The position numbers and the translations under genes were made by a program. Positions 1 to 37,921 of a DNA stretch of 37,921 nucleotides are shown in pieces. Positions within the stretch are counted from its first letter, which is position 1. The number at the start of each line of letters is the position of its first letter. The stretch is from Oscillospiraceae bacterium. GTDB taxonomy: Bacteria; Bacillota; Clostridia; Oscillospirales; UBA929. The DNA lies in the NCBI GenBank assembly GCA_031253545.1, contig JAIRWH010000033.1, forward strand, positions 1 through 37,921, read 5' to 3'. The notes below the pieces were generated by a model. It made no database searches, was not told the DNA's origin, and was given only the letters and a program-made list of their open reading frames with translations.

Positions 1-102
1 TACGCCGCCTCCGGCTCGCAGCGGGCCCTAACGCCCGACTCCGCGGAAAACGCCATGCTCGCCGATGTCAGAGCCGTATTTACCCCCGCCGCGCCGTCTT
101 AG
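1..102 (+). CDS. C-terminal fragment of an unrecognised protein (partial, enters from the left edge)
   Basis: An open frame runs from base 1 to a TAG at 100-102 and would give 33 residues ending AVFTPAAPS. The codon choice is GC-rich like the neighbouring genes. The identical fragment, ending at 37820 on the minus strand, sits at the other end of the window, so the parent gene, or at least its 3' end, exists in two or more copies. No motif is long enough to name a family. It could belong to a mobile-element protein or a duplicated housekeeping gene; the sequence here does not decide. Confidence 0.4.
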   Translation, partial: YAASGSQRALTPDSAENAMLADVRAVFTPAAPS

Positions 103-119
103 TTCTTTCACGCCCGCGC
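1..119. repeat. Terminal inverted repeat, left copy
   Basis: Bases 1-119 are an exact reverse complement of bases 37803-37921; identity stops at 120 versus 37802. The repeat holds the last 33 codons and stop of a reading frame plus 17 bases after the stop. A dispersed repeat present in both orientations, at which an assembler stopped, is the simplest explanation; a true invertible boundary is possible but nothing else supports it. Confidence 0.95.
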
Positions 120-183
120 CCTCGGTATATAAAGTCCGGGGTGTGGGTGAAGAAACTGCGCGGAACGGGTTAATGGGGAATAT

Positions 184-211
184 GGGCGGATGTGCGAAAG
201 CGCATCCGCCC
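184..211. terminator. Strong hairpin with GAAA loop between convergent genes
   Basis: A 12-bp stem (184-195 with 200-211, one G-U pair) closed by a GAAA tetraloop lies between the partial plus-strand gene ending at 102 and the minus-strand lipoprotein gene ending at 238. There is no U tract on either side, so it is a poor intrinsic terminator by the usual rule. Its position between convergent genes suggests transcript-end or RNA-stability function. Confidence 0.5.
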
Positions 212-237
212 GGTAGGCGGTATCGGCGCTATGTGAA

Positions 238-966
238 TTAAGGCACGGTAACCCAAAAAGCGGGGCGGAGGCCGCCATCTGCTTGACTGACATAATAGCC
301 GTCTACAAACACAATTCCTTCTCTCACAAGCGCCGCTCCCGTACTTTCAAGGCCGGGTGAGCGCAACCACCACCACGCGCCAAGATTTTTGCCGTTGTAT
401 ATATAGTTTTGGCCGGCATCCAAATGAAAAGCTATTCGTTTTTCGTTGAAATCATCGTTGATAAACCATATAGCCGACGAAGGCTTGTTTTGCAGTTGTC
501 CGCTGTCGCCAAAATATTTCACTACTTCGCTAAGGCTCAAGAGGAATATTTTATCTTGTGTATCATTACCGCCTTTCGCCTCGCTCCATTGGTTGTCAAG
601 GTTTTGGTTTGTGACGGTAACTATTCTCTCTCTTTCGCAGATGCCGAAACTCTCGTAGAACTCGCCGTTCAAGTAGGCGCGCAAAGTGCAGACTTCCCAT
701 GTCACGTCTGCATATTCCTCGTTATACGGTCTACATTCCAAGATATACTCGGAGAGCAGCAGGGCTTTCCCTCCGCTCACGTCCGGCACCCGCCACTCGT
801 ATCCGCCGAACTCTATGATGTCGCCGACCGCTGCGGTTATAGGGGGCAGTGGGTCGGGTGAGGGTGTGTCGCCGGCGGTGGGCGTGGGGTCGGTGCCGCC
901 CGCGCAAGCGGCAAGCGCGGCGAGGAGCAAAACGGCGGAAAGAATAAGTGAAGTGAGTTTTTTCAC
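238..966 (-). CDS. DUF6273-like secreted lipoprotein
   Basis: The protein has 242 residues from a GTG at 966. A lipoprotein signal is clear: KK near the N-terminus, a hydrophobic stretch, then the lipobox L18-A19-A20-C21, followed by a Thr/Pro/Ser linker (TPTAGDTPSPDP). The mature part begins with GDIIEFGGYEWRV and contains WWLRSPG and GLRPAFWV near the C-terminus, the pattern of DUF6273 proteins, which are common surface proteins of Clostridia and have no established function. The frame extends upstream to 1038, but the GTG gives the signal peptide its proper start. The gene is divergent from the rpmG operon, convergent with the partial gene at the left edge, and followed by a hairpin at 184-211. 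The family assignment is from remembered motifs. Confidence 0.72.
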   Translation of the reverse strand: MKKLTSLILSAVLLLAALAACAGGTDPTPTAGDTPSPDPLPPITAAVGDIIEFGGYEWRVPDVSGGKALLLSEYILECRPYNEEYADVTWEVCTLRAYLNGEFYESFGICERERIVTVTNQNLDNQWSEAKGGNDTQDKIFLLSLSEVVKYFGDSGQLQNKPSSAIWFINDDFNEKRIAFHLDAGQNYIYNGKNLGAWWWLRSPGLESTGAALVREGIVFVDGYYVSQADGGLRPAFWVTVP

Positions 967-1127
967 AAGCAGTACCCGCTTTCGTGTAAAGTGGGGGCAA
1001 CTGTGCAGAATGCAGCATAAGGGCGCGGGGGCTGTCAAGGGGGAGCAGGGGAGTATTGAGCGATTTTTAGGGGAAAACCCGCTGTTCCGGGTAGCCGAAA
1101 AAGTTTACGGAAGATTTGGCAAAACGC

Positions 1128-1157
1128 TTGACAGCCGCGTTTGCTTTGTGGTATACT
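1128..1157 (+). promoter_or_regulatory. Promoter of the rpmG-secE-nusG-rplKA-aro operon
   Basis: A consensus -35 TTGACA (1128-1133) and a -10 TATACT (1152-1157) are separated by 18 bp. The first gene, rpmG, starts 59 bp after the -10. No comparable promoter was noticed in the short gaps between the genes up to 11265, so this may drive the whole run. Confidence 0.85.
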
Positions 1158-1215
1158 GTCTTTCGCCTGCGAAGGGTTCTTTTTTTGAGCGCCGCAGCAT
1201 TGGGAGGGAAGAGTT

Positions 1216-1365
1216 ATGCGGGTGAAGATTACATTAGCTTGCCAAGAGTGCAAGCAAAGGAACTACAACACGGTCAAGAACAAGAAAAACGACCCCGACC
1301 GCCTGGAGATGAACAAGCACTGCCGTTTCTGCAAGAAACACACCCCCCACAGGGAAACCCGGTAA
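1216..1365 (+). CDS. rpmG: 50S ribosomal protein L33
   Basis: This 49-residue protein is component L33 of the large ribosomal subunit. It carries two CxxC pairs (C9-x2-C12 and C36-x2-C39), so it is the zinc-binding form. The motifs [17 protein letters not shown] and [17 protein letters not shown] are typical of the family, and the length is normal. The ATG at 1216 follows a GGGAGG site at 1202-1207. It is the first gene after the promoter at 1128-1157 and is followed by secE after 54 bp. The rpmG-secE-nusG order is classical in bacteria. The zinc-binding form is usually the one kept when zinc is plentiful. Confidence 0.95.
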
Positions 1366-1419
1366 CGCGCCGGGTGTCCGCCCGCTCCGCGCGGGGAGAA
1401 AACGAGGAGGCGCCGAGTA

Positions 1420-1680
1420 ATGCCAAACGAAAAGAAACCCACCGCCCCAAGGAGAGCGCCCGCCAAGCCGGCCGCCAAAAAGCCCGGCGTAGGCGCGCGC
1501 GTTGTGCGTTGGCTCAGGGAGATGCGCTCCGAGCTGAAAAAGGTTGTGTGGCCGAACAGGAAGCAACTCACCAACAACTCCCTCATAGTCATCGGAGCCG
1601 TTATCGTGGTGGGGGCGATTATCGCCGGCTTAGACATCGTTTTCCGCTTTATAATCGACACAGTCATCCGCGTACTGTGA
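1420..1680 (+). CDS. secE: Preprotein translocase subunit SecE
   Basis: SecE is the small essential subunit of the SecYEG translocon. The 86-residue protein has a basic, Ala/Pro/Lys-rich N-terminus (residues 1-25), an amphipathic segment with LREMRSELKKVVWPNRKQL (the conserved cytoplasmic helix with the VxWP motif), and one transmembrane helix near residues 54-78. The single-helix form is typical of Firmicutes. The start ATG at 1420 follows GAGGAGG at 1407-1413. It lies between rpmG and nusG. Confidence 0.95.
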   Translation: MPNEKKPTAPRRAPAKPAAKKPGVGARVVRWLREMRSELKKVVWPNRKQLTNNSLIVIGAVIVVGAIIAGLDIVFRFIIDTVIRVL

Positions 1681-1696
1681 TTTTCGGTAGAGCGTG

Positions 1697-2218
1697 ATGG
1701 CGGATAACGCTAAGTGGTATGTTGTGCACACATACTCCGGCTACGAAAAAAAAGTAGCCGCCACCATAACAAAAGCCGTGGACAACCGCAAGCTGCACGA
1801 CCTCATCCTCGGTGTCAACGTCCCCACCGAAATGGTCACGGAAATTGCGCCCGGAAAGAAAACCACAAAAGAGCAGAAGCTCTTTCCCGGCTACGTGCTC
1901 GTGCGTATGGTTATGACCGACGAGAGCTGGCACATGGTGCGCAACACGCGCGGGGTCACGGGTTTCGTGGGGCCGGGCAGCAAGCCCGTGTGTCTCACCG
2001 ACGAGGAAGTCGCCGCGCTCGGCGTGGAAAAGCACGAGATAATAGTAAACTACTCCACGGGCGATTCCGTGAGAATCATAGACGGGCCTTTCGAGAGTTT
2101 TGTCGGCTTGGTGGACGAGATTGCCTTAGACAAAGGCCGTGTGCGCGTGGTGGTATCCATGTTCGGGCGGGAAACGCCCGTGGAGCTCGGCTTAGACGAA
2201 GTGGAGCCCGTTGTGTGA
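1697..2218 (+). CDS. nusG: Transcription termination/antitermination factor NusG
   Basis: NusG binds RNA polymerase and modulates pausing, Rho termination and coupling to the ribosome. The N-terminal NGN domain opens with AKWYVVHTYSGYEKKVA and includes KLFPGYVLVRM; the C-terminal KOW domain contains GDSVRIIDGPFESFVG at roughly residues 122-137. The length, about 173 aa, is standard. The reading frame has GTG-ATG in tandem (1694 and 1697); I prefer the ATG because the GTG adds only one residue, and the upstream Shine-Dalgarno (GGTAGAG) is weak for both. It follows secE by 16 bp and precedes rplK by 80 bp. Confidence 0.95.
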   Translation: MADNAKWYVVHTYSGYEKKVAATITKAVDNRKLHDLILGVNVPTEMVTEIAPGKKTTKEQKLFPGYVLVRMVMTDESWHMVRNTRGVTGFVGPGSKPVCLTDEEVAALGVEKHEIIVNYSTGDSVRIIDGPFESFVGLVDEIALDKGRVRVVVSMFGRETPVELGLDEVEPVV

Positions 2219-2298
2219 CCTGCCGCTCCGGCATGGGAAATACAACCGGCTTCCGCGTTTAACGTAATACAACAATAACTTCCCGGAGGTACGAAGGA

Positions 2299-2736
2299 AT
2301 GGCAGCGAAGGTCACAGGTTACATCAAACTCCAAATCCCCGCGGGAAAGGCCACGCCCGCGCCCCCCGTGGGTCCCGCCTTAGGGCAGCACGGCGTGAAC
2401 ATCATGCAGTTCACGAAGGAGTTTAACGAGCGCACCAAAAACGACATAGGCCTTATCATCCCCGTGGTCATCACCGTGTACGCGGACCGCACGTTCAGCT
2501 TCATCACAAAAACCCCGCCCGCGCCGGTGCTCATCAAGAAAGCCGTGAATATCGAATCCGGCTCTGCCGCGCCCAACAAAACAAAAGTGGCGAAGCTGGC
2601 GAAGGGCGATTTGCGGAAGATTGCCGAACAAAAAATGCCGGACCTCAACGCCGCGTCGGTGGAGGCCGCCATGAGCATGGTGGCGGGCACCGCGCGCAGC
2701 ATGGGCGTTACCGTGGAAGAATGGGGGGGCGCGTGA
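2299..2736 (+). CDS. rplK: 50S ribosomal protein L11
   Basis: L11 forms the base of the ribosomal stalk (GTPase-associated centre). The 145-aa protein shows the signature stretches [30 protein letters not shown] and [13 protein letters not shown], and normal length. CCCGGAGG at 2282-2289 provides a strong ribosome binding site. The 80-bp gap upstream is where L1 feedback sites commonly lie in L11-L1 operons; I could not fold one with confidence. Its stop codon overlaps the rplA start by one base (TGATG). Confidence 0.96.
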
Positions 2737-3428
2737 TGTTTCGCGGAAAGACTTACAAAGAAGCCGTAAAATCGGTGGATAAGGCCGCGCTCTACGACCC
2801 GGCCGAGGCTCTCGCCCTCGTGCTCAAAACGGCGAGGGCAAAGTTCGACGAAACCGTGGAGGTGCACGTGAAGCTCGGCGTGGACTCGCGCCACGCAGAC
2901 CAGCAAGTGCGCGGAAGCATTGTGCTGCCGCACGGCACGGGCAAGGCCATGCGTGTGCTCGTATTCGCCAAGGGCGACAAAGCCAAGGAAGCCGAAGCCG
3001 CGGGCGCGGATTTTGTGGGCGCGGAGGAAATGGTCACGAAAATCCAAAACGAAAACTTCTTCGCTTACGACGTGGTGGTGGCCACCCCGGATATGATGGG
3101 CGTGGTGGGGCGTTTGGGCAAGCTCCTCGGCCCGAAGGGCCTTATGCCCAACCCCAAAGCGGGCACGGTCACGCCCGACGTGGCTCGCGCCATTGCCGAC
3201 ATCAAAGCCGGTAAGGTGGAGTACCGCTTAGACAAGACCAACATCATCCATTGCCCGCTCGGCAAAGTGTCCTTCGGCGGCGAGAAACTCATGGAAAACT
3301 TCGATGCCCTGCTCGGCGCGGTCATCAAGGCGAAACCCGCCGCCGCCAAAGGGCAGTATATCCGCTCCTGCGTGGTCGCGTCCACCATGGGCCCCGGCAT
3401 CAAGGTAGCCACGGCGAGGCTCATGTAG
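2736..3428 (+). CDS. rplA: 50S ribosomal protein L1
   Basis: L1 forms the mobile L1 stalk at the tRNA exit site and, in studied bacteria, represses translation of its own mRNA. The 230-residue product contains [25 protein letters not shown] and [18 protein letters not shown], the hallmarks of L1. The start ATG at 2736 overlaps the rplK stop; the upstream in-frame start at 2721 would lie inside rplK. In most bacteria rplJ and rplL follow. Here the DAHP synthase gene begins 7 bp after the stop, so rplJL-rpoBC must be elsewhere. Confidence 0.96.
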
Positions 3429-3434
3429 GCTCCC

Positions 3435-4436
3435 ATGGTTGCCGTATTAAAGCCGACCGTTACCGACGAGCAGGTTAAAAACCTCACGGCGTGGCTGGAG
3501 GGGCGCGGCCTGACCGTGCACATCTCAAAGGGCGAATCTTACACCATACTCGGCCTTATAGGCGACACGAGCAAGATAGACACGGAGCTGTTGGAAGGCT
3601 TGGAGATGGTGGACTCCGTAAAACGCATCTCCGAACCGTTTAAGAGCGCCAACCGCAAGTTTCACCCCGACGACACCGTAGTGGAAGTCGGCGGCGTGAG
3701 AATCGGCGGCCCTCACTTCTGCGTCATGGCGGGGCCGTGCTCCGTAGAATCGCCGGAGCAAATCCTCTCCATAGCCGAAAGCGTGCGCGCCTCCGGCGCC
3801 GCCGTGTTGCGCGGCGGGGCGTTTAAGCCGCGCACCTCGCCCTACGACTTCCAAGGCCTCCGCGCCGACGGCATAGAGCTGCTCCTGGAAGCCAAGCGCC
3901 GCACGGGTATGCCGATAATCACGGAGATTATGAACGCCGCCCACCTGCCCATGTTTGAGCAAGTAGACATCATACAGGTCGGCGCGAGGAATATGCAAAA
4001 CTTCGAGCTGCTCAAAGAGCTCGGCGCGCTCGATAAACCCGTTATGCTCAAGCGCGGCCTGGCAAACACCCTGCAGGAGCTGCTCATGAGCGCCGAGTAT
4101 ATCATGGCGGGCGGCAACCGCAACGTAATCCTCTGCGAACGCGGCATACGCACGTTTGAGACCTTTACGCGCAACACGCTGGATATATCCGCCATACCCG
4201 CCCTGCGCGAGCTTACGCACCTGCCTGTGGTGGTGGACCCAAGCCACGCCACGGGCGCGGCGCGTTTCGTGCTGCCCATGGCAATGGCCTCGGCCGCCGC
4301 CGGCGCTCACGGCCTGCTCATCGAGGTGCACAACGACCCCAAAAACGCCCTGTGCGACGGAGCGCAATCGCTCACGCCGGAGCAGTTTGCGGCGGTCACG
4401 GAAAAAGTGGGGAAAATACGGCAGGCCATGCTATGA
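3435..4436 (+). CDS. aroF: 3-deoxy-7-phosphoheptulonate (DAHP) synthase, class I-beta
   Basis: The enzyme condenses phosphoenolpyruvate and erythrose 4-phosphate in the first step of the shikimate pathway. The 333-aa protein has an N-terminal ferredoxin-like regulatory domain (about 1-70), which in related enzymes binds tyrosine or phenylalanine, and a TIM barrel with MAGPCSVES (near 96-104), [12 protein letters not shown] (near 129-140) and VVDPSHATG (near 267-275). The architecture matches the Thermotoga/Bacillus-type enzyme. It starts 7 bp after rplA with only a weak Shine-Dalgarno, so translational coupling to L1 is likely. Its stop overlaps the tyrA start (ATGA). Feedback control by the N-terminal domain is inferred from the family. 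Confidence 0.95.
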
Positions 4437-5266
4437 CGGTGGGCATAGTGGGTCTGGGGCTCATCGGCGGCTCTTTGGCGAAAGCCTACAAGGCGCGCGG
4501 CCACAACATATACGGTTACGACACCGACTCCGGCGTACTCGGCTACGCCGCGCTTGCCGGCTGTGTGGACGGCGAGCTTTGCGATGAAAACCTCAAAGAA
4601 TGTCACGCCCTCTTTTTGGCCGTGTACCCCTCCGACACCGTGGATTATTTGGAAAAGCACGCCCGCTTTATCGCCCCCGGCTCGCTCGTGCTCGACTGCT
4701 GCGGCGTTAAGCGCGCGGTCTGTTCGCGTTGTTTCCCGCTCGCGCGGCGCCACGGTTTCACGTTCGTGGGCGGGCACCCAATGGCGGGAAGCCACAACGC
4801 CGGATTCAAACACAGCAGGGCAAACCTCTTTCGCGGCGCTTCCATGCTCCTTGTGCCCCCCGTGTTCGACAACGCGGAGCTGTTTGGCGCGCTCGAAGAG
4901 CTGCTCACCCCCGCCGAGTTCGGGCACCTCACCTTTACCACGGCGGAGAAGCACGACGAAATGATTGCTTTCAGCTCACAGATGGCCCATGTGGTGTCCA
5001 ACGCGTATATCAAAAGCCCAAGGGCTCGCGCGCACAAGGGTTTTTCGGCGGGAAGCTACAAAGACCTCACGCGCGTGGCGCGGCTCAATTCGGATATGTG
5101 GGCGCAGCTTTGCATGGCAAACGGCGATAACCTCGTAAACGAACTGGAAGGCTTCGCCCGCGCCCTGCACGCCTACACCGCCGCCCTGAAAAAGGGCGAC
5201 ACGGCCGCGCTGAGGGAATTGCTGGAAGAAGGCAACCGCCTGAAAGGGGAAACGGACCGCCCATGA
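4433..5266 (+). CDS. tyrA: Prephenate dehydrogenase
   Basis: The enzyme oxidatively decarboxylates prephenate to 4-hydroxyphenylpyruvate for tyrosine. The 277-aa protein opens with the Rossmann motif VGIVGLGLIGGSLAKAY (GxGxxG at residues 7-12) and carries HPMAGS near residue 115, both typical of TyrA. There is no C-terminal ACT domain, so feedback by tyrosine through ACT is not expected. ATGA overlaps join it to aroF upstream and aroB downstream. Its chorismate mutase partner would be the N-terminal domain of PheA in the same operon. NAD+ preference is presumed but not read from the sequence. Confidence 0.93.
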   Translation: MTVGIVGLGLIGGSLAKAYKARGHNIYGYDTDSGVLGYAALAGCVDGELCDENLKECHALFLAVYPSDTVDYLEKHARFIAPGSLVLDCCGVKRAVCSRCFPLARRHGFTFVGGHPMAGSHNAGFKHSRANLFRGASMLLVPPVFDNAELFGALEELLTPAEFGHLTFTTAEKHDEMIAFSSQMAHVVSNAYIKSPRARAHKGFSAGSYKDLTRVARLNSDMWAQLCMANGDNLVNELEGFARALHAYTAALKKGDTAALRELLEEGNRLKGETDRP

Positions 5267-6294
5267 GAGGCTACGACGTGCATATCGCCCCGGGGTTGCT
5301 CAACAGCGCCGGCGCAATGATACGCAAAGCCGCCGGAGGCGGCGCGGCGGCCGTGATTACAGACAGCGTGGTGGCGGCGCTCTACGCCCGGCGGCTGCTC
5401 GCAAGCCTTGAAAACAACGGTTACCGCGCGGCGCTCTTCGAGTTTCCGAGCGGCGAAGGCTCCAAAAACACCCGCACGTTCACAGACGCGGCGAGTTTTC
5501 TCGCCTCGGAGGGTCTGACGCGCTCCGACGTGGTGGTCGCCCTCGGCGGCGGCGTGGTCGGCGACATCGCCGGTTTCGCGGCGGCCTGCTACATGAGGGG
5601 CATCGGCCTTGTGCAAATGCCCACCACGCTGCTCGCGGCCGTGGATTCATCCATAGGCGGCAAAACGGGCGTGAACCTGCCCGAAGGCAAAAACCTGCTC
5701 GGCGCTTTTCACAGGCCCCTGTCCGTTATCTGCGACACAGACTTGCTCAACACGCTGACCGAAGAAACTTACCGCGACGGCTGCGCCGAGGTCGTCAAAT
5801 ACGCCATGCTTGCCGACGGCGGCCTCTTGGCGTTGCTCAAAGAAAAACGGCTCGCGGACGTTATCGCGCGGTGCGTGGCCGTCAAAACCGCCGTGGTGGA
5901 AAAAGACGAATATGAGCGCGCCGAAAACGGTGAGCGCAAGAAGCTCAATTTCGGCCATACGGTGGGTCACGCCGTCGAGCGCCTCAGCGGCTACCGCGTC
6001 ACCCACGGCAACGCCGTGGCGGCGGGCATGGCGGTAATCACGCGGGCCGCCGCGCGGGCGGGCATATGCGGCGGCGACTGCCTGCAAACGCTCTTGCTCG
6101 CGCTCAGGCATTTCGGTCTGCCGGAAAACGCGGATTACGGCGCGGAGGAGCTTGCGCGCGCCTGCCTTTCCGATAAAAAACGGCTCCCGGATGCCATCAC
6201 GCTGGTGTTGCCCCTGCGCGTGGGCGAATGTGCGCTGAAAACAATCCCCCTTTGCGAATTGCAACCCTTAATAGCTTCGGGGCTTACGCCATGA
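5263..6294 (+). CDS. aroB: 3-dehydroquinate synthase
   Basis: AroB converts DAHP to 3-dehydroquinate, using NAD+ and a divalent metal. The 343-aa protein has the NAD-binding glycine motif LGGGVVGDIAGF (near 95-106), the signature PTTLLAAVDSSIGGKTGVN (near 119-137) and NFGHTVGHAVE (near 229-239), which includes metal-ligand histidine. The length is normal to slightly short. It overlaps tyrA (ATGA) and aroA (ATGA). The start at 5263 is the only sensible one. Confidence 0.96.
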   Translation: MRGYDVHIAPGLLNSAGAMIRKAAGGGAAAVITDSVVAALYARRLLASLENNGYRAALFEFPSGEGSKNTRTFTDAASFLASEGLTRSDVVVALGGGVVGDIAGFAAACYMRGIGLVQMPTTLLAAVDSSIGGKTGVNLPEGKNLLGAFHRPLSVICDTDLLNTLTEETYRDGCAEVVKYAMLADGGLLALLKEKRLADVIARCVAVKTAVVEKDEYERAENGERKKLNFGHTVGHAVERLSGYRVTHGNAVAAGMAVITRAAARAGICGGDCLQTLLLALRHFGLPENADYGAEELARACLSDKKRLPDAITLVLPLRVGECALKTIPLCELQPLIASGLTP

Positions 6295-7529
6295 CGGTGA
6301 GGATAGATAGGCCGATTGTCGGTGGCAGCGTGGCCGCGCCCCCGTCTAAGTCCGAAACCCATCGCGCGCTCATCTGCTCCGCGCTTGCCGGCGCGGATAT
6401 GCCCGCCGGCGGTTCGGAAGACATCGAGGCCACGGCGCGTTCCCTTTCCGCGTTGCGGCGCGGGGGGAAACTCGTGCTCGACTGCGGCGAGAGCGGCTCC
6501 ACGCTGCGTTTTCTGTTGCCCGTCTGCGCGGCGCTGGGCAAAGAGGCGGCGTTTGTCATGCGCGGGCGGCTGCCGTCGCGCCCCCTCAGCGCCCTCACAG
6601 ACGCGCTTGCCGCCCACGGCTGCGCGATTGCAAGGCCGGAAGACTGCATGCTCATCTGCCGGGGGCGGCTCGAAAGCGGGGAATACACCCTGCCGGGCAA
6701 TGTGTCCTCGCAATATGTCAGCGGCTTACTGCTTGCGTTGCCGCTCCTGCCGGGCGAAAGCGCCGTGCGTTGCGAGGGTGTTTTGGAATCGCGCCCCTAT
6801 GTGGATATGACCGTAGACATACTGCGCCGCTTCGGCGTTGAGATTAACGAAAACCCCGACGCGGGGCGGGGCAGCGTGTTTGTCGTGCCGGGTAACCAAC
6901 AATACAGCCTTCCGCCCGACGGCGCGGGCATAGGCGGCGACTGGTCCGCCGCCGCTTTTTGGCTCGCCTCCGGCGCGTTCGGCCCCGGTGCCGTCACGGT
7001 CACGGGGCTACGCGAGGATACGAGGCAAGGCGACAAAGCCGTCGCCACCCTGCTCTCGGCTTTCGGCGCTCAGGTGCGTTGGGACGGCAACGCCGTAACC
7101 GTGGCCCACGGCGTTTTGCAAGGCACGGACATAGACGCCCGCGACACGCCCGACCTTGTGCCCGCGCTCGCCGCCGTGGCGTCCGTGGCGGAGGGGAAAA
7201 CCACAATCTACGGCGCGGGCAGGCTGCGCCTGAAAGAGAGCGACCGCCTGCGCGCCGTGAGCGAATGTCTTACCGCGCTCGGCGCGAATATAAGCGAAAC
7301 GGAAGACGGCTTGGTGATTGAGGGCAAACGCCGCCTTATCGGAGGGGTAATCGGCTCTTTCGGCGACCACCGAATCGCCATGACCGCCGCCGTGCTCTCG
7401 CGCGTGTGCGAAAAGCCCGTGGCCATCGTGGGGGCGGAGGCCGTGAATAAGTCTTACCCCCGCTTTTTCGATGACTTTGCCGCGTTGGGAGGTGCGTACC
7501 GTTGGATTTCACATTCGGAAGAGTCCTGA
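6291..7529 (+). CDS. aroA: 3-phosphoshikimate 1-carboxyvinyltransferase (EPSP synthase)
   Basis: The enzyme transfers the enolpyruvyl group of PEP to shikimate 3-phosphate. The 412-aa protein contains PPSKSETHRAL near the N-terminus (usually PxSKSxxxR), CGESGSTLRFLLPV (near 66-79), RLKESDRL (near 313-320) and GDHRIAM (near 358-364). The start ATG at 6291 overlaps the aroB stop; in-frame codons upstream lie inside aroB. The 3' end overlaps the aroC start by 28 bp. The residue between Gly and Ser in the phosphate loop and glyphosate class were not assessed. Confidence 0.95.
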   Translation: MTVRIDRPIVGGSVAAPPSKSETHRALICSALAGADMPAGGSEDIEATARSLSALRRGGKLVLDCGESGSTLRFLLPVCAALGKEAAFVMRGRLPSRPLSALTDALAAHGCAIARPEDCMLICRGRLESGEYTLPGNVSSQYVSGLLLALPLLPGESAVRCEGVLESRPYVDMTVDILRRFGVEINENPDAGRGSVFVVPGNQQYSLPPDGAGIGGDWSAAAFWLASGAFGPGAVTVTGLREDTRQGDKAVATLLSAFGAQVRWDGNAVTVAHGVLQGTDIDARDTPDLVPALAAVASVAEGKTTIYGAGRLRLKESDRLRAVSECLTALGANISETEDGLVIEGKRRLIGGVIGSFGDHRIAMTAAVLSRVCEKPVAIVGAEAVNKSYPRFFDDFAALGGAYRWISHSEES

Positions 7530-8515
7530 AAGTCACCCTCTTCGGTCAGTCCCACGCCCCCGCCGTGGGTGTGGTGATAGACGGGCTGCCCGCGGGTATC
7601 GCCGTGGACTTCAACGAATTGGAGGCGTTTATGCGCCGCCGCGCTCCGGGGCAAAGCGCCCATGTCACGCCGCGCCGCGAGGCGGACACCCCGGAGTTTG
7701 TCGCGGGCTTGGTGGGCGGCGTTACCTGCGGCGCTCCGCTCACGGCGGTAATACGCAACACGGACACCCGCCCGGGCGACTACGAAGCGCTTGCCGATGT
7801 GCCGCGCCCGGGGCACGCGGACTACACGGCGTATGTGAAATACGGCTCTTCGCGCGATACGCGCGGCGGCGGGCAGTTTTCCGGCAGGCTCACCGCGCCG
7901 CTGTGCGTGGCGGGCGGCGTGTGCCTGCAAATACTCCGCCGCGAAGGCGTGGACATCGCCGCGCGCCTCACGCGCGTGGGCGAAACCCCCGCCTCAAGCG
8001 GAGACGAAGCCATGCTTGATACCGTGGAGAAAGCGCGGCAAGACGGCGACTCCGTGGGCGGCGTGGTGGAATGTACGGCGCGCGGGGTGCCGCCGGGCTT
8101 GGGCGGCCCGCTGTTCGGCGGCATGGAAAGCCGTTTGGCCGCGGCCGTGTTTGCCATACCCGCCGTAAAAGGGGTGGAGTTTGGCAACGGCTTTGCCTGC
8201 GCGGCGCTCACGGGCTCGGAAAACAACGATGCCTTCGCCCCGGACGGCGGCAAGGTGGTAACGCTCACCAACAACCACGGCGGCGTACTCGGCGGCATCA
8301 CGTCGGGCATGCCCCTTGTCTTCCGCGCGGCGTTTAAACCCACGCCCTCCATTGCCAAAGTCCAAAAGAGCGTGAGCCTTTCGCGCATGGAGCAAACGGA
8401 CATCACGGTGACCGGCCGCCACGACCCGTGCGTGGCGCTGCGGGCCGCGCCCTGCGTGGAGGCCGCCGCCGCCCTGGTAATATACGACGCGATACTTGAA
8501 ACGCGAGGGAGGTAA
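7502..8515 (+). CDS. aroC: Chorismate synthase
   Basis: AroC removes phosphate from EPSP to give chorismate, using reduced FMN. The 337-aa protein starts FTFGRVLKVTLFGQSHAPAV; the FGQSHAPA variant replaces the common FGESHG and, as I recall, recurs in Clostridia. Further family features are RRAPGQSAHVTPRREAD and GGVLGGITSGMPL. The start is a TTG at 7502, supported by GGGAGGTG at 7489-7496. The protein is a little shorter than the usual 350-390 residues, but both ends align with the expected motifs. It lies between aroA (28-bp overlap) and pheA (5-bp gap). Confidence 0.95.
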   Translation: MDFTFGRVLKVTLFGQSHAPAVGVVIDGLPAGIAVDFNELEAFMRRRAPGQSAHVTPRREADTPEFVAGLVGGVTCGAPLTAVIRNTDTRPGDYEALADVPRPGHADYTAYVKYGSSRDTRGGGQFSGRLTAPLCVAGGVCLQILRREGVDIAARLTRVGETPASSGDEAMLDTVEKARQDGDSVGGVVECTARGVPPGLGGPLFGGMESRLAAAVFAIPAVKGVEFGNGFACAALTGSENNDAFAPDGGKVVTLTNNHGGVLGGITSGMPLVFRAAFKPTPSIAKVQKSVSLSRMEQTDITVTGRHDPCVALRAAPCVEAAAALVIYDAILETRGR

Positions 8516-8520
8516 AAACA

Positions 8521-9660
8521 ATGGAACTGCAAACACTGCGCGGCGAAATAGACGTCATAGACAAAGAGCTGCTGGAATTATTCGACCGGCGGCTCGACGT
8601 GGCCGTAAAGATTGCCGCGTGCAAACAAGAACACAAGCTGCCCGTGCACGACCCCGCGCGGGAACGTGAGAAGCTCTACTCCCTGCGGGGAGCGGCGCGG
8701 GAAGGGCGGGAATCTTACGTCACTGCGCTTTGCTCGCTCTTGTTCGACATCAGCCGCGCGGAGCAGGAGCGGCTGCTCGCCCCCGGCTGCGAATTGACGG
8801 ACATGATTGAAAACGCCCTGAAAAACACGGCCAACCTATTTCCCGAACGGGCGGTGGTGGCCTGCCAGGGCACGGAGGGAGCCTATTCGCAGCTCGCGGC
8901 GGAAAAACTGTTTGCCTTGCCGAGCATTATGTATTGCGCCACGTTCGACGGCGTGTTCGCCGCCGTGGACGGCGGGCTGTGCGCATACGGCGTGCTGCCA
9001 TTGGAAAACAGCACCGCCGGCTCCATCAACCAAGTCTACGACCTGATGATGCGCTACCCGTTCAGCATAGTCAGGAGCGCGCGCCTGAAAATTGACCATT
9101 GCCTGCTCGCCAAAGAGGGCACGGGTATCAAAGACATCAAAGAGGTGTTCTCCCACGAACAAGCCGTGGCCCAATGCGCGGGCTTCATCAAAAACCTCGG
9201 CTGCAAGGTGACGGTCTGCGAAAACACCGCCGTGGCGGCCAGAATGGCGAGCGCCTCGCCCCGCCCCGACGTGGCCGCGCTCTCCTCGCGCAACTGCGCC
9301 GCGCTGTATGGCCTGCAAAGGCTCGCGGAATCCGTGCAAGACCAAGGCAATAACTACACGCGCTTTATATGCGTGGCCAAAGAGACGGCCATCTACCCCG
9401 GCGCGGACAAGACCAGCCTCATGCTCACAATCCCCCACAAGCCCGGCTCGCTGTACCATATCCTCGCGCGTTTCTACATACACAACATCAACCTTGTGAA
9501 GCTGGAAAGCCGCCCCATTCCCAACCGCGACTTCGAGTTTATGTTCTACTTTGACCTCGACACACCCGTTTACTCCCCCGCCCTCTTTCAGGTGCTCAGG
9601 GAGCTGCGCGGCCTTTGCGACGAGATACACTACTTAGGCAGCTACTCGGAGGTGGTGTGA
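8521..9660 (+). CDS. pheA: Bifunctional chorismate mutase / prephenate dehydratase (P-protein)
   Basis: The 379-aa protein joins three domains: an AroQ-type chorismate mutase (about 1-85, LRGEIDVIDKELLELFDRR), a prephenate dehydratase domain (about 108-285, with CQGTEGAYSQLAA and the catalytic NNYTRF motif near 276), and a C-terminal ACT domain with ESRPIPNRDFEF (near 329-340), the phenylalanine-binding element. It makes phenylpyruvate and can also supply prephenate to TyrA. GGGAGG at 8507-8512 precedes the ATG. Feedback inhibition by phenylalanine is expected from the ACT motif. Its stop overlaps the aroE-aroK start (TGATG). Confidence 0.95.
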   Translation: MELQTLRGEIDVIDKELLELFDRRLDVAVKIAACKQEHKLPVHDPAREREKLYSLRGAAREGRESYVTALCSLLFDISRAEQERLLAPGCELTDMIENALKNTANLFPERAVVACQGTEGAYSQLAAEKLFALPSIMYCATFDGVFAAVDGGLCAYGVLPLENSTAGSINQVYDLMMRYPFSIVRSARLKIDHCLLAKEGTGIKDIKEVFSHEQAVAQCAGFIKNLGCKVTVCENTAVAARMASASPRPDVAALSSRNCAALYGLQRLAESVQDQGNNYTRFICVAKETAIYPGADKTSLMLTIPHKPGSLYHILARFYIHNINLVKLESRPIPNRDFEFMFYFDLDTPVYSPALFQVLRELRGLCDEIHYLGSYSEVV

Positions 9661-10859
9661 TGCCCCGTTTCGGCCTGCTCGGCCGCCGCCTTTCCCACAG
9701 CTACTCCCCGCTCCTCCACTCCCGGCTCGGCGATTACGAATACAGCCTATACGAGAAAGAACCGGAAGAAGTGGAAAGTTTCTTGCGCCTTGGCGATTTC
9801 CAAGGCCTAAACGTCACGATACCATACAAAAAAGACGCGCTGCGGCATTGCGCGAAGCTTTCGCCCGCCGCCTCCGCCACAGGGTGCGTCAACACCGTTC
9901 TGCGCCTGCCGGGCGGCGAACTGTACGGCGAGAATACGGACGTATTCGGTTTTGAGTATTTGGTGAAAGACATACCCGCGGGCAAAACCGTGGTTTTCGG
10001 CAGCGGCGGCGCTTCGCGCGCGGTGCGCGCCGTGTGGCCCCACGCCGCGGTTATCAGCCGCGCCGGGGAGGATAATTACGATAACCTACGCAAACACGCG
10101 GACGCGGAGGTAATTGTCAACGCCACTCCCGTGGGAATGTATCCGCATGGCGGCGAATGTCCGGCGGAGCTTTCCGTGTTCGCAAACCCGCGCTGCGTGG
10201 TTGATTTAATCTATAACCCCGCCCGCACGGAGCTTTTGGCAAGGGCGGAGGAAATGGGCGTGCCCTGCCGCAACGGGCTTGCAATGCTCGCCGCGCAGGC
10301 GAAAAAAAGCGCGGAGCTTTTCATCGGCGCGCCACTCGGCGATAACGTCATTGAAAGTCTTGTTTCCTTTGTGGCGAAAACAACCGGGAATATCGTGTTA
10401 ATCGGTATGCCCGGCTGCGGCAAGACAAGCGTGGGCGCGCAATTGGCCAAGCTGTCGGGGCGGCTGTTTGCGGATACGGACGAACTGATTGCGAAGAGGG
10501 CGCGCCGCCCTGTCGCCGATATTCTCGCGCAAGACGGCGAAGGGGCGTTCAGAGACATGGAGGCTTCCGCCCTCCAAAGCGTGTGCGGGGAAAGCGGGCT
10601 TATCATCGCCACAGGCGGGGGCGCGGTCACGCGCGAAGGCAACAGGCGGGTAATGCGTCAGAATGCCGTGGTGGTCTATATAGACACCCCGACAGACAAA
10701 TTGGCGGCGGAAGGCAGGCCGCTTTCCGCGCAAAGGGGCGTGGAGGCGCTCGCCCGCGAACGCCTGCCGCTGTATCGGCAATGGTCGGATATTACCGTGG
10801 CGTTCACCGGCGCGCGTGAAACGGCAAAGGAGATATATGAAAAAGTTATTGGTGATTAA
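9660..10859 (+). CDS. aroE-aroK: Fused shikimate dehydrogenase - shikimate kinase
   Basis: One 399-aa frame covers two consecutive pathway steps. Residues 1-about 240 are a shikimate dehydrogenase: RRLSHSYSPLLHS near the start, LNVTIPYKK with the catalytic Lys near 57, GENTDVFGF near 90, and the NADP-binding FGSGGASRAV near 112. Residues about 243-399 are a shikimate kinase with Walker A GMPGCGKTSVG, FADTDELIAKR, and ATGGGAV near 317. The dehydrogenase half is compact (usual 260-290 aa). The start ATG at 9660 overlaps the pheA stop. The two domains are linked by only a few residues (VAKTTGN). The downstream aroQ begins inside its 3' end. Substrate channelling is possible but not shown. Confidence 0.93.
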   Translation: MPRFGLLGRRLSHSYSPLLHSRLGDYEYSLYEKEPEEVESFLRLGDFQGLNVTIPYKKDALRHCAKLSPAASATGCVNTVLRLPGGELYGENTDVFGFEYLVKDIPAGKTVVFGSGGASRAVRAVWPHAAVISRAGEDNYDNLRKHADAEVIVNATPVGMYPHGGECPAELSVFANPRCVVDLIYNPARTELLARAEEMGVPCRNGLAMLAAQAKKSAELFIGAPLGDNVIESLVSFVAKTTGNIVLIGMPGCGKTSVGAQLAKLSGRLFADTDELIAKRARRPVADILAQDGEGAFRDMEASALQSVCGESGLIIATGGGAVTREGNRRVMRQNAVVVYIDTPTDKLAAEGRPLSAQRGVEALARERLPLYRQWSDITVAFTGARETAKEIYEKVIGD

Positions 10860-11265
10860 CGGCCCGAACATCAACCTCTTGGGGCTGAGAGAGCCGGAGA
10901 TATACGGCGTTCGCACCTACGCGGACTTGCTGGCGTACATCCGCGAAGCGGCGGGCGAAGCGGGCGCGGAGGCGGTGTGCTTTCAGTCCAACTGCGAGGG
11001 GGCTATTGTGGACGAAATCCAAAAGGCCCGCGGCGCGTATTGCGGCATCGTCATCAACCCCGCCGCGTATACGCACACGAGCATCGCCATCCCCGACGCG
11101 CTGAAAGCCGTGGGGATACCCGCCGTGGAGGTGCACTTGTCCGACATCTCCTCGCGCGAGGAATACCGACGGCACAGCTACACAACCGAGGCATGCGTCG
11201 CCACCATATTCGGCAAGGGGTTCGAGGGCTACAAGCAAGCCATCGGGCTGCTCATGTCGCTGTAA
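10837..11265 (+). CDS. aroQ: 3-dehydroquinate dehydratase, type II
   Basis: This enzyme dehydrates 3-dehydroquinate to 3-dehydroshikimate, the third pathway step. The 142-aa size and the motifs INGPNINLLGLREPEIYG (with catalytic Tyr), NPAAYTHTSIA, EVHLSDISSREEYRRHSYT identify the small dodecameric type II enzyme rather than the type I Schiff-base enzyme AroD. The ATG at 10837 is preceded by AAAGGAG and lies 23 bp inside the aroE-aroK gene. It is the last gene of the operon. It completes the set: every step from DAHP to chorismate is encoded between 3435 and 11265. Confidence 0.96.
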   Translation: MKKLLVINGPNINLLGLREPEIYGVRTYADLLAYIREAAGEAGAEAVCFQSNCEGAIVDEIQKARGAYCGIVINPAAYTHTSIAIPDALKAVGIPAVEVHLSDISSREEYRRHSYTTEACVATIFGKGFEGYKQAIGLLMSL

Positions 11266-11410
11266 CAAGGCATATGTCGCCCTTGCCACAGGCCTCCGCC
11301 CGCCCTTTTGATGAAAAACAATAACACCTTTGACACGCGTCGGCGCACTCGCCCGCAGCCTGCCGCCGCGCCTTTGCCGCGCCCGGGCGTTTAACGCCGA
11401 GGTTGACCCC
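11266..11410. other. Gap between convergent operons
   Basis: These 145 bases separate the end of aroQ (+) from the end of the metallo-beta-lactamase gene (-). A short palindrome GGCGTTTAACGCC lies at 11386-11398 and CCCTTTTGATG at 11303-11313, but no hairpin followed by a U run could be recognised on either strand. I see no small gene here. Confidence 0.5.
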
Positions 11411-12193
11411 TCAATCCGCGTCAAGCCAATCCATGCCCGCCTTGGGGCGAATAATCGCAATATCCGGGTGGCTCTCGCGCATTCGCGCCATAAACGGCTC
11501 GGTCTTTATATCTCGCGACACGGGCGGGAATGTATTGTCAAAATGAATGAGCATTATCTTTTTCGGGCGCAGGCGCTCTATAAACGGCATGGCGTAGTCG
11601 GCCATGCCGCTCCGCCCTTGAAACGGCAAAAGCAGCAAATCCGCCCCTTCGGGGTAAAGTGTGCCTTCGTCTAAGTTTAAGCTGCCCGGCAGCAGCACAC
11701 GCTTGCCCGCGGCGGACACGTCGTACACCACCGTCTCCCCCGCCTCGGCGCAGGCTTTGTTTTCTTTGGCCAAATAACGGGCATTACGCAGATTTAGTAA
11801 AACGCGCGGGTGCAGGAGCGTGGCCAGCACCAAGCGTTTGTCGGGGGCGATATGCCTGCCTTTCAGCACGCGCACCTCAAACGGCTCCGACCGCAGAACG
11901 GTGCCGGGGGCGACAAGACAAATCCGCTCGGCGGGCACACCCTTGGCAATGAGCGTCTCGCGCGGCGCGGCCGTGCAGTATATCGCCGCGCCGCAGCCGC
12001 GCCGCAGTATGCGAGGTATATGCGCGATATGGTCTAAGTGCCCATGCGTCACGAATATGCGGTCCGCCGACGCGTATTCCTCCGGCGGCGGGGCGAAGAG
12101 GCGCTTATTCAGCGGGAAAAACGGGTCGAAGAGCAGGCGTGTGCCGTCTTGCTCAAGCAGCACCGAGGCGGTGCCATACCATTTCAGCCTCAT
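11411..12193 (-). CDS. Metallo-beta-lactamase-fold hydrolase
   Basis: The 260-aa protein has the metal-binding motif THGHLDH (H50, H52, D54, H55), preceded by RLLFDPFF and followed by LLPGSLNLDEG and MLIHFDN, the layout of the single-domain MBL-fold hydrolases related to UPF0173/YtkL and UlaG-like proteins. No signal peptide is present, so it is cytoplasmic. Substrate is unknown. It is last in the run of minus-strand genes starting at 16734 and lies 45 bp after the AmrS gene, so it may be co-transcribed with the AmmeMemoRadiSam genes. That link is by position only. Confidence 0.8.
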   Translation of the reverse strand: MRLKWYGTASVLLEQDGTRLLFDPFFPLNKRLFAPPPEEYASADRIFVTHGHLDHIAHIPRILRRGCGAAIYCTAAPRETLIAKGVPAERICLVAPGTVLRSEPFEVRVLKGRHIAPDKRLVLATLLHPRVLLNLRNARYLAKENKACAEAGETVVYDVSAAGKRVLLPGSLNLDEGTLYPEGADLLLLPFQGRSGMADYAMPFIERLRPKKIMLIHFDNTFPPVSRDIKTEPFMARMRESHPDIAIIRPKAGMDWLDAD

Positions 12194-12238
12194 ACGCGCC
12201 GCGAAAAGCGTCCGGGCGCGGTGCCGCGCCCGCCGTGG

Positions 12239-13093
12239 TCAATACACATAATCTAAGTATTCCCGCGCCTTGCGACGCAGGGCGCGCAACGTGTCGGGCG
12301 GCGTGGGCTTTCTGTCGGAATATTTATAGCGCGGGTAAAACGGCGTGAGGTGGAGCGGGATTTCAGCGTCCACAGAGGCGATGAACGCCGCGATTTGCTC
12401 TATATGTTCCTCGTTTTCGCCGGGTATGACCAATGTGGTGACCTCCACATGGCAACACTTACTCGCGATGGCGACGGTGTCTTTCACGGTGTCAAATCCG
12501 CCGCCGAGCTTTTTGTAAAAGCCCTCGCCCCAGCCTTTGAGGTCTATGTTCATAGCGTCTAAATACGGCAATATCTCCCTGAGCGGTTCGGCGCGCACAT
12601 AGCCGTTTGTCACCGCCACGTTCATCAGCCCCGCCTCGTGCGCAAGCGCCGCGCAGTCGCGCATGAACTCATAGTTGATAAACGGCTCGTTGTATGTGTA
12701 CGCCACCCCAATGTTGCCTTTCGGCACAAGCGAAACCGCGTTTTCGGCCACCGCCTTCGGCGCGGCGGGTTCTTCGGTGCGCCACGCGTTACCATGCTCG
12801 CGCGATATGGCGCTGTTTTGGCAAAAGGGGCAACAAAGGTTGCAGCCGTAGCCACCGACGGAGAATATATATTTGCCCGGAAAAAAGTGCCGCAACGGCT
12901 TTTTCTCCACGGGGTCGAGCGCCGCGGACGATATATGCCCGTAACCGGCGGCAAGGAGCGCGCCGCCGCTGTTGCCGCGCGCGCCGCAAAAGCCCGTGCC
13001 GCCGAGGGGCACAACGCACCCGCGCGGGCAGAGGTCGCAGCGCGCGGCAAGGTCTTGCTCTTTTTGCCAAAAAAGCGCCTCGCGCTCACTCAT
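12239..13093 (-). CDS. amrS: AmmeMemoRadiSam system radical SAM enzyme
   Basis: The 284-aa protein belongs to the radical SAM family related to pyruvate-formate-lyase activases. The SAM-cluster motif CNLCCPFC gives C84-x3-C88-x2-C91. An N-terminal set of cysteines (C19, C22, C26, C36 in CDLCPRGC and GFCGAR) is typical of AmrS and could hold another cluster or metal. YTYNEPFINYEF and LHLTPFYPRYKY are family signatures. I chose the ATG at 13093 because GAGGT lies upstream and the protein then starts MSEREALFW; it overlaps the AMMECR1 gene by 8 bp. The system's chemical substrate is not established. Confidence 0.9.
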   Translation of the reverse strand: MSEREALFWQKEQDLAARCDLCPRGCVVPLGGTGFCGARGNSGGALLAAGYGHISSAALDPVEKKPLRHFFPGKYIFSVGGYGCNLCCPFCQNSAISREHGNAWRTEEPAAPKAVAENAVSLVPKGNIGVAYTYNEPFINYEFMRDCAALAHEAGLMNVAVTNGYVRAEPLREILPYLDAMNIDLKGWGEGFYKKLGGGFDTVKDTVAIASKCCHVEVTTLVIPGENEEHIEQIAAFIASVDAEIPLHLTPFYPRYKYSDRKPTPPDTLRALRRKAREYLDYVY

Positions 13094-13613
13094 GCCGCGT
13101 GACCTCAAAGCGCGAGAGTGAATATGGCTCATGCGGGGCAATACCCGCCTTTTGCTTCGCTATTGCCACTTGCTCGGCCACGGTGTCCACACCGTCTAAG
13201 CGCGGCAACAGCAAGCCGCGCTTTCGGGCGGAAGCGACGATTACGCCGTAACGTTGCGGGTCCAACGCGCCCTCGCCGTCTATGGGTTCCGGCGGGTGCA
13301 GCACGTCTACCTTTATGGTAAGCTGCGGTAGCTCGTCGAGGGTCACCGGGGGAAAGCGGGGGTCGTGCAAGGCGGAAGACACGGCGTTTTGCATAATCTC
13401 GCTGCCCACACAGGCCGTGGTGGGTTGCACGGTGCCTATACATCCGCGCAGATGCCCTCCTTTATACAGCGTGACAAATACGCCCGCCTTGTGCTCCGTC
13501 AATTCGCGCGGCAACCCTTCCGGGAGCGGCAGGCTGCCCTTGCCGCGCAACGTATGCTCCAAAGACGCGCGCGCGAGGGCGCGGAAAGGGTCTTGCCCGC
13601 CGCCGTCCGGCAT
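13086..13613 (-). CDS. amrA: AMMECR1-domain protein (AmmeMemoRadiSam system protein A)
   Basis: The protein has about 175 residues and contains the AMMECR1 core: AGVFVTLYKGGHLRGCIGT with the invariant LRGCIG (55-60), SALHDPRFPPVTLDEL and an ITVxVxxL-like IKVDVLHPPEPI. Length suits a single AMMECR1 domain. The start is uncertain: ATG at 13613 has a weak site, while GTG at 13640 or the TTG codons just upstream sit behind GGAAGGGG right after the preceding gene's stop. Function is unknown; the conserved LRGCIG cysteine is thought to be catalytic. It lies between the Memo-like gene and amrS, overlapping the latter. Confidence 0.88.
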   Translation of the reverse strand: MPDGGGQDPFRALARASLEHTLRGKGSLPLPEGLPRELTEHKAGVFVTLYKGGHLRGCIGTVQPTTACVGSEIMQNAVSSALHDPRFPPVTLDELPQLTIKVDVLHPPEPIDGEGALDPQRYGVIVASARKRGLLLPRLDGVDTVAEQVAIAKQKAGIAPHEPYSLSRFEVTRHE

Positions 13614-13657
13614 AGAACCTGCTTGCGGTTGTGCGCGCACCGTCAACAACCCCTTCC

Positions 13658-14461
13658 TTATTCCGCGTCCGCAGGCGCGAAACTCGCCACGGCGTAGCCC
13701 ACGCCGAACGGTCCTTCGTAAGACAGCAGTTCGCCGCGCGCCTTGCCGCCAAAGCAGCCCGCGATAACCGCAAAGGAGCGCAGGCCGCATTCGGCGGCGC
13801 GCTCGACCGTGTCTTCCGGTATATCCAAGAGAGCCCGCAAATTGCCGGAGGCGAAGGCTTCCGTTATGAGTTTATCGAAAACGGGACCTTCCGGGGCGAA
13901 GCCATACGGTCCGCTGCGGAGCAGTTTGTGCGATAAATCGCCGCTGCCGACGAGCGCCGTGTTACCGCCGGCAATTCGCGCGGCCTCGGCTATTACCTGC
14001 CCCAAGCGGTAATGCTCGCGCGGGCTGAGAGCCGACTGCGCGATACGCACCGCCTTGTAGCCTGTATAGCGGCGGTTGATAAACCACATGGGCACCGTGA
14101 CCCCGTGGTCTAACGGCCCGTCTTCCCCGCCGCCCATTGCGACGGCCACGCCCACCTCGGCCGCCCTCGCGGCTATTTCACGCGCGAGTTCCTCATTATA
14201 GAGCGCGTCAAAGCGCACGTCGGGCGCGCCGAAGCGCGCGAGGGTGCCGGACGCGCCGGACGAAGGCGAGATGAGGCAGTATTCGGCGCGGGCGCGGGCG
14301 TGTGGCGTGATGAATATAACGGTGTCCGGGGCGAGGGCGGCAACACGGGAGGCCACTTCGTCAAAAGCGTCGAGCGTGGTTTGTATGGCGGCCTCCTCGC
14401 CCTTGCCCACACGCGGCACGGCAAGCGGCGGGTGCGGCAACGCGAACGCTTGCGTGACCAT
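13658..14461 (-). CDS. amrB: Memo-like / class III extradiol dioxygenase B-like protein (AmmeMemoRadiSam system protein B)
   Basis: The 267-aa protein starts MVTQAFALPHPPLAVPRVGK and contains FITPHARARA, GEDGPLDHGVTVPM and ALVGSGDLSH. These are the metal-site histidines and surrounding motifs of the Memo/LigB fold. Members lack proven dioxygenase activity; human MEMO1 is a metal-binding homologue. Its ATG overlaps the stop of the upstream 757-aa gene (TGATG), showing tight coupling. Together with the next two genes it forms the AmmeMemoRadiSam trio, a widely conserved set of unknown function in bacteria and archaea. Confidence 0.88.
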   Translation of the reverse strand: MVTQAFALPHPPLAVPRVGKGEEAAIQTTLDAFDEVASRVAALAPDTVIFITPHARARAEYCLISPSSGASGTLARFGAPDVRFDALYNEELAREIAARAAEVGVAVAMGGGEDGPLDHGVTVPMWFINRRYTGYKAVRIAQSALSPREHYRLGQVIAEAARIAGGNTALVGSGDLSHKLLRSGPYGFAPEGPVFDKLITEAFASGNLRALLDIPEDTVERAAECGLRSFAVIAGCFGGKARGELLSYEGPFGVGYAVASFAPADAE

Positions 14462-16734
14462 CAGCTCTTGGCGAACTCGATTTCGGCGAGCAGTTCCGGC
14501 GCGGGCGGTTTGCCCAGACGGGTAAACTTCTGCGTCACGTTGCTCAGCTGCCGTATGCGCTGCTGCTGTTTATGGTTATAGCGGTTCATCATTTCGGCGT
14601 ACATGGGGCTCCTTGCGAGCTTTTCGCGTATGGCCGCCGTGAACGGGCAATAAGTTAGCAGTATCAGGCGCAAGGCTTTGTGCAGGCGCGGCGCTCCCGT
14701 GGATTCGTATACAAGCCAGTCGGTGTAGTAGAAGACAAACACCCGCTTGTAATTGTTATTGGCGCGGATGAGGTCGTTGCGTATGTCCTCCTTGGCCTCC
14801 GGCGAAAGGTCGCGGTTGTTTCTGTAAAACTGCAAAAAGTCGGAAAACACGCTGGTGAGCGAGGGGTTGGTAATGTCGTTCCAGCGCATACCCTGCACCA
14901 ACTTGCACATCTCCCAGCGAAACTCGCCCGTCAGGCGTATCATCAGCGCCTTTAAGTCGCCGAGCATAAACAACGGCAGGAACATACGCGCGGGGGTGGC
15001 GCGTTTCTTGCCCTCAATCTCCTGCCAAAGAACGCCGCGTGTGCCCACATTGGGCATGAGGATGATGTTCGGCAGTATCTCCAAGTGCACAGTCTCGTTG
15101 GCGATGGAGACGGCGGCGTTGGAGTACATCGTTTCGCGCGAATACGCGGCGAAGTCTATGGAGCGGATTTCGTCTATTATCCCGGTGAGTAGCGCGGGGG
15201 TCACGAGGGCGTTATCTAAGCGGCGCTGTATGTTGTTGTCCGCGAGCAGGGGGCAGAAAGTGGTGATGGTGCCGAACGTGAGCTTGTTTACCGTGGGAAA
15301 CACGTTTTCCAATTCGAAACGCAGTTTGGCCTCCTTATCGCCGAGCAGGCGGCGCTCCTCTTTGTCGTCAATCTTGCTTTTGTTTTTCAAGTCGCGCACA
15401 TACTCGGCGTAATCCATGTCGTTTTCGTTTCGGCTCGGCTCCTTTTGGCCGGCGTAGACGGCGGCGAGCCATTCGCGTACGGTGTACACACCCTTGTCGG
15501 GCGCGCCTTTGAGCGAATCGGCTATGGAGTAGAGATAGGCGGCGTTTTGTTGCCCGGCGAGATCGGCATCCACATAGCCGAAGGAGAGGAACATCTTCAC
15601 GACGGTGGGCACGGCGGGGTCGCTTATGCTCTTTATGAGCGCGAGGTTATATATTTCGTAAAAGAGCGCGGTCAGTTCCCGGCGCAGAGCCTTCGGCGCG
15701 TCTTCCAACGCGCTCCTGTCGGTAAGGGCGATATAGTCCTGCACACGGCGGGCGAAGCAGTGGTGCGTCTCCTCGGCGCAGTCGGAATATTCGCAGATAA
15801 CGTCGAGCGAACCGGCAAGGTCGCGGTTGGGGGCAAAGTCCATGTGCTGTGGCGGAGCTTCTTCCGCGCCCCCTCTCCACGCTTTGAGGTTTTCCTCGTA
15901 TGCGCTCAGCCTGCCTCGGTATTCCTCGCCGTCTATGCTCGTGAGCCCGCGCAGCACACCCGCCAGCCTCGCCATCAGCGCGTCCACGGCATCGTCCGCG
16001 CCCTTCGCGCTCATGGCGTTTTGGTGGAGGTCGGCTATGAGCGAGAATAGGTCGTGGCCGCCGGGGCAAATGAGGCTCTTTACCGAGGCGGCAAGGTATT
16101 GCTCGCATTCGGCGCAGCCTTGGGTCACGAGCGCGGCATCTTCCGCGCTGCGGCGCAGGAAACCCTGCGTGATACCGCGCATACCGTAAAAGAACGCCCT
16201 GCGCGCCTCTTCATCTAATTCGCCGAGTTCCATGTAATACTCAAAGAGCCATTCGCCCGTGGGGTGGGCGGACTTGAAGCGCTCCAAAGCGTCGGCGGCG
16301 GGCAGCTTCTTCGGCGTGAGCGCGTAGAGCGCGCACAGGCGCTCATATTCGGGGTATAGCCCTTTTGCCGCCTCATACACGCTGTCCGCCTCCGCAAGCA
16401 GGGCGATTTTGTGTTGCAACAGGGCGCTCATCTGCCGCCACATAGAGGTGACGAGCGCGTAGGCTAAGTCGGGGTCGCCGGAAATGAGGGCATCCAATTC
16501 GCCGAAACCGCCGTATGAGTGCTGCGTGAGCGTAACGTCGGAGGCGGCGGTATAGGTGAAACAATGCGCTCCGAGGTTAAGTTCCGGCAGACCCGCGACA
16601 TCGCCCTGCCCCAACTCCATGCGCAGACTGCCAAACGAGGCGGTCACGCCGCCTTCGTCTATCACCGAAAGCACACGCAGCGCCTCGCCCGCATTTTGGA
16701 TAATGTCTCCCTGTTTGTATTGTGTCTGCGGCAT
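14461..16734 (-). CDS. Large cyclic-nucleotide-binding-domain-like protein of unknown function
   Basis: The 757-aa cytoplasmic protein starts QTQYKQGDIIQNAGE and, in its first 110 or so residues, has short beta segments and turns arranged like a CRP/CAP cyclic-nucleotide-binding domain (YKQGDIIQNAGEA, GDVAGLPELNLG). The phosphate-binding signature is not clear, so ligand binding is doubtful. The remaining 640 residues look mostly alpha-helical, with no DNA-binding HTH, no transmembrane helix and no enzyme motif I know. ATG 16734 is preceded by GCGAGG; the frame extends further but the upstream part falls in the promoter region. It leads the AmmeMemoRadiSam operon and its stop overlaps the Memo-like start. 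I cannot assign a function. Confidence 0.7.
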   Translation of the reverse strand: MPQTQYKQGDIIQNAGEALRVLSVIDEGGVTASFGSLRMELGQGDVAGLPELNLGAHCFTYTAASDVTLTQHSYGGFGELDALISGDPDLAYALVTSMWRQMSALLQHKIALLAEADSVYEAAKGLYPEYERLCALYALTPKKLPAADALERFKSAHPTGEWLFEYYMELGELDEEARRAFFYGMRGITQGFLRRSAEDAALVTQGCAECEQYLAASVKSLICPGGHDLFSLIADLHQNAMSAKGADDAVDALMARLAGVLRGLTSIDGEEYRGRLSAYEENLKAWRGGAEEAPPQHMDFAPNRDLAGSLDVICEYSDCAEETHHCFARRVQDYIALTDRSALEDAPKALRRELTALFYEIYNLALIKSISDPAVPTVVKMFLSFGYVDADLAGQQNAAYLYSIADSLKGAPDKGVYTVREWLAAVYAGQKEPSRNENDMDYAEYVRDLKNKSKIDDKEERRLLGDKEAKLRFELENVFPTVNKLTFGTITTFCPLLADNNIQRRLDNALVTPALLTGIIDEIRSIDFAAYSRETMYSNAAVSIANETVHLEILPNIILMPNVGTRGVLWQEIEGKKRATPARMFLPLFMLGDLKALMIRLTGEFRWEMCKLVQGMRWNDITNPSLTSVFSDFLQFYRNNRDLSPEAKEDIRNDLIRANNNYKRVFVFYYTDWLVYESTGAPRLHKALRLILLTYCPFTAAIREKLARSPMYAEMMNRYNHKQQQRIRQLSNVTQKFTRLGKPPAPELLAEIEFAKS

Positions 16735-16762
16735 TGCAAAAACCTCGCATATCCTGTATAAT
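16734..16762 (+). promoter_or_regulatory. Promoter of the lrp-aminotransferase-DUF362-ispE operon
   Basis: TTGCAA (16734-16739), 17-bp spacer, perfect TATAAT (16757-16762) on the plus strand. The lrp start codon is 107 bp after the -10. The -35 abuts the start codon of the divergent 757-aa gene, so the transcripts of the two operons overlap at their 5' ends. Confidence 0.75.
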
Positions 16763-16795
16763 ATGTGGGCGCCGCGTAACGCGCGACCACAGTAG

Positions 16796-16824
16796 ATTTT
16801 ATCACGCCGCAAGCCCGTTTGCAA
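16796..16824 (-). promoter_or_regulatory. Promoter of the CNB-protein/AmmeMemoRadiSam operon
   Basis: Read on the minus strand: TTGCAA (16819-16824), 17-bp spacer, TAAAAT (16796-16801), about 60 bp upstream of the ATG at 16734. It faces the plus-strand promoter at 16734-16762, so the two RNA polymerases would run towards each other over a short stretch. Confidence 0.65.
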
Positions 16825-16869
16825 GACCCGCAAGCGGCGATACGCGGCGCGCGACACGGAGGCCGTGAC

Positions 16870-17349
16870 ATGAAAAGGGTACTCAAACTGTTGGAAAACG
16901 ATGCCTCGCTCGGCGCGGGGCAAATCGCGTTGCTTTTGGGCGTGGGCGAAGCCGACGTGGAGCGCGACATCGCCGCCGCGCGGCGGGAGGGCATATTGCT
17001 CGGCAGCCGCTCCGTGATTAACTGGGAGAAAGCCGGGGGCGACTACGTCACGGCCATGATTGAGGTGCGCGTCACGCCGCAGCGGGGCGAGGGGTTTGAC
17101 CGCGTGGCCGAACGTATATACCAGTTCGACGAAGTGGAGTCCCTGTACCTTATGTCCGGCGGTTACGATTTACAGGCCGTGGTCATCGGCAAGTCGCTTA
17201 AAGACGTGGCGCGGTTTGTGGCGGAAAAGCTCTCCACCTTGGAGCAGGTGACCGGCACGTGTACGCACTTTTTGTTAAAGAAATACAAAGAAGGCGGAGT
17301 GGTCTACGCCCGCCCCGACGACGCGCAAGAAAGAGTGGCGTATCTGTGA
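16870..17349 (+). CDS. Lrp/AsnC-family transcriptional regulator
   Basis: The 159-aa protein has an N-terminal winged HTH (about 1-50; LLENDASLGAGQIALLLGVG) and a C-terminal RAM ligand-binding domain (about 65-145) with the characteristic GGYDLQAVVIGKSL. Such proteins are octamer-forming sensors of amino acids. ACGGAGG at 16856-16862 precedes the ATG. The aminotransferase start overlaps its stop (GTGA), so the regulator likely controls, and is co-expressed with, an amino-acid transaminase. Autoregulation of the overlapping divergent promoters is likely from family habit but no operator was identified. Confidence 0.88.
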   Translation: MKRVLKLLENDASLGAGQIALLLGVGEADVERDIAAARREGILLGSRSVINWEKAGGDYVTAMIEVRVTPQRGEGFDRVAERIYQFDEVESLYLMSGGYDLQAVVIGKSLKDVARFVAEKLSTLEQVTGTCTHFLLKKYKEGGVVYARPDDAQERVAYL

Positions 17350-18512
17350 GCGGCTACGCGCCGCAAATCTCCGCCCGTGCCGCGAGCCTGCGCCCGTCCG
17401 GCATACGGCGGTTTTTCGACTTACTTGAAGAGCGGCGCGATGCCATCAGCTTGGGCATAGGCGAGCCGGACTTCCTCACCCCCTGGCACATTCGCGACTC
17501 CGGCATATACTCTTTGGAAAAAGGCTTCACCAAGTATACGCCCAACGCCGGCATCTCCGCGCTGCGCGCCGAGTGCGCGCGCTACATGGAACGGCGTTTC
17601 GGCCTTTCCTACGACCCGGCGGGCGAAATCCTCGTGACCGTGGGCGGCAGCGAGGCGTTGGACCTGTGCGTCAGGGCCACGGTGAACCCCGGCGACGAAG
17701 TCCTCATACCGCAGCCGTCGTTTGTGGCGTACGGCCCCGTAGTCGCCTTGGCGGGCGGAGTGCCCGTGCCGCTCGCCATGAGCGAAGGCAACGGCTTCAA
17801 GCTCACGCCCTCCTTGCTCGCGTCCGCTCTCACGCCGCGCGCGCGGGTGCTTGTCCTGCCGTATCCGTGCAACCCCACGGGCGCCATACTCAAAAAAGAT
17901 GACTTACCCGCGCTCGCGGGCGTGTTGGCGCGCAGCAATATACTCGTGCTCAGCGACGAAATATACGCCGAGCTGACCTACGGCTGCCGCCACGCGTCCA
18001 TTGCCGGCGAGCCCGGTATGAAAGAGCGCACCGTGGTGGTGGGCGGGCTGTCTAAGTCCCACTCCATGACCGGTTGGCGCATGGGTTTTGCCTACGGCCC
18101 GCGCGAGCTCATAGCCCAGATGACCAAAATCCACCAATACGCCATAATGAGTGCGCCCACCACCAGCCAATACGCGGCGCTCACGGCGCTGCGCGACGGC
18201 GACACCTTTGTGGAGAGCATGAGGGAAAGCTACAACGGGCGCAGGCGCTATATGCTCGACGGCCTGCGCGCGGCGGGTTTCAGCTGTTTCGAGCCGCGCG
18301 GCGCTTTTTATCTCTTTCCCTCCATACGCGCCTATGGCATAGGTTCCGAGGAGTTCTGCGAAAAGCTGCTGCTTTCGCAGAATGTGGCCGTGATACCGGG
18401 CAACGCCTTCGGCGAGAGCGGCGAGGGCTTCATACGTATCTGCTACGCCGTATCCGTTGAAAACCTGAAAGAGTCGCTAATACGGATAGAAAGGTTTGTG
18501 AGGCAACTGTGA
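17346..18512 (+). CDS. PLP-dependent aminotransferase, class I/II (aromatic/aspartate type)
   Basis: The 388-aa fold-type I enzyme has SLGIGEPDFLTPWHI near the start, VTVGGSEALDL, PYPCNPTG (substrate-carboxylate region), LSDEIYAELTY (PLP pyridine Asp and Tyr) and GLSKSHSMTGWRMGF with the Schiff-base lysine near 237. It resembles Firmicute PatA/AraT enzymes, which transaminate aromatic and other amino acids, so it could perform the last step for Phe and Tyr made from the aro operon products. Start GTG at 17346 overlaps the lrp stop; the upstream codons lie inside lrp. The next gene also starts with GTGA overlap. Confidence 0.9.
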   Translation: MSGYAPQISARAASLRPSGIRRFFDLLEERRDAISLGIGEPDFLTPWHIRDSGIYSLEKGFTKYTPNAGISALRAECARYMERRFGLSYDPAGEILVTVGGSEALDLCVRATVNPGDEVLIPQPSFVAYGPVVALAGGVPVPLAMSEGNGFKLTPSLLASALTPRARVLVLPYPCNPTGAILKKDDLPALAGVLARSNILVLSDEIYAELTYGCRHASIAGEPGMKERTVVVGGLSKSHSMTGWRMGFAYGPRELIAQMTKIHQYAIMSAPTTSQYAALTALRDGDTFVESMRESYNGRRRYMLDGLRAAGFSCFEPRGAFYLFPSIRAYGIGSEEFCEKLLLSQNVAVIPGNAFGESGEGFIRICYAVSVENLKESLIRIERFVRQL

Positions 18513-19639
18513 GTACCGTAAAAGACCCTCGCGTGTTTTTGGCTTCCTGTAAAGACTACGGCGAAGCGGAATCCGCCGTCAGGCGCATATTCGACGCGTC
18601 CGGCGGGGCGAAGGCGCTGCTGGCGGGGCGCGGCCGCGTGTTGGTCAAACCCAATCTCCTGCTGCCGAGGAAGCCGGAGAGCGCCACCACCACCCACCCG
18701 CTCGTAGTGGCGGCGGTCTGCCGCGTATTCACCGAGGCGGGCGCTTCCGTGGAGGTCATAGACTCCACCGGCGCGCCGCACACGGCCGCCATGCTCAAGC
18801 GGCTCTATTCCCGTTGCGGCTTGGAAGAGACCGTGCCGCCCACGGGCGCGCTCTTGCTCACAGACACGGCTTCCGTCACGCTGAAAACCGAAGGCCGCAC
18901 GGTCGGCTCGTTTTCATGCCTCAAAGCCGCGGCCGAGGCGGAACTTGTGGTGTCGGTGGCCAAGGCGAAGACGCACGGCCTTGCCTACTTCACGGGCTGC
19001 GCTAAAAATATGTTCGGCTGCCTGACGGGCATGGATAAGCCGCTCTACCACGGCAAATACCTCTCGCGCGAACGCTTTTTCTCGGCGGTCACGGACATAT
19101 GCGAGGCCGTGGGTCCCGGTTTTTGTATCTTAGACGGCGTGGTGGGCATGGACGGCAACGGGCCGAGCGGCGGTTCGCCCTGCCCGTGGGGGGTCATTCT
19201 CGGCGGCGTAAACCCCCACACCGTGGACCTTGCCGCCTGTTCCCTCATATCCCTGCGCGCCGAACGTGTGCCCATGCTCGTACAAGCCCAAAAACGCGGC
19301 CTTATCCCCGCCTCCGCTTCGGAGCTTCAATGGCTCGGCGACGAACGCGAGGCAAACTGCAAATCCTTCCGCCCGCCCGGCACAGAGCGCGGCTTTGTCT
19401 TCCTCATCTCAAAGCTGTTGCCGCGCCGCCTGCGCCGCAAGGTGCGCGAGAAGGGCGCGAAGTACCCCGTGGTGTCCTCCCGTTGCATCGGCTGCGGCGA
19501 CTGTGTGCGCGTCTGCCCGAAGCGGGCCATCGCTTTTTCCGGGCGCGTGGCCTCCGTGAACACCGATTCCTGCATAAAGTGTTACTGCTGCCATGAGTTT
19601 TGCCCCGTGGGCGCGATTGATTACGCGAAGAAGCGATGA
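18509..19639 (+). CDS. DUF362-domain protein with C-terminal 2x[4Fe-4S] ferredoxin domain
   Basis: The 376-aa protein consists of a DUF362 domain (about 1-300; VLVKPNLLLPRKPE, CAKNMFGCLTGMDKP, ILDGVVGMDGNGPSGG) and a ferredoxin domain with CIGCGDCVRVCPK near 325 and CIKCYCCHEFCPVGA near 354, each CxxCxxCxxxCP. DUF362 proteins are widespread in anaerobes; their reaction is unknown. GTG start 18509 overlaps the aminotransferase stop, and its own stop overlaps ispE (ATGA). Being between an aminotransferase and ispE suggests a role in a redox step, but this is position only. Confidence 0.88.
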   Translation: MSTVKDPRVFLASCKDYGEAESAVRRIFDASGGAKALLAGRGRVLVKPNLLLPRKPESATTTHPLVVAAVCRVFTEAGASVEVIDSTGAPHTAAMLKRLYSRCGLEETVPPTGALLLTDTASVTLKTEGRTVGSFSCLKAAAEAELVVSVAKAKTHGLAYFTGCAKNMFGCLTGMDKPLYHGKYLSRERFFSAVTDICEAVGPGFCILDGVVGMDGNGPSGGSPCPWGVILGGVNPHTVDLAACSLISLRAERVPMLVQAQKRGLIPASASELQWLGDEREANCKSFRPPGTERGFVFLISKLLPRRLRRKVREKGAKYPVVSSRCIGCGDCVRVCPKRAIAFSGRVASVNTDSCIKCYCCHEFCPVGAIDYAKKR

Positions 19640-20511
19640 CTTTTTCCGCCCCCGCAAAGCTCAACCTCGCCTTAGACGTGCTCTCCCCCCGCCCCGACGG
19701 CTACCACGAGTTGCTCACGGTAATGCAGACGGCAGACTTATGCGACATTGTTACCGTCTTGCCCTCGCGCGACGGCGAACCCCGCGCCGTGAGCAACCGC
19801 CCGGAACTGCCTGCCGACGGGAGCAACCTCGCGCTTGCCGCCGCGTTGCTTTTCCGCGAAAACACGGGTTTTCCCGCGTACATGCCCTCGGTCTTGCTGC
19901 GCAAGCATATACCGGCGGGCGCGGGTCTCGGCGGCGGCTCCGCCGACGCGGCCGCCGTGTTGCGCGGACTGCGCCGCGAAAGCGGCGCGGATATATCCGA
20001 CAAACTCCTGCTCTCTTGGGCCGCCGAACTCGGCAGCGATGTGCCTTTTTGCCTTTTCGGCGGCACACAACTTGCCGGCGGGCGTGGGGAGCTCCTCACG
20101 CCCCTGCCGCCTTTGCCGGATTGCTTCATTGTGATATGTTGCCCCGGTATCGCCGTGCGTACCGGAGCGGCTTTTGCGCGGCTCGATAACACCGAGCGCC
20201 GCCGCAAACCCGATATATCCGGGCTTTGCGAGGCTCTGCGCAAGGGCGACCTCGCCCTCGCGGCGCGGTATATGTGCAATGTGTTTGACGACTGCCCCGG
20301 CGCGGCGCAAAGCCACGCGAAGACCGCAAAGAGCCGCCTTGCGCGCGGCGGCGCGTTGGGCGCTTCAATGAGCGGCTCCGGGTCGGCGGTCTTCGGGGTC
20401 TTTGCGGATTGCCGTGCCGCCTGCGCCGCCTGCGCCGCGTTGCGACGCGAATACGCGCAAACATACCTGTGTCGCCCCGTGCCCGCCCGTCGCCCCGAAA
20501 GCCGCGGGTAG
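19636..20511 (+). CDS. ispE: 4-diphosphocytidyl-2-C-methyl-D-erythritol kinase
   Basis: IspE phosphorylates CDP-methylerythritol in the MEP isoprenoid pathway. The 291-aa GHMP-kinase-fold protein starts MTFSAPAKLNLALDVLSPRP and has the ATP-binding motif PAGAGLGGGSADAAA (near 93-107) and GASMSGSGSAVFG near the C-terminal third. Length is standard. Its start overlaps the DUF362 gene stop. It is the last gene of the operon. A convergent minus-strand gene ends 26 bp downstream. Confidence 0.95.
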   Translation: MTFSAPAKLNLALDVLSPRPDGYHELLTVMQTADLCDIVTVLPSRDGEPRAVSNRPELPADGSNLALAAALLFRENTGFPAYMPSVLLRKHIPAGAGLGGGSADAAAVLRGLRRESGADISDKLLLSWAAELGSDVPFCLFGGTQLAGGRGELLTPLPPLPDCFIVICCPGIAVRTGAAFARLDNTERRRKPDISGLCEALRKGDLALAARYMCNVFDDCPGAAQSHAKTAKSRLARGGALGASMSGSGSAVFGVFADCRAACAACAALRREYAQTYLCRPVPARRPESRG

Positions 20512-20537
20512 GCTTTGCTTCCGAAAACGGTTGACGC

Positions 20538-21146
20538 TTACCCGGGAGCCTTTTTGCCGCGTCCGCCCTCGGCGGCGGTCACGGCCACGCATATTGCCGC
20601 CGTGAGAATCATGCAGGCGGCGGCCTCCGGCAATCCGTTGAGCAACCCCGCGCCCGCGAAGAAAGCCGTCACGGTCTTGCCGCCCAATATCTCATGGCCT
20701 TGCAGCCATTTTCCCAGTATGAAGATAACGCCGGACAGGAAGAGTATGGTGTTGAGCAGGGAGCAAAGCAGACCGGCCGCCCCGTAGGCGAACACGCGTT
20801 TTTTATCCACTTTGAGCGCGAGCTTCGTAAACCACGCCGTGAGCGGACCGATTACCACACGCGGCACTATGCACACCGCCGCCACAAGCATGGGTTGAGC
20901 CGCGAATACCGCGCCGAACAGCGCGTTGGAGGGGGCTTGCACCAAACTCGTGATACCAAACACCAAGCCCAACACGGCGCCGGCCGACGGCCCCAGCAGC
21001 GCCGCGCCCACGGCGATGGGCACGCAAAGGAAGGTGATGGCCACCACGCTGATGTTCAAGTAGCCTATGGGGGTGACGCTCATGACCAGCATAAGCGCCA
21101 CAAGCAAACCCAATTTGACCATGTAGATAATTTTCTCTTTTTTCAT
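20538..21146 (-). CDS. ECF transporter S-component-like membrane protein
   Basis: The 202-aa protein has five to six predicted transmembrane segments (VKLGLLVALMLVMSV, then others to residue 195) and the composition of S-components of energy-coupling-factor transporters, in particular TPIGYLNISVVAITFLCVPI and LLGPSAGAVLGLVFGITSL. Such subunits bind a vitamin or metabolite and share the EcfAAT module. No ECF ATPases lie in this window, so it would be a group II S-component. Substrate cannot be read. ATG 21144-21146 follows GGAGGTG; an upstream GTG at 21155 gives three more residues. The promoter is at 21168-21196. Confidence 0.75.
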   Translation of the reverse strand: MKKEKIIYMVKLGLLVALMLVMSVTPIGYLNISVVAITFLCVPIAVGAALLGPSAGAVLGLVFGITSLVQAPSNALFGAVFAAQPMLVAAVCIVPRVVIGPLTAWFTKLALKVDKKRVFAYGAAGLLCSLLNTILFLSGVIFILGKWLQGHEILGGKTVTAFFAGAGLLNGLPEAAACMILTAAICVAVTAAEGGRGKKAPG

Positions 21147-21167
21147 AAAAAGCACACCTCCGACACC

Positions 21168-21196
21168 ATTATAACAAAACGCTGTTGCAAAAACAA
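21168..21196 (-). promoter_or_regulatory. Promoter of the ECF S-component gene
   Basis: On the minus strand: TTGTTT (21191-21196), 17-bp spacer, TATAAT (21168-21173), with GGAGG and the ATG at 21146 close behind. The 5' leader would be only about 15 bases, too short for a riboswitch, so vitamin control by a leader aptamer is unlikely. Confidence 0.75.
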
Positions 21197-21213
21197 GCCG
21201 GGCTGTGTATAAT
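21185..21213 (+). promoter_or_regulatory. Promoter-like sequence pointing antisense into the GT39 gene
   Basis: TTGCAA (21185-21190), 17-bp spacer, TATAAT (21208-21213) on the plus strand. It shares TTGCAAAAAC and TGTATAATAT with the lrp-operon promoter at 16734-16762. No plus-strand gene follows until 22759, so it would make an antisense or small RNA over the 3' end of the glycosyltransferase gene, or it is a remnant. Confidence 0.4.
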
Positions 21214-21227
21214 ATTGCTGTCGCGGC

Positions 21228-22679
21228 TCAGTCAACCGTCAGGTAAAACGCGACGGACAAAGCGCAAAACACAATGAGCGCCGCGCTTGCCGAGCCGCGC
21301 AACAGTTTGCCCGGCAGCCCCATACTCCGGGTTTCCGCGGAGGCAATCCCCAAGAACCCCGCGCCGCACAGCACCGAGGGCACAAGGTAGCGGAAGTCCA
21401 TGGTGCAGATATACGGCAGGGCGATGTTGAAACCGATATATCCCGCCATGTGGCAGCACCAAAGCATGCACGGCAGCCCGCCCTTCCTTTTGGCAAGCGC
21501 GTACGCCATGGCGGCAAGCGAGAGCGCTATGAGCGCGATGTTCACCCACACGAGCGCCGTGGCCGCGAAGTCCGCGCCGGCAAAGCGAAACTCCCCGAAA
21601 AGCGAGCTTTTTATTATGTACATTGGCACATTATTGTCTACTTGAGTGTCTATTTGGCAAAACGGCAGAAACGAAAACTGCTCGGCGGGTACATACAGGA
21701 ATCTGTGCGCGAGGCTGTAATGGCCGATATATATGCTCACGCCCGGCGCTTGCACATATCCCGGCGCCACCTTAAACCGCAGCGCCATATATACCGTGTG
21801 CCAAAGCCCCAAAGGCACACACAGCGAAAAAAAGGCCATAAGCCGCTTTACCACGGTTTCCCTGCCCTGCTTCGCGGCAAGTTTTTCGCAAAACACATAC
21901 GCCGTGACGGACGTGACGAGCACCGCCGAGAGTTTGGTCATCATACCCAACCCGATTGCCAGCGCGAGCAGCACGGTGGTCTTCACGGACGGCTCTTTCC
22001 GCCAACGCAGCGTCAGCAGAAACGCCCACAGCACAAACAGCACCATGAGGTTGTCGTTGTTCAGGCTCCCCGCCAGCACGAAGAACGTGGGGTGAAAGCA
22101 AATTACGGCCATAGCGGCAATAAGCGCCCCGTCTTTGAGTTCCAATTCGCGAAACACGCGGTAGCTCACGAGCATTATCAGCCCCGACACAGCCGCGCCC
22201 ATGAGCTGCAAGCTCTCGTATGCCTCGTGGTAACCTTTGCCGCATAGGCGCAACAAGGCGAGCAGCTTGCCCGAAAGGAAATGAAACAGCGGCGGGTGGT
22301 GGTGCTGCCAGAAGGCCTCGGCGGGCGGCAACCAGTGTTTTACATAGTGGTCTATGTAATAGGCGTGACCCCTCACAAACAGCCCCTGCGCCGAATCCCA
22401 CACGCCGATGTCGTGCTGGCGAACCCAATACACCGTGTACCATACGTAGCCGAAACGCATGACCAAACCCGCCGCCATCAGCAACGCCGCGCGCCTTTCG
22501 CAGGTAAGTTCGCGGCACGCAAGCGCCGCGCCGCCGCATATCAGGAGCAGCGCCAACATGACCGCTTGCGCGTGACCTATGTCCGCCTGAGCCTTCACGG
22601 GCGAAAGGCACACAAAGGCGGTGAGCGCGAGCAGCGCGCCGCCGGGCAAACGGCTCTTTTCCAATAACCGCGCGAGCAT
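21228..22679 (-). CDS. Glycosyltransferase family 39-like (PMT/ArnT-type) membrane protein
   Basis: The 483-aa protein has about ten or more hydrophobic helices and, after the first loop (WVRQHDIGVWDSAQGLFV), HHHPPLFHFLSGK near residue 130, which is the DE...HPP-type motif of GT-C glycosyltransferases that use polyprenyl-phosphate sugars. SLNNDNLMVLFVLWAF and GLGMMTKLSAV are also typical of PMT_2 domains. It probably transfers a sugar to a cell-surface acceptor outside the membrane. ATG 22679 is preceded by CGGGAGG; upstream codons would cross the promoter region. It is divergent from the YibE/F-like gene. Acceptor and sugar are unknown. Confidence 0.78.
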   Translation of the reverse strand: MLARLLEKSRLPGGALLALTAFVCLSPVKAQADIGHAQAVMLALLLICGGAALACRELTCERRAALLMAAGLVMRFGYVWYTVYWVRQHDIGVWDSAQGLFVRGHAYYIDHYVKHWLPPAEAFWQHHHPPLFHFLSGKLLALLRLCGKGYHEAYESLQLMGAAVSGLIMLVSYRVFRELELKDGALIAAMAVICFHPTFFVLAGSLNNDNLMVLFVLWAFLLTLRWRKEPSVKTTVLLALAIGLGMMTKLSAVLVTSVTAYVFCEKLAAKQGRETVVKRLMAFFSLCVPLGLWHTVYMALRFKVAPGYVQAPGVSIYIGHYSLAHRFLYVPAEQFSFLPFCQIDTQVDNNVPMYIIKSSLFGEFRFAGADFAATALVWVNIALIALSLAAMAYALAKRKGGLPCMLWCCHMAGYIGFNIALPYICTMDFRYLVPSVLCGAGFLGIASAETRSMGLPGKLLRGSASAALIVFCALSVAFYLTVD

Positions 22680-22717
22680 AGCCGACCTCCCGCGTCCGAG
22701 ATACGCGATGTGCCACG

Positions 22718-22746
22718 ATAATAGCACAATATTCCCCGATTGGCAA
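22718..22746 (-). promoter_or_regulatory. Promoter of the GT39-like gene
   Basis: On the minus strand: TTGCCA (22741-22746), 17-bp spacer, TATTAT (22718-22723), about 40 bp upstream of the ATG at 22679. The -35 overlaps the ribosome binding region of the divergent YibE/F-like gene. Confidence 0.65.
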
Positions 22747-22758
22747 GGAGATGTAAAA

Positions 22759-23925
22759 ATGAACCATAAGCGTTTGTGGTTGCTCGCGTTGCCGCTTGCC
22801 CTGCTGTCTCTCGCCTCCTGCGCGGGCGTAGGCGAACGGCCCGCCCCCTCGCTTGAGGACTGGGCGGTCGCCGCCGACGCGCTGACCATGCTGCGCGCGA
22901 GAATAATCAGCGTCGATTCCGAAGTGGAGCAGGAATCCACAGACGACGAAGGTCAGGGTGTGCGCACCACGCTCTTCACGGCGCGGATTACCTCCGGCCC
23001 CATGAGGGGTTGTGTGGTTTCCGGCCAATTGGTGGTGCATTCGTCGGCGAGCTACCCCGTACGGCCGCCGCGCACGGGCAACTCCATCTTTTTGATGCCA
23101 TCATGGGACGCGGACGGCCTGCCGCTCGGCGATTTCGGCGATTACAACAGAACCGCCGGGCTGCTGGCGCTGTTTGTCATCTTCGTGGCGGTGCTGTGTA
23201 TTGTCGGCGGCAAGGTTGGGGCGCGTTCGTTGCTGGCGCTTGTGTTCACCTGCGCGGGCATCGTGTTTATCTTCATACCCATGGTCAAGGCGGGCGTGTC
23301 GCCCATCTTCGCGGCGCTGCTCATATCCGCCTTGGTCACCGTAATCACTCTCGCCGTCATCGGCGGTTTCGGCGCAAAGACCTTCGCGGCGCTGCTGGGC
23401 ATCATTACCGGGCTTATCATCTCCGGCATACTCACAACCATAATGCAGGCGGCGATGAAGCTCACGGGCGTTGTGGACAACGAGGCCCTGCTCCTTTCGC
23501 AAAGAGTCGGCATGGAGGGCGTCAGCCTAAACGGGCTGATGTTTGCCGCCATACTCATCGGCGCGCTTGGCGCGGCCATGGACGTGGGCGTGTCCATCGC
23601 CTCCGCCTTGGAGGAGCTGAACAGGAAATCGGGCTTGCAGGGCGCGGAGCTTGTGGAAAGCGGTATGCGCATAGGCCGCGACGTGATGGGCACCATGACC
23701 AACACGCTTGTGCTGGCGTATGTGGGCGGCTCCCTGCACCTTATGCTGCTCATCTCCGTGGAATCCGCGCAGCTCGATTATTTGCTCAGTTGGGAATTGA
23801 TTGCCACAGAGCTGCTGCGAGCCTTGGCCGGCAGCGTGGGTCTTATCTGCATCGTGCCCGCCACGGCGTTGGTCTCCGCCGTTTTCTGCCGTGTGAAGAC
23901 TGCGCCGGAGAATCCGTTTGCGTAA
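22759..23925 (+). CDS. YibE/F-family multi-pass membrane protein with lipoprotein-like signal
   Basis: The 388-aa protein starts MNHKRLWLLALPLALLSLAS followed by Cys-21, a lipobox-type end (LASC). A soluble segment of some 110 residues follows (containing RARIISVDSEVEQE and VRTTLFTARITSGPMRG, a beta-rich stretch), then seven or eight transmembrane helices with AAMDVGVSIASALEEL and GRDVMGTMTNTLVLAYVGGS, the YibE/F signature. Such proteins are common in Firmicutes and have unknown transport or scaffold function. AAGGAG sits 8 bases before the ATG. The GtrA gene starts inside its 3' end. Confidence 0.85.
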   Translation: MNHKRLWLLALPLALLSLASCAGVGERPAPSLEDWAVAADALTMLRARIISVDSEVEQESTDDEGQGVRTTLFTARITSGPMRGCVVSGQLVVHSSASYPVRPPRTGNSIFLMPSWDADGLPLGDFGDYNRTAGLLALFVIFVAVLCIVGGKVGARSLLALVFTCAGIVFIFIPMVKAGVSPIFAALLISALVTVITLAVIGGFGAKTFAALLGIITGLIISGILTTIMQAAMKLTGVVDNEALLLSQRVGMEGVSLNGLMFAAILIGALGAAMDVGVSIASALEELNRKSGLQGAELVESGMRIGRDVMGTMTNTLVLAYVGGSLHLMLLISVESAQLDYLLSWELIATELLRALAGSVGLICIVPATALVSAVFCRVKTAPENPFA

Positions 23926-24418
23926 GGGCGGTTCGCCTCCGGCGCGTTTTGCCGCACTTGCGCGCCTGTATCTCGTAAAATACCGCGAACTCATAGCCTA
24001 CCTCATTGCCGGCGGGCTGACCACATTGGTGGCCTTTATCGTGTATATGCTGTATACGCGCCTGCTCGGCATGGAGGAAAACCTCTCCAACATACTGAAA
24101 ATCCCGCCCGCCATGGTCTTTGCCTACGCCGTGAACAAGCTCTTTGTCTTCCGCTCGCGCTCGGCGCGAGGCGCGGCGCTTTGGCGCGAGGCGGCGGCGT
24201 TTTTCGCCTCGCGCGGTTTTTCCTTGTTGTTGGAAATCGGCTCGTTCTTTTTCTTCCTCGACATCTTAGGTCTTTACGACCTAATAGCCTTCTTTCTCAC
24301 CACCGCGCTTGTCACCGTGACAAACTATGTGTTGTCTAAGTTCGTGGTGTTCAGAAAACCGCGCGATAAGAATGTGCAGACATCGAAGCCCGTCGGAAAA
24401 GCGGAAACCGGGGAGTGA
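23918..24418 (+). CDS. GtrA-family membrane protein
   Basis: The 166-aa protein has four hydrophobic segments (AYLIAGGLTTLVAFIVYML; PAMVFAYAVNKLFVF; the segment before FFFFLDILGLYDLI; FFLTTALVTVTNYVLSKF) and the motifs GGLTTLV, YAVNKLFVF and NYVLSKFVVF, diagnostic of GtrA proteins, which are thought to flip or help transfer polyprenyl-linked sugars. TTG at 23918 is the start, overlapping the previous gene by 8 bp behind a GGAG. Its nearness to the GT39-like enzyme fits a shared cell-surface glycosylation role. It converges with the xylanase gene, 43 bp away. Confidence 0.87.
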   Translation: MRKGGSPPARFAALARLYLVKYRELIAYLIAGGLTTLVAFIVYMLYTRLLGMEENLSNILKIPPAMVFAYAVNKLFVFRSRSARGAALWREAAAFFASRGFSLLLEIGSFFFFLDILGLYDLIAFFLTTALVTVTNYVLSKFVVFRKPRDKNVQTSKPVGKAETGE

Positions 24419-24461
24419 CCGCCGCCGAACCCGCGCCGCCCTTGTCCGCGTCGCCGAAGGC

Positions 24462-26228
24462 TCAGGGCAGCATGGTCAGGTAATTGTATGGGTCGAGCAC
24501 AGCGTAAAAGGCGGGTTTGGCCTTGTTGTTGCGGTCAAAGAGCAGGGGGTGGCGGTCGGAGCGCCAGCTCTGGCGGTCGCTCACGCCCCAAAACGTGACC
24601 CGCGCAATCAGTTTCTTAGACGCGTCGGTATTGGCGCTGCCCGCGGCGTATTCCCTGTAGATGAGAAACAGTTCGGAATAAAGGCTCGCTTGCAGCAGCG
24701 CCTCCTGCTCGTTGAGCGCGTCGTTGCCCTGCGACGAGGCGATGGTGATGTCCAGCTCCGTCACGCTCACCTCAATGCCCGGCAATGTGTTAAACAGCTC
24801 TATGGAGCGGCGCACATTGGCGGGGGAGGTGCCTTGGTTGTAATGGCCCTGCATACCGATGCCGTCTATGGGCACGCCCTTGCCGCGAAGCTCCTCCACC
24901 ATGTCATATACGTTTCGGGCCTTTGTGGCGAAGTCGAGGTTGAAGTCGTTGTAATAGAGCTTGAGGTCGGGTCTGCCGATGGCGCGGCGCACCTCGTCGG
25001 CCTTGGTGAAGGCGATTTCCAAAAAGTCCGCGCCAAGCGCGGTAAACCAGCCCGCGTTGCGGAGGTTGGCCGTCCAATTACCGCTGCCGCCGCTGTCGGT
25101 AAACGCCTCGTTTACCACGTCCACGGCCGTGAGGTCGGGGCCCACGTGCGTGAGCACGGCCTCGATGTGCGCCTCCAAACGCGCGCGGGCGAGCTCCTTG
25201 TCGCTCCAAAGCCACGCGGGGCTTTGGCTGTGCCAGGCGAGGGTGTGGCCGATGATATTGATGTTATTGCTCTTCAACACGGCAATCTCGCCGTCAAGGG
25301 TGGAGAAGGTGAATACGCCCTCCGTACGCTGCACCGCGTCCGGCTTCATCTCGTTGCCAAACGTGAAGGCGTTGAAGTGGCGGGTGATAATATCCATGCG
25401 CTTGCTCGAAAGGTCTGCGGGCGAACCTGCCGCGCCGAGCAGGAAATAGTCGGCGTAGGCGGCGGCAAGCGAGGGCAGGTCCGTCTGCGGGTCGTCGTTC
25501 ACCTCGTCTTGGTATACCTCCACGCTGATGTCGTCTAAATACCACACCTCAGGGTGCGTGGGCTCGTCGTTGGTGTAGAAGCGGAAGTCCAAGAAACCCA
25601 TGAGCGCGCCGAGGCGGCTTGTGGGGAAGTCCACCCGCATCCATGTGTCGTAGGTCACGGTGCCCGCCGTGCCCACGCTGTTGGGAAACTTAAACTCGTT
25701 GTCGCCCGCCTCGCTGTTAATCAGTATGCCGGGGCCGATGAGGGCGCTTTTGCCTTCGTGGCCCTCCGAGGGCACATAAAACCACGCGGAGAGTATATAG
25801 TTGGTGTTGGCGGGCAGCGGTTCGGGGAAGGTCAGCCTCACGCCGTTGGGTATGGACATATAGTCCGTGCCCTCGATATGGCGCACCTTATAGGAAGCGC
25901 CGTCGCCGTTGTGGCTCAGGCCGCCGGAGATAACCTCGCCCTCGGCCTGCTCGTTTGCCGCGATTGTGCCGCCGGCGGCCTCCAAGGCGGCAAAGTCGGC
26001 GTCGGTGAAGCTAAACGAGAAGAGAAGCTCTGTGGGCGGGCCGCTCGGCGAGGGCGAGGGCGAGGGCGAGGGCGAGGGCGGCTCGTCGGAGGGAGAGGGG
26101 TCTGCGCTCGGCGAGGGGGAGGGCGAGGGCGACGCTCCGTCGCTCGGCGAGGGCGAGGGTGAGCCGGAGCAGGCGACGATGAGGCAGAGAGCCAAAAGCA
26201 GGGGAATGAACTTGACGCTTTTTTTCAT
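24462..26228 (-). CDS. Secreted lipoprotein GH10 endo-1,4-beta-xylanase with carbohydrate-binding-like domain
   Basis: The 588-aa protein has a lipoprotein signal ending at IVAC (Cys-20), a Pro/Ser linker to about residue 64, a beta-sandwich region (about 65-245; SWxYVPSEG-like, WYLDDISVEVY) resembling CBM4/9/22-type modules, and a GH10 catalytic domain (about 255-585). The acid/base Glu lies in AVDVVNEAF (near 373) and the nucleophile in VSVTELDI (near 490); GHTLAWHSQSPAWLW and GIGMQGHYN are also family motifs. It would cleave xylan while anchored to the outer face of the membrane. The first 32 codons or so belong to repeat A. The ATG overlaps the preceding gene's stop (ATGA). Confidence 0.93.
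   Translation of the reverse strand: MKKSVKFIPLLLALCLIVACSGSPSPSPSDGASPSPSPSPSADPSPSDEPPSPSPSPSPSPSGPPTELLFSFSFTDADFAALEAAGGTIAANEQAEGEVISGGLSHNGDGASYKVRHIEGTDYMSIPNGVRLTFPEPLPANTNYILSAWFYVPSEGHEGKSALIGPGILINSEAGDNEFKFPNSVGTAGTVTYDTWMRVDFPTSRLGALMGFLDFRFYTNDEPTHPEVWYLDDISVEVYQDEVNDDPQTDLPSLAAAYADYFLLGAAGSPADLSSKRMDIITRHFNAFTFGNEMKPDAVQRTEGVFTFSTLDGEIAVLKSNNINIIGHTLAWHSQSPAWLWSDKELARARLEAHIEAVLTHVGPDLTAVDVVNEAFTDSGGSGNWTANLRNAGWFTALGADFLEIAFTKADEVRRAIGRPDLKLYYNDFNLDFATKARNVYDMVEELRGKGVPIDGIGMQGHYNQGTSPANVRRSIELFNTLPGIEVSVTELDITIASSQGNDALNEQEALLQASLYSELFLIYREYAAGSANTDASKKLIARVTFWGVSDRQSWRSDRHPLLFDRNNKAKPAFYAVLDPYNYLTMLP
26046..26082. repeat. Hexanucleotide repeat encoding the Pro-Ser linker of the xylanase
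   Basis: GAGGGC is repeated five times between about 26050 and 26079 and encodes Pro-Ser repeats on the minus strand. Copy-number change would alter linker length without a frameshift because the unit is two codons. Confidence 0.7.
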
Positions 26229-26268
26229 AAAGGCACCTCCCGAAAAGTATGGTGGGGTTTGTTGCTTA
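26133..26268. repeat. Direct repeat A, copy 1 (lipoprotein leader of the xylanase)
   Basis: 136 bp identical to 27577-27712 except one base (T at 26160, C at 27604). On the minus strand it holds 40 bases of upstream DNA with GGGAGGTG, the ATG, the signal peptide and the first Pro-Ser codons. Its upstream edge reaches into the end of the 104-aa gene, whose last residues and stop are encoded inside it. Confidence 0.97.
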
Positions 26269-26539
26269 TGCCCCACAGTTTCTCAGTTTCGCGCAGGTAT
26301 TCTCCCCGACGCTCACCCGTGAGTTCATTTGCGCCCGCAATGAAGTAGAACCACGGCAGACCGTGCTTTTCCAATTCCGGCTCGCATGGCTCATAGTAGT
26401 CTGCGTCGGCGTGCTTTGCGGTCGCGCGGCGGCATTCGCCAAAGGCTTCGTCGCACCCGCGCCCCTCTTCGGACCACAGAAAGCAGAAAGCCTTGGGGCA
26501 TATGCTTGCGGACGGTTTCTTGTTTATATCCCATTCCAT
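26225..26539 (-). CDS. Unrecognised small Cys-rich protein (module gene 2)
   Basis: The 104-aa product is unlike anything I recognise. It has Cys at CPKAFCFLW, GCDEAFGECRR and YEPCEPE, many acidic and aromatic residues, and no signal peptide or membrane segment. AAAGGAG precedes the ATG at 26539. It lies 7 bp after the 90-aa gene. Its last 14 codons and TGA lie in repeat A, so its C-terminus is made of sequence that is non-coding at the other copy of the repeat; the native C-terminus may have been replaced. Its TGA overlaps the xylanase ATG, which could couple the two genes. Confidence 0.55.
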   Translation of the reverse strand: MEWDINKKPSASICPKAFCFLWSEEGRGCDEAFGECRRATAKHADADYYEPCEPELEKHGLPWFYFIAGANELTGERRGEYLRETEKLWGISNKPHHTFREVPL

Positions 26540-26546
26540 AATGTAT

Positions 26547-26819
26547 TCACTCCTTTTTGCGTGAAACGCTCCACCCTGATTTGGTTTTCACGTTGAAGAC
26601 CTTGCCGGACGGACTCTCAAAATAGTGGAGCGATATTTCATTCCCTTCCGAATCGAACCCGTCTTTGTAGACCTTCTTCCAGTGTCCTGCCTCGACTTTC
26701 CGCAGTTCGTGCAACAACGCCTTCCCCTCGATATTCACTTTCTTTGTGCCGTTTCGTACGCTCTTGAATCCTTGCGGGTACCCGGGCGCGCGCTTGACGG
26801 AATCGTAGATACGTTTCAT
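26547..26819 (-). CDS. Unrecognised small basic protein (module gene 1)
   Basis: The 90-aa protein is basic and compact. It ends in a region EAGHWKKVYKDGFDSEGNEI followed by SLHYFESPSGKVFNVKTKSG, which looks like an antiparallel beta-sheet domain. GGAGGGGC lies upstream of the ATG at 26819. It has no signal peptide. The pairing with the next gene (7-bp gap) recalls toxin-antitoxin or toxin-immunity pairs, and the other copy of the same flanking repeats encloses hicAB. That is an argument from position, not homology. I do not recognise the family. Confidence 0.55.
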   Translation of the reverse strand: MKRIYDSVKRAPGYPQGFKSVRNGTKKVNIEGKALLHELRKVEAGHWKKVYKDGFDSEGNEISLHYFESPSGKVFNVKTKSGWSVSRKKE

Positions 26820-26851
26820 TCCGATTGCCCCTCCGCACCTTTCGGGGGTTC

Positions 26852-26968
26852 CCCGTCAGTATTGCCCGTATTCCTGTATGCCGAACATCACGGCCCGCAT
26901 GCTCGTGAGCAGGCTGCCGTTGTTGATACTGCCCGCCGTGGAGAGGTGGAGCCCCCGGCCCGTGCGCC
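26852..26968. repeat. Direct repeat B, copy 1 (orphan 3' end of the UroD-like gene)
   Basis: 117 bp identical to 28255-28371. On the minus strand it encodes the last 37 or so residues and the stop of the UroD-like protein plus 4 bases, but here there is no gene body upstream of it: the LRR gene ends 18 bp before. It is therefore a gene fragment copied to a new place. Confidence 0.97.
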
Positions 26969-26986
26969 GGGCGTGTATGCGGGGGG

Positions 26987-27672
26987 TTAGGGGGAGCGTT
27001 GGGTGCCGAAAGTGATGCGTGTTCTGCTCTCGTCAAGCCCTATGATGGCGGATTTGTCGGGGAAGTAGTTGTCGTAGCAGGTAAGCGTCGTCAGCGCGGT
27101 GTTGCGGGATACGTCTAAGGTGGTGAGTCGGTTGCCGCTGCAATTAAGCTCCGTCAGCGCGGTGTTGCGGGATAGGTCTAAGGTGGTGAGTTGGTTGCAG
27201 TAGCAGATAAGCTCCGTCAGCGCGGTGAAGTACTCTATGCCGGTTAGGTCTTTGATGTCGCCGCGTACCTCTAAAGCTCCACTCACGTCAAGGCTTGTCA
27301 CCCCCGCCACATCGCCCTTGGTAATAGCTCCTGTGGGTTTGCCTATGGCCTCCCGCACAGCGGCCTCAAAGGCGGGGTCGGGGAAGGTGATGACGGTGCT
27401 GTCCGGCAAGGACGACAACGGACTGGGTGACGGGCTCTGGCTCGGACTCGGCGAATCCTCCGGCGAGGGGCTTGGTGTTGACACTATCGTATCGCCGCCA
27501 TTATCGGGCGTTGGGTCAGGGCTTGGCGATGGGCTAGGCGACGGGCTCGGTGACGGTACGGGTGTGTTCGTGCCGCCGCTCCGTCGCTCGGCGAGGGCGA
27601 GGGCGAGCCGGAGCAGGCGACGATGAGGCAGAGAGCCAAAAGCAGGGGAATGAACTTGACGCTTTTTTTCAT
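26987..27672 (-). pseudogene. Leucine-rich-repeat lipoprotein, out of frame at the leader junction
   Basis: The ATG at 27672 and the signal peptide (lipobox IVAC) are the same as in the xylanase, but after GAC GGA GCG the frame closes at a TAG near 27488. One extra base there would open into GGTNTPVPSPSPSPSPSP, a Pro-Ser linker, a cap (FPDPAFEAAVREAI), and three repeats of the type LTELxCxxNxLTTLDxSRNTA encoded by 63-bp units (27089-27220). The break is at 27577, the exact end of repeat A. The body alone could start at GTG 27484 but would lack export. It would be a surface-exposed LRR protein if in frame. Sequencing error, phase-off state or failed fusion are all possible. Confidence 0.75.
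27089..27220. repeat. 63-bp tandem repeats inside the LRR gene
   Basis: CGTCAGCGCGGTG recurs at 27089, 27152 and 27215, that is every 63 bp, giving 21-codon repeats. The first two units are nearly identical between 27091 and 27185, and the third is diverged after about 10 bases. The high DNA identity indicates recent duplication. Confidence 0.85.
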
Positions 27673-27712
27673 AAAGGCACCTCCCGAAAAGTATGGTGGG
27701 GTTTGTTGCTTA
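27577..27712. repeat. Direct repeat A, copy 2 (leader of the LRR lipoprotein)
   Basis: 136 bp, identical to 26133-26268 except one base. It carries the ribosome binding site, ATG and signal peptide. Its end at 27577 coincides with the point where the LRR reading frame is lost. Confidence 0.97.
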
Positions 27713-27734
27713 CCGCGGCAAAGCGGCGGCCTAT

Positions 27735-28025
27735 TCAGTAAACCGCCGCGGAAAGGCTGCGGCGCGTGACCGTGTGCGCGGTGACAAGCACGGCTCTTTG
27801 GCGGCCGGAGAGCGAAATATTCTCCAAAGGCGTGGGTTCGGGGGCGTGAACGCCCGATTCGTCCGAGACCGCGAGCCACCCCCTCAAGGCTTCCTCCGCG
27901 TTGAGCAGGGCTTCATCATCGCTTTCGGCGCAGGTCAGACAACCCGGCAAGTCCGGGAACTCAACGCTGATACCGTCTTCGGCGTAATCAAATATCGCCG
28001 CGTACGCGCGCATGCCTTCTCCCAT
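27735..28025 (-). CDS. hicB: HicB-family antitoxin
   Basis: The 96-aa protein begins with YAAIFDYAEDGISVEFPDLP followed by GCLTCAESDDEALLNAEEAL, the partial RNase H-like fold of HicB. HicB neutralises HicA. Its C-terminal part (SLSGRQRAVLVTAHTVTRRS) is short, and a ribbon-helix-helix or HTH DNA-binding domain is not obvious. Its start overlaps the hicA stop by one base (TAATG); a second ATG at 28013 follows GGGAGAAGG and may be the true start. It ends 22 bp before repeat A copy 2. Confidence 0.85.
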   Translation of the reverse strand: MGEGMRAYAAIFDYAEDGISVEFPDLPGCLTCAESDDEALLNAEEALRGWLAVSDESGVHAPEPTPLENISLSGRQRAVLVTAHTVTRRSLSAAVY

Positions 28026-28234
28026 TACGGTTTCCGCCCTTTCTGTGGAATACCCGCCTGCCTCAGTATTGACGCGGCGGTTTTCAGCGGTAAATCTTTC
28101 TTAGGGTGCGGTACCGTGACAATACCTTTCCCCGTGCCGTGGCGGAATATGTGATGGCTGCCCTCAACGCGGGCAAGGCACCAACCTCTGTCTGTGAGCA
28201 ATTTGATAATCTCCTTGGACGAATAACTCCTCAA
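28025..28234 (-). CDS. hicA: HicA-family toxin (mRNA interferase)
   Basis: The 69-aa protein shows the full HicA dsRBD-like fold: SSKEIIKLLTDRGWCLARVE followed by GSHHIFRH, the conserved catalytic His region, then VTVPHPKKDLPLKTAASILRQAGI. HicA cleaves mRNA and tmRNA when not held by HicB. The start is probably the TTG at 28234, as no ATG or GTG is in place; GGGAG lies 14 bases upstream. It begins 20 bp after repeat B copy 2, that is directly after the UroD-like gene. Confidence 0.88.
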   Translation of the reverse strand: MRSYSSKEIIKLLTDRGWCLARVEGSHHIFRHGTGKGIVTVPHPKKDLPLKTAASILRQAGIPQKGRKP

Positions 28235-28254
28235 AGGCTTATGCCGCTCCCTTG

Positions 28255-28371
28255 CCCGTCAGTATTGCCCGTATTCCTGTATGCCGAACATCACGGCCCG
28301 CATGCTCGTGAGCAGGCTGCCGTTGTTGATACTGCCCGCCGTGGAGAGGTGGAGCCCCCGGCCCGTGCGCC
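28255..28371. repeat. Direct repeat B, copy 2 (3' end of the UroD-like gene in place)
   Basis: 117 bp identical to 26852-26968. This copy is the natural 3' end of the gene at 28259-29374; the other copy is an orphan fragment. Confidence 0.97.
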
Positions 28372-29374
28372 TGGCGGCCTCGCAGTCGCGGCGCACCTCC
28401 GCGATAATCGCGTCCTCGTCGTTGTTCATAAAGGTCATGGGCGAGAGCTGCCCGTCAATGCGCGTGCGGGGCATATGGGCGCGGATTTCCTCCACGGTGA
28501 GCGTGGGGCCGAAGTTGCAGGCGGTGAGGTTCAGGCGCGCGAGTATGGGCAGCAAATGACCCATGGCGGAGTCGGAGTGCTGGTAGCGGTAATCCCCGGG
28601 GTTCGGGCAGATGTAATCGAACGTCTTTTTGAGCACGGGGTAGCCAAACGCCTCATACATCTCCGGGTTGAGCATACAGCATTCGTCGTCGGAAAATGAG
28701 AAGGTGTGCGGCCTGTCGGCTTCGGTCACGCCCGCCTCCGCGTCCATAATGTCTATATAGCCCCTGATAACGCTCGCTATGGTGTCGGAAAAGCGTTCGG
28801 CAAGCTCCGGCTCGTCCAATATAAGGTAGATGAGGTTCTCTATGCCGTACACGGAGCCGGCCAAGGTCACGGGGCCGCGCATGGCGCGCCAGCAGGGCGG
28901 CCTTTTGCCGCAAGACTCGAAAAGGCGCTTCTTTTCGCTTTCCCAATTCGGCGGCAATATAAACTCGCGCAGGTCCATTTTGTCAATCTTGTCAAGCTGC
29001 GCCTCAAGCTCCCGGGGCGTGTGCATACCCTCCAGCAGCCACGTGGACACGCCGTTGTATTCATACTTGCCGCCGAATACCTCGCCTATGCCGCGTATTT
29101 CGGGAAACACCTCGGCGGCGGGCGGCAGGTTTTCGTCGAGCAGGCGGCGGCCCACAATACGCTCGGCTTTGTCGTTGTAGCGGCGGGAAAGCTCGTTGAG
29201 GCGCTCCGGCGGCGTGACCCCCCAGGGGTTGCCCTCTTCGCCCAGCTCCGCAAACAGGCACTCGTGGCTCATGAGCACGCCGAGCGCCACTTGCCGCGCC
29301 GCGGGGGAAAAGCAGTTGTCTTCGTGGGCGGTGGCGTCTTTCTCCCAAAACTCGTCCAATCTCACGTTTTGCAT
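28259..29374 (-). CDS. Uroporphyrinogen decarboxylase (UroD/MtaA)-family protein
   Basis: The 371-aa protein has the UroD/MtaA-type TIM barrel: FDYICPNPGDYRYQHSDSA and ARLNLTACNFGPTL, and LHLSTAGSINNGSLLTSM at the C-terminus. The HxC zinc motif of MtaA-type methyltransferases was not seen; HSDSAMGH stands at the corresponding point. The Firmicute relatives occur near sugar genes and corrinoid methyltransferases, and their substrates are mostly unknown. GGGAGAGG precedes the ATG at 29374, 14 bp after the ThuA-like gene. A link with MtaB nearby (31230-32609) is possible. Heme synthesis is unlikely because no other hem gene is near. Confidence 0.8.
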   Translation of the reverse strand: MQNVRLDEFWEKDATAHEDNCFSPAARQVALGVLMSHECLFAELGEEGNPWGVTPPERLNELSRRYNDKAERIVGRRLLDENLPPAAEVFPEIRGIGEVFGGKYEYNGVSTWLLEGMHTPRELEAQLDKIDKMDLREFILPPNWESEKKRLFESCGKRPPCWRAMRGPVTLAGSVYGIENLIYLILDEPELAERFSDTIASVIRGYIDIMDAEAGVTEADRPHTFSFSDDECCMLNPEMYEAFGYPVLKKTFDYICPNPGDYRYQHSDSAMGHLLPILARLNLTACNFGPTLTVEEIRAHMPRTRIDGQLSPMTFMNNDEDAIIAEVRRDCEAARRTGRGLHLSTAGSINNGSLLTSMRAVMFGIQEYGQY

Positions 29375-29388
29375 TTTTTCCTCTCCCG

Positions 29389-30108
29389 TTAATACATTTT
29401 CGCCGTGTTCTCAAAGCGTTCGGCGGTGAGGCCCCGCGAGGCGGCGTATTCCCTGCCCGCCGAGGCCCAGAGCATACCGCGCCGCATAAGCTCGCCCGCC
29501 TCGGGCACATCAAACACATCGTCGTGGTGGCCGAGCGACGTGTAAAACACGCGGCCGAGACCCCAATACTTGGTCCATGCCGCAGGCATGGCGCAGGGCT
29601 TGTTGGATATGTGGCGGTAGGGCACCTTCGGAAACGCGGTCGTGGCCAAGACCTCAATGGCGGGGTCTATGTGGAGGTAATAGTGCTCCGTGCGCACGGT
29701 AAAATCGTCCAACCCTTCCACAATCGGCGAGGAGCCGCGGCAGATATTCACGGTGTACTCCACGCCGTCGCCGCCCGGGTGGCTCACCCACTGCCCGCCC
29801 GTGATAAACTGCCACTCGGTGTCTTGCCGGAAGCTGTCGCACATACCGCCGTGGCAACCCGCGAGACCCGTGCCGTTGCCCACGGCCTTCGACACGTTCG
29901 CCACATATTCGTGCTTTATCTCGCCCATGGTCCAGCAGGGCACGATAAGGTCGGTGGCCGTCAGGCGCGAGATGTCGGCGAAGGAATCCAAGGTGCTGCT
30001 CACCTCGACCTCGAGGCCTTCCTGCCGCAGCATACGCGCGAAACGGGCGGCGACTTTATCCGGCTCGTGGCCGTCCCAACCGCCCCACACGATAAGCGCC
30101 TTTTTCAC
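29389..30108 (-). CDS. ThuA-like protein (trehalose-utilisation family)
   Basis: The 239-aa cytoplasmic protein begins VKKALIVWGGWDGHEPDKVA and has GLAGCHGGMCDSF, FITGGQWVSHPGG and VFYTSLGHHDDVFD, the ThuA signature set (class I glutamine amidotransferase-like fold). ThuA proteins act on keto-sugars or their derivatives in carbohydrate catabolism. The start is taken as GTG 30108 because GGAAGGTG lies 10 bases upstream; an ATG further up would precede the Shine-Dalgarno. A TTGCTT-N17-TATGAT promoter lies at 30134-30162. It is followed closely by the UroD-like gene. Confidence 0.86.
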   Translation of the reverse strand: MKKALIVWGGWDGHEPDKVAARFARMLRQEGLEVEVSSTLDSFADISRLTATDLIVPCWTMGEIKHEYVANVSKAVGNGTGLAGCHGGMCDSFRQDTEWQFITGGQWVSHPGGDGVEYTVNICRGSSPIVEGLDDFTVRTEHYYLHIDPAIEVLATTAFPKVPYRHISNKPCAMPAAWTKYWGLGRVFYTSLGHHDDVFDVPEAGELMRRGMLWASAGREYAASRGLTAERFENTAKMY

Positions 30109-30133
30109 AGCGGCATCACACCTTCCGTTTAAC

Positions 30134-30162
30134 ATCATACACCGAGCGCGGGCAAAAAGCAA
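30134..30162 (-). promoter_or_regulatory. Promoter of the thuA-uroD operon
   Basis: On the minus strand: TTGCTT (30157-30162), 17-bp spacer, TATGAT (30134-30139). The leader to GTG 30108 is about 20 bases. Upstream (30210-30257) a GC-rich hairpin follows the uridine-phosphorylase gene, with no clear U run. Confidence 0.65.
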
Positions 30163-30257
30163 TAGGGGCGGGCACTCCCTGCGGCGGGCGGGCGGCGGCA
30201 ACGGGCGCGGCTCAGTTCAAGTATCCGGCCGCCGCGCGCCTTCACGCGGCGTGGGTT

Positions 30258-31001
30258 TTACGTGGCGGCATCTTGCGTAATCAGGGCGCGCAACGCCGCC
30301 GCGGCAAGCTCTATGGCCGCCGAGGGGTCGTGGCAGTCGCCGTCGGGCAGGCCGGCCGCCCGGCGGTCTTTGTTCCACACCACCGAAAAGCACGCGCCCG
30401 CGCGCACTCCCAGCGCCGCCGCCGCCACGAAGAGCGCCGCGCTTTCCATCTCGCTCGCCAGTACGCCCAGGCCGTGCCACGCTTGCCATTTTTGCAGGAG
30501 CAGGGGAGAGACGGGCATGCGCTCCGGCTCGTGCTGCCCGTAGAAACTGTCTTTGCACTGCACCACCCCTATGTGGGTTTGCGCGGGCGAGAGCGCGGCG
30601 GCGTTCGCGAGCGCCGCGAGCACCGTGTAATCGGGCACGGCGGGGTATTCTATGGGGGCGTATTCGCGGCTGGTGCCTTCGTGGCGCACCGCGCCGGAAG
30701 CTATCACCACGTCGCCGCCGCGCACCTTCTTGTTTATGCCGCCGCATGTGCCCACGCGGATAAATGTGCGCGCGCCGAGAGCGGCGAGTTCTTCCAATGC
30801 GATTGCCGCGCTCGGCCCGCCTATGCCCGTGGACGTGACGAACACTTCCTCGCCGCACAGCCACCCGCTCCATGTGCAATACTCTCTGTTTTGAGTGACA
30901 AAGGCGGGGTTATCCAAACACGCGGCTATGGGTTCGCAACGCCCCGGGTCGCCCGGCAGCAACACATACCGCGCCGCTTTGTCTAAGCCGATATGGTACA
31001 T
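30258..31001 (-). CDS. Uridine-phosphorylase-like nucleoside phosphorylase
   Basis: The 247-aa protein of the PNP/UDP superfamily starts [20 protein letters not shown] and has [25 protein letters not shown] and [13 protein letters not shown], the phosphate-, base- and ribose-binding motifs. [16 protein letters not shown] is typical of uridine phosphorylases. It would split uridine to uracil and ribose 1-phosphate in salvage. ATG at 31001 gives a normal length; the ribosome binding site is weak, and a TTG three codons upstream is an alternative. The leader between 31040 and 31100 contains three hairpins (see separate entry). Confidence 0.88.
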
Positions 31002-31047
31002 CTTCGCCAATTTAGGGGAACCCCCTTTCTTCCGGGTGCGGGATACG

Positions 31048-31075
31048 CTGTAAAGCAATGGCACTTTACAGTGCC
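31048..31075 (-). promoter_or_regulatory. Alternative hairpins in the leader of the uridine phosphorylase gene
   Basis: GGCACT (31060-31065) pairs with AGTGCC (31070-31075), while CTGTAAAG (31048-31055) pairs with CTTTACAG (31064-31071). The arms share bases, so only one hairpin can form at a time. GGGGAACCCC at 31015-31024 can form a further stem close to the start codon. The arrangement may be regulatory; no ligand or protein is known. Confidence 0.4.
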
Positions 31076-31076
31076 G

Positions 31077-31097
31077 AAAAGCCTTGCTCCGCAAGGC
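31077..31097 (-). terminator. Rho-independent terminator after mtaB
   Basis: On the minus strand GCCTTGC-GGA-GCAAGGC (31097-31081) is followed by TTTT (31080-31077). It lies about 130 bp after the mtaB stop (31230) and 80 bp before the uridine phosphorylase start. The U run is short, so termination could be partial, allowing readthrough or attenuation. Confidence 0.65.
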
Positions 31098-31229
31098 GAA
31101 AGCGGACACCACGCGACCCGCGGCCCCGGGGAGGGCGGCAGGCGCGCGTTGCCGCGGGAAACCGCGCGGCGGGCGGAAAAAGAGAGCGCGTTTATGCATA
31201 AGCAGATTGCAAAAACCGGGCGCGAAATA

Positions 31230-32609
31230 TTACATATCGTATTTTTTCGGGTCGAGTTTCTCGCACTCTCCGATGATGTTTTCGGTAAACTCGCCCACAT
31301 CGCCGGGCAACTCCGCCACGGTCTCCGTGAGGTTATCCAACCACGTCAGCTCTTTGGCGCTCAGGGTAAGCTCGCCGCTGCGGGAGGCTTTTTCCATGTA
31401 CTCCAACGCGAGCGCGGCGGCTTTTTTAGCGCGGGGGTAATAGCCCTCGACCTTCACGAGCTCTTTGGATATGGCGAGCGCCACGTCCGGGCGCAGCACA
31501 TAGGCTTGCGGGTCGAGTTTGCTGTCGCTGTCGGCGTGGAGGTCGCGCAGCAGCAGCGCGGCGTCTTTGCCGCGCGCCGAGGCTTCGTTCGCGAGGCGGC
31601 AGTCGTATACGAGCTGCTCGAATGAGACCGTGGGGGCCATGCCGCCGAGGAGCTTGATGTTTTGCACGGATTCGTTGCTCCAAAGGTCCGCTAAACAAAA
31701 CGCCACGTTGCCCACGGGCGAGAGGTGGGCGCAGGCGGCCGTCCTGCCCTCCATGGAGATGGGCGTGCCCGTGATGGCCTTGACGTATACGCCCTCGTAG
31801 CCGCAGTCTTTGTGCGGGCCGCGCGCGCCGTATTCATACGCCACGAGGCTCCGCACGGCGGACACGACCCTGACCGTGGCGGCGAACACGCGCGGTATGT
31901 AGTTTTTGTCGGCAAGCACCATGGCCGTGTTGCCGAACCCGCAGGCGGTGTCGCCGGAGGGCACGGCGCCCGTGTTGTCGGCAATGGAGGTTACGGCGGC
32001 CCAGAGCTTTGCCATGTCCACGGTGCCGAGTACGCTCAGGGCGAATATGGACTTGGCGATGTCGCAATACATCACCGCCTCGTCGTGCGTTTCCTTGCCG
32101 CCCACGGATTCGATGGCGAGGAAGTCGGCGCCGGCCTTCGCGCAGCCCTCGAACGTGCGGAGCATACGCTCCCACTTAGCCCCGCGCCACATATGCTCCA
32201 GCTCCGTGCCTTCGCGGATGTCGTTGGGCGTTATCCTCACCGCGCCTTTTATGCCGTGCTTCGCGCCGTGCTCATTGATGATGTCAACCACCGTCTTGCA
32301 GACCTCTATGCCCCATTCGGGGTTTTCCGTCATAGGCGGCAGCGTCTCAATCTCAGCCACAAAGCCGGGCGCGTAAAGTTCTCTCGCCCTTTGGCATATG
32401 CCTTCGGCAATCTGCTTATAGTTGGCGATAACCTCCGGCATGGTGTCTTTGGTAATGAGCATGGGCGGCAGCGTGAAGTTGATTTCCGGGTAAACCAACC
32501 CCCCGCCCACGGAAAGCCCGTTCGCGAGCGTGACCGGATACGGCGAAGAGCCGTAAAGAAAGTCGGACAGTTCGGCGTAGGCCGTGCTTGTAAAACGCTT
32601 TTTCTGCAT
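31230..32609 (-). CDS. mtaB: Methanol:corrinoid protein methyltransferase
   Basis: The 459-aa protein matches MtaB: GLSVGGGLVYPEINFTLPP, LPPMTENPEWGIEV, NDIREGTELEHMWRG, VPSGDTACGFGNTAMVLADK and ARGPHKDCGYEGVY are typical, including the cysteine-containing region (GDTAC near 220, KDCGYEG near 268) that in MtaB provides zinc ligands. It would transfer the methyl group of methanol to a corrinoid protein MtaC. No MtaC or MtaA is recognised in the window. GGAGGGG precedes the ATG. Promoter at 32640-32668, terminator at 31077-31097, so it is probably a single-gene unit. Confidence 0.93.
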   Translation of the reverse strand: MQKKRFTSTAYAELSDFLYGSSPYPVTLANGLSVGGGLVYPEINFTLPPMLITKDTMPEVIANYKQIAEGICQRARELYAPGFVAEIETLPPMTENPEWGIEVCKTVVDIINEHGAKHGIKGAVRITPNDIREGTELEHMWRGAKWERMLRTFEGCAKAGADFLAIESVGGKETHDEAVMYCDIAKSIFALSVLGTVDMAKLWAAVTSIADNTGAVPSGDTACGFGNTAMVLADKNYIPRVFAATVRVVSAVRSLVAYEYGARGPHKDCGYEGVYVKAITGTPISMEGRTAACAHLSPVGNVAFCLADLWSNESVQNIKLLGGMAPTVSFEQLVYDCRLANEASARGKDAALLLRDLHADSDSKLDPQAYVLRPDVALAISKELVKVEGYYPRAKKAAALALEYMEKASRSGELTLSAKELTWLDNLTETVAELPGDVGEFTENIIGECEKLDPKKYDM

Positions 32610-32639
32610 ATGCAATCCCCTCCGAGCAATTATACCGAT

Positions 32640-32668
32640 ACTATACTACAATTACATCGGCGTGGCAA
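32640..32668 (-). promoter_or_regulatory. Promoter of mtaB
   Basis: On the minus strand: TTGCCA (32663-32668), 17-bp spacer, TATAGT (32640-32645), about 30 bp before the ATG at 32609. A second TATAAT-like hexamer lies nearer the gene without a matching -35. Confidence 0.7.
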
Positions 32669-32907
32669 GCATAATCTCCTAGATTCCGACATATCACTTT
32701 GGCAGTCACCAACGGGCGGTTGCGCCCTCGCACCCACGTTTCCGCCCGCCCGCAGTAGAGCGGGGGCTGCGCCCCCGCAACCCCGTCCCCGTAAGGGCGG
32801 TTGTCCTCAACCGCCCGCCTTAACCTCCGTCTCCCCCGCCCCCGTCCTGTCGGGGGGGTTTGTGCCCTGCGGGGAGCGGCGCGATGATTTCCGCGGCATC
32901 GGAGCGC
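32669..32907. other. Intergenic stretch with strong palindromes
   Basis: Between the mtaB promoter and the permease stop at 32908. It holds GCGGGGGC-TGC-GCCCCCGC (32760-32778) and GGGCGGTTG-TCCT-CAACCGCCC (32795-32816), with another GGGCGGTTG near 32709 and a CCCCCG/CGGGGG pair near 32840-32860. Neither strong hairpin has a U run. I see no credible gene here. They may act as transcript ends for the permease operon or be dispersed palindromic elements. Confidence 0.65.
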
Positions 32908-35412
32908 TCACTCCGCAGCCCGCAACCGCTCCGAGAGCGTCGCGCGCCGGGTCGAGCGGTAGGCAAGCCCCGGGGTGGCGATACAGATTAGCAGAATCGC
33001 GGCGGCAACAACCGCGACGGGGATTACCGGGTACGCGAAAGTGAAAAGGTCGTCCGCGCCCTGCGTGCCCTTTAACAGGCTGTAAGCGCCGAACGCGACG
33101 GCGTTCCCGAGCGTCGCCGCGGAAAGCAGCGCAATGGCGGCGTAGCCGATACCCTCCGCGAGCACCATCCGGCGCGTCTGCCCCTTGCTCATGCCGCAAG
33201 CCTCAAGCGTCGCGAGTTCGCGCCTGCGCGACAAGATGCCGACCGTCAGGACATTGACGAAGTTCAAAACGCCTATGAGCCCGAGGATGCCGGAGATGGA
33301 GCCGCCGACGACCCAAAACAGCGCCTGCGCGCCGCGCACCTCGTCGTAAGCCTCCACCCGCGACGTCATATACACATCGCCGTCCCCGGCAGTCATTTCC
33401 GACAAAATCCCGTAAGCCTCCCGCTGCGATTGCGTCCTTACCTTAATCCCTATGCTGTAAACCGCCGGCTCGGCGAACCGTTCGAGCAGCGCCTTGGACG
33501 TGAATACGCAGGGCGCGACATTGCCGGCCAAAAAACCTTTGAACCGCTCAGGCGCAAAGCCCATGACGGGCAGCTTGAACGACCCGCCGTCGAAAGCGAC
33601 CTCCACCTCACCGACATCGGCATATATCTCCGGGGTATCGGTGGCAATCAACACGAACTCCCCGCGCTCGAACGCTTCCGCGTCGAGCGGCGCCGCGAGG
33701 CGTTTATTGAGCTCTTCGATGTCTCCCTTGTCTATGGCGTATATGTTGGCTTGGAAAGACATTTTCAAGCTCTCCCTCAGCCTTTCGGGGTCGAAACCGG
33801 ACGCGCCGCCCATACCCAATATGTATTCGACGTACCCGTCAAGGTGCTTCTCAAAAGCATCCGTATATGTCATAAGCCCTTTCGCCTCGGTCACGGTCCA
33901 CATCGAGATAAACCCGGGGAGGTCTCTGAGCCTTTGCAGATATGCCTCGTCGAACTTCTGCGGCACAGGCGCGAGCCCCGATTCCCCCGGGAACATCGCG
34001 CCGTTTCTCGGTTGGTAGCGGAGGTGGAAGTCGTCGTTTTCCATTTCCGACGCGTATTTGTCCGCGTCCAAACTGCCCGACACCGTGGCGACAGTCAGGA
34101 ACATCGTCAGCCCGAGGAACAGGCTCAGGAACACCACGGTTGTCCGCCGTCGGTTGCGGAAGAGGTTTCGGAGGGCCATGCGATACGGGTTCGCCCTGCC
34201 CGGGAACAGGACGCGCGTTCTTTTATCGGCCTCCCGCCTGCACGGAGAGGCTTTCTTGGTGTACCGGAGGGTTTCCCCGGTGTATTTAGTGGCTTCAACG
34301 GGCGATGTGCGCGAGGTTTTCCACGCGGGGAGCGCCGCGCCGAGCAGAGCGGTAATGAGCGCGAACAACGCCGCGCCGAGGTATATGTACGGCGAGAACG
34401 AGGTCACGGAGTCCACGGTGTAGCTCTTCAATATATACGGCACGACGGCAAGCGACAACGCCGCCGCCAGCCCCGCCCCGACGGGGATAGCGGCGGCGCA
34501 CAGCCACAGCGCCTGCCCGACGACAATCGAGCGCAGTTGCCTTGCGGTCGCGCCGATTGTTTTCAGCAGCCCATAAAAACGCACATCGTTCGAAACCGAG
34601 ATGGTCATGACGTTGTAAATCAGCAAAAACCCCGTGAACATCAGAAACGCGATGATAACGCCATACACAGCTGCCGTGCCGAACGGGTTTGACACGGAGG
34701 AAACACCGTAAACCGACATATAGAAAGTCTCCCCGGTGTATTGCCTCAAATCGCTGTTCAGCCTGCCCCAACCGTCGTATATGTCCCGCTTGTCGCGGAA
34801 CGCGATGCCCGCGATACACTCCGCGCCTCCGCCCGCACTATCCGCAAATGTTTTGCTGACGGGCAGAATCCTGTAATCCATCCATGTTCCTTGGTAATCG
34901 GTGTAAAACCCCGACAGCGTGAACGACATGCCTTCGAGCATCACCGGCATACCCGGTGCCGGGTCCGTAATGCCGAGGCCTTTCAGAACGCCGAGCGGCA
35001 GCATTATGTCAAACTCGCCTACCGGGTATGCCCCCGTCACGTTGGAATACGCGGGAGTCATCAGTCGTTCCCACATCGCGTCGTCGCAGTAGCCGAGGTG
35101 GTACTGCGTATCGTCAATGTTCACCGCCGCGGCGATAGACGCCACGCCGACATCTTCTACATAAGTCAGTTTTTTCATATATTCGGCGGTTGGCGGCGTG
35201 ACGCCATGCACAAACAAGTGCGCGCGCGTCCCCGCCCGCCGTACCGCGTCGCGCTCCATCGTCCCGTTGAAGCTCATATAGACGCTCAGGACCGAGGCAA
35301 TCATGAACGTGGTCAGCATTATCGCGGCGAACAGAAAGAAGTTGCGCGCGCTGTTGCCGCGCAGGTTGCGCCGCGTGATTTTGCGTATGACGGCGCGATT
35401 GCGGATTCTCAT
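32908..35412 (-). CDS. ABC transporter permease, two FtsX domains
   Basis: The 834-aa protein has an N-terminal helix (NFFLFAAIMLTTFMIASVLS), a large outside domain, three helices near 255-370, another helix near 430 (TTVVFLSLFLGLTMFLTVAT), a second outside domain (about 450-725) and three helices at the end. The two FtsX cores contain FYGLLKTIGATARQLRSIVV and RRRELATLEACGMSKGQTRR. This is the layout of permeases of the BceB/SalY/YtrF and MacB-like type, which move lipids, lipoproteins or peptide antibiotics rather than small solutes. ATGA overlap with the ATPase gene shows co-translation. Cargo is unknown. Confidence 0.9.
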   Translation of the reverse strand: MRIRNRAVIRKITRRNLRGNSARNFFLFAAIMLTTFMIASVLSVYMSFNGTMERDAVRRAGTRAHLFVHGVTPPTAEYMKKLTYVEDVGVASIAAAVNIDDTQYHLGYCDDAMWERLMTPAYSNVTGAYPVGEFDIMLPLGVLKGLGITDPAPGMPVMLEGMSFTLSGFYTDYQGTWMDYRILPVSKTFADSAGGGAECIAGIAFRDKRDIYDGWGRLNSDLRQYTGETFYMSVYGVSSVSNPFGTAAVYGVIIAFLMFTGFLLIYNVMTISVSNDVRFYGLLKTIGATARQLRSIVVGQALWLCAAAIPVGAGLAAALSLAVVPYILKSYTVDSVTSFSPYIYLGAALFALITALLGAALPAWKTSRTSPVEATKYTGETLRYTKKASPCRREADKRTRVLFPGRANPYRMALRNLFRNRRRTTVVFLSLFLGLTMFLTVATVSGSLDADKYASEMENDDFHLRYQPRNGAMFPGESGLAPVPQKFDEAYLQRLRDLPGFISMWTVTEAKGLMTYTDAFEKHLDGYVEYILGMGGASGFDPERLRESLKMSFQANIYAIDKGDIEELNKRLAAPLDAEAFERGEFVLIATDTPEIYADVGEVEVAFDGGSFKLPVMGFAPERFKGFLAGNVAPCVFTSKALLERFAEPAVYSIGIKVRTQSQREAYGILSEMTAGDGDVYMTSRVEAYDEVRGAQALFWVVGGSISGILGLIGVLNFVNVLTVGILSRRRELATLEACGMSKGQTRRMVLAEGIGYAAIALLSAATLGNAVAFGAYSLLKGTQGADDLFTFAYPVIPVAVVAAAILLICIATPGLAYRSTRRATLSERLRAAE

Positions 35413-36092
35413 TTCCGACCCGCCTCCCCCTTAATCCTCCCGTCCTCTATGCGGATGGTTCTATCCGCCATCTGCGCTATTTCGGGGTTGTGAGTGATTA
35501 ACACAATCGTCTGCCCATACTTCTCGCCGCCGACCTTGAGCAGCCCCATAACATCCATGCCGTTCTTGCTGTCCAAGTTACCCGTCGGCTCGTCGGCGAG
35601 GACAATGGCGGGTTTGCTCGCCAAGGCGCGCGCGATTGCCACGCGCTGCTGCTGGCCGCCGGAGAGTTGGTTCGGCATCGCGTCGCGCTTGTCCTCAACC
35701 CCCAACATTCGGATAAGCCCATTTACAAAGGCTTTGTCCACCCTGTTTCCGTCGAGCTCGATTGGCAAAACTATGTTCTCATAGACGCTTAAGATAGGCA
35801 CGAGATTGTAGCTCTGAAACACGAATCCGACGTTGCGGCGGCGGAAAATCGTGAGCTCCTCGTCCTTCATCGAAAATATTTGCTTGCCGCCTATCTCGAC
35901 CGTCCCTTCGGTCGGGCGGTCAAGCCCGCCGAGCAGATGCAGGAGGGTTGATTTGCCGCTGCCGGAAGTGCCGACCACCGACACGAATTCGCCCGCCTCC
36001 ACCCTGAGGTCTATGCCGTCCACGGCCTTGACCTCCGCGTTCGCGCCGTAATATTTCTTCAGTTTGCTCGTTTTCAGCACGCTCATAATCAT
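35409..36092 (-). CDS. ABC transporter ATP-binding protein (MacB/LolD/BceA type)
   Basis: The 227-aa ATPase has Walker [11 protein letters not shown]-loop [14 protein letters not shown], signature [15 protein letters not shown], Walker [13 protein letters not shown] and the switch histidine in [10 protein letters not shown]. The LVP loop after the Q-loop is typical of the lipoprotein/macrolide export class. GGAGGG precedes two nearby ATG codons (36092 and 36086), so the start may be two residues later. The stop overlaps the permease start. The histidine kinase gene ends 86 bp upstream, with a hairpin (GCCGGG/CCCGGC, 36117-36132) between. Confidence 0.93.
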
Positions 36093-36116
36093 CCGCCCTC
36101 CGCAAGTATAATAGCC

Positions 36117-36132
36117 GCCGGGAATCCCCGGC
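36117..36132. terminator. Hairpin between the kinase and ABC genes
   Basis: GCCGGG (36117-36122) pairs with CCCGGC (36127-36132) around a 4-base loop, with TATTAT-like sequences on both sides. There is no U tract. It could reduce readthrough from the sensor genes or stabilise the ABC transcript; a separate promoter for the ABC genes may lie here (TACAAT near 36138), but I cannot find a good -35. Confidence 0.35.
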
Positions 36133-36178
36133 AGCCATTATTGTAGCATACCGCTCTTTCGGGAATCTTGCGGGAATC

Positions 36179-37017
36179 TTACACTTTTGACAGAAACACC
36201 GAAAACACCGAGCCCTTGCCGACTTCGGAAGCCACCTTGATGTAACCGCCGCAGGCCGTGACGATTTCCCGCGCTAAGTAAAGCCCTATGCCGACGCCGG
36301 GCAAATCCGCGGATTCCGCCGCCCGCCGGAAACGCCCGAACACCTTGGTCAGGTCCTCCTCGCAGATACCCCTCCCCGTGTCCCTGACGTTCACACAGGC
36401 AAACATCTCGTAATCTGTGGCGGTTATGGTGACCGTGCCGCCGCGTTCCGTATATTTGACGGCGTTATCCACGATATTGACGAGCGCCTCGGCGCACCAG
36501 CGCGGGTCAAATCGCGCTATGAGCGGCGTGTCGCCATAATCGCCGAAAAGGCTTATATTTTCGCGGCGGCGAGGCTTTCACATTCGGCGGCGGCGACGGC
36601 CATCAAATCGTACACATTCCCGCTTTTCGGCTCGACCTTAATAATGCCGCTCTCGAGCCGGGAGATTTTCACTAACGACCCAATCAGAAAACTCAATTTC
36701 TCCGCGCTTAGGCCGATTTGCTCCGCGAGCGACGCCTTTTCCCCCGATAAATCCTGCTCGGCTAATAGCTGTGCGTACAGCGCGATATTGGCAAGCGGCG
36801 TTTTCGTTTGGTGCGAGATGTCGCTGATAAGCGAGTGTATACGCCCCTGCTCGCTTTCAATCTGTTCGCGCCGCAGGCGGGAGGTGTCGAGGAACCGCGC
36901 CATCTTCGACTCGACTTTCGACAGCAGGGTCTCGTCATACGATTGTACGTTGAAAACCCCGGCGAGCGCGTCGTCGAGCATCGCGTCGAGCTTTTCCAAA
37001 TCCTTCCGGGCGGACAT
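36179..37017 (-). pseudogene. Soluble sensor histidine kinase with apparent one-base deletion
   Basis: Read through, the protein would have about 279 aa: an N-terminal helical region (MSARKDLEKLDAMLDDALAG), the dimerisation/phosphoacceptor helix SDISHQTKTPLANI with His-69, and a HATPase domain with VNIVDNAVKYTERGG (N box), VRDTGRGICEED (G1) and GVGIGLYLAREI (G2). There is no membrane segment. After AAA-ATA the frame meets TAA at 36553; one more A in the run TTTT at 36558-36561 would continue it as NISLFGDYGDTP. Either a real frameshift or an assembly error. The ATG at 37017 overlaps the response-regulator stop. It probably phosphorylates that regulator. Confidence 0.85.
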
Positions 37018-37703
37018 CACATACCCGCCCGCCACTTGTAGCCAATGCCACGCACCGTTTTTATGTATGTCGGTTTCGACGGGTCGTCTTCCAATTTTGC
37101 CCTCAATCGCCGCACGGCGACGGACAGGGCGTTTTCGTCCACATATTCCGCGCCGTCCGGCCAAATCCGCGCCGGCAGCTGCTCGCGGGTCAGCGTTTGC
37201 CCCTTGTTTGTAAACAGCAGCTGCAACAGGCGCGTTTCGGTTTTTGACAACTCTACGGCTTGCCCGTTTTTCTCGAAACGCAGGGCTTCAAAATCAAACA
37301 TGAAACCGCCCGCGATAATCTTACCGTCTGTGTATGAACCTCGCCGCAGCAGCGCATCGGTACGCGCCCTAAGCACCGCGAGCGAAAACGGTTTTGCGAC
37401 ATAGTCGTCCGCGCCGCGCTCCAAGCCGGCGACCATGTCAATTTCCGTGTCGTTGGCGGTCAGCATAAGGATAGGCGTTTTAACGCCGGTTTTCCGCAAT
37501 TCCGCGCAAAAATCAAGCCCCGAACCGTCGGGCAGGTTGATGTCCAATCTGAACAAGTCGGGCGGGTCCGTCTGCATCGCCGCCCTCGCCGCGGCGATGC
37601 TGCCGCACAGCGCGAATCGCCGCCCCGTCGCGGCGAGGGCAAGCTCAATCCCCTTGCAAAGCGCGGTGTCGTCTTCAAGCGCGAGAATGGTCAATGCCGT
37701 CAC
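37017..37703 (-). CDS. OmpR-family response regulator
   Basis: The 228-aa protein has a receiver domain (about 1-120) with E10-D11-D12, phosphoacceptor D54 in RLDINLPDGSG, conserved T in MLTAND and K near 104 in DDYVAKPFS, and a winged-helix DNA-binding domain (about 130-225) ending KTVRGIGYKWRAGM. I take the GTG at 37703 as start because the family begins with TILALEDD-type sequence and normal length results; the frame extends to 37769, adding an atypical N-terminus. It overlaps the kinase gene by one base. It is first in the RR-HK-ABC set and likely controls the ABC transporter in response to cell-envelope stress; that is by analogy. Confidence 0.92.
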   Translation of the reverse strand: MTALTILALEDDTALCKGIELALAATGRRFALCGSIAAARAAMQTDPPDLFRLDINLPDGSGLDFCAELRKTGVKTPILMLTANDTEIDMVAGLERGADDYVAKPFSLAVLRARTDALLRRGSYTDGKIIAGGFMFDFEALRFEKNGQAVELSKTETRLLQLLFTNKGQTLTREQLPARIWPDGAEYVDENALSVAVRRLRAKLEDDPSKPTYIKTVRGIGYKWRAGM

Positions 37704-37802
37704 CCCGCTCGTGTCAATCTTGGCGAATGCGCGGTTTTCCGAATTGAATAAATGCGGACAAGAGTACACTACGTGGCCGTTATCGGACGGCGGTTTCCCC
37801 GC

Positions 37803-37921
37803 GCGCGGGCGTGAAAGAACTAAGACGGCGCGGCGGGGGTAAATACGGCTCTGACATCGGCGAGCATGGCGTTTTCCGCGGAGTCGGGCGTTAGGGCCCG
37901 CTGCGAGCCGGAGGCGGCGTA
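37803..37921. repeat. Terminal inverted repeat, right copy
   Basis: Exact reverse complement of 1-119, described at the left copy. It lies upstream of the response regulator gene, 100 bp before the GTG at 37703. Confidence 0.95.
37820..37921 (-). CDS. C-terminal fragment of an unrecognised protein (partial, enters from the right edge)
   Basis: Minus-strand counterpart of the fragment at 1-102: the same 33 residues and TAG. The gene would lie upstream of, and in line with, the response regulator, 116 bp from its start. Nothing identifies the family. Confidence 0.4.
   Translation of the reverse strand, partial: YAASGSQRALTPDSAENAMLADVRAVFTPAAPS

What the first reader, a model, noticed from the sequence alone, without database searches (positions are those of the whole stretch)
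24462..28371. Two tandem cassettes: same boundary repeats, different contents
Read on the minus strand the order is: repeat B (117 bp, 3' end of the UroD-like gene), hicAB, repeat A (136 bp, lipoprotein leader), LRR lipoprotein body, repeat B, two unrecognised small genes, repeat A, GH10 xylanase. The repeats are essentially identical, so the event is recent, yet what lies between them is not homologous. A circle formed between the A copies would be 1,444 bp and between the B copies 1,403 bp. Integration of a small circular or linear segment by recombination at A or B would give this layout, and swapping would exchange small gene pairs and surface-protein bodies behind a common leader. This resembles a surface-protein exchange locus linked to toxin-antitoxin-like modules. 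I know of no described system of this form.
Basis: partly seen in the sequence, partly recalled or inferred. Interest (0 to 1): 0.72.

Follow-up and report, generated by a model that had tools for sequence, protein, structure and literature searches.

The report
Scrambled duplication holding clipped toxin genes
Between two ordinary genes of a bacterium, short pieces of both neighbours have recently been copied in tandem around small toxin-related genes, and because several genes at the joins look cut or out of frame it is more likely an accidental rearrangement than a system for swapping surface proteins.

Summary
On the minus strand the order is UroD-B1-hicAB-A1-LRR-B2-X-Y-A2-GH10. B is 117 bp and identical; A is 136 bp with one mismatch; spacings are 1,403 and 1,444 bp. 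The exchange-locus reading is weak. The A1 leader is out of frame with the LRR body, so no LRR lipoprotein is made behind the common leader. HicB lacks the C-terminal part of its relatives. No recombinase was found near by, the module ends share no repeats, and neither A nor B has another full copy in this genome. In two relatives the UroD end has other neighbours. X, called unrecognised, is a free-standing copy of a polymorphic-toxin C-terminal domain carried by RHS, LXG and CdiA-type proteins; 11 of 12 relatives are followed by DUF3969, whereas X is followed by the unrelated Y. Other contig ends overlap by exactly 119 bp, so the final assembly k was about 119, longer than any identical run in A or B: a simple graph-collapse chimera is unlikely, not excluded. 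Best reading: a recent tandem duplication by ordinary or illegitimate recombination, with an LRR fragment at the joint and different modules lost from each copy. The order of events is inferred. Interest is low to moderate.

The parts
28259..29374 (-). UroD-like gene (URO-D superfamily), intact; its 3' end is B1
   Evidence: PF01208 E 2.5e-13; 78% identical over its full length to G005
28255..28371 (-). Repeat B1: last 113 bp of UroD plus 4 bp
28025..28234 (-). hicA toxin, 69 aa, TTG start 24 nt after the UroD stop
   Evidence: PF07927 E 3.2e-21; phrog_353 toxin
27735..28025 (-). hicB antitoxin, 96 aa, lacking the C-terminal part of its relatives
   Evidence: PF15919 positions 9-65 of 123; eight relatives read to a full C-terminus are 129-144 aa long (lengths)
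27577..27712 (-). Repeat A1: 40 bp with the ribosome-binding site, then lipoprotein signal peptide and lipobox; leader ATG at 27672
26969..27576 (-). LRR surface-protein body (ORF end 26987), leaderless: its frame is +2 relative to the A1 leader
   Evidence: three-frame translation; LRR_4 E 3e-9; four of five paralogues whose start was read have a leader with lipobox
26852..26968 (-). Repeat B2: detached copy of the UroD 3' end
   Evidence: 38 aa of UroD at 100%
26547..26819 (-). X: free-standing polymorphic-toxin C-terminal domain, 90 aa, with its own ATG and an RBS-like GGAGGGG
   Evidence: relatives at 48-61% identity, some on RHS, LXG and CdiA/DUF637 proteins
26225..26539 (-). Y: 104 aa ORF in the immunity-gene position, no convincing relative; its last 13 codons lie inside repeat A2 and its TGA overlaps the GH10 ATG
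26133..26268 (-). Repeat A2: leader of the GH10 lipoprotein, in frame
24462..26228 (-). GH10 xylanase lipoprotein, intact
   Evidence: PF00331 E 1.6e-81

Best explanation
A recent partial tandem duplication in a gene row that probably read UroD-hicAB-X-Y-GH10. A segment running from the UroD 3' end (B) to the GH10 leader (A) was duplicated by ordinary or illegitimate recombination, possibly with taken-up DNA, and a leaderless fragment of an LRR surface-protein gene was caught at the A|B joint. Each copy then lost a different part: X-Y and the hicB tail from copy 1, hicAB from copy 2. That leaves B-hicA-hicB(clipped)-A | LRR fragment | B-X-Y-A. UroD and GH10 remain intact. Shown: the repeats, spacings, frame break, HicB shortening and identity of X. 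Inferred: the starting order, the order of events and the recombination route.
For: The A-then-B order at the centre is what a tandem duplication of a B...A block gives. A1 leader and LRR body are in different frames, as expected of an accidental joint. HicB homology stops at residue 70-86 of 96 in the eight best matches, and eight relatives read to a full C-terminus are 129-144 aa. Y's stop overlaps the GH10 start codon, as expected if Y-GH10 is an original junction. The modules have lower GC3 (hicA 60, hicB 72, X 67, Y 64%) than UroD (82) and GH10 (83), so they are probably acquired genes, though they are short. No repeats at the module ends beyond shuffled controls; no recombinase among 18 window proteins scanned. 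Such repeats are rare in the sampled part of the genome. Tandem duplications with and without flanking repeats are documented in bacteria (PMC3784515, abstract and passages).
Against: It does not explain where the LRR fragment came from: its paralogues in this genome are at most 83% identical (40 of 202 candidates scored), so it is not a fresh copy of one of those. It needs several steps with complementary losses. No related genome shows an intermediate: UroD was matched in 3 of 18 family genomes, this one included. Short HicB proteins without a C-terminal domain exist (recalled), so the shortening need not be damage. B2 ends 4 bp after the UroD stop and A1 starts 40 bp before the leader ATG, tidy positions for random endpoints.
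Confidence: 0.55

Rival explanations
1. Assembly chimera: two strains (UroD-B-hicAB-A-... and UroD-B-XY-A-GH10) were joined through A and B by the assembler, or chimeric reads bridged them.
For: The genome is a 96-contig draft. LRR matches begin at base 1 of contigs C46, C6 and C67, so LRR repeats do break this assembly. The A copies differ by one base, as two strains might.
Against: Of 52 contig ends compared (of 192; three of them all N), four pairs overlap by exactly 119 bp, two of these being the two ends of one contig, so the final k was about 119. The longest identical runs are 117 (B) and 108 (A), shorter than k, so each path through a repeat was fixed by k-mers reaching unique sequence on both sides; a collapse would need runs of at least k. 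Abundant alternative arrangements should have split the contig here. How such assemblers work is recalled, not tested.
Confidence: 0.17
2. Exchange locus: small circles or linear segments recombine at A or B and swap gene pairs and surface-protein bodies behind a common leader.
For: Two pairs of near-identical direct repeats with unrelated contents; X is from a polymorphic-toxin family, a class known to be reshuffled by recombination between shared sequences (PMC3150448, PMC3967940; passages).
Against: Leader and LRR are out of frame; HicB is shortened; A and B have no other full copies in the genome; no recombinase found; the contig is unbroken; no second example among the places scored in 38 genomes (seven candidates scored per genome).
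Confidence: 0.08
3. Additive integration of foreign DNA: a linear donor piece LRR-B-XY-A recombined by homology at A/GH10 and was joined illegitimately at its other end inside the recipient A leader.
For: Gives the whole layout in one step, with the A1|LRR joint as the illegitimate end; the out-of-frame joint fits.
Against: The donor would already have to carry an LRR-B joint; both hicAB and XY would have to occupy the same point between UroD and GH10 in two strains; no such strain is known from these searches.
Confidence: 0.14
4. Site-specific insertion: leaving out both modules, B and A would abut with 44 bp between the UroD stop and the leader ATG, so small cassettes of 542 and 583 bp were each inserted at the same B|A point of a duplicated block.
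For: Both modules end at the same nucleotides on both sides; 44 bp is a normal intergenic distance.
Against: The first and last 60 bp of the two modules show no shared ends and no inverted or direct repeats beyond shuffled controls (43 of 500 shuffles or more reach the observed score in each test); no integrase found; the shared boundaries follow equally from duplication plus loss. One imperfect inverted match (26 nt, 73%) has an arm at the B2|XY boundary, but its other arm lies inside A2, not at the module end (25 of 49 pairs shown).
Confidence: 0.06

Closest known systems
Partial tandem duplication / merodiploidy in bacteria (PMC3784515, abstract and passages)
   Same: Tandem copies of a block; the paper reports duplications with and without flanking repeats, and stimulation by DNA uptake
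   Different: There the copies have the same content or differ by a marker; here contents differ and an LRR fragment lies at the joint; much smaller scale
Orphan CdiA-CT/CdiI and Rhs-CT modules (PMC3150448, PMC3967940, passages)
   Same: X is a detached toxin tip followed by a small gene in the immunity position; recombination between shared sequences is known to reshuffle such modules
   Different: X has its own start codon and RBS-like site, no pre-toxin stretch, no second match in this genome, and its neighbour is not the DUF3969 partner of its relatives
Type II toxin-antitoxin module hicAB
   Same: HicA and HicB domains, adjacent and co-directional
   Different: HicB lacks the C-terminal part of the relatives read
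Integron or transposon cassettes
   Same: Small one- or two-gene units at a shared point
   Different: No integrase or transposase among the proteins scanned and no repeats at the module ends

Membership tests
Partial tandem duplication | Near-identical direct copies of both block ends, inner order A then B | tested here: met
Partial tandem duplication | The two copies carry the same content between the ends | tested here: not met
   hicAB and XY are unrelated, so later loss or replacement has to be assumed; not filed as a simple duplication
HicAB toxin-antitoxin system | Adjacent HicA and HicB domains | tested here: met
   PF07927 E 3.2e-21, PF15919 E 1.9e-10
HicAB toxin-antitoxin system | HicB with C-terminal DNA-binding domain (usual but not universal; recalled) | tested here: not met
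   96 aa against 129-144 aa in eight relatives
Polymorphic-toxin C-terminal domain (X) | Homology to the C-terminus of RHS, LXG or CdiA-type proteins | tested here: met
Polymorphic-toxin C-terminal domain (X) | The family's usual partner (DUF3969) downstream | tested here: not met
   11 of 12 relatives yes, window no; no Pfam match for Y
Polymorphic-toxin C-terminal domain (X) | Toxic activity neutralised by the next gene | not testable with these tools
   needs expression in a laboratory strain
   A1-LRR is +2 out of frame; A2-GH10 is in frame
   no reads available; the contig is unbroken at k of about 119
Insertion sequence / transposon / integron | Recombinase near by and repeats at the module ends | tested here: not met
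   18 proteins by Pfam; rest by eye
Assembly graph-collapse chimera | Identical repeat runs at least as long as the final k | tested here: not met
   117 and 108 against about 119

The most novel reading that the evidence does not exclude
The junction of the UroD end and the lipoprotein leader is a preferred landing point for very small (0.5-0.6 kb) toxin-antitoxin-like cassettes that insert without encoding their own recombinase, and the block was duplicated so that two cassettes are held at once.
Probability: 0.06. Interest if true: 0.65.

Novelty: new member of a known kind. Interest (0 to 1): 0.25.

Why it matters
As a rearrangement it is a small, recent example of how toxin-related modules are caught and clipped between neighbouring genes, and a warning that direct repeats around unlike contents need not mean a switching system. 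The side result may be worth more: a toxin-tip family for which no Pfam model matched, found on RHS, LXG and CdiA-type proteins, with DUF3969 as its likely immunity family.

Tried and rejected
The same boundaries elsewhere: a DNA search of the whole stretch in 38 genomes (seven candidates scored in each) gave matches in 10, own genome included; by their query positions they lie in UroD, GH10, the LRR body or Ser-Pro leader sequence, and no second A/B arrangement was seen (matches not read one by one). A UroD scan of the named genome collection gave no relative. In G005 the UroD gene has other neighbours; in G037 a second UroD-like gene follows; in G012 the gene runs off the contig.

X: a profile search of solved structures gave only chance-like matches. 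A predicted structure (6 sequences, mean pLDDT 58) was too poor, and its fold search gave nothing below E 0.8; no enzyme class is claimed. Y: predicted alone, mean pLDDT 45, useless; no match in 72,556 plasmid records or in IMG/VR; two marginal matches with stops among 197 genomes; one weak PHROG match of unknown function, E 0.02; unrelated to the gene after X's relative in L033.

A DUF3969 search of the own genome found none, but the control genomes rang in none either, so absence is not shown. PADLOC gave one weak match only, to HicB, E 0.024.

HicB alignments: my scripts picked up only 4 of the 8 nearest relatives (plus one spurious row for L128) and 5 of 11 in the earlier set, one of which (L125, 111 aa) ends early; the rest were not read.

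The first inverted-repeat scan listed 25 of 49 pairs and was too loose to decide; the ends were therefore tested against shuffles.

Papers: 'DUF3969' gave 0 papers. A search for hicAB with repeats and duplications listed 6 papers, nothing pertinent by title; an assembler search was seen as a listing only; searches are listings. PMC3784515, PMC3150448 and PMC3967940 were read as abstracts and passages.
Full report
Setting. The window is a whole contig (C29, 37,921 bp) of a 1.80 Mb draft genome in 96 contigs, 97% complete. A relative of the same family, G004, is probably the record titled Oscillospiraceae bacterium isolate Th196P3bin40: its contig C11 and the contig of L101 are both 66,077 bp and carry the same X relative.

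Observation. Both repeat pairs are real. B is 117 bp and identical (28255-28371 and 26852-26968). A is 136 bp with one mismatch (27577-27712 and 26133-26268). Each has two full copies in the genome; other matches to A cover only its Ser-Pro tail. On the minus strand the order is UroD, B1, hicA, hicB, A1, LRR, B2, X, Y, A2, GH10. In 369,172 bases of the same genome (20 stretches, about a fifth) one other exact direct repeat of at least 60 bp at 0.2-6 kb spacing was seen, so the locus is unusual for this genome.

State of the genes. UroD and GH10 are intact, and the GH10 leader in A2 is in frame. In A1 the same leader runs into the LRR body in the wrong frame: the leader frame gives no LRR, and the LRR frame (+2) has no leader. 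Of five other LRR proteins of this genome whose start was read, four carry a leader with lipobox and one (contig C44) a shortened one. HicA is complete. HicB is 96 aa; its eight best relatives match it only up to residue 70-86, and the eight relatives that I could read to a full C-terminus are 129-144 aa (L127-L130; L117, L118, L120, L126; lengths). Y runs 13 codons into A2, and its stop overlaps the GH10 start codon. All four small genes have lower GC3 (60-72%) than UroD and GH10 (82 and 83%).

Identity of X. X has no Pfam, NCBIfam, PADLOC or PHROG match. It is nevertheless clearly related (48-61% identity) to domains in 17 plasmid-collection records of Moraxella, Escherichia and Pseudomonas, a staphylococcal phage, seven named genome loci and two family genomes (one of these is among the seven). 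Three carrier proteins have recognised backbones: RHS repeats (L096), an LXG domain (L097), DUF637 and haemagglutinin repeats (L092); four shorter ones have no Pfam match. In 11 of 12 distinct loci read, a gene within about 300 bp downstream passes the DUF3969 cut-off; the exception is L033. Of the 17 plasmid records three, and of two like phage records one, were read; the toxin frame in L093 is interrupted and that of L102 is short. In the window the next gene, Y, is not DUF3969. X is thus a free-standing toxin tip, like the orphan modules of CDI and Rhs loci (PMC3150448, PMC3967940; passages), though with its own ATG and RBS-like site.

Is it an assembly artefact? Of 52 contig ends compared (of 192; three all N), four pairs overlap by exactly 119 bp; other shared stretches were 102, 61 (internal) and 26 bp. 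This points to a final k of about 119, a value in the default k list of MEGAHIT (recalled). The identical runs in B (117) and A (108) are shorter, so the graph was resolved across both. A chimera through chimeric reads, or through pruning of a minor strain, remains possible.

Mechanism. Taking B and A as ends of one block, the central A-then-B order is that of a tandem duplication. The simplest starting row is UroD-hicAB-X-Y-GH10: it accounts for hicA directly after UroD, for Y overlapping the GH10 start, and, through later loss, for the short hicB. The LRR fragment at the joint is extra and unexplained; the paralogues scored are at most 83% identical. One-step additive integration of donor DNA is a fair rival. 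Both need only ordinary recombination. Pfam found no recombinase among 18 window proteins, I noticed none among the other ORFs of at least 200 aa (by eye), and the module ends bear no shared, inverted or direct repeats beyond shuffled controls.

Exchange reading. It predicts in-frame bodies, reusable boundaries and alternative forms. The first was tested and not met. The second found no support. The third cannot be tested without reads, although an unbroken contig argues against abundant alternatives. The cassette-insertion reading (both modules at the same B|A point, 44 bp from stop to ATG when they are left out) stays open at low probability.

Verdict. A probably real, recent, local rearrangement with toxin-related content, most likely accidental. 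The toxin family with DUF3969 partners is the more useful by-product; 'DUF3969' occurs in no paper of the searched library, which lacks most subscription journals.

Noticed in passing
26547-26819; L092-L102, L033, L034: A toxin-tip family without a matching Pfam model is shared by RHS, LXG and CdiA-type proteins, and 11 of 12 relatives read are followed by DUF3969 (PF13108), which is therefore probably its immunity family.
   Followed up: partly
1-119 and 37803-37921: The first 119 bp of the contig are the reverse complement of the last 119 bp; contig C44 shows the same. Both contig ends meet one repeated k-mer in inverted orientation, so the 37.9 kb could lie between inverted repeats.
   Followed up: no
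G000 contigs C24, C58, C82, C44, C46, C6, C76: Leucine-rich-repeat proteins, several with Ser-Pro linkers and lipoprotein leaders, are abundant in this genome, and LRR matches start at base 1 of contigs C46, C6 and C67.
   Followed up: no
L034 1264-2924 (G004): A relative of X sits in a locus where the pre-toxin segment and the DUF3969 domain are themselves repeated, like an orphan toxin array.
   Followed up: no
L098 2728-2991: A Candidatus Parabeggiatoa contig also carries an X relative as a short free-standing frame of 87 codons, followed by DUF3969.
   Followed up: no
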